Part shown: positions 1 through 64,000 of the stretch, piece after piece | How the letters are laid out: the number at the start of each line of letters is the position of its first letter | How positions within the stretch are numbered: position 1 is the stretch's first letter | Assembly (NCBI GenBank): GCA_003024175.1 | Contig: MDYQ01000136.1 | Span: 1-64,000 of the forward strand | Reading direction: 5' to 3' | DNA from: Planoprotostelium fungivorum | Taxonomy: Eukaryota > Evosea > Variosea > Cavosteliida > Cavosteliaceae | Length of the DNA: 64,000 nucleotides | Notes under the pieces: model-generated | The model's database searches: none | Told to the model about the DNA's origin: nothing | The model's input: the letters and a program-made list of their open reading frames with translations, nothing else | Position numbers and translations under genes: made by a program

Positions 1-133
1 CATTGCCTTTTCGAACAGTCTCAAAGGTAAAATCATACGCTCGGATCGAACGCTTGGCCTCTCGACCTCTCGAGACGTCGGCGTGTGTTCATCTTTTTCA
101 TATTCTGATAGACTTTCTAGTTTGCTAAAGGAA

Positions 134-1299
134 ATGGCTCAAGCATCAATAACACCCTTCCAAGCTTTCAAGAATGCCCTCACCCAGCCGTGGGATAAGA
201 TCAAGACAGCCGACACAAAAGCAGAACGGACAGACATTATTAAGGAGGTTTTGCCACAAGTCACTGCACTGAACCTCCGCTCAATTCTCTCTGACTGGGA
301 GTCTGATACGCCACTCCCCACCCAGACCGCCCAAGGAGCTGCCGGTGAGTCTCGACCTTCTTTATTCTCTTTTTATTCTATATATTCTCATCATGGTGTC
401 CCCAGGGCCTCTATGGGGCTCTACGGGCCTCTCAGGCTCTAGCTCGCATAGCGGCGGCCCTGGGTGTTGTTTTGGCTGCAATGATTGAAGATTCTGTTCT
501 GACAAATATAGAGGACCTTATTCTGAGTCGTAGCACCATGGAACTGATCAAAAAATCTGTCTTCTACTTCTCAGAGAATGGGTCTCCTATAGGGGTTGGA
601 TTCTGTGTTGAAAACCAAGATACTGCAGTGAGTGCTGCTCATCTATGGGAGGTGAACAATCAGCCTATAATCAAATGTGGCGATGTAGTGACAGGTACAG
701 TAGAAAGATATATGACTCATATTGAACCATACAGGATACTTTGCACCACCGTATGATGGAGAGACTATAGAGCTTAGAGTAGATGCTGTAGATTTTAGGC
801 TGGATGTGATAAAATTCCAAGTAATCAGAAGGTCATCTACTGCTACTGAGGCATTCCTCCCAGTTCACCGCAGAGTGTTGGAGTTTGGTAATAATATTTC
901 CTCTTTTTTAGTATTGACTTGAACAGGAACACGATGTGTTCTGGTGGCTTTCCAGATTGGAATGGAGAGGGAGATGAAGGACATCAACCCTAACACAACA
1001 ATGGGTATTGTAGAGGGCTCTGTGTGAAGATCCACCCACGCCATCTTTCATACTCATGTCCAAGTTTTGGGGGAGATAGTGAAGGTGCTCTTATCTTACG
1101 TAGTGGTGAAGTCATTGGTATACATGTGGAATCTATTTCTCAATGGAGGGCTTGTACAGCAGCAGACTGCTCTGATCCTAATGTTGAGGATGATCTCTGT
1201 GATTCTATAGATTCACTCTCTGCTGGCTTAGTTTATGGAGATATTGCCCTTGATTACAAAATATCATATAAACATCTGATTATCTGTAATTGTTGTTGA
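134..1299 (+). CDS. Trypsin-like serine peptidase domain protein, element-borne, possibly broken
   Basis: Exon 1 (134-344) encodes an N-terminal segment beginning MAQASITPFQ. An intron at 345-442 leads to an exon with an alanine-rich stretch and then IEDSVLT. The second exon contains GVGFCVENQDTAVSAAHLW, which fits the histidine region of trypsin-like proteases. The next exon (from about 763) has a DVIKFQV region. Near the end, FGGDSEGALILRSGEVIGIHVE-like sequence (from about 1064) matches the GDSGGAL serine motif, with Glu replacing the usual Gly after Ser. The frame is not obviously continuous between about 920 and 1030, so there is either a missed intron or about one break. The intron-1 sequence and the IEDS exon are shared with the gene at 34130, whose downstream exons differ. 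Hydrolase activity is inferred from motifs only. Confidence 0.5.
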
Positions 1300-1413
1300 T
1301 ATGAGATCAATTTTGTGCACCTATACTTGTGTGTATGTCCCTGTAGATGTAATCATTGATAAACAAGGATGTATTATTAATATCTCTTGCAGTCTGCACC
1401 CAGCACACCACAG

Positions 1414-1550
1414 CCTGCATAAAGCAAGTACAGAGCGCACGAACGCTTACAAATGTTTTGCAGAGGATTACCAAACAGAACACAGGAGGTGAGCATTCAA
1501 TGTGAGGAGAGTAGTAGAGAAATGGACTATAATACCCCTTTTACAATGAT
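1414..1550 (+). repeat. Element right-end repeat, copy A
   Basis: About 137 bp, strongly similar to blocks at 37598-37737 and 38025-38155. All share TGCATAAAG-like sequence, ACAAATGTTTTGCAGAGGAT, CCAAACAGAACACAGGAGG and the terminal ATGGACTATAATA motif. The last 35 bp are an inverted copy of the sequence at 34009-34043. Confidence 0.8.
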
Positions 1551-1655
1551 GCAGGGGAAATTTCGAACTTGTGGTCTTGGGTTCGTATATATGATATCGC
1601 AGGCGGCATGCTTTTGTGAAAATCTCGTAGTTGTGTTACTGGCTTCCACAACATC

Positions 1656-4070
1656 ATGTCCAGGGGATCAGCTCAAGGGTTTCTCTGGGCGATAGAGGCA
1701 GGTAGAAGTGAACCGAAACCTGAGGTAGAGAGGGTGGGAAGAACACCAGAGTTATCACCACAACCGAGTACCCATACATCACGGCGTCATACGGAGACAG
1801 AACCACCCAAGATCAAGCACAAAGAGAAGTCTTCTTCCAGATCAAAACTGCCATTGCATCGTCTGTTGAATCGGTCTGCTTCTTCGTCTACGGTTGTCAA
1901 CACCTCCACTTCTCCAACACCTCCTGAAGATGCAACGTTCAAGCCCAGAATCAGGAACTCGGAGACAAATGCATTCGAAGGACAACACAAGATTCTTATC
2001 GGTAGAAGTCCAGCACCAACACGAAAGACATCAGTCACTGTGCGTATCATTTCTATTCGCACACGCTGCATTTTCTCCAAATCATTATAACTATACCTGT
2101 CGTAGATTATATACTCTATTCATCTCATTACAGCAAGCTGTGGACCGTTCAATAGAACGAGACGAAGAAGATCTCCGAAAGATGTACCACTCTCAAGAAT
2201 CCATATCTTCACCCAGCACTCTCCGAGCCAAAGGTGAGCACTCTCACACGAAGATATTTCACACGCGCCCACTTTTGCCCCAACAAAAATCCATCCAATC
2301 GATAACTCCATATCGATCGACACCGACAGATTACGTCAAACGTCGTCCACCCGCCTTTCCGGGCAGACAGAACTCGCCGTCCAATCAGACCGATATCTCA
2401 GACAACTTACGTCACGCCCTGCATCTGCATCTCAATCACGAAGGACATCAACAGCAGGATGACATGGAGTCTTATCTGAAAGCCTGGGCGAGACTTCAAT
2501 TGAACGAGATGCACAACGGCACCATCAAATCAGGTTCTAAATCAGGAAACCGTTCGCGAACAAATTCGCAAAACGAGAGGTGAAGGCTGAATGTAGAATG
2601 GTAAAAGTGACACATCACATCAGGTACACGATGCTGTCGTCAGCACAGGAGGGCATACCCTTCTATAGAAGGGGTCTGCTGATGATGAACTCTGCATCTC
2701 AGACGACTTCTGATATCTCCACGCAGACGTTGGAGGACAGCGGTGACGATCTACACTGTTGTAGACAGATCTGATGTAGCGATAGAATACGGAGACAAGG
2801 AACAATACTCATACAGGAGATCACCGGAGAATCCAGAGATCCAGATGAGGAGAACGGCATCCCTTCAGAATGTGATGAAGGACATCAACACTCCAAAGTA
2901 CAAGATGGCCGGAGACGTAAGTCATTCCTCCATCATGATCACATTACAAATCATCACATGATCCATCATCGACTCCATCACATCATCGATTCCGTCACAT
3001 CGACTCTCACCATCAACTCTATCAAATGATCGACTCCATCAACTCTGCACATCATCATCATCCATGTCGTATGAGCCTCTGGCTGATTCCACTCCAGAGC
3101 TTGAGGAAAGCGTCCGTGAGAGAGATCGAGAGGACGAGACTGAGAGAGGCCCTGAAGAACATGATGTCAGGTAATTCTTCCAGCACTCCCACCAAGGTAC
3201 CGGAAAAACCTCGAATCAGCAAATCCTCCACGGTGACGCGGAACAATTCCTGGAGTCAACTGCAGCAATTAGAACACCGAATAGAGATCAAGCAGAAGAA
3301 GCTGATGGACAGGGGGATATTGTCTAATTCCAACTCTTCATCACCCGCCATGGTGGACGCTTCGCCTTCTCCGAGCAACTATTACTTGCCCCCTTCTTCG
3401 TTCAAACCTGCCTACAGTAACGGAAGGTGAGAGAGATTTGATGGTGGTGACTCTTCTGAATGGTCTAGTTCACCTGCTGGGTCACTGATATGGAGGACGG
3501 GTCACGAGCTGAGGTCCTCTCTGTCTCAGGTGAGAGAGGACATTTTATTCTATTTTATTGTTCAGACGAAATCGCGCAGGCCAGTTTCGAAGATCTACAA
3601 TCGGTATCACGCTATGACATGGAAGACTGGGACGATGATGACATGGATGATGATCGTCTCAGGGTAAGTTCGCTTCTTTACATCTCACAACGTTCATCAT
3701 GAATATTGATGTGCAGATGAGAGACTGATGGAGAGACAGTGTGTCGCACCGGGTCCCCTGGAGATGTTAGTCGGTGGTTTTGATGATGCGATGACGAGAG
3801 AGACACCACCACCCGCCGCCTTCTCTACCCCCAAGTTCGGAACAGAACAACCGAGGGCGAACACGCACGCCATGAGGCTCCAACTATCCAAGAGTCCGGT
3901 CCAATTTTCATCCATCAGCAACAGCATCATGTGAGTCTGCCATGATGCATGCGTGCACGAGCTGATGTCGAGTGCAGGCCGCCAGACCAATCGAAGAACA
4001 ACGTCATCTTCTCAACTGCCTTCTCTGCCTTCTCACCCGCGGCGGGTGGAGAGAAACACAGCAGCGCATG
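1656..4070 (+). CDS. Hypothetical disordered Ser/Pro-rich protein
   Basis: A spliced gene read from MSRGSAQGFLWAIEAG at 1656 to a stop at about 4070, after RPPDQSKNN...GGEKHSSA. The product is rich in Ser, Pro, Thr, Arg and Gln and low in hydrophobics, so mostly disordered. A short helical or coiled stretch (QLQQLEHRIEIKQKK, about 3262-3306) follows SSTVTRNNSWS. A very acidic run (MEDWDDDDMDDD) lies near 3620. Introns follow GTGAG/GTGCG donors, for example about 2040-2132, and a CATC-rich intron spans about 2920-3070. No conserved domain was recognised and I assign no function. The start codon is uncertain because the gene follows the element end at 1550 closely. Confidence 0.55.
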
Positions 4071-4297
4071 AGATGGTCTGGCTCTCTTATAAATAGTACG
4101 CAATGTCTTTCACAACCCCACGTCTGAGGATCGTGACATGATGGGACGTGATCTGATGCAAATCGTCTCTTCTGAAAATAAAAAACGAGACGGTGGTCGT
4201 TGTCTTTGATGATGGAACCGTGATGGACGTCCTCTCGACTGATAACACGTCCTCTACTTTTCTCCCACATAGCGAGAAGAGAGTTACAGGGAGCTGT

Positions 4298-4982
4298 TTA
4301 TCTACACTTTTTCAACCCTCTGTACTTCGTGTCTTGTGGTGGTGTCGCTGGGTGCTTCCTCTTTGTTTCGTTGCATAAGTCTAGAAGCTGTGCCATTCGC
4401 GACGCTGGACTACTCCCGGGCTCGAAGGAGAACTGAGTCGCTCTTCTCAATTGTCTAGAGATCACAGGGCTCTGTGGTGTCCCTTGCATGGTGTGCTACG
4501 AGTGTGTGTTGTTGCGAACGATTTCTCTTCGGGGGGTGTACTCTGACAGTTCCAGGTTGGGCCGCCTCGAAGATCTGTCTTACACGAGGATAAATTGTGC
4601 GCCAGACCAGCTTCCCTCTTTGTCCTCTTGATGGTAGTGAATTAAATCTATTCTTATGTCACGTCCTCGAGTATAAAACCATCCATCGTAAGCCCAGAAT
4701 GACTTTCCAACCGAGGCAGCTCCATTGGTAAGGTGGTACCATGGAAGGCGAGCCACTCTGCGATCACGCTCGATACCTCTCTGGGCTCGGCGATCTCTTC
4801 CAACTGACCAGGAGTCAGGTGTGTTACCGGGATTTTGCCAGTCTGCCTCGGCCTCGCTCTTCTATGATCACGCAAATTCTCCCTGGGTCAGTGTGAGCGG
4901 GGAATACACTATGATGTAAGTACTCAACTCTAAGCCCGAGATGGAAGGCAGCTGACGACATCGGTTGACGAGGGCTCGTTGG
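4298..4982 (-). CDS. Possible small basic protein, divergent from UCH
   Basis: Two minus-strand coding-like stretches can be seen. The 5' one (4654-4875, preceded by a good acceptor near 4877) contains LTPGQLEEIAEPREVSSVI and AEWLAFHGTTLP. The 3' one (4298-4489) contains MQGTPQSPVISRQLRRATQ and SPASRMAQLLDLCNETKRK. They may be exons of one gene starting near 4982 (MSSAAFHLG), about 140 bp from the divergent UCH start. The family is not recognised, and the two parts could instead be separate or non-coding. Confidence 0.3.
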
Positions 4983-5119
4983 AGGATCGTTCAGCGAAGG
5001 TTTAGTAGCTGCATCTTTCGGGAATTTTCCTCAAAGACGAAGGATTACGTCACGTGTGTATTGGTTTTTGGGACGAAACACAAACAGATCATCACCATCA
5101 TTCATCCGCACACGAAGAG

Positions 5120-5933
5120 ATGAGCGACAAAGTACAGTGGCTTGCGCTAGAATCTAATCCAGACGTACTGAACGAGGTATCTATATCTTATCAGAGCGGC
5201 GACAATCATCTGATACGGTTCCGTAGTACATTTCTGCCTTGGGTGTTCCTTCTAGCAAGTGGCAGTTCACTGATGTATATGGAACAGATCCAGAGTTATT
5301 GGCTATGGTCCCTCAACCCACGATAGCTCTTCTACTTCTTTACCCCATCACGAAGAAGGTTGAACATCTTGACCATCAGCCTATCCTAATATTGACCAGG
5401 TAGAAGAAGCAGAATCTAAAGAGACACCCCAAGAACAATCGAATGTCTGGTATATGAATCAGTACATTGGAAATGCTTGTGGAACCATCGCAGTCATTCA
5501 CGCTCTGGCCAACAATCAGAAAGAGCTGGGTCTATCAGAGTCCTCCCCTCTCTCCCAGTTCTTCGAACGTACAAACAATCTCAACGCCCACGATCGAGCC
5601 AAAGCATTAGAAGAGGCCAAGGAGATCTCTGAAGCTCACGAATCCACGGCCCAACAAGGACAGACGGAGACACCCGATCTTCATGCCGACATCAACCTCC
5701 ATTTCATCGCTTTTGTCCATCGAGATGGTGATCGACGTCTCGTCCCTCACCTCGACTGAACTTCTACAGGTGTTCTGTACGAATTAGACGGAAGAAAGAA
5801 GAATCCGGTGGCTCGCGGTCCCACCACACCTGATACACTGCTGACCGATGCCACTCGAGTCTGTGCATCCTTCATGGAGAGAGACCCCGAACAAAACCAA
5901 TTCTCCATGATCGCTCTCTCCAGTGCTCAATAG
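5120..5933 (+). CDS. Ubiquitin carboxyl-terminal hydrolase, peptidase family C12
   Basis: A cysteine protease that releases ubiquitin from small C-terminal adducts and precursors. Order: KVQWLALESNPDVLNE, then after an intron (about 5175-5264) KWQFTDVYGTDPELLAMV, PTIALLLLYPITKK, NVWYMNQYIGNACGTIAVIHALANN (Gln and the catalytic Cys of NACGT), GQTETPDLHADINLHFIAFVH (catalytic His), and after a last intron LYELDGRKKNPV (catalytic Asp). The full Q-C-H-D set is present and the size fits the small UCHL1/UCHL3 type. It ends with FSMIALSSAQ. A poly(A) signal AATAAA lies at 5981-5986. The start codon is the ATG of MSDKVQWLAL. Confidence 0.92.
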
Positions 5934-6017
5934 AAACTTGATCGTCCATCCCATCGTCCATCACGATGATGATCGTGGAGAATAAAACGTGCACAAATAT
6001 AACGGTCTCTCTTTTAT

Positions 6018-7766
6018 TTAAACGAAACTCTTCTGCACGACGACAGAGTCTTCGAGACCATCATCACTGACGCGATAGAACTTCCAATCGAGGTGTGTGC
6101 CGTTCGTCACCGTGAGGATTCCATAGCCGTAATCACTTCCGTAGCGATGAGCGGACCACTCTGGCTGGGGCAGATCCCACTTTGTCTCGTGTTCGTTCTT
6201 TAGACCTTCCAGACTCTGTTCGCATGAGCTCATGTCTCTCTGATTGCGATGACTCACTCCTGCACAACCGGTGATGATGTTGAACGGGTTCTTTGGGTTC
6301 ACGTAAGAAGTTCCAGTTCTCTTGTTCTTGTATGCTGGGTAGTTCCTCTCTGTCATCGTGTCATGCGTTGAAGGGACGCTGACGTATCATCTGATGGATG
6401 AGATGTTCACCGTAAGAGTGGACGTGACCGTTAAAGAGGACGTCCACCTTGAACTTGTTGAAGAGGTCCTCGAACGACTTTTGTATGGCGACGGATGACT
6501 TTGACGTGGGCACTCCCTTGCTGGAGTATTCGTCGCAAGAAGAGTACATGGGCCTGTGGCCTGCAGTCCGTTTAGACGTTCGATCTATCTCGTGTTGGTG
6601 TTCACCGATGACAAAGATCCAAGGTCTCTGCTTCCTGTTCTCCGGAAGATTTGCCACACGAAGGTCTTCGGTGACCCAAGCTACCTGTTTAAACTTAGAC
6701 GATTTGTTTGGAAGGACGATCAGAAGTGGATCGAATTGGATATGAGATACGTCTATCTAGACGTTGAACGATGAATCAGAATGCGATGATGAGATGGATG
6801 AGAGACCTGATCGGCAAACTTGTGATCATCATCGAAGGGAGCACCATCGAAGGAAGTCTCAGTGGAGATGGATAAGAAGTGCACTGGTCCATAATCGAAG
6901 CTGTAATACATGTTCTGGTGAGAAGAATTGGCTGATTGAGGCATGCGGAATCTCGCATTGTAAACGACAAAGTTTCTACTCTGCAACATGATGAAGGGGT
7001 TATAAGCCTCGTATTCGTGGTTACCCGGACAGACCTTCAGAAGAGGATGAGAAGACGATGAGATCGACCGACCGTACCATGTAAGGAGCAGAGGCAGAGA
7101 TGCTCTGGATGCTGTTGAACCAAGAGTTCCAGGTCTTTTGGAAGTTGAAATAGTGTTTGTCGGCGTAGCTGATGTCTCCCACGTGATATATCCAATCGAT
7201 CTCCCCATTCTGCATCTTGGCGCTGACACGGTCGATGGTCTTCTGACTGTTCTCTGTTCCCATGTCACCGTAGATACCTATATTCGTCAACACACGAGAG
7301 ATGGAGAGGAGCCACCGATGCGATATGTGTCAGTCGAACCCTTCACAGGGGCGGACTTGAAGGAGAATTCTCTACTCCATCCTCCTGAAGCATCACCGCA
7401 GACATAGTAGTATCTCGTGTTGGGTCTCAAGTTGATGATGGTGGCGAAATGATTGTATCCGTAATCGTTGTGCCATTCAGAAGAAGTACCTACAGCAGAG
7501 AAGGGATAGTCTCCTGGTTTGTCACCCCAGCGAACAGTAGATTTACTGGCATCTGTGCATTTAGCAACCGAGAGAATTGTCACGGCTCACCCTCAGTATA
7601 CCATCCGACAGACATCTCAGTGGTGTTACCAGTTAGGGCTAGATGAACATATCGAACTTCAGTATCGGAAGCCAGACAAAAGGATACTGTACTAATCAGA
7701 CGAATGAGACGTTCACGTCTTGAAGTCACCACAAGCGAAGAGCAGGAGACAGCTGAGCCCCTTCAT
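6018..7766 (-). CDS. Purple acid phosphatase (metallophosphoesterase), secreted
   Basis: Hydrolyses phosphate monoesters using a dinuclear metal centre, in lysosome-like compartments or outside the cell. Exon 1 encodes a signal peptide (MKGLSCLLLFACVSFCLAS). An N-terminal fibronectin-like domain follows (VRYVHLALTGNTTEMSVGWY, then FATIINLRPNTRYYYVCGD). The catalytic domain shows the ordered metal-ligand motifs GIYGDMG, YHVGDISYAD, GNHEYE, GHRPMYSS and NGHVHSYG. The C-terminal PAP module has GCAGVSHRNQ and YGYGILTVTNGTHLDWKFY. The GHRP motif is restored by removing a ~50 nt intron near 6580-6630. The stop codon overlaps a minus-strand AATAAA at 6013-6018, so the 3'UTR is very short. Confidence 0.93.
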
Positions 7767-8248
7767 CTTGCAGTAAAATACCGGATTCGCTTGCGAAGTC
7801 TCATTCGCATTCGCAGGTGATAGTTTTCCTCGCAGAGCTGCCTGGAAAAAGAAACGCTGATCAACGTACAACCACAGTCAACCTTCTTCTCAATTCATAG
7901 AGCTTCATCGTGGGGTATCAAGCACATTCTTTCCTGTCACCAGATGCACGAAAATTCTGTTGTGAAGCTCTCCAAAGTCAAGGAGAACATCATCGGGACG
8001 AACGATAGGTATCATCGTAAGTGTGTCGATCGACTCCCGTCAGCTCCAGGGCACTCAGAAGCCGTGGACCTGTTGCGATCAGCCACAGGTCTCAGTAACA
8101 CAACGGTCTAGACGGTGTCCGAAAAAGGGAAAATGCACGAAATTTGTATTTTTTCTGAGATGAGAAAATGACAAAGACGCTGAACAAACCAGAATCTCAT
8201 TGACAGACCAATGCCAGACGGCCATAGGCAGCTTGTGAGCGATGGAAG
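7767..8248. other. Intergenic stretch without recognised gene
   Basis: About 480 bp between the divergent phosphatase and F-box-like genes. I see no conserved protein, tRNA or repeat here. It presumably holds both promoters and perhaps an upstream exon of the F-box-like gene. Confidence 0.4.
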
Positions 8249-10010
8249 GTGAGATCGTCCGGGATTGCCATCGGAGCGTCGATAACGCTGTGCAGACAAA
8301 AGATCCCGTCCACCTCTAATGACAAGAAACAAGAATATTCAACAGTTGAACTACCAGAAGACATGTGGAGGCTCATCTCACACCTGATCGGTCCCGAGAG
8401 CAACTACGGCCAAGATTCCCCTTATAACTCGAGAGATCTCAGGGACCTATACAATCTGGTGAGAGAACCTCGATCTCTATCACTGACACGGTACGAGATG
8501 ACCTGCAATTCTGAACTCTATCGAATGGTCCATCCAGTGTATATCCAACACTTGATGTCTATCGTCGTGTTACCTCCACCGACCACCGCCCATTCTATCC
8601 TCTACACCGAGCCGCTCTATACTCAACTCACCCACACTCTCATGATCCGCGTGGCACAAGAGAGCTGGAAAGACGCCGGAATCTTTCACTGGATGTTCAG
8701 CAAACTTCCCTTACCCAATCTACGTCGCATCGTCTTTCTTTCACACCTGAGAGATTTACATTTCTTCGAATTCAGCTGGCTGGGCGACCGAAAAATTGAG
8801 AAGGTGAGGATCTTCTTCCACCAGCCCTTTCATCCGGAATTGTCTGAACGTCGAGATACATATACTCCATCAGAGCACCTATTGAAGTGAGTCACCTGAT
8901 GAGGTCATTGTTCATCGTGGCAGCTCCCTCTTACCCTTCCTCACTCCGAACCTGACATCGTTCGAACTCTGCATACTATCACAACACATCGAAACGTCGA
9001 CCCATTACCCCAGCTTTTCAAACATGATAGAGTTTGCCTATCAACTGGGAGAATGTCACAACCTGAAGATCCTTCGCTTGCCGGTTGAATTCGGTCTGAT
9101 ATGTCAGTTGAAACGGGATTCAGATTCGGCAGAGTACATTCATTGGTTACACACCGTGAGGTGGGAGGCAGATGTTCTTGGGATGGCATTGAATGGATGA
9201 GAAGATGGCCCAAGCTGGAATCTGTCAACTTATGTGGCCTAGACGGGTTCTTGCAGCGTCACTCAACCGTCACCACCCTCAGGGATAACTCGCGTGCATC
9301 TTACCAAAGGTCCGACGTTCTTCCCAAATTAGAGACGCTATTCTGTTATGATGTCAACATCCGTTCTTACCTCGGGCCTTTAGACACGACTGGTATTTAT
9401 CACTTCAAACATCGACGATTTTGAACGTCAGATAGGACAGCCGCGGCCCCTGAAGTGCATCCAACTATGGCAACATCGCTCGAACACCGATCATTCCTGG
9501 CTACGACTTGTTCCTCCCACCGTCTGCGAGCTATTCTTCCTATCGTACGATCATCGCGTGCTACCTGTTCTGCCTCTCTCATTGCCCCTCCTCACACGAT
9601 TGACCATCAATGATGAAAATCGGAACATATGGAGCATCGACTATATCCGCCCCGGCGATCGCACGAGCGTTCCCTCTTGGCTCAGCTATGTGAAACAGTG
9701 GTACAAGGCCGTACCCTCTCTTCGTTACATCCATCTGATTGGATTCAAATGCAGGATACTCTTTGACAGAGAAAGAAGGATGGCCACCATCGTGAGAAAC
9801 GAAGGAGGGAAGAGAGCGGAGACGATCGCAGGAATGAACGAGAAGGACATCGATCACTTCTGTTGGGATGAAGAATATCGATACGTCCAGAGGGAATGGT
9901 TCTCACGCGAAGCGATGGAGAGAGCTGGCGTGGCATCGAATATCTCCCTTGGATATTTGACAAAATTTCAACGGGGAGGGGAAGCAAAGATGGAGAAGAG
10001 GGAAGAGTGA
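8249..10010 (+). CDS. F-box-like protein with variable repeat region
   Basis: The N-terminal part contains ELPEDMWRLISHLIG, which resembles the start of an F-box, followed by a region with SLSLTRYEMTCNSELYRMVHP. The middle has leucine-rich-repeat-like pieces (NLKILRLPVEFG, LESVNLCGLDGFL, LPKLETLFCYDVNI) and the last large exon has LPLSLPLLTRLTINDENRN and AVPSLRYIHLIGFKC. It ends in a Lys/Glu-rich tail. This layout fits amoebal F-box/LRR proteins that act as SCF ubiquitin-ligase substrate receptors, but the LRR consensus is weak. Introns are inferred near 8885-8920 and 9100-9200. The start could be the ATG at 8249 or an upstream exon. Confidence 0.55.
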
Positions 10011-10245
10011 TGAAATAGATTAATTTGGATGTACATAGTGTGGATCATCAGTTTTAGTCCTAGCTCGATCACGAATAACCCAAAATTAAACGGTGCACTA
10101 TCTAAGGATTCAAAGTGCAGGCAGCTGCCCGAATTGAAGGAAAACACTACTTCGATCGATCTCTTACAATGGGTGAAAGGTGTCGCTCACGGTCTGGTCT
10201 GTGTCGTGAAAGGCTTGGACAATCCTATCAAGTAATACAAAGTAG
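10011..10245. other. Unassigned stretch with weak ORF
   Basis: A plus-strand frame reads ELKENTTSIDLLQWVKGVAH before a stop at about 10235. It could be an exon of an unrecognised small gene or chance. No start, domain or partner exon could be fixed. Confidence 0.25.
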
Positions 10246-10599
10246 TCACCAAGCTTCAGAGAAGCACCCCGCTGCAATACAACAATCTCTCTTTGCCTTC
10301 AGACACTGACAACCATCCTGCAGAAACTCTTTAGACCTTACATCGTCCAAACCCTCCCAGCTCTTGAAATACTTCGGTGACACCTCGAACAACGTTCCGT
10401 GGAGGCCCCAAAAGACAAGAACAATGGGAAGACGATGAAGATAACACGGATCCATCCAGAAGAAGAAGGTGGTACAGATCTGTACATGTCCGCCGGCTGA
10501 GACGAAAGACTGAACGATTAAGAGATACCAGGAGAGAATACCCGAAACGAAAGAATAGAAGGTGAGTCTGGAGCAAAAATTCTCAACCGAAGACGGCAC
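10246..10599 (-). CDS. Possible small membrane protein
   Basis: An unbroken 117-codon minus-strand frame starting MPSSVENFCSRLTFYSFVSG. Two hydrophobic stretches (FVSGILSWYLLIVQSFV and LPIVLVFWGLHGTLF) could be membrane segments, and the C-terminal part is Cys-rich (CQCLKAKRDCCIAAGC). The opposite strand reads Arg-rich sequence in two frames with plausible introns, so strand assignment is not secure. No family recognised. Confidence 0.3.
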   Translation of the reverse strand: MPSSVENFCSRLTFYSFVSGILSWYLLIVQSFVSAGGHVQICTTFFFWMDPCYLHRLPIVLVFWGLHGTLFEVSPKYFKSWEGLDDVRSKEFLQDGCQCLKAKRDCCIAAGCFSEAW

Positions 10600-10740
10600 C
10601 AGGAAGTGAAGCCGAGGACGTCAATCTCGTGCCTAGTGATGTGGTGGTGATCGTGGCTTTATGCTGAGCTTGATCAAACGGCTCGCATCCGAGTCTGGCC
10701 CCCGTTCATTCACCCTCTCCCCAGAAAGAATAATCCACTT

Positions 10741-11019
10741 TCAAAAATTGTTCTTCCCTTTGCATGAGCTCATCATCGCCGTCATGATTTCCATCGTGAT
10801 CGTCGCTTCTTCTTTTCCTTCTCCCTTTACGCTGGTCTTCCTCTTTCGATTTCTCTTCCTCTTCGTCTTCTCTTCTTTTGGTGGTAGAGGCTCCACCTGG
10901 GGTTTTGGCTCGTGGACCAATTTCTCCTCTTTGAAAACTCTCTCGGGTTTTAAGGCCTTCAGCATTTCCTCCCTTTCTTTGCTGACTGCGGATAGCTTGG
11001 GCTGTATGGTGTCTTTCAC
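10741..11019 (-). CDS. Lys/Glu-rich hypothetical protein, exon
   Basis: The minus-strand frame is highly charged: KLSAVSKEREEMLKALKPER, EEKLVHEPKPQVEPLPPKEE, then KRKRNRKRKTSVKGEGK, a likely nuclear-localisation-type basic run. The plus strand here reads as Phe/Leu/Ser-rich sequence typical of antisense to charged coding DNA, so minus is preferred. No ATG is in frame within the exon; an upstream exon in about 11040-11300 is expected but was not defined. No function assigned. Confidence 0.4.
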   Translation of the reverse strand: MKDTIQPKLSAVSKEREEMLKALKPERVFKEEKLVHEPKPQVEPLPPKEEKTKRKRNRKRKTSVKGEGKEEATITMEIMTAMMSSCKGKNNF

Positions 11020-11392
11020 ATTTTTTTCATTCAGATGAAATGATCACATCTCGATGGTACTCAATGACGTATGCTCTATTACCGAGAAAGGTGGGTCAAT
11101 GCATCAATTGCTATTCGATTTCCACGTGATTTCTACCAAGGCGAATGACGACGAACGAGCTCAACTGTGGGAGACAAAATCTATGGAATCCTCCACAAAA
11201 ATTCCGCTTTCTGGCTTGTCGACGCTTGTGTTTTAGACCTATTTTTCCTCACTGAATGGGCTGAATTGATGAATCGGACTATAGATAATCGATGTCCATC
11301 ACTTCATCTCCTTCCTGAGGGAGGGTGAAAGACAGAAGAGACAGAAGATACTACAGAAGACGAGACGGGGGAAAGAAGACGAGAGGTTTGTA

Positions 11393-12495
11393 TCAACAAT
11401 TCAAGACCAGGCCTCCGTTCACATGAATGGTCTGTCCTGTGACGTAGGCCGAGTCCTCCGAGGCGAGATAGACGTAAGCTGCTCCCAAATCTTGCGGTTC
11501 ACCCACTCTGCCCAACGGTACCTGCACTACGTCAACTTCTCACTTCAATCGTGGAGAAGATTTTATCGTTCACCGGCTCCATCTCTTGAAACTTTTCTTT
11601 CGACAGTTTTCCCATGGTAGCGTAGACAGAAGGAGTCCATATGGGTCCAGGAGCAACCTGTACGGTTCATCTCTGGTTCTCCGTGAAGAGCTGTGAGTTC
11701 ACCTGGTTGACTCGAATGCCCTGAGGAGCTAAACTCTGAGCCAAGGAATAGGTGAAGGACGTGTTGGCACCCTTCGTGGCAGAATAATCGATCATGGATG
11801 CCAATCCACGGAAAGAGTTGACGGAAGAGGTGTTGATGATGGAGGATCCCTTCTTCAAGTGGGGTAGAGCAGCTTGACAGATGAAGAACTGAGAGAACAC
11901 GTTTACCTCGAACACCTGTGAGGGTCACAACACCGTACAGTTCTCGTGATATGCACCCTTCTGAGATTATCCTCCTGTATGTCCAAGAGACTTTCCGCTG
12001 GAAATTGAGTCCCGGCGTGGTTGACGACGATATCTAACCCTCCCAACTCTTGAACCGTTCGTTTGACAACCTTTCAGTGTCAGATCGACACTCCAGCACA
12101 TGTGCACCTCTTCGCATTGAGCCTTCTTTCCTACGTCAGCTGTGCACGGTTACATTCTGATGAAAGTGCACCCTCACCTTGGATCGAGATGGCGCGAGTT
12201 CCTTCCTTCTCCACCAGCTTGACGGTGTCTTCTGCATCTCCCTTGCTGTGCAAGTACACGATGCTGACGTCAGCTCCTTCTCTGGCGAAGAATACAGAGA
12301 TGCTTCTTCCTATTCCTGAATCTCCACCGGTGATGAGAGCCTTCTTACCCTTCAATTTGCCACTCCCCTTGTAAAAGGGACCGTCATATAGAGGAGGAGG
12401 GTTCTGATGTGATCACATCAAACCGCGAAAGATGGAATCGTCGTCACCATCTTTGTCTCTTGATCATCTTGCGTGGGGAAATTGTCGTTGCTCAT
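11393..12495 (-). CDS. Short-chain dehydrogenase/reductase (SDR), YhdF/ribitol-dehydrogenase-like
   Basis: A classical NAD(P)-dependent oxidoreductase; substrate unknown. Exon 1 encodes MSNDNFPTQDDQETKM. After an intron, NPPPLYDGPFYKGSGKLKGK leads into the Rossmann motif ALITGGDSGIGRSISVFFA. Later exons give an N-[NH]AG motif (VVNHAGTQFP), SSVNSFRG with the catalytic Ser region, and YSATKGANTSF with the catalytic Tyr and Lys (YxxxK). The end has VAPGPIWTPS, VPLGRVGEPQDLG, SEDSAYVTGQTIHVNGG. The extended PPP...GSGKL leader is typical of this bacterial-like SDR subgroup, so an old transfer from bacteria is possible. It carries introns and is domesticated. Confidence 0.9.
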
Positions 12496-12544
12496 CGTCG
12501 TGTTGGTTACTTCTGTTGCGTTGGGCGTGTTGTGTCGTGACCCG

Positions 12545-12780
12545 AAATTCACCGTCGGTCTACAATGAAATCAGGGAGGAAAAATGAAATATGATTTTAT
12601 ATGATCAGCTCGTTGCCGGCAACCAGGGGACTGTTTTGATAACAAACCAATACCATGAATATATTTCGGCACACGTAGATCGTGCTCGGTCTGATCAACA
12701 TAAGATCGATCGGTTGATCAGCAGACCTCACGCCAGGAGAAGCGTATGAACAGCTGAAGATCTTGAGCTCCGTCGATTCG
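12545..12780 (+). pseudogene. Truncated duplicate of the 5' end of EFL1
   Basis: The stretch follows the EFL1 locus at about 43915-44750: TCTACAATGA and GGGAGGAAAAA upstream, GGGACTGTT, then ATTTCGGCACACGTAGATC (the HVDHG region). It jumps directly to sequence matching the later CTGATCAACA..AAGATCGATCG (NKIDRLI) and GAAGCGTATGAACA. About 0.5 kb present in the real gene between those points is missing. The frame is disrupted, so this is a dead partial copy that includes upstream non-coding sequence. Confidence 0.75.
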
Positions 12781-13024
12781 TGCGAGTATCCTACGGATCG
12801 GATCTGGGAAGGTACCGCTGTAGATTGGGGGTAGGTGAGACGCGATGGATGGTATTGGAAGGCAGCCCTTGTGGAGATCATTGCTCAAGTGAAGGAACGA
12901 TGTCTCGAATGCCTATGAACCCTCCCTGTTCATCGCTGAATTACTTCATGGTTGAACATCACTGAACCACCGAACCATTGCATGGCTCTAAATGACGTCC
13001 AAATACCGAATCTCTGGACGATGG

Positions 13025-13342
13025 TCAAACAGTAGATGGCTGTCCGTCGTCACAATGTTGCATGATGTCGGCACGGGGAGTGCACTGAAGGTTGCCTTTT
13101 CGCTTGCTGCTGAGCGTGAGACAGAACAAATATGACAGACTAGCGGGTCTCAGACGAGACCAGTAGAATATCAATTGAAGTGACAAGCACACGAACACAA
13201 GAGCGATGGGTGTTGTCATCCAATTTAACCCATTCTCGTAGGCATTCAATAGAATGAAACAACTATTTGAGACCCCATTGTGGACATATAAGGCTTCTGG
13301 CAGGATCAGATGCGTGCAGTTGGATGAAAAGTGTCTGGCCAT
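13025..13342 (-). CDS. Possible small single-pass membrane protein
   Basis: A 105-codon minus-strand frame beginning MARHFSSNCTHLILPEALYV. One strong hydrophobic segment (TTPIALVFVCLSLQLIFYW) is followed by basic residues (SRLRP). An overlapping plus-strand frame from 13254 is also open, so coding status is uncertain. No family recognised. It would be transcribed away from the PPR gene at 13489. Confidence 0.3.
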   Translation of the reverse strand: MARHFSSNCTHLILPEALYVHNGVSNSCFILLNAYENGLNWMTTPIALVFVCLSLQLIFYWSRLRPASLSYLFCLTLSSKRKGNLQCTPRADIMQHCDDGQPSTV

Positions 13343-13488
13343 CCTAGAAGGACATTGGCTGAGTGCGAATAAGGTTGATCAGCTTTGTGATGGTGCTCCT
13401 CATGCTTCTCGAAATTTCACGTTGAGAAACAGGTTGCCCTTTAAAAATAAATCCGGAGAGAAAAGGACAGATCTGATCTCACCATCCG

Positions 13489-15608
13489 ATGCAAAGACTC
13501 ATTCCACGCACACTCTCTAGGATAAAGTCGACCTCTCTGTCAGATGTCTCCCTCATTCGACCCTCTTTGCATCACCCCCACTTGATGGGACCAACATCAC
13601 ACCGCTCGTCACAACAGGTACAAGTGCTGCATCTTAAGTCTGATTTGATCGCAGTTCTACTCTTCACAACTTTTTCCTCGTATCGTGAGTTCATTAATGA
13701 TCAGGGGTTATAATACGGAGGTGGAGGCTACCAACCGACCCGATGAAACGATACAAATTGAAACCATTCTACCGACACCGTTGACAGAAGAAACTGGAGA
13801 CGCCTCTGAGGTGATTTTCATCTCTTCACCATGATTCATCTTCTCAGTGTGTCCAACTCGTCAACCGTCTGAGAGAAATGAGCCTTCGACTGCAATACAC
13901 AGAAGCAGCCGCACTATTGAGCGCCTCACCCTCCCACATTCAGAATCATCCACAGGTGAATGTGATGACGCGATCGATCTGACGGAGAAGGTATTAGAGG
14001 CATCGATCAGGACGTACGCAGAGGTAGCAGACATAGAATCGATGGAGAGATGTCTCTCCGCTCTGAACCGAACGGAACCTCTGAAGGCAAGCACTCTCGT
14101 CTATCTGCTGAAGGGGTGAGTGTGTTGGAGCGAGGAGAAAGTGACAAAGAAAGATATCTACGCGTGAATAGGAAGCAGAACGCATCGAAAGTGGGGGAGC
14201 ACCTGAAGCAGAGGAATCTGGGGAGCATCTATCTCACTTGTGTGAGAATAGAGAGTCTCTTAGACGAAGGAAATCTGCAGGACGGTCTTCACTATTGGAA
14301 CGGCATCAAGGATCAAGTGTCGCAGCTTCCACAGGTAGAGTGGACATCTCTCACCGTGTTGAACGACGACAGGCCGACATGTGGATCAAAGTCATTCGAC
14401 AGATGGTACGCTTGAAGACTTCTTCGTTGACTCTACCAGATTCGATCTTCCAGGTGAAAGAGAGAGACGATGAAGTCACTCATCGTTCATCAGATCAACA
14501 ATGCAGCGAAACGACATCCGTCCTACCTCGTCGATAACGAGTTGAACTGTGCTCTGTGCGAAGGTGTGACGATTCAAATGAACGTAGAGTGAACGTCATC
14601 TCAGGGTTCGTGGTATCTGAGAATCGTACGGCCTTACTCTTGTTCTTGTCCGATCTAGAGAAGAACATGAAATCCAAAGAGAAAGGTATCCGATTGAACA
14701 TCGAGGCCTACAACACCATCATCAACGCTTGCGGCAGAGTGAGTGATAGAAGAAGAGCGTCGCTGACGACATCAGCTGTTAGACATGAGCGTCGCTTCAA
14801 AGTGGCTCTTGCACATGAAGAGCAACGGAATGAAGCCCAACCAGATGACTTACACTTATCTCATCCACGGCCACTCTCGATCGAAAAACTCAAAGGTGAG
14901 ATTTTCAATGGCGTGTGATCCATCTCGTTAACCTCTGCAGATCTTATTAGACATCACGGAGAAGATGATCAAGGAGGGGATAGAGATCGACAACACAGTC
15001 TGCAGCGCCCTCTTTGAATTCATGTACGCGTCTCGATCTTCCGAGCAGACTCAAGGCCACATCATTCGACTGCTGGAGATCTTCGAGGGTGCCTCGCTCA
15101 TTCTTCCTAATTCGATGTATTACAATCTGATCAATCTCTGTGTGAAGAACCGATGGCAGCGATTGTTACATTCACTGGTGAGAAGTCTAAAAGGAGAGGA
15201 AACTGATGGAGAGTAGTACCGCAGGATGGAAGGAAAGACATTGAATCCACAGGTGTGGAACTCACTGGCTGGATCCTTTGCCTACTTTGGAGGGTCGGAC
15301 GATGTGATCAGCGTGTTGAGAGCGATGAAGAACGTTAAGATCGATCCTTCGGTACAATTCTTTGAGCTCGTATTGGAAGGTTTCCACTCTTACAAGCAGA
15401 ACACTACGACTACAGAGAGCTATTCAGACGCCATGGTATGTGTCTGTATGTGCCGTTTATCTCACAGAGATAGGTGTCCATCCAGTACTTCCACAATCTA
15501 GCGAAGAAGATTCTGGGGAAGGACATCAAAGTGGCGGAGACGAAGGGGAGGGCACTCAAAGAGAATCTCACATATCAAGACGTGAATCGCTCTCGAATAA
15601 AATACTGA
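13489..15608 (+). CDS. PPR-like mitochondrial RNA-binding protein
   Basis: The start is chosen at MQRLIPRTLSRIKSTSLSDV, an Arg/Ser-rich leader that fits a mitochondrial presequence. Later exons show degenerate helical-repeat signatures of pentatricopeptide-repeat proteins: RLNIEAYNTIINACGR, KWLLHMKSNGMKPNQMTYTY with LIHGHSRS, EKMIKEGIEIDNTVCSALFE, LNPQVWNSLAGSFAYFGG and VLRAMKNVKIDPSVQFFELV. It ends with LAKKILGKDIKVAETKGRAL...RSRIKY. PPR proteins bind organellar RNA and act in its processing, stability or translation; the target is unknown. At least seven introns are needed. Confidence 0.78.
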
Positions 15609-16136
15609 GGATGACCTCAATGGCAACATGAGAACATCTTATGACAGAATATTTCGCTTGACGTCCGCTCGTTTATGTAATCAATATTGAATAGTAAAAA
15701 CGACAATCTGTGGGTGAATCAGAGTGAGGATGTTTACGAAGAACGATTCCACTGAAGGTAATCGTATGTGGACGATTGCCATCCAGGGTGGAGTTTTTGC
15801 TGATTACTTCTTCCATTCGGAAAAGAGAATCATTCATACGTTTTGTTTGTGTGAATCTCTGTTGATTCGTGCTAATATTAACGCTTAACGACCACTTGAA
15901 GGGTTTGCTAATATTAACGCTTAACGACCACTTGAAGGGCTTGCTAATATTAACGCTTAACGACCACTTGAAGGGCTTGCAACCAAAGATGCAATCATCA
16001 ACTGAACGTTTACACAGATCTCTTTATGTCTTCGTCTGGTACATCTGAGAGAGGGCACCCATCACCTCCTTGTGTTTCATCCCCGGATTCTTCTCTTTCA
16101 CTTCCTTAAAGTGTTCCTGAACCCTTCAACCATCAC
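15609..16136. other. Intergenic between convergent PPR and GCNA genes
   Basis: About 530 bp, unusually long for a convergent gap in this window. It holds the three 36-bp repeats annotated at 15871 and nothing else that I recognise. Confidence 0.5.
15871..15978. repeat. Three tandem 36-bp repeats
   Basis: Three head-to-tail copies of a 36-bp unit beginning GCTAATATTAACGCTTAACG and ending TTGAAGGGCTT. The only visible difference is one T/C change in the first copy. Each unit contains TAATATTA (a perfect palindrome) and a direct TTAACGCTTAACG pair. The near identity implies recent expansion or selection. Confidence 0.95.
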
Positions 16137-18967
16137 TCATCCATTCACTCTCACCTTGACGTACGTGGCAAAACCCGTGAGAGCTCTCTGCTTCTTAGGC
16201 GTGCCGTCACTGTTGACCATCACGAGGGGGCTCCTGCATATTCCACAGAGGTGCTTCTCTACGTCGATGCTGTTGCTGTGTCTCTGGATGGTGAAGGGAC
16301 AGCTGTCTCTCTTGCACTTCCAGTTGAACTTGAAGGTGATGTCGTAGTTGTGACACACCGATATGGTCAAGTGAGGGTACACCTTGTGGAAGTACTCCAC
16401 GTACTTTTTAAAGGGGGGGCCGTGTGGTGGATTGCACTGGCGATCCAGAAGCCACGCGGCAGCGTGACACATCTCATGAGCGAGCGTCTTCTCTAATCTG
16501 CAGCTGTCGTCAATGACCTTACTGGCCAGATCGATGGAAGCAGTGTACCGATCCCCTGCTCGCGTCAAAACGAGGAGACATTCTTCCTCACCCGTTCGGA
16601 TGCAGTGTGTCGTTCCAGCTGTCTTGAGTAGTTTGTTGGACCACTCGATGGGTATGTGGGGTAGTTTACCTGCAAAGACTCTCTCGTTGAACGTGTCGTA
16701 CAGTTGTTGGGCTAATTCACTCCTTCTCTTGGTGAACTCTCTTCCTCGGATGGTTCCATCATTCTTTGGCTTCACTGTGGAGAGTGAGGGAGGTTCTTCT
16801 TCATTGTCTTCACCTGTGTTGTCTTTGGGTAATCTGCAGGGCTTCACTCGGTTGGGTGTAGCATTCTCTGTGTTCTCTAAATCGATGATCTCTATCACGG
16901 GCTTCTTCTGTCGTATGCTCAGTCATGATCCTCTCTATCATCTCACATTGTTCAACACTCTCTTCTCTACCTTCTTCTCTTCTCTCTTCTTCTGTGATTC
17001 CATTGGTTCTTCCATCTGTTCTCTCTCTTCTGGTATCTCATATACTTCCGGTGATGCCTCTTCATCCTCATGGTGAATCTCTTCTACATTTCTCTGTTGT
17101 TCCTCTTCATCATCGTCATAGAAGAAGTCCAGGTACTTGACTGCCTTATCTTGAAGCTCATCTTCTGGTCTCTCTTCGTCTGATTCTGAATTCTCTCTGT
17201 ACTCTTCTCTCTCCTCTTCTTCTCTCTCCTCTTCTTCTTCTCTCTCCTCTTCTTCTTCTCTGTCCTCTTCTGCAGATGCATCTTCCTCTCCTCTGTATGC
17301 TCCCTTGTAGTCCTCTTCGTATCTCTCTACGTATCCTCCCCTCTCTTCCTCTTCTTCTTCCTCTCTGTACTCCTCCCTCTCCTCATCTTCTCCCTCTTCG
17401 TATATCTCTTCTTCTTCCTCTCTGTACTCTCTCTCCTCTTCCTCTTCGTATATCTCTTCTTCTTCCTCTCTGTACTCTCTCTCCTCTTCCTCTCTGTACT
17501 CTCTCTCCTCTTCCTCTCTGTACTCTCTCTCCTCTTCCTCTCTGTACTCTCTCTCCTCTTCCTCTCTGTACTCTCTCTGTAGATCTTGTGCGTCTCCTTC
17601 CTCGTTGAGTTCTTCGCCTCTGTACTCCTTGGGGCTCGACATCGATTCGAGGGGATTCTCTTCATCATCCGTTTCGATGAGACCCTCCCTCCTCTTCTCT
17701 CTCTCCTCACACATCGATATGTCACTCTCTGTCTCCCCTCCGTACATCTTCGTCTCATCCAATGAGACAATCACACTGCTCCCATCAGCTCTCTCCTCTC
17801 CTTCCTCTCACCTCTTCTCTTCTTCCCCTGCGTACAGTATCGTCTCATCTTGTGGTACATCCTCCGTACTATTCTCTTCTGTTCGCTCTGTGATCTTCAT
17901 GTTGGACAGTAGGTCTGTGAACAGAGGTTCCTCTTCTCCCTTCTCCTCATCTGGAGTCAGTTTTTGTGGAGAGAAGGCACACTCACCCATTCTTCTTCTG
18001 CCGTGTGATATCCTTCAGAGAGTCCATCCTGTTCATGTCATCATCTTGGTTTCAATTCCATCCTCACGTCGGTTGATTCGTCCAGGACAGATGGTTGTCG
18101 AGCCACATCCATCAAGGGAGCCTTCTCTTCGGTGTCTTCTGTGAACGGTTCGTACACCTCATGGGTCATTTGATCCACGTCAGACTGATGATGGTGTCAG
18201 AGATTATTCTCATGCTTCGAATGATCACCCCGTGCGGTCTCGTTTGTTCCATGAGTTCTAAAACTGGATCGTATTCCCTCTCTTCTTCTCTTTCACAGGA
18301 GGAGACGTTGTTGGATCCAATAGAAGCAGAGAAATCTTTGATTGGGGGTAATTCTGCACCAGATTGCAGATGAGCAAGAATCTGTGGAGATCTAAGAAGA
18401 TGGATGATTGAGCTGTTTCACCTTGGCTATTGTGCCATTCTTCGTAAGCTGGTGCTGTTCATCGAACTCCTGCCACCGGATCTTGAGCCCTCGGTAGGGA
18501 TCAACTCTCGAAACAACCTTCGCGGGGGATTTTGCCTTTTGTTTCATCTCAGGCGTCTTGGTCGCCCGCGATGTAAGATTGATCGATGGTGTGTTCTCTT
18601 TCTCTTCATCTGCATAGACCCGTCTGTGCAACGCAACCGGTTCGTCTTCCTCGCTGCTGATGTAAATTGCTTTTTTTCCTTTTCTGTGTGGGGTGAGAAC
18701 TCGTTGATCACGATGCACTGACCGTTTCTTGACGACATAGACGTCCTCTTCATCTGGAACGACAAAAGAATCTTCCATTGAGGAATCAGACTCAGAAGAA
18801 TCAGAATCTTCTTCTGACTCATTCAAAGACACTCCATCCTCAGGTTCGGATCCAGAGAGTTCTTCCTCTTCCTCAGCTGAAGATGCTTCCTCGTAGATCC
18901 TTCTTAGTGGCATGGTTCGGCAGTGTCTGACCAAATATTGAATTTCGGGTTTCCCGCCAACATACAT
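16137..18967 (-). CDS. GCNA: GCNA/ACRC-type SprT protease with acidic repeat region
   Basis: A single spliced gene. The N-terminal part (18392-18967) is disordered and acidic (SSAEEEEELSGSEPEDG, DSDSSESDSSMEDSFVVPDE), then come further disordered exons, then a long repeat of EREYREEE-type octapeptides (about 17000-17600). The C-terminal exon (16137-16898) is a SprT domain: ELAQQLYDTFNERVFAGKLP, the zinc-protease motif AHEMCHAA with downstream H in PHGPPFKKY, and a C-terminal zinc ribbon (CKRDSC, CGICRSPL). This order matches germ cell nuclear acidic peptidase, which removes DNA-protein crosslinks. The start may be the first Met (18967) or Met-19 (MPLRRIYEE). Acidic and SprT exons are joined across a short intron near 16915-16950. 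Confidence 0.85.
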
Positions 18968-19014
18968 CTACAAACGTTCTTCGAAAATGTTTATTCATGA
19001 TTTTCTCAGCAGTA

Positions 19015-20828
19015 TCAAAAGGGTGACACTTGAGACAGAAAGTTGTTAAGAATGGTAGAAGGCTGGGTGAGCTCTCTGATGAGACCTCCGTGCCACCAGC
19101 CCCTGGTGAACCAGTTTCCGGCGTAGATGAGAACGAACAGAGTCCAGATGATCCCAACGATCCGATCGTACCATTTAGGCTCTGGAGAGATCTGAATCTC
19201 GTCAACCCAACTCCCATTCGCATCACACGATCACCTTTCTAACGAGGCGACGAAATAGTTCCTCCACGACTACAGCTAAACCGTTTGCAGCGAAGAACCT
19301 CCACTCTCCAAAGAAGAATCGCCAGTCACCTCCATTGATGGCCCAGCAACCCAGACCGTGAACCATACCCGATTGAAAGAAGGCCCCCAACACTTTTCCC
19401 ACGTCGTAAGAGGGATCGATCTTTGAGTTCTCTCCCAGGATCTTACGCTCGATCCACTGGCCCGGCTTCACTCCATAGATCTGTCTCTCGTTAGAACATA
19501 CACCATGGATATCTATCGTGACACGTGAATGTGAAGCAGGTGTTCCTCAGTGATGGTTGATGATGCATCTGATGTGAGATGTAAAGACGAGTGAAATCGA
19601 TCTCACCAAAAACATTCTGGCAAATAATCTGTGCCAACTTCTGGACCAAAAGGATCTGACAGAGCACACTTTGAGTAGGTCGAGAGAGTTGAGAGGAGGC
19701 CAATAGGCCAGATTGTGAGTGGAATATTGTCCTATGGCGGCTCCAAGAGGTGCACAGGCAGCAGCAGTTGCATCGTAAGCCAGAGCGAAGAGAGAGAAGA
19801 GGAGCACTCCGTGAGCCAGTGTGAGGGGAGCAGACAAGTAGAGAGGGAGATCTTCGTGGCTTCCGGTGCTGTTGTTGTAGATGTACGTGATGATGTACCA
19901 TGATCCCATCACCATTGGTGTGTCTTTGAACAGCACGGCTCTGATTCTGTTTCGATAAAGTGAGAGGTGATGGTGATTGTCTTTGTACACGGTGGTGATG
20001 ATGATAGTGATGGATGGTGGTGTTGATCGTGAACTATCTTCACCTCGATTGTGCGGTAGGAAGCCACGTCATCTTACCGTGTCTAATATCGGCCGTAGTG
20101 AAGTCCCAACCCACACCTCTCATGGCGATCTCCAGATCGATGGCCCACAAGATTCTGTCTTTCAGGTTGTATCCTTCGATGGGCATCACCTGTTGTCCGT
20201 CACCTCTCCCTCCCGTCATCGTGAAGATGTGGCTCACTTCTCCGCGAGACTTCTGGTATAAGACGTCACCCTCCACTTGAATCGTCTTGTCTAGGGCCGC
20301 ATTGGCTTTCAGTACGCTGTTGAGAAGGGGGTCTTCCTTCTTGATTCTCTGTCTGACACCCTCTGGTTGTTTGTCAATAGGAACGGACGGTGAGGACGGG
20401 GCAATGGGTGAATCGAATTCTAACGAGTGTCAGGGTGTTGAAGCGCAGATGGAATCACCTCCTCCGATCATGTGAGGCTGAAGGTATTTCCTCTGGATCC
20501 TTCTGGGTGTATTGTGAGCATTGATGAAAAAGATGTCGACGATTCTGCAGGCTCCAAAACAGCCGATGAGGGATAATAGGTAGGTCAGAGAGCTGATATC
20601 CCGGACGTGATAGTGCAAAGGTAGAGCTAAAAAGAGGATCGTCGCTAATAGTGCCAAAATGTTACGAATGACTGCCACTGTCCATTTGATGAGACGGGAC
20701 GAAGTATTCAGGGGAGGTAGAAGGATCAAAGCTAGGAGATATACGAGTGGTGGTAGAATGGCATAGATTGGAGTCAGTTCCACAGTGCCTGGTACTGGTT
20801 GATAGTTGTCTAATCGATCGGTGTGCAT
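19015..20828 (-). CDS. Wax-synthase-like membrane O-acyltransferase
   Basis: A multipass membrane enzyme of the wax synthase/MBOAT-like group that would esterify a fatty acyl-CoA to an alcohol. The N-terminal exon has MHTDRLDNYQPVPGTVELTP followed by hydrophobic segments (IYAILPPLVYLLALILLPPL, AVIRNILALLATILFLAL). Then come WAIDLEIAMRGVGWDF, a signature of fungal/amoebal members, PLYLSAPLTLAHGVLLFSLF, RSFWSRSWHRLFARMFL, and the conserved His region SGMVHGLGCWAI followed by FFFGEWRFFAANGLAVVVEE. It ends with a membrane segment (IVGIIWTLFVLIYAGNWF). Met at 20828 is preferred over 20888. It is divergent from the gene at 20976 with a ~150 bp shared promoter. Confidence 0.8.
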
Positions 20829-20975
20829 CGTTCGTGTGATGATCAAAAAGTTGCGTGATAAGAAATTTCCGTCCGTTCTACAATGCAATGTCTCCTTGGG
20901 AGCTCGACCATCCGCTGGATGGTGTGAACCCCGAGATTTCTAACTGACTCATAACTTCCAAACGCAAACAGCATC

Positions 20976-21873
20976 ATGTATGATCCCGACGAGCAAGCAA
21001 GACGAGAAGGTAATCGAGGAGACGCATCAGTTGCTAACTATACACAGAGGCACGATTGAATCGTAACCTGGCAAAGACGACGGGATATGTGCCACCCTCC
21101 ACCTCCTCGAATGTCACAAAGGCTGAAGTTCCTGCAGCAGTATCCACGCCTGCTCCTGCACCCGCTCCCGCTCCCGCTCCTGCACCAGTCACTCAGTCCA
21201 CTCTGGCTCAAGAGAGAGAGGCTTTAGAAAAGTTGTTGGCAGAAACCTCCATCGATACAACAGCCGCTGCACTCCCTTCACCTATCGTACCCAAATCACC
21301 CGCTCACGGATACCTGAGAGATCACGAGCTCCCTCCACCTCCTCAGACCCATGGAAAGGTAGTCGCCACGGTATGTTTTCACCATTCTGTCCATCATCTC
21401 ACACGTTCGAATAGTCTGTAGCCGTCGAACCAGTGGTGGAAGGTCAAGGTGAGTTGAGAGGTAATGATACACGAATTCATCCAGATCAGAGAGGAAGGTC
21501 GCCACGTGGTCCATGAAGTCAGACCAGACGAGAGGAAAACAAGCCGTCGAATTAGACATCACGCACGGACCCAATCATTTGATCCACATCAAACCTCTTC
21601 CTTCGCAGTGGGACGAGGAGGTCACCTTGCTGATCAAAGGACCCAGCGTCAAATTCGAATGTAAACACGTCGAGACTGTCCTTGCACCAGAAGGAGTGAG
21701 TCGAGAGTGAAGAGGGGAATGGTGGATTGAAGTAATGATAGCGTGTGACGGAGACAGTGACGGCAATCCAAGGGATAACCTTTCCGTTCCCCCTCAACTT
21801 GCATGAGGTCAAACTTCGAGTGGAAGAGAATGGATTGTCCTTGGAAGTCAAGAAGCCATCCAATTATGAATGA
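20976..21873 (+). CDS. Hypothetical protein, Pro/Ala linker plus beta-rich C-terminal domain
   Basis: Exon 1 encodes MYDPDEQARREG. The second exon has a Pro-Ala repeat linker (PAPAPAPAPAPAP) followed by STLAQEREALEKLLAETS. The C-terminal exons (from about 21540) read KQAVELDITHGPNHLIHIKP, DEEVTLLIKGPSVKFECKHV, VTETVTAIQGITFPFPLNLH, EVKLRVEENGLSLEVKKPSN. This pattern of alternating beta strands is reminiscent of Hsp20/CS-like sandwiches, but I do not recognise the family. AATAAA (21874-21879) begins immediately after the stop. Confidence 0.6.
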
Positions 21874-22043
21874 AATAAATCCTGTTCGTATTGATAATCT
21901 TCCCATGTGGTTTCACCCTCTGATCTCTGTACTGGTTGATCACCATCTCCATCATCGACCTCTTTCCCATCTCAATCACTCTCGCTCTTCTGTACGCATC
22001 CTTGTCACACATCGTCTTCGTTTGTGTTGTTCCTAGATTCACT

Positions 22044-22049
22044 TTTATT
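22044..22049 (-). terminator. Poly(A) signal of the selenophosphate synthetase gene
   Basis: AATAAA on the minus strand, just past the SECIS. It implies a 3'UTR of more than 220 nt, long for this window, where several genes have AATAAA touching the stop codon. Confidence 0.7.
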
Positions 22050-22059
22050 ATCATGCCCA

Positions 22060-22123
22060 GACACCATCGATCATCCTTGGAGATATCAAGACTGATTTTG
22101 TCTCCAAGGATTCATAACAGGAA
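22060..22123 (-). ncRNA. SECIS element (form 2)
   Basis: In the minus-strand 3'UTR, a 5' ATGA quartet (22111-22114) is followed by TCCTTGGAGA, an A-rich apical region (CAAAATCAG), then TCTCCAAGGA, and the 3' TGAT quartet partner. The two 10-nt arms pair perfectly (helix II). AA lies about 12 nt after the quartet, and ATCA/TGAT can form the extra apical mini-helix of form 2. Below the quartet, GAC..CC pairs with GG..GTC. All defining SECIS features are present at standard spacing. Confidence 0.93.
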
Positions 22124-22165
22124 GTCCTACATCGTGTCTGTGCACAGGCCAGTACCCTTCTTTTC

Positions 22166-22193
22166 GGTCCCCCAAGTCGAACTGCTAAAACTC
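22166..22193 (-). promoter_or_regulatory. 3'UTR segment complementary to the region after the Sec codon
   Basis: These 28 nt match the coding-sense sequence at 23531-23558 in inverted orientation with one difference (a C/T). In the mRNA they can form 28 continuous pairs with the coding sequence, the single difference giving G-U. The segment lies 72 nt after the stop codon and about 50 nt before the SECIS core. Similarity ends abruptly on both sides. A role in recoding is inference. Confidence 0.75.
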
Positions 22194-22265
22194 CTTGTTG
22201 ATATTTCGTGTACTGCCTCGAATAAAAGATCGTCTCCTCAGTTTCCACCACATTGTCATTGTCTC

Positions 22266-23746
22266 TTAGACTTCCACCAACTTGTAGTCCTCTCGAATGA
22301 TGACACAATTTCCCTTCTCATCATCACCCCTGGCCACCACCTGCCTCATGCGTCAGCCATGCGATGACAGAGACAGCGACACCTCTCCCACGATGAATAC
22401 GGGAGATCCATCCAATTGTTCCAACTCGGAGCAGAAGCTCTTCACAGATTCAGAAGGAAGAGCGATGAAGAGTCCTCCCGATGTCTCTGCAGACACACCT
22501 CTGAGTAGACCCCAGCTGTTGACCTACCACCCTTCACTTTTCACATTCACTCGCACTTCACCTTCTCATCTACAACGGCCATTCCCCTCAGAATGGGTAA
22601 CGTGTGCAAGTGAAAGTCAACGCTGCGCTTCTGATTCTGAGCGAGATTTCTCGCGTGGCCCAAGATACCAAAACCAGTGACATCCGTGGCAGCGTGAGCT
22701 CCATACTTGTGCATGAGTCGAGCGGCGTTCTTGTTCAGCCTAGACATGCTCTTAACTGCGTTTCGGTAAGCTTGGTCGGCCTCTTCTTCCGTGATGTGCT
22801 GGAGAACTGATTGGTACTTGTCCGCTTTGGCGGGTAAATTCTTCCACTGGTGAACGTTGACGGCGATTTGAATACCGAGGGGCTTCGTCAGCACGAGGAC
22901 GTCGCCCTCGCGAGCATCATCGGGTCTGGTCCAGATGAGTCACTCGTAGATGATGAGATCTCACGTGATGAACTCTCCTCGAGAGCAGACGGAAGAAGCT
23001 GTACCTCCGATGATGGGCCAGGGGTTGATCTGTTGCATCGTCGATGAATGAAAGTTGTCAACTCTCTGAAGAGCTCACCACTGTCTGACCACCGGTGACG
23101 CTGGTTCCTGCAGACTCGGCCTGATCTGTTCCAGATCAATTGTGATTCGATCATCGTGGACTGACCGTTGAAACCTTGGATCATAAGACGAGTGGAAATG
23201 TTCCTCTCCTCCTTCTCCATCTCATTGCTCGCAGCTAATATCATCAAGAGATTGTCACAGTCAACAACTCCCATGGCGTACAGATCAGATAAGACGTTTG
23301 CACAACCTATCTTGCCCTGCATGTATGGATCGTCCACGAGAGGATAGAAGAACTGAATACATCAACACGACTTGATCACTAACTCTCAACTCACATCCGT
23401 GGTAGACACCATGAAGAGATCCTTCTGTCTTAGTGGAGTGATACTACAATCCATTCCTATTTTTCCTCCTCCAATTCCTGAATCGTGTTAGTGATTGCGT
23501 TTACGTCCGAGATGATGTATCACCTTCCAAGAGTTTTAGCAGTTCAACTTGGGGGACCTTACATCCTTCATATGGTCAAATGTAATCGACTGTATTACTT
23601 CGATCACCTCATCCTTTGAGGCGAGTGTAATCAGTCATTCGAAATCCTTCTCTCAGCCCATGCTTTGTTGGATTGAACTGCAATCGTTATTGTTCCTTTT
23701 ACTATTTGAAACTCACCACTGAAGCATCTTCTTCCCCCGTCGCCAT
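22266..23746 (-). CDS. selD: Selenophosphate synthetase containing selenocysteine (SPS2/SelD)
   Basis: Makes selenophosphate from selenide and ATP, the selenium donor for selenocysteine synthesis. Exon 1 (23717-23746) encodes [10 protein letters not shown]. Exon 2 (23608-23677) gives [20 protein letters not shown], then KG and an in-frame TGA at 23609-23611. A 42-nt intron follows (23566-23607), and exon 3 starts [24 protein letters not shown] is the family's active-site motif, so TGA is read as Sec. Later exons: GIGMDCS-type motif, [75 protein letters not shown] ending YKLVEV. A SECIS lies in the 3'UTR. Ordinary translation would stop after about 33 residues. Confidence 0.95.
23609..23611 (-). 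promoter_or_regulatory. Recoded UGA (selenocysteine) codon
   Basis: The in-frame TGA sits between KG and GCKVPQ, the position held by Sec, Cys or other residues across SPS proteins. The exon ends one base later (TGA G), and the next exon supplies GA TGT AAG, keeping the frame. The site agrees with the SECIS found downstream. Confidence 0.93.
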
Positions 23747-23870
23747 CTTTTTCAGAATGCAAGCCGCACCACAACTAAATCAGATGCAAAACATTTATTC
23801 TTCTTCAAAACAACCAATGAGCAACCATCACGGGTTGTATTAGTGAGTCTCTTTCGGTAGATTAGTCTGA

Positions 23871-24119
23871 ATGGTCTTCGTAGGAGACGCACAGATGACG
23901 GATACATGTGTCAATTGCAAACCATTAAAGAGTTGTTGGATCGAGAGGATGAAGTACTACCAATGCATCAAAAACACGACGTATAGTGCTGCAAGTGAAG
24001 TTGTCGATCAGATCTCGGCCCTCCCAGCCAATCTGTCCGAGTGCAACACCCAAAGAGAAGAGTGGAAGCACTGCATCTCGAGATCCACACAAGAGACGAT
24101 GTTGGACGAGCAGAAGTAA
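23871..24119 (+). CDS. Small twin CX9C (CHCH-type) protein
   Basis: An intronless 82-codon gene. The two pairs C-WIERMKYYQ-C and C-NTQREEWKH-C both have exactly nine residues between cysteines, the pattern of mitochondrial intermembrane-space proteins imported and oxidised by Mia40. A further CVNC lies near the N-terminus. Which respiratory-chain assembly factor it matches is not clear. The start could be the first ATG or the one at 23895 (MTDTCVNCK). It is divergent from selD (124 bp apart) and convergent with CDC50, with only 22 bp between the two stop codons. Confidence 0.72.
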   Translation: MVFVGDAQMTDTCVNCKPLKSCWIERMKYYQCIKNTTYSAASEVVDQISALPANLSECNTQREEWKHCISRSTQETMLDEQK

Positions 24120-24141
24120 AATAGACGTTTTATTCACAACC

Positions 24142-25319
24142 TTACTTGTTCCAGTCGAGATACTTGGTGTCTCCCAACTTCCTGTGCATCATCATGAGAA
24201 GGGGAAGAAGATGTTCCTCTCACCTTGGGGAGAGCTTGTGCTTGATTGCAAAGGCAACACCCTGCACGATGCAGACGGCACCTACAGCGATGAAAGCCCA
24301 TCCCAAGAAGGGATTCTTTCCTCCCATCCAGGAGGTGGTAGACAACACGATGTACTTCTTTCCGTTGAATCTAGACACGGGGAAGTCTGTCATTGTCAGA
24401 CTCAAAGTGCATGAGGTGGCTCACTGTCGGTGACGTTGAATTGATACGTTCCGGGGTTGATGTCCGTGTTGATGATGCGGTGTAGCTTTTTAAAGTTGGG
24501 GAGTCCGGCCGTTCTCATCCAGACGATAAAGTCCTCATCGGTTTGATTCATGTTGGGGAACAAGCGTAGACCGACTTGGTCTGCGGGGATGTTTCCAAAC
24601 TTCTTCTCGACATCAGATCTCCATGCGATTCCCTGTTTCGTCCAAGGCACAAGGGTGCCGTTCGTGTCGCGCATGGAGAAGGTGTCTTCATGACATCAGC
24701 TAGTGTAGAGGATGTCGCTCACCGTTGAAGAAGGAGGCAGCGATGAGGCCACAGGGGAAATAGGAAGAGGCCAAGCCTGATGTGCCGTTGTTGACAAAGG
24801 GGTCGCAGGCCTGAGGGGTCGCTCAGCGAGGCAGTGATGAGAAGACACTCACTGAAAGAGAATCGGCATTCGTGATGAGATCTCCTTGGAGAGCCGTATC
24901 AGCCCTCGACTTGACATATCTTCGGTGGTTCTGATAGAAGTTGTCCAAGCGGTAATACATGTAAACTGGTTGACTCATTTTGCTATTAACAATGACATTA
25001 ACCAGGCAAGAGGAATTAGTGTTAGCACAGAGGTCGTCATATCGTTGGGTGACCTCCACAACCTTATTTACGTCAGCCAAATTATTCTTCGGTTAGACTA
25101 CCCACTCCTTGAGAAGCGTGAAGAAGAACGACTCCAATTGGAATGAAAACAACACCGATGATCAAAAAGGTAAGAATAACAGGGAAGGGTGTTAGAATGG
25201 GCTGCCATGCGCGCAGCTGTTGTTGTTTGAAGGCAGTGACTATCGTTGTCAGAGAAGAATAAAGAAGAGAACTCACGGCCTGGTCTCTTTGATTTGGCGT
25301 CGCCGTTGGAGGCTTGCAT
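24142..25319 (-). CDS. CDC50: CDC50/LEM3 family, beta subunit of P4-ATPase flippase
   Basis: A partner of P4-type lipid flippases, needed for their ER exit and activity. Exon 1 encodes MQASNGDAKSKRPG. Then come AFKQQQLRAWQPILTPFPVI with the first membrane segment (LTFLIIGVVFIPIGVVLL), a Cys-containing lumenal domain (RYDDLCANTNSSCLVNVIVN, MYYRLDNFYQNHRRYVKSR), CDPFVNNGTSGLASSYFPCG with the conserved C..PCG region, WRSDVEKKFGNIP, FIVWMRTAGLPNFKKLHRII, and the second membrane segment (NPFLGWAFIAVGAVCIVQGV). It ends KYLDWNK. N-glycosylation sites (NQT, NVT, NGT) fit a lumenal domain. AATAAA lies 7 nt after the stop (24129-24134, minus). Confidence 0.92.
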
Positions 25320-25582
25320 GATTGGAGGTGCGTTGAGAAAAGTTTGTTTGTGATAAGCCGAGGTTCGGCGGAATCTATAAAAACGCTGTGAAATTCACGT
25401 CTATTTCCAGGACCTTCAGCAACCTAAACCCCTCGCTCAAATAATGAGCTAGGAGCTACGCGGTCCAGGTATGAATTTGAACACCTCCTTCTCTTTCAGA
25501 CCAGCGGATGGTTAGAAGGAGGCATTCGAATAAAACACTGCCGACAGATTCACGACCATTCACTATTTCTTCATCAACGAAC

Positions 25583-26233
25583 ATGTCTTTCTTCTCACGA
25601 GAATTCTCTCAGGAGAAGCCACTCTGGAAAACTGATCCGAAAGATGAGAATGATGTGGAGATGAGCAGAAGGGTCGTGCTCTACCATTGTGCTGTCAAAG
25701 GTGATGTCGCACTCGTGTGGTTGTAACCACTCTGAGAAGTTGGTTCACATCGAAAAGGACTTCAATTTGGTGGCCTCGTTGGTCCAATCGCAACCGTCCT
25801 GAGGAGACGAACCGTCTTCGTTCCTATCAAGCACTTCCTCCGTGCTCAATTCAGATGGGGAATCATCAGTTCTTCTGTCGTGACGGGTGCACGAAGATGA
25901 TCGACTACCTGGCTTACTATGGTAGGAATGGGTTTCGGCAGGTTGTTGGATCAGACCCCAGTGGCAATCTACGATAGAGCGTATAGGTATGTCTGTTTAT
26001 CCACACCGATTGAGGAAGACACAGGATAAAACACAACTTGTCGCAATGCAGAACAGACCGATTGTCTGCCATCGGTTTTGGGACTGCCTTAGTCCTCGCT
26101 GTACCCTTCGTCGGCCCCATCGCCGCCCTAGGTGAGCTCACAGTCACTTCTGACTCAACCCTCTGCAGGTGCAGGTGTCGTGGGCTCTGGCGCTGGAGTG
26201 ATCGCTCACCTCGCCACCCAAAAGAGGTCGTGA
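25583..26233 (+). CDS. Small multipass membrane protein, possibly Tim17/22/23-like
   Basis: Exons read MSFFSREFSQEKPLWKTDPK, then GLQFGGLVGPIATVLRRRT with KHFLRAQFRWGIISSSVVTG, then MGFGRLLDQTPVAIYDRAYR, and a last pair TDRLSAIGFGTALVLAVPFV and GPIAALGAGVVGSGAGVIAH. Glycine-rich membrane segments and GxxxG-like spacing recall the Tim17/Tim22/Tim23 group, but no diagnostic motif is certain. Several short introns are required. The stop TGA overlaps AATAAA (26233-26238). An alternative upstream start exists at 25508. Confidence 0.5.
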
Positions 26234-26261
26234 ATAAAAAGAAGGGGGAAATGGTTTATTT

Positions 26262-29200
26262 TCACATGACATCTTTCCTCACTCGGAGCTGGTCCATCTG
26301 CGTCAAGATTTTGACTAGACTGTCCTTCGTCGCCCACTTCATGTTGCTTCCGGCACCCAATGTCACAATGGCCATCCATTGTCTATCGAACGTCAGCTGA
26401 TTCCTGTGTGAGAGTGCTCTCACTTGAACGTGTACTCTGGGTGGTCTTTGCACCACTTCTGTATGCGGTCCTCCGGTTCGTAGAAGGCCTTGATGTAGTT
26501 CATGGCAAAGTCCGTGGGGACAGGCTTGACAAATTTCTCCAGTTCTCCTCTGAGAGTGGTGATGTCCAAGTTCATTTGGATTCTACCGGGGTCCGTGCAC
26601 TTTCTGATCCTGCAGTATCCCTCCACCAGGGCCTCCATCGTGAACTTGGCTGCGGCCTGGTAGATCTCTTGTTGTACCCTCTTGGGGATACCCATCCTAT
26701 TGCTGATCATTCTGAACCTCACGCAGAGTCAGTACAGAGGAGGAGAGAGGAACTCACTTGGCGTCGAAGGTGTTCCATTCTCGAACGATGGTGTAGACGT
26801 AAGGATTCGCTCCTGGTACCTCTGGCATCTCTCTCGGGTCCCATTTCGTGTTCCTCGTGATCTGCTCGATGATCTCGTCCCACTGATAAGGTGTCAGGAT
26901 CTTCCTCCTCTCTCGTCTCACCCTCATGGCCTGTGCGGAGAAGTATCGGTTCATGTATTGGATGAAGGCTGGAATGGTCTCCATCTCGTTGCAGAAGGCG
27001 ATGAAGTGCTGATCCTGTGATTTGGGCAGGTAAGCTTGCAGGTGAGGTCTGATGTAATTGAAGATGTCCTGTATGAACAGAGTAGATTGTAGGGCGACGG
27101 TCCTCTCCGCCAGACCGTACAGAGTGTTCGCATCGTTGATGTCCACCGCTGCGTTCAGCTTGGGGATTCTGATTCCCGTTCTCTTCACTCCTGTTCATTG
27201 TGAGATCGATGCACGGAATCATAGATGAAATTCATTGTAACCCACCAGGCTCGATGATCTCGTTGGGTGGGATGAACGTTTTGGCCCATTTGACGAGAGC
27301 CACTCTCAATTTAGAGTCCAAGAGACCGATGTTATCTTCCTGAGGAGGTGAGAGGATTCAGACACGAGGACTCACCTCGGCTTGACCGAAGGTGAGCCAG
27401 ATGGTGGCCAGGTAATACTCTACGATCTGAACGATGCCTTGGAAGATGTCGAACGAGATGGGTTCCAAGATCTTCATCATCTGTCCGTACTTTCCCATGA
27501 ATCTTCTCCGTCTCAGCTTCCATCGTGTCTCGCACTCTCACCTCGCCACGTTGATGGTGGTCGTTGTCATCATGGGTCCGACCACTTCCACGTTGCTCGT
27601 CGTTTTGGCTGCTCCTGAGCGAGAATGAGTTGGAGAAGAAGATTCGACTCACTCATTCGAGACACGTCCTCTTCCTCAACGGAATCGACCATCAGCTCGT
27701 CTGAGACATCTTCCTCCGATGAATATTCGTCTTCGTACGTCTGTTGGCTGGCACCCTTGTAGGTGGTGGAGAATGGATTACCGAGCGTCTTGAATTGAGC
27801 GAACACGGGGATACTCGCGTTCTCCGATGCCGAAGAGTTGCTGCTCAGTGCGTTCGCCGTGCGTCGGTACCTGATACTGTCATTCGAGTGGCAGAGTTAC
27901 ACATCTTATCATTCGTGTTACACATGAACATATCCTTTCATGTTATTCGCGTCATCATTCGTATTACACATCAACATATCCTATCACTCATATTACACAT
28001 AATAGATCTTATCATTCGTATTACACATCGACATATATGCGCAGATGGAACGCACCGTGAGGGTTGCCACATCTGAGGGGCTGTCTTGTACATTCGGAGA
28101 TCTTTCATATCCTTAGGGCTGAATCCCTTCTGGAGGGGCACCTTCCCTCGTTACCACCGTCTCTGACGTTCTCTCACCTTCTGCCACATCTCATTCTCCA
28201 GCATAATGGTTAAATCTTCCATTCTGATCTTGTGGTAAGATTCAAAGTAAGTCTTGGAGATATCCTTGATCGACACTCGAAGTGCGTGAGATTCTTTCGA
28301 GCTGAATTGTTCTCCGATGTCAATGAACTATTCCAGTCATCCATTAATCCTTATCGAAGAGACACTCACCTTGTACACTGAATCCAGAATCTTCAAGAAC
28401 TCATCGATCTGAGTAGATGAGTCTACGCATTCTACACAAGATGCTATCGTGATAGTGATCATCATCAAGGGATGAAGAGATCATAAGAGAAGTTGTTGAT
28501 GTCGCACCTTGAAACTCTTCACAGCAGGAGCCGATAATATGTCGGCCACCTTCCTCTGCATTCCTTCCCACAAGGCCGTTTTGAATTCAACTAAACCCGT
28601 TCTCACTTGAGAAAAGAATCTTCTCTCCTCAGCTGCGTTGCTCTTCACCTCTCACCTGGATGTGTCTGCCTGTTGATCGCTGGGATCCTCGTTGGCCGGT
28701 GGTGCTGGATGGATGGATTGATACTTCTCGTGCCATTGTATGGAGGAATAATGTGAGAACATGAGGTCACACAACACTTCCAAGATGGTATTCAAGCAGG
28801 AAGTGAAATGGTTCCCATCCTTCATGAAACTGCACAGCATGGCGAATTGCAGTGGCTTCAGATGCTCCAACTTGTTGGCATTATCTGTCCGCGTCAGAAC
28901 ATATGGAAATCAATTCATCACCTGGATTCATCAACAGGTGAGCGATGACAACGTCTCTCGTGTTAGAAGACACTGCCTCGGTGAAGCACATCTTGGTCTT
29001 CTCCAGCACACGATGCGATTGCCCCGACATGCGGAACCTTCCTCCATCAGTCTTCATTTCTTCTTCTTCTCACCCGATGAGGATCTTCTCGTAACTGACA
29101 GGCTCGAATGTTCTGACCACCTGGACTGGTTATGACGTGATGACAGTGGAGAGGAACTCACCTCGGCCAGTGACTTCTGCAGTCGACTCTGAACTTCTTC

Positions 29201-30269
29201 GTAGTTCTGTTTGAGGCCAGAATTCAATTGTCCGACGCACTTGAATTGTTTGCAGTTGTTGATCAGATTCCTGCATTCCAGACACAATGCGATGGCTCCC
29301 GGAAAATTTCCTTCGGATAATTCCTCCTTGAGCTGTGCATCGATTCACTCTTCATTCATCGTGCAATTCACCTGTGTCTCGATGACTAAGATCCTCTTGA
29401 TTTCGAGCAGTTGATTCAATATTTTCTGCTCGACATCAGATCGTGTGTGGATGGATGAGTCACCGTAAAGGTCTGCTTCTTCTTGTTCTTGGCCAATATG
29501 ACGAGGACCCTCTGGATCAACTCTCCCTTTGCTCTGGCTAAACTCTGTCTTCCATCCTTGCACACCGCCGCACTCTGTTCTAAATCCATACCGAGCTCGT
29601 GAATCTGTGTCATACCCTTCACTGTCTCCGCTCAGTGCAAATCTCATCGTCTGTTCATACCGAAGGCATTGTAGTTGCTCATCACTTTGTTGGACAGTTT
29701 CGAATTGATGGCATCGAGGCACCTCTCCTTCTCTTTCAACTGTAATTCGAGATATGCCTCATCCATCAACATGGATGGATCCACGTGGGCTACGTATTTC
29801 TTGCCGTCCTCGGCCTGTTGGGATCAGTCGTTGTCGTACGTCGATCGGACTTCGATACGGTATGATACGTGATGAGAATGTGTTCACCTTTCTGTCGTCT
29901 GATTCCTGGCCGTAATCTTTGGGTATGGAGCGGAAGATGAGCTCTACGACATCCAGATTCTCTTGAAATATTTCAGGGGGGAGAGAAGCGAGAACCTGAA
30001 ATATATTCAATCGAACCGCAGATGATGTGCTCGTCTGAAAATCACCTCCTCATCGGTTAGAGTCTTCTCCGAGGAACCCTCCTCCTCTGTGTTCGCTCCA
30101 AGATAACTATCCTGAACAGAATCAAATGTCGAACATCGAAGAGCTGCTGAGATGGAAGACGTGTCGATGCTGATCTTACTCTGGAAGGTGCGGATTGTGC
30201 TGGTCTCCCTCCGAATGTGAGAGGACCCTTCAACACATTGGACAGGTTCGTTAGACCTGTCCAGTTCAT
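26262..30269 (-). CDS. VPS50: Syndetin/VPS50 (CCDC132), EARP tethering complex subunit
   Basis: A subunit of the endosome-associated recycling complex. The N-terminal exon MNWTGLTNLSNVLKGPLTFG is followed by VLASLPPEIFQENLDVVELI, a CCDC132-type start, then helical exons including LQLKEKERCLDAINSKLSNK and MCLECRNLINNCKQFKC. The middle has LEVLCDLMFSHYSSIQWHEK, which corresponds to the family's LSYYRTMEWHEK region. The C-terminal exons have MEALVEGYCRIRKCTDPGRI, FAMNYIKAFYEPEDRIQKW and NQLTFDRQWMAIVTLGAGSN, matching the family's last domain. Many short introns are present, and one (about 27850-28080) contains a tandem repeat. AATAAA on the minus strand (26255-26260) starts one base after the stop. 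Confidence 0.87.
27890..28035. repeat. Intronic minisatellite in VPS50
   Basis: About five imperfect units of roughly 28 bp built around ATCATTCGTATTACACAT and AACATATC, AT-rich compared with the flanking exons. It lies inside a longer-than-usual intron. Confidence 0.8.
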
Positions 30270-30352
30270 CTCCTGATTGTGCCTTCTTCCTCGGGCCTGC
30301 TCCGTTTGTAGACGAGAAAACCCAAGATTGACAATCTTTTAGGTATTTTATA

Positions 30353-33196
30353 TCACGACTGCAGCGTATCTGATATTGACAAGGGTGATTTTGAATACGT
30401 GCGCATATCCAGCGCTTGTATGATGATCTTTTGCTTCTTCATTGAGTTGATGTAATCTTGCAGCGAGTCGAACATGGACACTTTCTGATCTGACTTGATC
30501 ACCTGAGACGGTCAGTAAGCTGAGCGAACATCGTGAATGATGACAACCACGGACGACTCACTTTGATCTTTCCACTGTCGGGGAAGATGTCTCGGATGTG
30601 CATGATGCCTCCCGAGGAGGTATAACTCAGCACGTAACCGTCCACGTTGAAACTCCGCCGCACGAGGAAGGTCCCCACGGGACAGTTGGACAGTAACAGC
30701 TCGGCCTCGTCTCGAGAGATGTCCGCTGCCCACCCCTCCATGGATGTCACGCTTCCGTCCGGTTTTTTCTGCTATTGTTATTCGACCCTCTCTCGTCCTC
30801 TCACCCCATCTCTCTGTTCGCTCATCTCCTTCCACACCTGCTCTCGTCAGCATACACATCGTCACATCAAGCATTGACATCCAATGTCATCACATCACGC
30901 ATCAACATCACCACATCACGTGTACATCCGCTGTGCACAGACATCGATGACTGTGTGATCCATTCTTCCTCACCTCCTGCAGAGCGTGACAGACCTCAGG
31001 GAAACCATCAGCAGGTCTCTTCCATTTGTCTTGATCCCAACAACATCGAATGAGGTCAGCGATCTTGACGTGCATGTTGTCTGGTATCTCTAATCGATTC
31101 CCTCCCGTCACAAATTCTTCAATCTGACGAGGTGACCACTCTGCTCTCTCTTCAGTGTCCCCTCCTCTCTCCTCTCCTCACCTTTGTACGGCAGATCTTG
31201 GTACGGAACTCTCTGCACCCACACTTGCCACGCCAACACTCCAAAAGAGTACAGATCGCTGGACGTGTCACACGGAGAAGTCCATCCGTCACTCACGCCT
31301 TATCTGGGTAATCTGCTTCTCCCTCGATGACTTCGGGTGCTTTGTACTCCAACGTCCCCAGCCCCTTGGACAGACCTCTCTCGGGTGATTGTGAGCTGTG
31401 ATGATTCGAACCCTTTCTGCTGTCCATGGAAGACAGTGAATCGTTCAGATTGACTTGAGAGTGGCTGTCACTCGTTAGTGATCAGAAGAGGGTCAGAGAA
31501 TGAGCTTATGAGAGACGTTAGACACCTGTGGAAAGATCCAAAGGGTTCGTACATGTCCTGCTCTGGGTTCTCTCCCGTCTTCCTCTTGTAGTAATATCTC
31601 GCCGTATCGAAACTGCACCCTTCAACGGATGAACTCTGCAGTGACTCACTCTGTGATCTTGACGGTGACGCTCGCATTCTCGTGAGGTGAAACGACCAAC
31701 ACATTATCTGGCTTGAGATCTCTGTGATAGATCCTGTTCTTGTGCAAGAAGGACATACCGGCAGCGATGTCCATCATGATCTTGACCTTCAACCGTTCCG
31801 ATATCCTCTTCGACTTGAGGAGTTTTGTGAGAGAACCCTCTCGACAGTATTCCATCAGGAGACAGATCGGCACAGCTGGTCCAGTCCTCTTCGATACGTG
31901 TCTCGGGATGACCTGAAGGACGTTCGTGATGCTGTGGGGTGTAGTGGCTCACCTGAGTGGATCCCATGTACGTCACGATGTATGGACAAGCGAGGGATCT
32001 GTTTCGTGTCATGTTCAATCCTCACGAAGACATCACCGTAAGATGTTCTGCTCTCGCAAGACTTCTTCGTTCTGCTCCGGCGTCAGCTCTTGGATGTGTA
32101 GCTTCTTCACGGCACTGCACAGCGTGAGAACGATCATCTACGGTGGGTCTCACATTTCGATCTCCCTCCACTTGGCTCGATGAACGGATCCCCAGGCACC
32201 CCGGCTGATCTCTCCCAGAAACTCGATCTCGTCGTAATCGATGGAAGTGGACAGCTGGCTCTCTATGGAGTACTTCACCAGGAAGCTGAAAGGATGAGAC
32301 GAGAAGAGAGAATCGCTCGCACCGATCTCCCGCCTGCGTGACGTCGGTGCTGGAAGATTTTCGGAAGAGGGTCGTTGATTTCTGACGCGGGATGAGCGTG
32401 ATGGAGATCTGTCCGGCTACACTCGTCGTGCAGAACGCTCTGACCGAGAAGTGGATCTGAACCACATTCTTGGCCGTCTGGGTCCTCTCAGTCGAGTGTA
32501 GATGAACCTCTTCACCTTTTTGTCTAATTTTCCCAATTTCCCAGAGGAAGGAGTGGCTAAGATCTCTACCTTGTCTTCTGACCCGGGTGTGGCGATGATC
32601 TGATTCCTTCACGATCCATTCAATCGTTTCGCTTCACCTCGACTTTGAAATTGTATTTGTCCTTCGAGTTGTTCATGATGATGACCTGCTGAACCTCCAC
32701 GAAGGTGTTGCTCTGGTTTGTCTCCCTCTGCTGCACTGGAATGTTGACAAACTCTAATCTGGAGGTGGAGAGCGTGCAATTCGTCTTCTCTGTACAAGTG
32801 AGGGCGTTGAGAAGTTGATGACTCACTCTCCAGGGTGAGGTTGTTCTTGAATTCGTTGTTCCTCCCCGTACGATTCAGTACTGGTGAAGTGCTGAAGGTG
32901 CTGGTGGACTCCATCCTTAGAGCTGGATTGGGCCTGTGGAGATTAATGACGTTCTTTATTGTGAGCCCACCCTCTGTAAGTCAAGAATCCAGAGTTGGGG
33001 ATAGCTGCATGTATGAGAAGAGAGGGAGGACGAGGAGGACGCACCTTGTTTTCGTGGCGACAGAGGACTACCCGGAGTGGGAGAGCCAGTGTCATCTGGA
33101 AAGCTCTGTGACCGATTGGATCGTGGGCTCAGCCACTCGGCACTCATCGAACTGCGGTTCGTCGTCTTCGATCGACTCAAGAAAGGAGAGCTCCAT
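30353..33196 (-). CDS. Kinase with C-terminal SH2 domain (Shk-like)
   Basis: Starts MELSFLESIEDDEPQFDECR. An N-terminal domain of unknown type follows (about 32950-32400; MNNSKDKYNFKVEVKRN resembles a beta-sandwich). The kinase begins near 32240 (DYDEIEFLGEISRGAWGSVH, glycine loop), with VKKLHIQELTPEQNEEVLRE, ICLLMEYCREGSLTKLLKSK, HRDLKPDNVLVVS, a DFDTARYY-like activation segment, YKAPEVIEGEADY and SFGVLAWQVWVQRVPYQDLP. The SH2 domain (30490-30750) has WAADISRDEAELLLSNCPVG followed by TFLVRRS with the phosphotyrosine-binding Arg of FLVR. Kinase then SH2 is the Shk order of Dictyostelium and points to phosphotyrosine signalling. It is in tandem behind VPS50, 83 bp apart. Confidence 0.88.
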
Positions 33197-34004
33197 CCTT
33201 CCGACCTGTGAATGATTCAGACCTCTCCTCTGCAAACAAACAAGAGACACAGCGCAGACTCGCTTCTCCGTATTTGAGACGGTCTTAGTAGACAGCGAGC
33301 TGTAATGTTTGCATTGTGTTCGCGCTAACGAACTTTGTAGAACATTCGTTGGATCTATACGAAAGCACTTCAATCCTCACTTTTTTGGTGAATCCTCTTT
33401 TGAGCTCATCCTTGTTTAAGACGGAATCCCACCAGTGTATATGTCACGTTTCACGTTTCTCGCTTGTCGTCTCCTCGATTGACCAGATGAACCCCGAATA
33501 AGTGATGTCTTGGCCTTCGATCGCTGCTAAAAACTTCCCCGAAACTTCTGTGAGCAACATTTTTATTCCCAACAGGAACCCGGCCAGACTCTAACGCCCG
33601 GGGATGATTATGTCCATAGCGGACAGGTGCAACCACTTTGGGCTTTGATGTCCTCCATTAATCGATTGCGAAGATCGTATGATGTCGAATGCACGCCGGA
33701 ACAAAACAATCAGTGCTAATGAACCTTCGAGGTGTCGTCAACCAAATTCAATTATTTACTACATGAATTCGGCATCAGGCCGTCGTGACATGATGATTAC
33801 GCCTGATCATCTGAAGGGACTATTCTAGCAATAATTCTTAATCACAGTTAGAAGATTATTGCACCAAGATATGTTGCAATTGAAATAAACTACACTGTCT
33901 TGCCCGAGGAAGGAGCATCTCTTAAATGCTGCCAGGACCTCACGAGCGCAGCATGTCCACTGTGTATGTTCAGTTCCTGGCGGGATATTTGAGTTTTGAA
34001 TGAG
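33197..34004. other. Intergenic region upstream of kinase-SH2 gene
   Basis: About 800 bp between the kinase start and the element at 34009. Short open frames exist on both strands, but none has domain-like sequence or convincing splice structure. I see no tRNA. It ends in the GAGC at 34005-34008 that is repeated after the element. Confidence 0.5.
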
Positions 34005-34008
34005 GAGC

Positions 34009-34047
34009 ATCATAGTAAAAGGGATATTATAGTCCATTTCTCAAGGT
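34009..34047 (+). repeat. Left terminal inverted repeat
   Basis: About 38 bp; the reverse complement matches 38117-38155, 37698-37737 and 1515-1550 with few changes. GGACTATAATA is the best-kept core. Confidence 0.75.
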
Positions 34048-34129
34048 TATTTCATACGCTCAAACTGAACGCCTGGCCTCTCGGTTTGTGTTTTGGTTCA
34101 TCTTCATCGTTCTGACTTTTTGGTAGAAG

Positions 34130-34745
34130 ATGACGGATCCCAATTTACCCACCATGCAAACTCGCATCAACGGTCTCGCCCTAACTCTGGCCGAGAAGAC
34201 CTGGGCTCAGAAGGAGCTGACAGCCAACCCAGACCTGGCTTCCACGTGGACCCCTGAGACAGATGTTAATTTGACAACTTTTATCAAGCAATCTGCCACC
34301 CAGTCCGCCTCACCTGGTGAATCTTGGTTTTCTTTATTCTCATTATATTCATTATATTCTCTCTAGCTAATCTTAATTCAGCTATTGAAGATTCTGATTT
34401 AACAGAAGCCTTCATCCAGCTGCGTGCCACCTCTATGGAAACTGATGAACTGGATAACAAGATATTAATGGTACCGTCTAAGATACTTCTTGGTGAGCAG
34501 AATCTATCTTGTTACATAATTCTAAATCCATCAGGTCCATCAAAAATTGTAGTTCAAGAATGCTGGAATGAATGTGCATTCTGTTTCTGAAAGTACATGC
34601 AAATGCAGCATGAATGTAAGGAAGTGTAGAAATGATTCGTGATTTTTGTAGATGGCAGCAAAGAAATTGACTGCCACGCCAAAGGGAAAATTGGTCCACA
34701 GGGAGATAAGCGTCACTCAATCAGCTGTCAGCAGTTGTTCAAACA
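34130..34745 (+). CDS. Element-borne gene, modular relative of the gene at 134
   Basis: Starts MTDPNLPTMQTRINGLALTL and continues ETDVNLTTFIKQSATQS. An intron (about 34319-34366) has the same TTCTTTATTCTC...TTATATTCTCTCTAG character as intron 1 of the gene at 134, in the same phase. The next exon reads NLNSAIEDSDLTEAFIQLRA, aligned with IEDSVLTNIED of that gene. After that the two differ: this one continues GPSKIVVQECWNECAFCF and, perhaps after another intron, DGSKEIDCHAKGKIGPQGDK. No protease motifs are seen and the 3' end is unclear. Function unknown. Confidence 0.45.
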
Positions 34746-35213
34746 GGTAAGATCAGACCATTGAGAAAAAACAAGAACGCGTAGGAATCAGCAAATGCCA
34801 AAGTGGATGTAATTAATAAAGATGGTACAATGTTGTTGAGTTATTATGCAGAATTGGTGAAACAAGATGCAAATGAAAGATAATTTCAACAAAGTATATA
34901 TGCTTTATCTAGAAATCTTTGTGTCTCAGCCAGGCAATGTGAATTGTCAATTCAATCATGTGTTGACAATACTTTCAAGTAATTGAGCGGTCGATTGTTA
35001 AAATTGACTGTAATTCACATGTCTGCTTTCTTTTGAAAGAGAACATACAACAAAAAAGGACATAACTTCACAACAATACCTCCAAAAAAATGCAGAAAAT
35101 TAATGAAGATTGAGCTGTCCGCGCACGCGCGGTGAGCAATTATTTCTGAATTTTCTGAGTTTTTTTGATATTTTTTTTAAATTTTAACATTAACATTATA
35201 ACTGTAACAAGAC

Positions 35214-35478
35214 CGCGCATGTGCAGTCTATTGTATTTGTAAACAAGCTCTGATGTGACCGTGAAAATCATAAGACATATGTACATCATCATTGCAATTG
35301 AAGTTGTCCGTCAGATATTGCATCACTCCATAACATATTTCAATTACAACAGAATATGGCTTTGCAAAATGCAAGATTGCAAAAAAATCACAAGAGGACA
35401 GCAAGTGGTTGCAAAAAAAGGTGCTTGTTTTTTGCCTCTATTGGGTTTGTATATTCTTGTTTTTTTTCAATGGTCCGA
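35214..35478 (-). repeat. Inverted-repeat arm, left
   Basis: The reverse complement matches 36315-36569 over about 255-265 bp at moderate identity, with shared stretches such as CAATAGACTGCACATGC, AGCCATATTCTGTTG and GCAACCACTTGCTGTC. It is part of a fold-back unit nested in the larger element. Confidence 0.8.
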
Positions 35479-36314
35479 TTAAGACACAAACAATCGTGCA
35501 AGAACTGCTCTTTGTTAGAGTGATAGAATCAGATGAACAAGACGGTTGCTGAGGATATAATGGATAGTGATGTCTATGGTAGATAGACAACAATTGATTA
35601 CAGAAACAGACGCTATTGATGATAAGAGGAGATAAAATGATGAGGTCATGATATGGAATAACAGTGAATTGAAAGACAGGAAGGAATGACAATTGGATGG
35701 AGAGAATGCGAGACATCACCTGTTAGTATCTCTCTATGCAAAGAATGGGTATGCCAAATAGCACATGCCAGGAGGAGTGCTATTCTACAGCTACTGCTGA
35801 AATGCAAGAGGCTCTACGGAGATGGAACACCTCTTCCCCAGACTATTGTTGAGTAATGATCTCACCTGGATGTTTGTGGACTTGTTCAAACCATGCTCAT
35901 ATGGAGTTGGTCCACATCACTGCCTCAAACGCTTCACTTTCAGCAATGTGCTGATGGACCATTGTAGTTCTAGAGGCAAAACTAGGAGAGCATCTCTTTT
36001 TATGTGACATCCATTTGTCCCATCTTGTTGCCAGCTCACTGTAAATTGTTTCAATTTGAGGAAATTATTCTGTTGTAACAACTCACATGAACTCTTATTG
36101 TGCAATCTTTGTCCTTTTTCTTCTAACTTCTCCTCTGTTTGCCACGCAATTGGGGTGGGAGGGCATCTGAGAGGGGGTGGGGGTGTTTTTGGGCCTGTCT
36201 TTGTCATGTCAAACTTCCAGGAAATCGATGCATCAAAGGACTCTTTCTGGCAGTATTCTATATGTCCACCTCCAACCTACGCTGTATAATTTATTCCTTT
36301 TGCATTGCACAGAT

Positions 36315-36569
36315 TGGATCATTCAGAGAAAACGAGAAAATACAAACCCAATATCTGAAAAAACAAGCACCTTTTTTTGCAACCACTTGCTGTCTTCTTT
36401 TGACTTTCTAGCAATCTTAAGTTTCACAGAGCCATATTCTGTTGAAATTAAAATAGGTAATGAAGTGTTACAACATCTTATGTTTCAGTGGCAATGCAAA
36501 TAAATCACAAAAATTTCCCAGATACATCATGAGCTAGTTTACAGATACAATAGACTGCACATGCATGGT
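36315..36569 (+). repeat. Inverted-repeat arm, right
   Basis: Partner of the arm at 35214-35478, separated by about 840 bp of AT-rich sequence with no recognised gene. The arms have diverged, so the insertion is not recent. Confidence 0.8.
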
Positions 36570-37597
36570 ATAGTTAAAGCTTCAACATGATACAAAAAGT
36601 CGATGCGATATCAAAAGAATTTCAAAAATAAATACAGAAAATTGGAGAAAATGCTTATTACACATACACAGACGTCTATCATTCTGACTTATGCTCATCT
36701 CATTTTTCTATTTTAGTTTCATCAAAGGCTAATTCTTGTTTTTTATGCAATGAAAGCGCAAAAAATGCAGGAGAATAAACTATAATTTGTAGCCTACTGT
36801 AATGTCTTCATCTTTTGGTTGGTTCCAAATGTGCAATAAAATTTGCATTGATTTTTTGAACTGATCATCATTACAACCATGCTATTCAGAAGAGATATCA
36901 ATGCTGTCAGAATTGTACACAAACTGTGTTGTGTCTCAATCAGAATGGTGATTACCCTCAGATAATATCTATATATATATATTATATAATCAGGACATAC
37001 AAAACAGATAATAAAGCAGAAGAACTGGTGTATATATGAGTGTATCCTGGCTTAAAATAATCTTGAACTTAATATTTCACTACAATTAGAGTATGGTAAC
37101 CTTAAACAGATCATCTTTATTGGAAGATTGAAATTGGGATTATTCTCTCAAGATATTGATATTTTTCCTGCCCAGTGAGTGGGAAATCCATAAGATTACC
37201 AATGTCTGGGATATAATCTACAGGAATAATACAATCTTCCTCATTCCCTCTAGCATAGTCAAATCTGTCTGTTTTTGATGTGTCCTCCATAGAGTGAAAA
37301 GAAAAGCCTAAACTTTCACTGAAAAATAGACCTACCAAGATTCACTATATGTACCCTTTTGTGGTGCTCCACAGCCCTCATCAACTTCATCAGATGGCAC
37401 AGAGTTTATCTCCTCTTGCTCAGCTTACATTCCGCCAATTTTGACAATCTTTTGATCCTTCCAGGGAGCTGATGCTATTTGGCCTACTTAATGTAAATAA
37501 TAAGCTTGGATAAAAATTTACCTTTCCCAGATAATTCAGCAATAAGAGTATAGAACCAATAGTCACCAATTGTTCTGGGTGCATAAATTTCCACCCA

Positions 37598-37737
37598 GAC
37601 TGCATAAAGTGAGTACAGAGCACACGAACGCTTACAAATGTTTTGCAGAGGATCACCAAACAGAACACAGGAGGTGAGCATTCAGTGCAAGGAGAGTTGT
37701 AGAGAAATGGACTATAATATTCCCTTTTTACTATGAT
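37598..37737 (+). repeat. Element right-end repeat, copy B (internal)
   Basis: Same block as at 1414-1550, including the terminal inverted-repeat sequence. It is not followed by GAGC, so it is probably an internal or older end rather than the active boundary. Confidence 0.8.
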
Positions 37738-38024
37738 AAATGCAAATACACAACAATGTCTTTAGAGCTTCAGTTGAAAGGAATGCAAAAGGCATTGTGA
37801 GATAAGGACAGGTTTATTGTAGAACAAATGACTATCATCCAAGTCTCCTACAGTGACAGATTTGATCAAATGGACCAAACTAAGAAGTAGATTCATCACT
37901 GCATGTCTGTAATTTGGAGGCTTCAAGGACCTTGAGGATACCATCTGCATTTTCCCTTGGTTTCAATGAACAAAAGTAAATCATCTCATATCTCTTGTGG
38001 AAAAATTGTGCAACAAATTCTGCA

Positions 38025-38155
38025 CAGACTGCTCAGAGCAAGCCCAGAGTGCACAAACACTTACAAATGTTTTGCAGAGGATCACCAAACAGAACACAGG
38101 AGGAGATTTTGTGAGTTGTAGATAAATGGACTATGATACCCCCTTTTACTATGAT
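38025..38155 (+). repeat. Element right-end repeat, copy C
   Basis: Third copy of the block, shortened after ACAGGAGG compared with the others. It is followed by GAGC, matching the base quartet before the left end. Confidence 0.8.
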
Positions 38156-38159
38156 GAGC

Positions 38160-39094
38160 GAATAGGGAACAGCTGCAAGGCCAAGATCATGTTCAAGATG
38201 CAAGCTCTTGAACATTATTAGGATAAGCATGCAGAATCTGCTGGCTTCCTTGGGTCTGCAACAGAGCATTCAGGCCTCTCCTTCACCATTGGACACCAGA
38301 AAGCCTTCAATGTTAACATTCTTGCCAGAAAAGTCCCTCTCTTTTGTGCTACATCACAAACAAACCAAACCTACAAACTCATCACCACCCAATAAGCCCA
38401 AAAAAAATTCAATTGTTCTGGGCGCCAATTTACTTCAAGTGTCCTCATTAGCACGACCTCTCCAATCTATTGCAAAGAGCCTACCATCCATGGGCTTGTT
38501 ACAATCCTGCTGGCAAGCGATGTAGGTTGCACTAATTTGTGACAAAATAAAGATGAAATAAATACTATGAGGAGGAGGATATTCATATCAGTTGCATGGA
38601 TCTGAGGAAGAATAACCTCCACTCAAGTCATGAAAGAAGATCATTCATCCCAGGCAGGTGACTGAAGAAAGAAGTTGAGGGTTACAAAATCTAGCTTGAT
38701 GCTCTTTGGCCTCCTTGACACTGTCAAGAGGCCACCAAAACCGGGATACAAACAAGGCCATCATGCTACAACATCTGCAATCATCACTACTCCATGTGTT
38801 GCAATATACCAGATGGTCCTGTCTATGTATATTTACTGGCCTGCCAGGACTTATCTTATGAGGTGTGTACAGGATCTATCAAGCAAATACTGCACTTATG
38901 GCTGCGGAAGAAGTATAAACACACAGAGGATGTCTCATGAGAGTTTTCCACTCCTTGGGGCGGAGTTGATCAATCGTGTGATGACCAGGACATTCAACTG
39001 TTACCTCAAGAGCTGACTTTCATCAGTGGACAATCACATGCAGTTCAATGTGTGAGCGAGAGGAGAATAGAACAGGATGAAAGGACTTTTCATA
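38160..39094. other. Flank of the element, no recognised gene
   Basis: Open frames at 38208-38525 and 38675-39016 on the plus strand have no recognisable domain and neighbouring frames give alternative readings. Probably degraded repeat-derived DNA; identity unknown. Confidence 0.4.
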
Positions 39095-39736
39095 TTACAG
39101 ATTCATTCCTCCCATGAAGGACCTGGGGTCTGGAGCAGATCCACTAAATTCGGCTCCTGAGAAATCGAAACCGGGGTTCTGTTTCATTGAGAATCGAAAT
39201 CATAAAGAATCTCCACCTCCTCCTGAAATCTCTGCAACATCAATTGCTGCTTTGTTTTCTCTTGTTCTACGCTGCTATCCTCGGTTACGTGGGCTTTTAG
39301 TGCACCCAACCAGATTTCGCCTCTGTTCATCTTGGCTAATGTGATGTGAATCTCATCGTCCTCTGTCCCCCGTCACGTTTCGATGTTAGACAAGTCATAC
39401 CTTTCATCCATAGACTGTCTTTTGATTTAACTGGCAAATACAGCTCTTCCTTAACACGATGAATTCAAATCATGAAGAAGACTAATCTCACTTTACATTG
39501 ATGAAGGGTGGCTTTCCTTTGAATCCTAACGTCAACTTTGTTGAGGTGATCTTGCAATCGACCATCTTTGCCGTAAAGCCTGGAGGAGGTTTCGTATACA
39601 AGTTCACTTCGTCTAACGTCTGGTCCCATTCGTAAATCGTTTGACCTAAACTCCATCATTATGAGCATAATAATTTATATCAACCATTGTGAATAAATGG
39701 TCTCCTCTCTCGAGCGATCTGCTCCTCACTGGACAT
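39095..39736 (-). CDS. NUDCD2: NudC-like CS-domain protein (NUDCD2-like)
   Basis: A small cochaperone-type protein with a p23/CS beta-sandwich that works with Hsp90 clients and dynein regulators. Exon 1 reads MSSEEQIARERRPFIHNG. After a ~40 nt intron, QTIYEWDQTLDEVNLYTKPP, PGFTAKMVDCKITSTKLTLG and FKGKPPFIN form the first half of the CS domain. The last exons include LAKMNRGEIWLGALKAHV and LMLQRFQEENPGFDFSGAEF, which matches the family's LERFQKENPGFDFSGAEISG ending. The exon joins were checked against that pattern. It is divergent from CPOX, with 99 bp between the start codons. Confidence 0.85.
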
Positions 39737-39835
39737 CTCAGATCGCGTTCGTTTCAAAAAGTGATGTGTGTTGGTTGTAGTGGAAGGAATTTCCACCAAA
39801 CAATTTTATTCGAATAAGACAGCAGTGACGCGAAC

Positions 39836-41519
<1,684 letters not shown>

Positions 41520-43983
41520 ATTATATGGGCTCCCTAATTTGTGAATCTCCCTATAGCTAGCAATGAACGACATCTCACTAGTCGGCAACATCAGCGGCAT
41601 CTCTGTCGTGGATCCGTCCTACAACGAGATCACAACGTTTCCGTACTTCTCTGTCGCAGCTGACGCCTTTCTTCACTTTCCTCGACGCTCTTGTTCGCAA
41701 TCAGCTGTACAACTACACTCAGCCCATCGCCATCTCATATCCTAGCGAAATCTCTCTAATAAAGTCGCCAAACAAGATATCTCAGAATCATGTGGCTTCT
41801 GGTCCAAATATAGCACCCATGCGTTCGCAGCAACGATGTCATAAGCTGGTGGACACCTTCAATGCTACCTTTCAGGCACTATCTCATTCGGCCATCGATC
41901 GGACAGATGGCAAATCGCATTTTTCCGTCACATTATCAAATAGACCCTTCGTGCACAGACGTTGTCATATTTCGACGCGTCGGCTGAGGAGACATCTATC
42001 AAATAGAACACTCACGGTCCTGTAGAATCATCCCATTGGAATGATCAGGAAGTAGTGCTGGGTTTAGGGGCCAGCCATGAGACCCCAAGCCAACTGCATC
42101 TTTATTCCTCCTATTTGGTTGCGTTTGACGTTGCTACGATTAGCGCTGAGTCTGATACTAGCATTTTGCCGTTTGAAAACACTCGGAACTGTCCATCGTG
42201 TAATCCGTGCAGCATGATCGTGTACAGCGGTGTTATCCTCAGTCAGCTTCATATCGAAGGTCAAAAAATCCGTCCCAAGTTACACGGCCATATTGACTGC
42301 TTTCCATCAGATCGGACCACCTGCATCGCGATCAATCGTCACGAATCATCGATTTGAGCACCTGTACAATTCGTCTACAAGTACCTCCCTTTCAACTTGT
42401 AATGCCCACTGGATGAGAAAGAGGGGGAATTGTCTCGGTCTGACGTCCAAATCTCTCTCAGCACAAGCTCTGGTTTACCCTTGATGTAAACAATCATCGG
42501 ATGAAAACCGTGCCAAGGGAGAATCTGAAGGAACAGACAGGGCTTAAGCGATGTTTGCGCAAGCCTGACGATGACAGAGTACATGAAGAATTCTTGAAGA
42601 GGCAAAGAAAAGTATATATGAGCTGGTGAAAGTACTTCAAGAAATGAAGCTGAAATAATGCAGGCATATTTATAAGATGAATGACTCATGGTTTTGGAAA
42701 TTTGAGTTTACTGCTGAAGGTCTCACGGATAGCTCTCTTCTATGTCCAGCTCATTATAATTTTATAGACAAATCAAGAGACAATGGATTGTGCACACCAA
42801 TTTGGATGCCCATTGGTGTGGAGTATGACCAGTTAAAGTATGAGTTTATTGTGCAATGGAGATGTTGACTTGATTAACAGAATGATATGTCTGGATATTT
42901 TCTCTGATCATTATGGAAATATTGGACTGTTTCCATATGTGACAACTGATACCTCATTTATACAATACTTCCGTCATTTCTATCAAGGGTAAAAAACCTC
43001 ATATATCTCAAAAGTGATATCATACAGGGTGACAATGACTATAAAATCTGTTGGATCTAAAAATGCCATGGCATGGCTCAAACCCATGTATGGTGTCAAC
43101 TTAGACAAACATAGAGCAGAATTGAAAAGGTGTAACCTCCAGATGGAGGATGATCCCTGAGTTATCTTCTTGATGCTTCTCATCCAATATGGGTCAATGC
43201 GCATAATGCCAGACTGGTTTCTCTTGTTCCCTTGCAAATACATTTGAAGAAAGAACGTTTATCCACCTGTTCTGTGTGACACAGTCAAAATAGTCCATCA
43301 ATCTGATGAGAAGATGTCAAAATATCATTGCATGCGAGCTGGGCTGGCATGTTCTGCAGTGCAACGTCTTCTTTGATAATTCTCTCTCTAATTATTCTTC
43401 TGGCATCTAGCTCCACTGTGTGCGGAACTATGAGCACAATAAATTGAACCCCTGGCAGGGCTATTTTTTAGGTCCTGGCAGAGAGAGAGGTGAGAAGAGA
43501 GAGACAGAGAGGGGAATGAGACAAGTACAGATTCCAGCTGTCAGAGTGAGCGACACTTTGCAACTCGATGTAAAGGATGACATGTGTAGGTCCTATTGAA
43601 ATCACCGGAAGGAAGTTATGGTAGTGGATTTACTGATGTTCAATCCATTTCCCTTTGTCAATCAGTCCATGTGAAACTTCCATTTCTCCATCATTCCTAC
43701 TCCCAAAAAACGGAGATAGACAACCGATTCAACTCCATATTGCATCTTTTAGATAACCAATCTGACAATCCAACACAGCGTGGGGCAGATATTGGGTGTA
43801 GAACTCCTGGATACTTCCAATAGCTGGGTGGCCAACTCGCTTCACATCTATGGAAGTCTTTTATGAAGAAGAAAAGGAACAGGGAGACACTGGGAGTTTT
43901 AGCAGGGATTGAATCTCACCATCAATCTACAATGAGATAATCATGGGAGGAAAAAATGAAGGATCAAAAGATCATCACCAATC
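41520..43983. other. Gene-poor AT-rich region with fragmentary ORFs
   Basis: Plus-strand pieces at 41563-42025 (MNDISLVGNISGISVVDPSY; in another frame TPFFTFLDALVRNQLYNYTQ) and 42055-42357 look coding-like but cannot be joined into one protein, so they may be remains of a gene. From about 42500 to 43850 the DNA is AT-rich with only short frames (for example 42677-42868, MNDSWFWKFEFTAEGL). No family was recognised. The last ~70 bp are the EFL1 upstream region that is also present, degraded, at 12545. Confidence 0.4.
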
Positions 43984-46900
43984 ATGCCCGCCATCAGTGG
44001 GACTGTTCTGAGCAGTTTGCAGTATAACACAACCAATATCAGAAACATATGTATCTTGGCACACGTAGATCACGGTATGATTATCACCAGTCCCTCCTCT
44101 CAATGGGCACAGGGAAAACAACTTTGTCAGATTCATTAATTTCGTCCAATGGTATCATCTCTTCCAAGCTTGCAGGGAAAGTTCGATATCTAGACAACAG
44201 ACCAGACGAGATCGCGCGTAAGATCACGATGAAGTCAAGTTGTATATCTCTTTTGTATCAAGAGAAGTCCCTTCTAGAGGTGTGTTGTAGTGTTGACTAG
44301 ACTGATTTCAGTAGTTGGCTGATGGTCAAGTGAGCGTAGAAGAAGCACGGAAGAGGTCTTATCTAATCAATCTCATCGACAGTCCAGGACACGTTGATTT
44401 CTCTGGTGAAGTAAGGTGTCTCTTTTTGACTTTCTCCTAACGCTGAGTGCAGGTATCCACTGCTGTTCGTGTATGTGATGGAGCTCTGGTGGTCGTCGAT
44501 GCCGTAGAAGGCGAGGAGTGAGAGAGGCGTAATCTGAAGGTGACCAGGAGTATGCATACAGACACACACTGTGTTACGACAAGCGTGGTCCGAGAAAGTC
44601 AGACCCTGTCTGGTCATCAACAAAATTGATCGTTTGATCACCGAGCTGAACCTCACGCCAGTGGAAGCGTATGAACATCTGAAGAGAGTCTTGGAGCAGG
44701 TCAACATCATCGTTGGCACTCTCTTCTCTACCGAATGGTTCAAAGAGCTGGTGATTTCATTCGTTTATCCGCAGAATGATCATACCGAGCAGGAAGAGAA
44801 AGCTAGTGAATTGGAGTCAGAGGGAGTGATTGATTTCGAAGAGAGAGAGGAGGAGAAGGTAAGTGGTGCTCGAGATCGACGACTGAATGAATTGAGGTAT
44901 ACTTTTCACCGGAGAAGGGAAATGTTGTTTTTGCTAGTGCTTTCGATGGCTGGGCTTTTCGGTGAAGGAGAGAGGATGACGCATCTGTTCTTACACAAAT
45001 CAGAATCGATGATTTCTGTGAGCTCTACGCCAAGAAACTAGGGGTGAAGTCGAGTACATTACAAAAGACTTTGTGGGGTGATTATTATTTCAACCCAAAG
45101 ACAAAGAAGATCCACCAAAAGAACACTACCGGAAAGCTTCCTCCGATGTTCGTTGCTTTCGCATTGAACAACATATGGGAGGTGAGCTCAGTTCAGCGTA
45201 CATCAACACATCATCGTTTGACTTGATCAGGTGTACAATGCTGCCAACAATCAAGACATCCCCAAGAGAGAGAAGATCTGTTCAGCCCTCAAATTGAATG
45301 TGCCCCCCCGCGAGTTGAACAGCAACGACCCTGCTGTGGTCATCCAGAGCATCTTCAGTCGATGGCTCCCAGTGTCCCATGGCATATTGGCTATGGTCAT
45401 TCAACTACTACCCAACCCCAGAGAGGCACAGGAGATCAGAGTCAGTAAGCTGTGGCAACCATCGGTCAGATCAGATCAACCAGGTATGAACGAGAAGCAG
45501 AAGCAACTGGAGGACGCCATGAAATCCTGCGATCGCAATTCCGATGAGGTGAGGGAGTCACTCGACTGTCATCAACTCTACCAGGTGGTGGCCTTTGTCA
45601 GCAAGGTCTTCGCTGCAGATAATACGTCCATCATAGGAAAGCCTAAGCAGGAAGGTGAGGCCTCCAAGTCAGCCAGCGTCATCCGATTGGAGGAGTCGAA
45701 TGAGAAATTTGTTGGGTTCGCCCGTATCTTCAGTGGAACGATCAAGAAGGGCCAGAAGATCAAAGTGATGGGACCAAAGTGGGTGCAGAAGTGCGACGTC
45801 CAGTTGAACATAGCAGATACAATCCAGTGGAACCGAAGAAGTACATCAGTGAACTGGAGGTGAAGGAACTGTATCTGCTCATGGGTAGAAACTTGGAACA
45901 AGTGGACAGTGTTCCAGCTGGCAATGTATTTGGAATAGGTGAGAGGTGAGTTGAATCAAGTTGACTCGAACAGGAGGCATCGAGGAGAGCATCATCAAGA
46001 CGGCCACATTGTCGAGCACAGAGTACTGCCCTGCCTTCAACGTGATGACCTTCGGCTCCTCACCCATCGTGCGAGTGGCGGTGGAGAGTATGAATCCCCA
46101 GGAGATGCACAGGGTCATCGAGGGGCTCAAGATCCTCAATCAAGCTGATCCCTGCGTCGAGATCCTCGTTCAAGAGACGGGAGAGCATGTCGTTGTGGCC
46201 AGCGGTGAACTCCACTTGGAGAGGTAAGAAGCTTCTCTCGTGGAGTAGACTGAAGGAGAAAGATGTCTGAAGGACCTGAGAGAGAGCTATGCCAAGGTGG
46301 ACCTCAGAGTATCTCCTCCCTTGGTTGCCTTTCGAGAGACCGTAACGAACGATCCCAGTCTGAGACACCGTCCCAACGTGAAAGGTGACTTGGATGCGTC
46401 GATGTTCGCTGACCCTCTTGAGGTGTGAAGACACCAAACAAGTTGGCGATGATCAAATTGAGTGCCATCCCCCTTCCTGAGAACATTCGACAGTTCTTGG
46501 AGAAGAACGGAACGATCATTCGAAAGGTGAGAGGAAAAGGAGAGAGATCTGAATGGTGGAGGTGTTTGTGGAGGAGTCCAGTGAGCTGAGAGGGGAGACG
46601 GAGGCAGCGGCGTTCCGTAACCAGATGATCGAAGAATTCAAGAAGGCGGGGGGTGACTGGCCCCTATTGTTGGATCAGATATGGAGCTTTGGACCCAGGA
46701 GAGTGGGAGCCAATCTGCTGATCAACAAGATCTCTCTGGGTGATGTTGCAGAACCGTGGTGGACACCCATCACCGCCAAGATGTCATCAGAGTACAACCC
46801 TAAGAACAAGAAGAAGAAGAAGCAGGAGGAGCAGGTGCAAGAGGAGGAAGAGGAACTGGTGAGCCAGGTGAAACGCGAGTGCTGAAGGGGGCAGGATATT

Positions 46901-47688
46901 GGATCACCCAAGGAAAACGTGATAGAGGCTGTGACTTTGGAAGAGAAGCAGAGGTTACTGAAGCAGTACGAGAACAGCATCATGATTGGATTTCAGACAG
47001 CCACAGCGGCTGGACCTCTCTGTGAGGAGCCCATGAGTGGGGTCTGCTTTGTTGTGGAGGACATTGAATTTTTCAAGTCGAACCAGAGCAGCATTCAGCA
47101 ACAGTATACCACAATGGGTGAGGTGTTACCAGAAAAATAAATTGACAGGGATAGGGGGTCTATTGATTTCTACCATGAAACAAGCTTGCCGTCAAGCCTT
47201 TCTTGAAAAATCGGATCGATTGCTCGAGCCTGTTTACAACTGCGACGTCCAGGTGTCCTCCGAGTTTATGGGGAAAGTGTACAGCGTCTTAGGGAGGAGG
47301 AGAGCGAGGATCACGAATGAGACCATGAAGGAGAACGGTTCTGTTCTGATCGAGGCCATCCTTCCTGCCACAGAGAGCTTTGGTCTGTCTGAAGAGCTTT
47401 TGAAATCCACCTCTGGTGCTGCGTCCACTCAGTTACTATTTTATGGATTTGAGGTACGTAGTGAACAGTCCAGTTAGAGTATAACGTGAACAGATGCTGG
47501 ATCAAGACCCCTTTTTCGTGGCAACAACTGAGGAGGAACTTGAGGACATAGGAGATAACTTGGGAGGAGAGGCTCCAAATATTGCCAAGTTATACATCAA
47601 TAACATCAGGAGAAGGAAGGGCTTATCCGTCGAGGAGAAGCTTGTGGAGAAAGCAGATAAGCAGAGAACAATCTCTAGAAACAAATAA
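43984..47688 (+). CDS. EFL1: Elongation factor-like GTPase 1 (EFL1/Ria1), 60S maturation
   Basis: A cytosolic GTPase that, with SBDS, evicts eIF6 from pre-60S ribosomes. Exon 1 [31 protein letters not shown] (P-loop start) is split by an intron before [19 protein letters not shown]. Then [20 protein letters not shown] and [10 protein letters not shown] (switch I), [17 protein letters not shown] (G3), VINKIDRLI (NKxD, G4) and [18 protein letters not shown]. Domain II onward includes [20 protein letters not shown] and [20 protein letters not shown]-like sequence. The C-terminal part has [40 protein letters not shown] and ends [20 protein letters not shown]. The stop TAA lies wholly inside AATAAA (47684-47689). 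Confidence 0.95.
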
Positions 47689-48028
47689 ACAAATTTCCTT
47701 TAGCTGTACAACGCTCTGTAATGATATTATTTTCCGACTGCGTCCAAGTGGTGAGATGAGATTCTCAACTGCATATATAGTTAGACACCTTCAATAGGAT
47801 AGATCATCATATCGAAGCAGAGAACAGAGAAATTTGATAACATGCAAATGAGAGATGGTGTTGAATAATAAATCTATATAATGGCCTCTTGAGTTGATGG
47901 ATTTTGGACAAGAGACTTCGGGCGGATAATATCGCAGTCATCCTGACATGGTCACGTTGAGGCTGTGTAGCTCCTCTTGGATGATCCTCTTGTTTAGTGA
48001 GCAGATTTAGTCTGTAACAGTTCAGAAA
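47689..48028. other. Intergenic, no recognised feature
   Basis: About 340 bp downstream of EFL1. It may contain a 5' exon of the small acidic protein gene. Nothing else stands out. Confidence 0.4.
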
Positions 48029-48422
48029 TGAAAGGCTTGAAATTGACACCACCCTTGACGTTGGGCGATCTCGTACAGACATGGGGAGACAACATCCTCC
48101 CTGAGATCATTCCTATGAGGAGATCGCACGATGAGTAAGGTGGATAGACTCTGAGCGCCACCCGACGGAACTGACGTCGGACTTGATGTTGTCCAGCAAC
48201 TAGGGGATAAGTCCAAATAATTTTCCCTCTCCCATTCCTTGTATGAGAGATCAAAGAGCCTTCGAGCTGATGGCTTTCACCTTTGATGATCTTGATGATG
48301 ATGTACAGTTTGGTTCTAACGAAGAGGACACGAGGTGAGCGAATGCAATTCGTAAGTACTTCTGATCATCTCTTTTCAGCCAGACCATCGAAGAATTGAT
48401 AGACGACGAGCAAGGAGATTAG
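48029..48422 (+). CDS. Hypothetical small acidic protein
   Basis: Three exons joined in frame: MKGLKLTPPLTLGDLVQTWG, DNILPEIIPMRRSHDE, then DQRAFELMAFTFDDLDDDVQ, FGSNEEDTS, and QTIEELIDDEQGD before TAG. Introns are 48135-48247 and one of about 45 nt near 48336-48380, both with good GT-AG signals. The product is about 80 residues with an acidic C-terminal half. An upstream exon is possible, as a splice acceptor precedes the first ATG. Family not recognised. Confidence 0.45.
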
Positions 48423-49189
48423 ATCACATCGATTTCTCTCTTAGAAGGGGCCCTACCATCTTTGATGAAGAGCCAATTTCATTGATGAACTGTACCATCT
48501 TTGGTGTTAACTCAACCGAAGGTGAGTGATGACTATCTTCCTAGTCTCACCAGCAGTGATAGAACCGATTGAGAGTAGTGTAATGCTTGATGTATAATTC
48601 TTCGAGAATATCATGTATCAGACAGTAGCAGCCATGCACCGTGTAATGCATCGTGGTGAGAATGCATTGACGTCTCATGTTCCTCCACTTGACGATCATC
48701 TGCGTGTTGTTGATCCCTCCTCTTCCTTGTGTCATTGAATCGTATTTTCACCATAATTTGTCCAGTTTTCGCTGTGACGGTGTATGGACAGTACTGTCCA
48801 AATAAAAGCTACAAGATGGAATCGGTGAACGATAGGATGTTCTCCAAAATTGAATGGATCTCGTCATAAGACAGATCACCACTTGAACGGAGGTCTGGTC
48901 TTGAATTGTTCTTAAACTCCTATTGTCTTCCGTCTTATCTTCTGTCTTCTTCTGTTTCATCTGTCTTAGGAAGGAGAAGTGATGAATATCGATCCTTTAT
49001 TGTCGATGCATTGATCGAAGTGAACAGCCCATTCAGTGAATAAATAGATCTAAAGACGAGATCAGAGATGAGATCAACTATCGAATGATCAATGAATAGA
49101 ATATAAGATGCCATATGAATGCATAGAATGCGACTAGATTGATTACATAGATCAATGAGAAGGATGGGACACCTAGAGTGAGGATGAAA
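48423..49189. other. Intergenic between convergent genes, weak ORF only
   Basis: A 62-codon minus-strand frame (48547-48735, MTQGRGGINNTQMIVKWRNM) has no recognised domain. The stretch is otherwise low in coding signal. Confidence 0.35.
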
Positions 49190-50203
49190 TCAACGTCGAA
49201 GCCGAATGGAGAGGCCAAGTAGGAATAAGAGAGAGCAGGAGACCCAGAGAGGGATCATGACAATGTGCCAGGGGGAGGAGAGGATGGCATCGAGCTTGAG
49301 GGCGAGCATGGTCTTTGAGGCGATGGCAGAGAGGACGAAGAATTGGAAAGCTGTCAACTGGGGGAGACTGAAGAATCCGGTGGCGTTGAAAGAGAAGATG
49401 AAGAGACAGCACCCCAAGAATAAGAAGAAGGCATCTGATAGCCACAGGGGAATGAGTACAACGAACCAGCTGTAGTTGAGAGTGTGCTGGATCTTCAGTT
49501 GTGCCAGTACCAACACGGGAGTCCACATCAGGAGGAGAAATCCGATCATGATGCAACTCAATTTGTGTCTGAGAGATGTCATTCGGATAGAAATGGACTG
49601 CACTACGCACCTCTTATTATCTCCTTGTTGACAGCGGACCATGAGGAGACTTCCAATCACAATTAGACACAAGACACCGATCATGATCCACGGCACGAGA
49701 AATATTTCCCAAGTGATGATCTTGGAAGATGAGGCTGGATCAATCAGAACTGTCGAAGCGAATAAACAATTTACCTAACTTGAGTCCAATCATGATGAGT
49801 AGGGCGTCGACCAGCAGCACCGTAGAAGAGAAACCGAGACGGAGGGGTGTAGGAAGGGTTTCCACGACTCTTCTCCTCTGAAAGTACATAAACAGAAGAA
49901 ATGTAACTATCCAGGTGGGAAGACACAAAATCCAATAATTGGAGAGCGAATTCGATCCCTCGAGGTAGAAGTTCAACATGATGGTTTGTGCTATCGTTGA
50001 TAAGCTGACAAGCATTATAATCTGTAATTTGTTAATTTCGCCAAGTACCCTCTTGCTATACACACAATGCTACCGATTTGAAATAAAGGGAGGGGTTGGG
50101 ATTCGTTGATAGGTACGGAGAGAAGTCTTTGATCTTCAGAATTGATGGACCCATGGTATTCTTGATAGCCATCTTGTGAATCGGGTCTCTTCATCTCACT
50201 CAT
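49190..50203 (-). CDS. TMEM185-like multipass membrane protein
   Basis: Starts MSEMKRPDSQDGYQEYHGSI with a polar N-terminus, followed by repeated membrane modules ending in a Pro-hydrophobic-Trp motif: SLSNYWILCLPTWIVTFLLF, IQHTLNYSWFVVLIPLWLSD, KLDAILSSPWHIVMIPLWVS. Such repeated LDxxxxxxW...PLW modules are typical of the TMEM185/FAM11 family. About eight membrane segments in total. Function is unknown even in animals. At least two introns (near 50050 and 49745). It is divergent from MPS1 with 119 bp between start codons. Confidence 0.7.
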
Positions 50204-50322
50204 GTTTTGTTTCCACCAGGCGAATTCTTTTGATGGTGATCTACAACAACCAATTTGGGCGGGAAAACGGAGAGTTCAAACGCAGCACAAGCAGCTGATG
50301 CTCTACTGCTCTATCCGTTCAG

Positions 50323-53233
50323 ATGTCAGTCAGTGGATTAACGAGGACCTCTAGTGGCGTCTCCAGACACTCAGTAGAGCAGGACTGGGAGAGTGGATCT
50401 CCAGAGCTCAATGAGGCAGCACAGAGGGAAAGAGCCGCGCTGATTCAGAAGATCAAAGAGAGGCCAGAACATCCCTCAGGATGGTTTGCACTTCTCGCTT
50501 TCGAATTGAAGGTGCTGCGACAGGCAACCAAGCCGACTTCAACACAGCCGCTCCTCCGATTGTATGAGAGAGCAACCAAGTCCATCAATCGCAGTGAATA
50601 CAGGAAGACACCTGATCTTCTGAACATATACATTGGATATGCTAAGGCCCTAGCGTGAGATCGGATCATATCAACACCTAAACTAACGAGTGCAGTGGAG
50701 TGAATCCAACAGACGCTCGGCGCACGTTCAAATTTCTCGGGGTGGAAGGGATAGGACAAGACCAATCGCAGTACTACATCGCATACGCTACCTTTGAGAT
50801 GAATCAAGGGAGCAGAACGAAAGCACAATCAGTCATCGACAAAGGGAAGCAGAAGAGAGTGCTGTCGGCAGAGGACATCCAAGCATTAGAAGAGAAGATG
50901 AGATGTATAGAAAAGGAGAACCAGTCGTGTGTCCCCGCAGCGGTACCGACACCCAACACTCAAAGTCAGCCACGTGAATCGATAGAACAGAAACCAGCCC
51001 CTCTGTCCGTGCTGGAAGAGAAGAAGACACCTTCATCGACAGCAGAGACGTCGGTCCCCGTGAAAAAGAATCCAGGTGAGATGAAGAGAGTTGAAAAGAC
51101 TGAAAGCATTAGCTCCCAGGAGGCCTCAGAGGGGTAATGCTGCGATGAATGCGGCGATATTAGCGGAGATCGACAAAGAAAGTGTAGACAAGAACTCAGA
51201 TGACATGGACATCTCTCCCACCCATCAGGAATCTTCTTCGCATCCAGTACCTACACAGCGAGAGACATACCAATCACAACCCTCGCCGCCAATCCAACCA
51301 CATCAATCACCACCTCAACTGTCTCATCAATCACCACAAAAACCACCTCCACTGTTATATCCAAATGCACATCAACTTTCGTATCAGCCCCCAACACATC
51401 AACCCCCAGCACATCAACCCTCAATCCATCAACACTCAATCCATCAACACTCATATCAACCACCTCAACAATCATCGTATCAACTATCTGCTCATCAACT
51501 TCCTCATCAAGAGCCTGTCTATATCCCCACATCAGTCAAATTCAATGGTGAGGAGGATTGGAGAAGAAAGCTGAAGAGATCAGGAAATGAATCGTCGGTG
51601 ACACAGACCACCGTGGCGTCGACCAATGTGGCATCCATCTCTACGTCGAGTAACCTGTCGGTCAACTCTTCCCTCTCTTCCCACCTCTCCTCCAGGGATC
51701 AACAGATGGCATCCAGAGAGCAAGTCACAGCCAGAGAGCAACAGCTGACACCGAGGCATCAGATCACACAGCACATGGTTCAACCTCAGTACCAACAGCC
51801 GATGATGTACCATCAGAATATCCCACAGTACAATGTACCACAGAACAATCTACAACAGGGGAACTCCATGGGCATGTTCCAGACACCCCAGCAGCAGAGA
51901 TACGGAAATCCCAATCATGCCTTCCAGACTCCGGGTTCCACCAATCGGTTGGTCAGACAGACAGAGAATGCTCATTCTCCTTCCATCTTCGATGCCGTCG
52001 TACACCTCGCTGGAGATGAGGTGTTCATCTCTCTTCTCTCTTCTTTCTCTCTTCTCTCTTCTCTCATCTCTCTCATCTCTATCTCTATCTCTATCTCTAT
52101 CTCTATCTCTTCCTCTCATCTCTCTCATCTCCACTCTTTCTATCTGTTATTAGATGGACTGATTGTCGTAGATGATATACGTGAAGGGGAAACCTTATCT
52201 GAAGCTCAAGTGCATCGGCAAAGGAGGGAGTAGCCAGGTGAGGAGTGCAGTGAGAGGAGAGAGACTGAGAGTGTAGGTCTATCGAGTGATGGACAGAAAT
52301 CTGGAGATCTATGCTCTGAAGATTGTGACACCGGGGCAAGAGGAGCAGGGGCTGATGGATGCATTCGTCAACGAGGTAGAGATTCTCCAGAAGTTGAAGG
52401 GAAACCCGCACGTGGTTCAGTTGATCGACCACGAGCTCTCCAGTGAGTCGATCCTGATGATCCAAGAGTTGGGAGAGCTGGACCTCAGCAAGTTCATGAC
52501 GCAGAACCCCATGATGAATATGAACCACATTCGGTTGTTCTGGCAGCAGATGTTGGAGTCAGGTGACCCGTCAGACATCTCCATTCAACCTTCTATGACT
52601 CTGTTCGCCTTTGATCCTCTCCCAGTCGCAGCCGCACACGATGCGGGTGTCATTCACACGGATCTCAAGCCAGCCAATTTTGTCTTCTTCAAGGGGAAAC
52701 TCAAGTTGATCGATTTTGGAATCGCACGGAGCATTCCCAGTGACACTACGAACGTAACCACTGATTCCAAGGTCAGTCATCTCGTCCATCTTCTTGTCAT
52801 GACACAGAACAGCTCGGTACGATCAACTATATGAGTCCAGAATCACTGCAAGATATGAATGAGGGGTGTGGTGCTCAACGGATGAAATTGGGAAAAGCTT
52901 CAGGTATGTCGATGTATTGGATGTGAGAATGATTTCGTACAGACGTCTGGGCCTTGGGGTGCATCTTACATCAATTGCACACAGGGAAGACGCCGTTCGC
53001 CTCCATCACCAACATCGTCCGAAAGGTGAGATCACTCAGAGAGGAATAACGTGCCTGATGGAGAACAGATGAATGCCATCACTGACCCACAATATATCAT
53101 CAAGTTGGGAGCTGTTGAAGATAGAGCAGCCCTGGAGGTGATACAGATGTGTCTACAACGTCCGGCCAAAAGTCGACCCACGCTGCAACAACTGCTGGAG
53201 CACCCATATCTCCACCCACATAAATATTATTGA
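50323..53233 (+). CDS. MPS1: MPS1/TTK-type dual-specificity spindle-checkpoint kinase
   Basis: The N-terminal TPR-like module (KIKERPEHPSGWFALLAFEL, RLYERATKSINRSEYRKTPD, LLNIYIGYAKALA) resembles the Mps1 TPR that helps kinetochore targeting. A long Gln/His/Pro-rich disordered region follows (about 51240-51960; SIHQHSIHQHSYQPPQQ). The kinase domain starts GKPYLKLKCIGKGGSSQ, then VYRVMDRNLEIYALKIVTPG, HTDLKPANFVFFKGKLKLID, FGIARSIPSDTTNVTTDS, LGTINYMSPESL, DVWALGCILHQLHTGKTPFA and a C-lobe ending LEHPYLHPHKYY. HTDLKPAN and the TN/T-rich activation segment with GTINYMSPE are characteristic of TTK. An intron at about 52015-52155 carries a TCTCTA microsatellite. Confidence 0.93.
52040..52130. repeat. 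TCTCTA/TCTTC microsatellite in MPS1 intron
   Basis: A pyrimidine-rich run with five consecutive ATCTCT hexamers inside an intron just upstream of the kinase-domain exons. Confidence 0.85.
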
Positions 53234-53308
53234 TCAACGATCATTGATGTAGACTGATGATACAGCATAGACCACAAATACGGTTATGAACAATCGTTTA
53301 TGTACAGA

Positions 53309-55059
53309 CTACATGATGGAGCACTTGTCCTTCTTAGACCCTCCCACTGTTCCAGATCTCTCTCTCTTTCTCACGTCACCCTCCGCTACTGTCGCAGCTC
53401 TCGTTCTCGTGGGTGATGTCACTGCCTTCTCATCCTTCACCAGTTTCTCTTCCTTCTTGATGACCGGCTTCTCCTCCTTCTTGATGATCGGCTTCTCTTC
53501 CTTAAAGCCTGCTGGTTTGTGGGTCGTGAAGCAGTCACCGTTCCAATAGTACTGCGTGGCGCAGGACATTGAGAAATCGAACCACGCCTGTGCGACGTAT
53601 CTGCTGCTCTTCTTCGCGTCCCTTCCCGTGTCTTCCACCTTGACGTTGGGCTTGGCCAGCTCGTCCATGATCTGCGCTACCTCGGTGTCCTCCTCCATCT
53701 TTCCTTCCTTGGCCATCTGGGCCTGGAACTCCTGCAGCTTGGCCGGTGACGCCTCACGGTAGCAGATGGCCAGGAACATCTGGACGATCGAATCGAAGTT
53801 CTTGAACTGAATGGGGCGACCTCCCGTGCGGTAGGAGATCTCTTCGTAGAAGGGTGACGCATGGGCCTGGTTCAGTGCCCGGACACCGTAGATCTTCACT
53901 CCCTTATCACGCAATAGGTCCTGCCTTCTTTCAGTCTCGTAGAATGAGGCTGCACTCACGCATTCCTCGAACCAATCGATCTTCTGGTCCGTGTATTTGG
54001 GAGGGTGAGGGACTTCATCTCCGATGACGACCAAAGCTTTCGAGCAGCCACCGGTCCAGCTCATCTTGTTGGCCTCGCGCAGTGCATATTCGTAAGCCTC
54101 CGGAGCGTCTCCACCTGTTTCTCGTCAACACCTCATCTCAAGAGTCAGCGAGTCACTCACCACCGGTGGTTCCAGCGTTGTCGACGAAAGTTCGAAGGGC
54201 TGCGACGTCGTTGGTCAAGTCGATGGACTTGACTAGATTCTTCCCGTCACAGTAATCACCGTGTGCGATGATTCCGATCCGGATGTTGGGGATGTCTTGA
54301 GTGAGACGATTGACGGTCTCGGTCAGTTTCGCTCTCACGCGCTGGAGGCAGGCTGAAGAGATGAGACAGCATCACTTTTGATGACACTCACCAGACATGG
54401 AGCCCGTGGTGTCGAAGGAGAAGGCCACTTCTACATCGGAGGACACATTGCTCAAGAAGGTTGCGAAGAGATCCTCCTGCTGTTCTCCCGCCAATGCCTC
54501 ATCTTCTTGTACGTTATTGTCTCTTTGAACCGCGACGGGCTTGGGCTCTACTCTCTTGGCTTGGAGAGTGTCACCACTGCGAAGCCCGAGAGAGGAGACA
54601 GTACTATAAGCGTTGAGAAGATTACCATCTTTGTATAGCTCGGGTGGTGCAGGCAGATCATAAACACCCATGGCCAATCTGCGTGTGTGTCAGTGGAGAA
54701 TGCACGGCTGTCACGAACCTGGCGACGGCGCTGATGTTGGGGTTTCTGGTGGCTGCGGTTACTTCTCTGTTCTCATCGTTATAGACGATGATGTATCGAG
54801 GAGGAGGAATGGCTTGAACATGGACGGTCGCCTCTTTTCCGATGCCATACGCGGATAAAGGTCCTTCAGTGAGGATCTTTCCTCCGTAAACAAGGTTGAA
54901 TGCATCGACTTCGTTCGTACCCATTCGTTCTGCGATCTGTTGAACAAATAAGCGGGGAAGATGGTGCCGTGTTACCTTCTGTTTCGCGGCGAGAAGAGGT
55001 GCATCGAGATCTAAGTCGAGAGAGAAGGCTATAGTTCCTGTTTTGAAGAAGATGATCAT
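53309..55059 (-). CDS. Ubiquitin-like plus von Willebrand A domain protein with CaaX tail
   Basis: The N-terminal part reads MIIFFKTGTIAFSLDLDLDA, IAERMGTNEVDAFNLVYGGK and GPLSAYGIGKEATVHV, a ubiquitin-like fold pattern. A second similar stretch follows (YIIVYNDENREVTAATRNPN, YSTVSSLGLRSGDTLQ). The VWA domain has VEVAFSFDTTGSMS (MIDAS-type DxTxSMS), LTQDIPNIRIGIIAHGDYCD, GGDAPEAYEYALREANKMSW and KALVVIGDEVPHPPKY. A Lys/Glu repeat (KEEKPIIKKEEKPVIKKEEK) precedes the end KDKCSIM, where C-S-I-M is a CaaX prenylation motif expected to be farnesylated. Such VWA proteins are common in amoebae and function is usually unknown. It is convergent with MPS1 (75 bp between stops). Confidence 0.82.
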
Positions 55060-55296
55060 CTTTGTGTGTGTGGAAGAAGTGTGTGTCGATGTTTTTTTGA
55101 TTTTCCGTTCGGCGAACCGAAGTTGAACCTGCACCCAAGGGACGGTGAGCCGAATCATCGAGAAACACGTAAAGGCACATTTCGTTGAAGGCTTCTTCAC
55201 CGTTGCTATTTCTTCCTTTGCAGTCTTTCCGTTTCGTCTCCATCCTCGTGGAATGATGTTTCGGGCCCCACGGTTCTTGTTCTGACCGCTGTCGTA

Positions 55297-56054
55297 TTAA
55301 CAGGTGATCTTGAGAGTCGATCCCTTCTCAATGGCGGCGTCAATGATGGCGGGCATGTGAGAGTTTCGAGCCGTCATGTGAGGGTAGCAGCAGACGAAGC
55401 TGACACCTTTCCACAGTAGGTTGAATAGAGAGGGCCGCTGAAGTTCCTGCAGTCCTTGTTGCCGGAACGCCCGCAGGGACAGAGGGCTGAGGAGGACGAT
55501 CCTCACGGTCATAACAGATGATAACTGGGCCATCGATGGGACTGTATGGCAACGATGGAAGGTACACCAATGAAATCCGTTCTTTCCTTATATCAACCAT
55601 AGGAGCTACTTCAAAGATCAACAGGAGTGTGCGGTTGTCGTCTGCGGAAAGACTACTAGAATGAAATGAAAGAGAAATCTTTTGCATCGCATGATGTGAG
55701 ATCGTGTCCACTTGGCTCTGTCGCAAATTGTATCTCCTCTTCTTCACATTCATCTGGTTGGAATCACATAGAGGTACGGCCCCTTGAGACTCTTTCACCC
55801 GGCTGATCCAAAAGGAGGAGGGAGCACGCGACGATCGTTGCCGACTCAAATTGTGAAGAGGTTTTTGTCATAAACTGGAATCCTGTGCGATCGACACCAC
55901 ATTCTTCAATCAGGCCAGGATGCTGTACTCTTCGACAGAGAGCAGGATCTCCAGGGGACGACAGAGGACGACGGATGAGAGAACTCCAATAATTCAACGA
56001 TGAAGCGCCGTAATAAAACATAAAATAAAGGAAGGAGTTTAGTCCTCCTTTCAT
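55297..56054 (-). CDS. Hypothetical protein
   Basis: Three overlapping minus-strand frames look coding: MKGGLNSFLYFMFYYGASSL...FMTKTSSQFESATIVACSLL at the 5' end, SQVDTISHHAMQKISLSFHS with LLLIFEVAPMVDIRKERISL in the middle, and FNLLWKGVSFVCCYPHMTAR, NSHMPAIIDAAIEKGSTLKI at the 3' end. They can be linked by short introns, but exact joins are not certain. The first exon may be a membrane or signal segment. No family recognised. Confidence 0.45.
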
Positions 56055-56390
56055 CCGTTGTACGTAATTTCTTGTGGTGCGTGGATGGATGATGGAGACC
56101 ACCAATGTGACATATTTGACGACACCCTCACAAGAACCATAAAATGTACTATTACCTACATATTAGCTCTTGCCTCTTCCGCACCAGACCAAACGATAGA
56201 CATAAAAAAGACATATATGATTCTGTGTGAGGACTATGTATTCTCATACCAAAGTCACAGCATAAGGCCACCGTGATTTCAAACCCCTATTATTCTTCGT
56301 TCAGATGCATCCCCATCATCGGAAAAGTCACAAGACCCATAATGATCGCCTTTGCAAAAAAAAAAAGGTGGACCTCGAAGACATGATATG

Positions 56391-56500
56391 CTCTTTCGGA
56401 CCGGGAAACCGGCATCCGTTAAAATTGGAATGATACAGAGAAGATTAGCATGGCCCCTGCGCAAGGATGACACGCAAAATCGAGAAGTACCAAATTTTTT
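56391..56500 (+). ncRNA. U6: U6 spliceosomal snRNA
   Basis: Contains the invariant U6 core: AAAATTGGAATGATACAGAG (ACAGAGA box at 56435), GATTAGCATGG with the AGC catalytic triad, and the internal stem-loop CCCCTGCGCAAGGATGACACGC. It is preceded by a GNRA-type 5' hairpin (CCGGGAAACCGG) and ends in a T run (56495-56500), the Pol III terminator. The 5' end is estimated from the usual ~40 nt distance to the ACAGAGA box. Confidence 0.95.
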
Positions 56501-56501
56501 G

Positions 56502-56602
56502 AAGTCCCGAACCTCTGAACTCGATGAATCGATCGGAACGATACAGAGAAGATTACCGCGGCCCCTGCGCAAGGATGACACGCAAAGAATTACCAATTTT
56601 TT
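56502..56602 (+). ncRNA. Second, divergent U6-like copy
   Basis: Immediately follows the first U6. It keeps GGAACGATACAGAGAAGATTA and CCCCTGCGCAAGGATGACACGC and ends in its own T run (56597-56602). The AGC triad is ACC (GATTACCGCGG) and the 5' and 3' parts have diverged. It could be a pseudogene or a variant; the changed triad argues against normal splicing activity. Confidence 0.85.
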
Positions 56603-56661
56603 CAGTTTCCAACTCTGAAATCCGTTGATCAGGGAGAGGGATCTCACGTAAACAGATCCCC

Positions 56662-56973
56662 TCATCTGAGGTGTGCAGCCGTCCCGTCAGTGCCTCTGTG
56701 GCTGACACCGGATTGTTGATGACTGTACGACCATTCGTCCCACAGCCTCAGAGAGAAGTGATCGATCTTCTCAAAGGTGCCTGAAGTGATGGCGCTCAAT
56801 CTTCGATGCCACCCCTCCAACTGTTCTTCTCCAGTTGGCACGTCGTCACATTTCCGTTTAGCCACCATCGGCTTCCCGGTCCTTTGATTTCTCAAGCGAC
56901 GACAGAACGTGACATCTAATGTACAAGGCAGACATAAAGAAGAAAACCTGCTAAAATGAACGGTAAAGCTCAT
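56662..56973 (-). CDS. Possible small hypothetical protein
   Basis: A 103-codon minus-strand frame with an internal Met start MVAKRKCDDVPTGEEQLEGW and FEKIDHFSLRLWDEWSYSHQ. The composition looks protein-like, but there is no domain and it lies between the U6 genes and the 3' end of the sedolisin gene, so it could also be sedolisin downstream sequence. Confidence 0.35.
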   Translation of the reverse strand: MSFTVHFSRFSSLCLPCTLDVTFCRRLRNQRTGKPMVAKRKCDDVPTGEEQLEGWHRRLSAITSGTFEKIDHFSLRLWDEWSYSHQQSGVSHRGTDGTAAHLR

Positions 56974-57020
56974 ATGAAGGACATCTGATTTATCGTTGTT
57001 GATGATGTTTGGTGGCTTAT

Positions 57021-60003
57021 TTAGACCTTCAAGGCTGATCTGAGAAGGCTACCGAAATTTGGGCTTCCTAATCCCGTCACCGCGTCGAAACCAGGTGTTG
57101 CCGGATAACCTTCCGAATGTCACTATCATAGACACGACCACTCTTCACCATATTCACAGCATATCCAAGGTATCTCAGAGCACTTGTTATCACCCGTGAC
57201 GACGTCTGATCCGTTCAGCTTCGCATCTTCCGTCTTACTTCACCGTTGAAATGGTCCGACGATAACGAGTACAGCCAAGGATTCAAGAAACCCAGTGCAG
57301 ATTTTCCCGCGTTGAACCTCGCGTCGTTGAGGAGGGTGATCATGGCAGCCACCACTGGCGTAGAGGCAGATGTACCATCGATGGGTGCGATCTGTTGTCC
57401 TAGGATGACAGCGTAGTTGTGACCCAAGGCAGAGACATCTATATATCGTCAATTCGATGTCCTCTCGTCACGGTCGTGTCACCTGGGTATACACGTCCCG
57501 TCTGGTTGTAGAAAGAAGAGGGGATATCGCTGATGTAAGGTGTGTATCCTTTCACTGCGCTTTTCTACGAATCTCAGATGGCATTATCGATAGTGGCTGT
57601 ACCTGATAAGAAGGACGAGAAAATAGCCCTGAATAACCACCACCGGATGTGATGCGACTGCCTGACAGAATGAGACGATATGAAGAGCATCGTCTCACCC
57701 AATAGAGTGGAAGAAGTGGTCTCCCCCACATCGTTACAGGGGAATTCAAATCCTGCAAAGTTCTCTTCGCAAACGGGAAGCACCTGAATCGCCAGATGAG
57801 ATAGAACACGTGAAACAATGTGGACATGTGCGATGGATGACAATGATGATGTCACCTGAGTGGACAAGAGAGTGGCACCGACAGCTGTGACATACGGAGA
57901 CGATGCTGGAAATTGTGGTGTGAAAGCGGGGCAATCACTCTTTCCATTTCCTGTACCGTCTCACTCTTCTGACACACATCGATTGTCCGCGTAGATATTC
58001 ACCGTATACACCACTGTCCATGGAGCAGAACAAGAGACTCAAACCCCTGACTGCTGCCTTCTTGAACTCTGTCCTCCATCATCCCTTCATCGAGTAAGAT
58101 TGAATCACCTATGTTGATGCGCGTCATGTACTCCTCGGTGAGAGAGGTCTCATCATCTCCGTACGATATCGAGTGAACGTAAGGCGCTGTACATCGATTC
58201 AGTGACCTCCCGTACCTTCCTCTCACCATCTGCGGCGTTGAGAACTTGAACGATCCATTCCAAGAACTGCTCCTGTCCTGTCACACTTAGCTTCCATCCA
58301 CGGTAAGAGTCCCACCCTCGTGTAATCCCCCGACGGACCAGAATGTCGTGGGAGCACCCAGAGCTAGACCCATGATGAACTCGATGTCTGCTCCCGTCAA
58401 AACTTTCACACCGAGACGACTCACCCAGAGTGGCCTCACCACCGGGTAAAGTGACGTTGTTGGGACCGATGACTCTGACTAAATGAGAGTAATCGGGTTG
58501 TCCCATGCTGTTCTGTGTCATTGTAAGACGATCGATTCGACTCACAGCCGGAAGAATTTCTGCAGATCGGCGGGATCGTAATATTGATCTAGAAATTCCG
58601 CCACAGACTGAATGGAATGAGAATCAACTGAAAGAGAGGAGACAAACCTGACTGCTCTTTGGATTCGTCACTTTGAGGCCGGCGGGGATCTTGTATAACT
58701 CTGCGAGGTTTCTGGGTGTGACGAAAGAAGAAGTAGAGAAGGGAAGGGAGGATGCATTCCCCGGTGTGCTGAGAGAAGAATCACTGTACTTGGTCGTGAT
58801 GATCAGATAGGTGTCCAAATAGTTGGTCAGACCCGACAGTTGTAGAGAGCAGTAGACAGTGCCCGAGGGCAATCCGTTCTTCTCGTTGCTGAGGGTGCAA
58901 CTGCTCTCGTAAGAGATAAATCGTAAGAGACAATCGAACTCTCACGCGGTGGAATTGTTGATGCATGGATTACACTTGGCGTCCTTGATGTCAAAGTGGT
59001 AATCAATCTCCTTCTCTCCTCTCTCCTCGACGGCTGTGACATCAAAACCGACGATGTTGATTCCTGTCTCGGTTGGATTTCTCAAATGGATTGACGTACC
59101 TTCATCTTCCTCTTGGCACAGAGGAGATGTCTCCGTCGTTGTCTTCCCATCCTTACACCTGGGTAATAAGGTCACCGTGGCAACGGAATCCAATGCATTG
59201 ACGTAGATGAGAACAGGAGAGTTATCTTCCGGTAGAGCGGCTGCGATGGGTCAGTCGATGGAGTAGACGATATCTTGTCTGACGTACAGTATCGCAGCAT
59301 CGGGTTGACGTGCGTAGCCTGTCTCTCCGTGTGTGTTTTCTTGAAAGATAGATCTGTGATCCATTCAGAATGTTTCGTGACATTTTCGCTTACTGGGAAG
59401 TCTGAAGCCAGAGACAAAGTCCAGGTGAGGCGCCACATGCGAAGGAACGGAGTAAGAACTCATCTTGTAACCTCGTTTACCGGAGATGTGCACGAAGGTG
59501 GAGAATTTGGTCTCCAACAGAGCTTCAGCCACAGAGATGGATGTACTGATCGTCATGAAGTCACGTGACTCAGTCAGCTGCATCTTGGAAACTCCATGGT
59601 TGTGAAGCCAGTCTGTGACTACTGCAACACTCTTCTGGCTGGGTGAAACGAGTTCTACTACCTCAGACTGTCTCAAGTGGTGTCCTAATGGCTCGTGAGT
59701 ATTTCATCCAGGCGGCAGGACGATTCACCGTATTGAGGTGACTCAGGATTGGAGACATCCCAGAAGAGGGCATCTAATTTATCGAGGTTTCTCTGTTTCA
59801 ATGCGAAGGTGAGTTTGATTTCGGGATCATCATCGCGCAAGGGATCTGCTGAGGGATGAGAGCGTCCGAAGAGTTTGAGTTTTACCATTTCGCTTGGAGA
59901 GAAGGGACCAACCCTGTGGCACGTGTTCCTTCGATTCTAGAGTGACTCTTTGTGAGGCCCCACTGGCCACGATGAGTGCCAAGAGAAAAAGGTGGATAGA
60001 CAT
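57021..60003 (-). CDS. Sedolisin / tripeptidyl peptidase family S53, secreted or lysosomal
   Basis: A serine-carboxyl peptidase active at low pH. It begins with the signal peptide MSIHLFLLALIVASGAS. The pro-domain has ADPLRDDDPEIKLTFALKQR, NLDKLDALFWDVSNPESPQY, VVTDWLHNHGVSKMQLTESR and TKFSTFVHISGKRGYKMSSY. An unusual Cys-containing insert follows (about 59400-58760). The catalytic domain starts SFVTPRNLAELYKIPAGL. After splicing, EATLDIEFIMGLALGAPTTF gives the catalytic Glu and Asp at the right spacing. Then come SISYGDDE, FCSMDSGV with the oxyanion Asp, FPASSPYVTAVGATLLST, DGTSASTPVVAAMITLLNDA with the catalytic Ser, and the calcium-site tail VVTGDNKCSE...GFDAVTGLGSPNFGSLL. All key residues are present. 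Confidence 0.93.
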
Positions 60004-60142
60004 CACACAATCGGATTGAGATGACGTTGATGTGTGTCGTGCATAAAATTCAAATTTACAACACTATTTCATTTGAAAGCCTCTCATTTTCTCTTCCTGA
60101 TGGCGATCTTGCAATGTGAGCAGGCAACCTCTCGATCTTGAT

Positions 60143-61906
60143 TTATGTACCGTAGTCATCTGGCCAAAGAAAAGAAGACACTCTTTGTGGGTAAGCTATG
60201 TAACCTAATATACAGAGGTAGGAGCCGGACACCTTCATACATTCAGATCCTCGTCTCATTATCCCATTTACCGTCACGTATGTCAGAAACATTTGTTGCT
60301 GAAACAATCGCAGGGAATCGGTCACAGTCTGGAGCTTATAGGCAAATTTGAGGATCAACAGAGCCCCTATCGAGGTCAGTCTAACATAGTGATGACTGGT
60401 CGTACCTATGCCTGTTACGGCCAGTATACCTTCTGTTCCCACGATGACGAGCGAAGCCGCCTTCACATGATCTGTCCCCGTCAGTTCCATTCAGGTTGTC
60501 ATCTGGCTCACCCATCTGAAGCTCATCGCTGATCTTCTGAAGCCCTCGATCACCGAAAGGGAACCAGTCTCCGTTGTGAGACAGCCGAGTTGCAAGGACA
60601 ATGGCCATGCCTCCAGCGATCGTGATCTCCTCTCGGTTAACGTTATCTCGATGGATGTCTCACTCACCAGATTGGAGGCAACGACCATACATAGATAGCC
60701 TACTTGAAATCTATCATCGTTATCCAAGTTTGCACTTCACATCTTCACCTTCTGATCCGGGCTTCTGACAGAGAATTGGAGGTGATGGTGTTGTTCATCC
60801 ATCGATCGAGCCACGTGAGTGAAGAGACGTCTATGATCTTCCTGACCGGGTCAGATGAGAGCTGTCCTTGCGTCCACCTCTTGATGCGATTGTAAAAACC
60901 GGTGGCCCCCAAGGCCATCCTTATGACCATAAAAACCTCCACGGCAATATTGACGATGATGGTGGACAGATCGGCCTTCGAGATGAATAAAATGGTGCTG
61001 AAGATCTGATGTACGGTTTCCATCATGAGAACAACAAAGTTGGAGGTGACGGGTCCGCAATGAGGGAGGTACCTGTTGGTGTCGGTTATATTATCAACGA
61101 CGGACTCACTGTCCATAGATGGCCCATTTGACGATATATTTCACGACGCTGAATATACCGTTGATGAGTATCTGGATGAAGGAGGATTGGGCGTATCCAA
61201 AGCAGATGATGTACAGACAGCACACGTAATAAAAAAGTGAAAAGCCTAAAATGGTGAGTCCTCGATATTCTGTCGTTCATCCAATTCACCCATGACGGCC
61301 TTCTTGTGCTTGGCTCTGGATGCCATTACGACCGGGTCTGCCTTTTCTGCAGCGGTAAACTGGAAGCCACCCGTGATCACAGAAGAAACCATGGTGAGAA
61401 TCCAGAATAAAGCATTGAACGGGAGGAATAACCACTGCCGTTCGTCAGTTTTGAGAAGTCACATCTGGCGGTATCACTACCTGTTGGAAGATAACGACGA
61501 TGACGTAGACGCAGATGAAGAATCCCAACACTGGGATCCACTGGTGGTAGTCTCTTAGGCTCTTGTGTGGAAACCACATGCGGACAGAAGACACTGCAAA
61601 GAGAGGATGCAGGATGGAAAGGACAAAGATGAAGACGAAGAGGTATATGGGATTCCAGTGACCCGGACCCTTATATGCGTGATAGGGCACCGCACATAGA
61701 AAACCTACGTTGCTCAGAATCGTCTCTGTTTCACTTAAGTCACCAGTCAACAGGGTAATCCACAAGATGACACCGAACATGTGAGCGATTAGCCTGAAGA
61801 ACTCAGACCAGTTCACTGGTGGCGTCTCATCCAATTGATCTAGAGAATCGCCATTGTCTTCTAATTGCTTGAAAGGCAAGACCAAGGTCTGGGTCATCTC
61901 GGCCAA
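60143..61906 (-). CDS. Unknown multipass membrane protein
   Basis: Starts MAEMTQTLVLPFKQLEDNGD and is largely hydrophobic: FFRLIAHMFGVILWITLLTG, NPIYLFVFIFVLSILHPLFA, WIPVLGFFICVYVIVVIFQQ, a later exon with SLFYYVCCLYIICFGYAQSS, and YLPHCGPVTSNFVVLMMETV followed by VNIAVEVFMVIRMALGATGF. Polar loops are short and basic. The C-terminal exons (KAASLVIVGTEGILAVTGIG) are less certain, as is the stop near 60143. About eight or more membrane segments. The family is not recognised; it may be an amoebozoan-specific protein. Confidence 0.55.
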
Positions 61907-62134
61907 GCGCCGATGCGCGGTGTTCGAATTAGCCTCGAAGGTTAGTGTGAAGTATTTAGCTTCTCGATTCCATCCTCGTTGGAAAAGGTGCGATAAGGTT
62001 GGTGACTGTCGTTTTGTTCCCTAGCGACCGTCTCCTTTATAAGAAAGTGAGCCTTACTGTTGCGAACGTCATTCTAGATCCGTGGTTCCTTTTACCTTAT
62101 CCACTGAAAGACATATATAAAGAAGGCCGTTTTA

Positions 62135-64000
62135 TTAAGAAAAGATCATCGTGAAGAGGATCTCCTCTGTGGTGGATCGGTCCAGTCGTTTCAGCTGGAA
62201 TGCCTTCGCCTCTTCCGTCCAATCCTCTGCCTTTGTATTCTCCAGACACCTCTTCAGCTGCAGACACTCCTTCCCTCCCTTCTTCAACACACCGATCACC
62301 TCCATCATCCTGTCTCATCTTCAGACAGAGACTCTACATCCTGCGTAACTCACTCTGAGAAGTAAACGTGTGGTGCGGGAGAATAAGAAGAGAAGAGAGA
62401 TACGATAGCCTCCACATCGAATTCGAATTGATGGTACGAATTGACATGGAAGTGATAGCGCGTGATCACTTGCTGTAAGACGTACGCTCCCATCGCCGCC
62501 GCTACCGATCTACAACGAGTCACGAGTGGCGACGTGAACGGACTCACTTGCAATATTTTTTGAAGGAGCTCTCGTTCAGATGTCGCTCCATCAGTCTTAA
62601 TCTTCCCCTGACGACGTGCAGGGCTTCAGATAACTCGGGTGATATCTCGTAGGGTGATACTGTGAGGGATCGACCATCGACTAAGACGGAGGAAGGTGTC
62701 CACACTCTCTTCCTGAAGTAATCCTTTGTGTAATCTTGAAACAATCTGTCTGCAGTCAGTCAACAGCTGCACAGTGGACGCACCGTAGGGTGAGAGAATT
62801 GAGGCCGGACAATATCTCTGACATCTGCTCTTTGAACACGATGACTGTTCGATCGAACACGGTTCCCTTCACCTGTCTTCACATCAGCACATATCGTAAC
62901 ATCGACTTTTCATTCACATCGAGTAGTGTCGTGTTCTTTGGTCCAGTCAACTGTTGTCTGTACAATTGGATCTCCAGGAAAGGCTGGAAAGAGTGAGAGA
63001 CGAGAAGAAGAAATGAAACTATGAATAGAAGAGTAGAAAGATGAATAATAGAAGAGATGAAAGATGAATAATAGAAGAGATGAAAGATGAATAATAGAAG
63101 AGATGAAAGATGAATAGAAGAGATGAAAGATGAGGAATGTGAATCGACTCACGATATCATCTCCCCACTCCCGGACCATCTTACATATGAAACGAAGTGA
63201 ATTGACGTACATGCAATACCTCTTCAAGATCTCGTCTGAATGCCCCGCGGACGACGACCATTTGAATGCATAGTGTGAATTCTCCGTGATCTGTCTCGTA
63301 TCAGAGAAGAACACCTTAAGACATCACCTCTTCATAAAAGTCTTCCAAGATTTTGATGATCACCTTCTCCCAGAAAGTGAAGCGATGAGATATACTGTGC
63401 AACATCTTCATCCTCTCTGCGTCGTTCAGTAGATGATCGACTGTGGTGGAGAATTTTACCGTATTCCGTGGCCAAGAGAGAAGCGAGGTGATCTGTGACG
63501 AGAGGAATGGACCAGTGATCGATGTCACTGAATCCTTCACTGAATCTGCTCTTCCACATCTCTTCTTCTTTCATCTCTTCGTTCATCTGTCGTCTCAGAT
63601 CTGCTTCGCTCAGTGTCTCTCTCGTGGAATCATCTCACATAACGCTTCTTCTCTGATCCACGCATCAAACACTCGATCGTCTTCCGTCAGTACCTAGTTT
63701 CATCAGTAAGATAAAATGCAAGAGATTGCATACCTCCAATACGGTGATGTTATCGTACAGATCGGAAGAAGATGCCGTAGATTTAGATCTGTTTTGACTC
63801 CACAGATCCGGCTGGTGTTGTGGGTACTCGTGTATGTCTTGCAGAGTCTTCTCAAATTGTATGGCTTCGTTGATGGTGTGATAGAAGACCGATGGGTTTG
63901 ACAACAACCTGTCTCCCATCAGTCGTCATCGATGTGATGCACTGACCTCTGGGGGATATCGTGTCGTAGTTTCGTGTTGATGACACGAACTAACCCTTTG
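62135..64000 (-). CDS. RINT1: RINT1/TIP20-type vesicle tether (partial at right edge)
   Basis: The C-terminal part of a helical CATCHR-type tether of the Dsl1/NRZ complex, which captures Golgi-derived vesicles at the ER. Visible from the right edge leftwards: SVFYHTINEAIQFEKTLQDI, KDSVTSITGPFLSSQITSLL, FTFWEKVIIKILEDFYEEV, YCMYVNSLRFICKMVREWGD, MFQDYTKDYFRKRVW, YHQFEFDVEAIVSLFSSYSP and the end VIGVLKKGGKECLQLKRCLE, DRSTTEEILFTMIFS. The QFEFDVEAIVSLF segment matches the family's QF..DM..LF...F stretch. The N-terminal half lies beyond 64000. The stop TAA overlaps minus-strand AATAAA (62131-62136). An intron at about 62990-63150 carries a minisatellite. Confidence 0.75.
63030..63135. repeat. Intronic minisatellite in RINT1-like gene
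   Basis: Four to five copies of a ~21-bp purine-rich unit (AATAGAAGAGATGAAAGATG), the last ones shortened, within one intron. Confidence 0.88.

Follow-up and report, generated by a model that had tools for sequence, protein, structure and literature searches.

The minus strand of the window (the whole stretch of 64,000 nt analysed here) carries a selD (SPS2) gene of Planoprotostelium fungivorum that, in our gene model, encodes a protein of 367 aa in ten coding exons separated by nine introns of 38–49 nt (Table 1). Its in-frame UGA lies at what we take to be the Sec/Cys position of the SelD family. The closest database protein to this model is PROFUN_11403 of the same species (92% identity over 99%). 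As deposited, PROFUN_11403 skips the Sec exon, and its C-terminus is the frame running through the 3'UTR. The related SelD proteins P0002–P0004 (75–79% protein identity) bear on this C-terminus: P0002 (...IEV) and P0003 (...LEV) agree with the TAA at 22268 in our model, and P0004 (...VVEVLLDH) is only four residues longer. Because of this agreement, the PROFUN_11403 model looks wrong both at the Sec exon and at the C-terminus, where we reject its extension through the 3'UTR arm described below, and it resembles a selenoprotein misannotation.

Table 1. Features of the selD locus (positions in the window) and further Sec genes of the genome (by locus)
Feature	Position or locus	Strand	Basis
selD (SPS2) coding region	22266..23746	minus	gene model and translation
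Sec UGA codon, residue 33, context KGUGCK	23609..23611	minus	gene model
Exon 3, 42 nt, containing arm 1	23524..23565	minus	intron coordinates
Arm 1, coding (VPQVELLKL)	23531..23558	minus	complement to arm 2
Arm 2, 3'UTR	22166..22193	minus	complement to arm 1 with one G-U
SECIS-like element, ATGA...AAAA...TGAT on an 11-bp helix plus basal helix	22053..22145	minus	fold and core motif
AATAAA, likely poly(A) signal	22044..22049	minus	sequence; function inferred
SelW	L034		in-frame UGA and family position
SelM (CNRU)	L035		in-frame UGA and family position
TrxR ending GCUG	L037		in-frame UGA and family position
SelK ending GGUAR	L043		in-frame UGA and family position; weak family match

Eukaryotic SECIS elements are located in the 3'UTR and combine a UGA...GA core quartet with a helix II of about 11 bp and an AA in the apical loop. 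The predicted fold of the selD 3'UTR at 22145-22053 presents all of these traits. Rfam SECIS models gave no match at the selD 3'UTR, so that the call relies on the fold, the core motif and the position, and we designate the element SECIS-like; over the whole genome, RF00031 yielded one match, away from selD, weak and below its cut-off.

Exon 3 and the 3'UTR of selD contain inverted copies of one another over 28 nt, complementary at 27 of 28 positions and 1,337 nt apart in the DNA. The single difference becomes a U-G pair in RNA and leaves the encoded Val unchanged, as it falls at the third position of the codon (GTT). In the spliced selD mRNA, arm 1 begins 8 nt past the UGA and arm 2 begins 72 nt past the TAA, leaving a loop of 1,041 nt between them, and the SECIS-like element follows arm 2 by ~20 nt. 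Of the 42 nt that make up exon 3, 28 belong to arm 1, which leaves 7 nt on either side up to the splice site. The original prediction of a selD gene with a Sec UGA and a 3'UTR SECIS, joined by two inverted copies with one G-U difference, the coding one 8 nt past the UGA and the other between stop and SECIS, proved exact as to the arms and their spliced coordinates and was borne out for the gene, and for the SECIS as a SECIS-like fold. Allowing a 1-nt gap lengthens the alignment of the arms by three matched bases; the flanks on either side, however, show no more similarity than shuffled controls, which rejects a longer, decayed duplication. Since the exon arm encodes the enzyme, we take the 3'UTR arm to be the copy.

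The pair stands far above chance. Scanning the window with up to three mismatches recovered no site besides the two arms, 100 dinucleotide shuffles of the window contained no match to the arm sequence, and inverted repeats of at least 22 nt and at least 90% identity within 3 kb were absent from all 20 windows that we simulated from first-order base statistics; by these shuffles and simulations a chance origin is rejected. The same scan of the whole 36.86-Mb assembly, again at up to three mismatches, found the two arms as sole sites, which rejects a repeat family. Among 37 sources (326,788 bases, counted after excluding the seven overlapping loci L001-L003, L029 and L031-L033 and dropping 15 low-complexity matches; five sources, the TrxR exon loci, overlap), other inverted repeats of at least 22 nt and at least 90% within 3 kb were confined to a single low-GC element at 35.2-36.6 kb, with three overlapping or neighbouring matches. 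A looser scan (at least 20 nt; 24 sources, 285,052 bases; 16 low-complexity matches dropped) brought one additional 20-nt pair, in L021. Such inverted pairs are rare in this genome, yet several hundred genome-wide are compatible with the sample, a bound obtained by hand arithmetic from none seen in ~0.22 Mb outside the window. As to placement, of 839,160 ways to position two arms in the transcript, 1,235 (0.15%, a post hoc statistic) bring arm 1 to 0-12 nt from the UGA while locating arm 2 after the stop codon and ahead of the SECIS. The inverted repeat is a real and unusual sequence feature, whereas its role in selenium use is putative. The low-GC island itself (window ~35202-36579) holds imperfect inverted repeats of considerable length (up to 121 nt, 84%) and is possibly a mobile element.

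With a 28-nt inverted copy in the same message, this RNA could form an internal foldback. When the 60 nt following the UGA were paired with a 260-nt stretch of the 3'UTR, the predicted duplex reached -61.8 kcal/mol (z -9.0 against 500 shuffles), and the 28-bp duplex by itself -52.9 kcal/mol. The minimum free energy (MFE) structure of the selD transcript (1,361 nt, with assumed ends), a prediction for naked RNA at equilibrium, includes 28 of the 28 arm pairs, with a mean pair probability of 0.99 and a lowest of 0.83, and keeps the SECIS-like fold intact. Capping the pair span at 400 nt cost 56 kcal/mol, a penalty that stems partly from long pairs other than the arm helix. Local structure after the selD UGA did not rise above that of shuffled sequence (z +0.3 to +1.5, the spans being offset by one base in one comparison). 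In the MFE a 5-bp hairpin brackets the UGA, so some local structure is present here. Folding of the spliced mRNA, a check suggested by the original prediction, recovered its helix in full; its idea that the helix replaces a local element agrees with the local folds but has to be qualified by the small hairpin.

In a non-exhaustive search of six protein families, we recognised four further Sec genes in the genome (Table 1); the SelK family match scored 23.2 bits, or 23.7 with its neighbours, against a cut-off of 23.3. None of the four had a complement between post-UGA sequence and 3'UTR beyond shuffles (z +0.4, +0.5, -1.1 and +1.4), in a comparison that covered 3'UTR stretches, not SECIS elements as such, and in which the 60 nt past the SelM UGA may include a few intronic bases and the post-UGA stretches of TrxR and SelK overlap the tested 3'UTR. 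On these four genes, a general device of the Sec genes of this organism is rejected. Deiodinase had no match in the genome search, which ran without a positive control, and GPx was discarded as a Sec gene, the exons matched by PF00255 reading Cys with no in-frame stop. A Sep15-like exon (L036) reads C-K-W at the site where Sec or Cys would presumably be expected. Two assembly details accompany these genes: part of SelW is directly duplicated around an N (L034, ~1335-1640), likely an artefact of gap joining, and two GPx-bearing loci (L028 and L029, on contigs C112 and C35) share 1,964 bp at 100% identity, representing redundant contigs or a recent duplication.

Two explanations of the selD repeat appear about equally likely. 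According to the first, which we regard as possible but short of probable, it is a neutral, recent templated inverted copy, made by a template switch or as filler DNA at a break, whose helix may form but would be invisible to selection. We infer one-step copying because the identity is near-perfect and the ends are abrupt, as for a templated inverted insertion: a single template-switch or templated-insertion event would have copied the 28-nt piece of exon 3, inverted, into the selD 3'UTR. The 27/28 identity with no significant flank extension fits one such step, and none of SelW, SelM, TrxR and SelK shows the feature. In yeast, inverted insertions at breaks, mostly of 5-34 bp, and templated insertions from distant genome places are documented in the accessible text of PMC11724301, and that of PMC8794818 describes template switching that makes stems in one step. 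The likeness to selD resides in a one-step reverse-complement copy of tens of bp. By contrast, the local cases given in these accessible parts fall far below the 1.3 kb that separate the selD arms, the foldbacks of PMC11724301 having loops of 41 nt and the analysis of compensatory changes in PMC8794818 being limited to a source-target spacing of no more than 8 bp, and the distant insertions described there have another arrangement. Also against a neutral copy, such repeats are rare (no other outside the low-GC element in the 37 sources, with their TrxR-locus overlap), and placement at UGA+8 together with a 3'UTR position before the SECIS would be coincidental. The rival that the original prediction had itself raised, a chance local inverted duplication of the gene, retains a likelihood close to that of a functional helix. 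If neutral, selD would offer a clean case of one copying event yielding a ready-made RNA stem.

According to the second explanation, which we propose just as tentatively, the arms arose by the same inferred copying step and their helix is a clamp in cis that aids Sec decoding. In the mature mRNA, the arms are predicted to pair as a 28-bp helix, the first base of which is the 12th nucleotide counting from the U of the UGA. With the UGA in the ribosomal A site, the mRNA entry falls around this position and would therefore meet the start of the helix. The most likely effect of the helix would then be to slow the ribosome at the UGA and to keep the SECIS-bearing 3'UTR close, so that Sec insertion would be favoured over termination and the helix would stand in for a local redefinition element; each read-through ribosome would open it, and it would probably re-form behind. 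This is consistent with a complement that is unique in the assembly, with the strength of the predicted duplex and the coexistence of all its pairs with the SECIS fold, and with its special, albeit post hoc, position. It also agrees with the local post-UGA structure not exceeding that of shuffled sequence, although stem-loops after the UGA are reported, in the accessible text of PMC4561486, for every UGA-containing SPS gene of eukaryotes that was studied. On the other hand, the arrangement is known from one genome and the four other Sec genes lack a complement, the 27/28 identity suits a young, unselected copy, a helix of -52.9 kcal/mol might equally hamper elongation, and ribosomes in translation would repeatedly unwind it; besides, the supporting MFE has the 5-bp hairpin around the UGA and assumed transcript ends. 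Both explanations can hold in sequence, a mutational origin being followed by later use.

A cis-acting clamp of this kind would have partial counterparts in known systems. The accessible part of a review (PMC8704476) describes SREs as structured elements 3' of UGA-Sec codons and also deals with the decay that follows unsuccessful Sec insertion. As in the SRE/HRE of selenoprotein and SPS genes, the selD structure begins a few nucleotides past the Sec UGA (8 nt 3' of it) and belongs to the same SPS family; but known ones are local stem-loops, whereas selD shows no local stem-loop above shuffled sequence apart from the 5-bp hairpin at the UGA and its 3' strand is supplied by the 3'UTR at a distance of 1,041 nt. 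Plant viruses have working long-distance readthrough elements, according to the accessible texts of PMC3234231 and PMC9553062. In these PRTE-DRTE pairs (CIRV, PEMV1, PLRV) a post-stop sequence pairs with distal 3' sequence over ~700 nt or more, and the selD post-UGA sequence is likewise complementary to distal 3' sequence; they differ in being viral, in a 6-nt pairing in CIRV, in serving non-Sec readthrough and in having compensatory mutants, the 28 bp of selD being cellular and predicted. The nearest published idea, as far as the accessible text of PMC11510084 goes, is the antisense SECIS tethering of Taylor and colleagues, in which viral mRNAs are proposed to tether a host SECIS by antisense pairing. 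There too a duplex adjoining the UGA draws a SECIS near, but in trans, between viral and host mRNA, whereas selD would do so in cis. Titles and abstract openings of the literature matches listed, among which subscription journals are thinly covered, included no long-range or 3'UTR-closed Sec element. If the clamp were true, a cellular selenoprotein would join the plant viruses as a user of long-distance readthrough elements, and the helix, if functional, would constitute a variant kind of selenocysteine element, closed by the 3'UTR. Were the post-UGA segment brought together with the SECIS-bearing 3'UTR by base pairing, the way in which such a SECIS contacts a UGA lying a kilobase upstream of it could be tested by simple compensatory mutation.

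The same pairing could alternatively serve as a ribosome-gated selenium sensor in cis, which we consider unlikely. With enough selenium, ribosomes would traverse the UGA and the exon/3'UTR helix would stay open; with little selenium, they would halt at the UGA and the 28-bp helix would persist between the terminating ribosome and the SECIS, where it might either boost Sec decoding of the selD message or flag this message for decay. Such a sensor would be a cellular selenocysteine element with its second strand in the 3'UTR. 

The remaining explanations are minor rivals to the clamp and the neutral copy. The duplex, 28 bp within one transcript, could give rise to small RNAs or act as a dsRNA signal for decay that lowers selD expression, and the genome does encode Piwi and RNase III domains; hairpin precursors of small RNAs, however, are not known to be closed by long, mostly coding loops such as the 1,041 nt of selD, and we judge this improbable. 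More improbable still is that pairing in the pre-mRNA masks exon 3 and alters its splicing, for which speak the extent of arm 1 in this exon, its closeness to both splice sites, the in-frame skipping of exon 3, and the conserved long-range pairings associated with pre-mRNA processing in human genes (PMC8052449, in its accessible part): arm 2 is transcribed ~1.3 kb later, when the introns flanking exon 3 (42 and 46 nt) would probably be spliced already. An assembly artefact, with the SelW duplication around an N and the identity shared by C112 and C35 as precedents in this assembly, is every bit as improbable as exon masking, the selD stretch having no N and no direct repeat over 17 nt, the arms differing by one base, and an isolated 28-nt inverted piece not being a usual misassembly.

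Elsewhere in the window, two tandem U6 snRNA matches lie 3 nt apart on the plus strand (56400-56499 and 56503-56602; 95.1 and 63 bits), the second of which may be a diverged copy.
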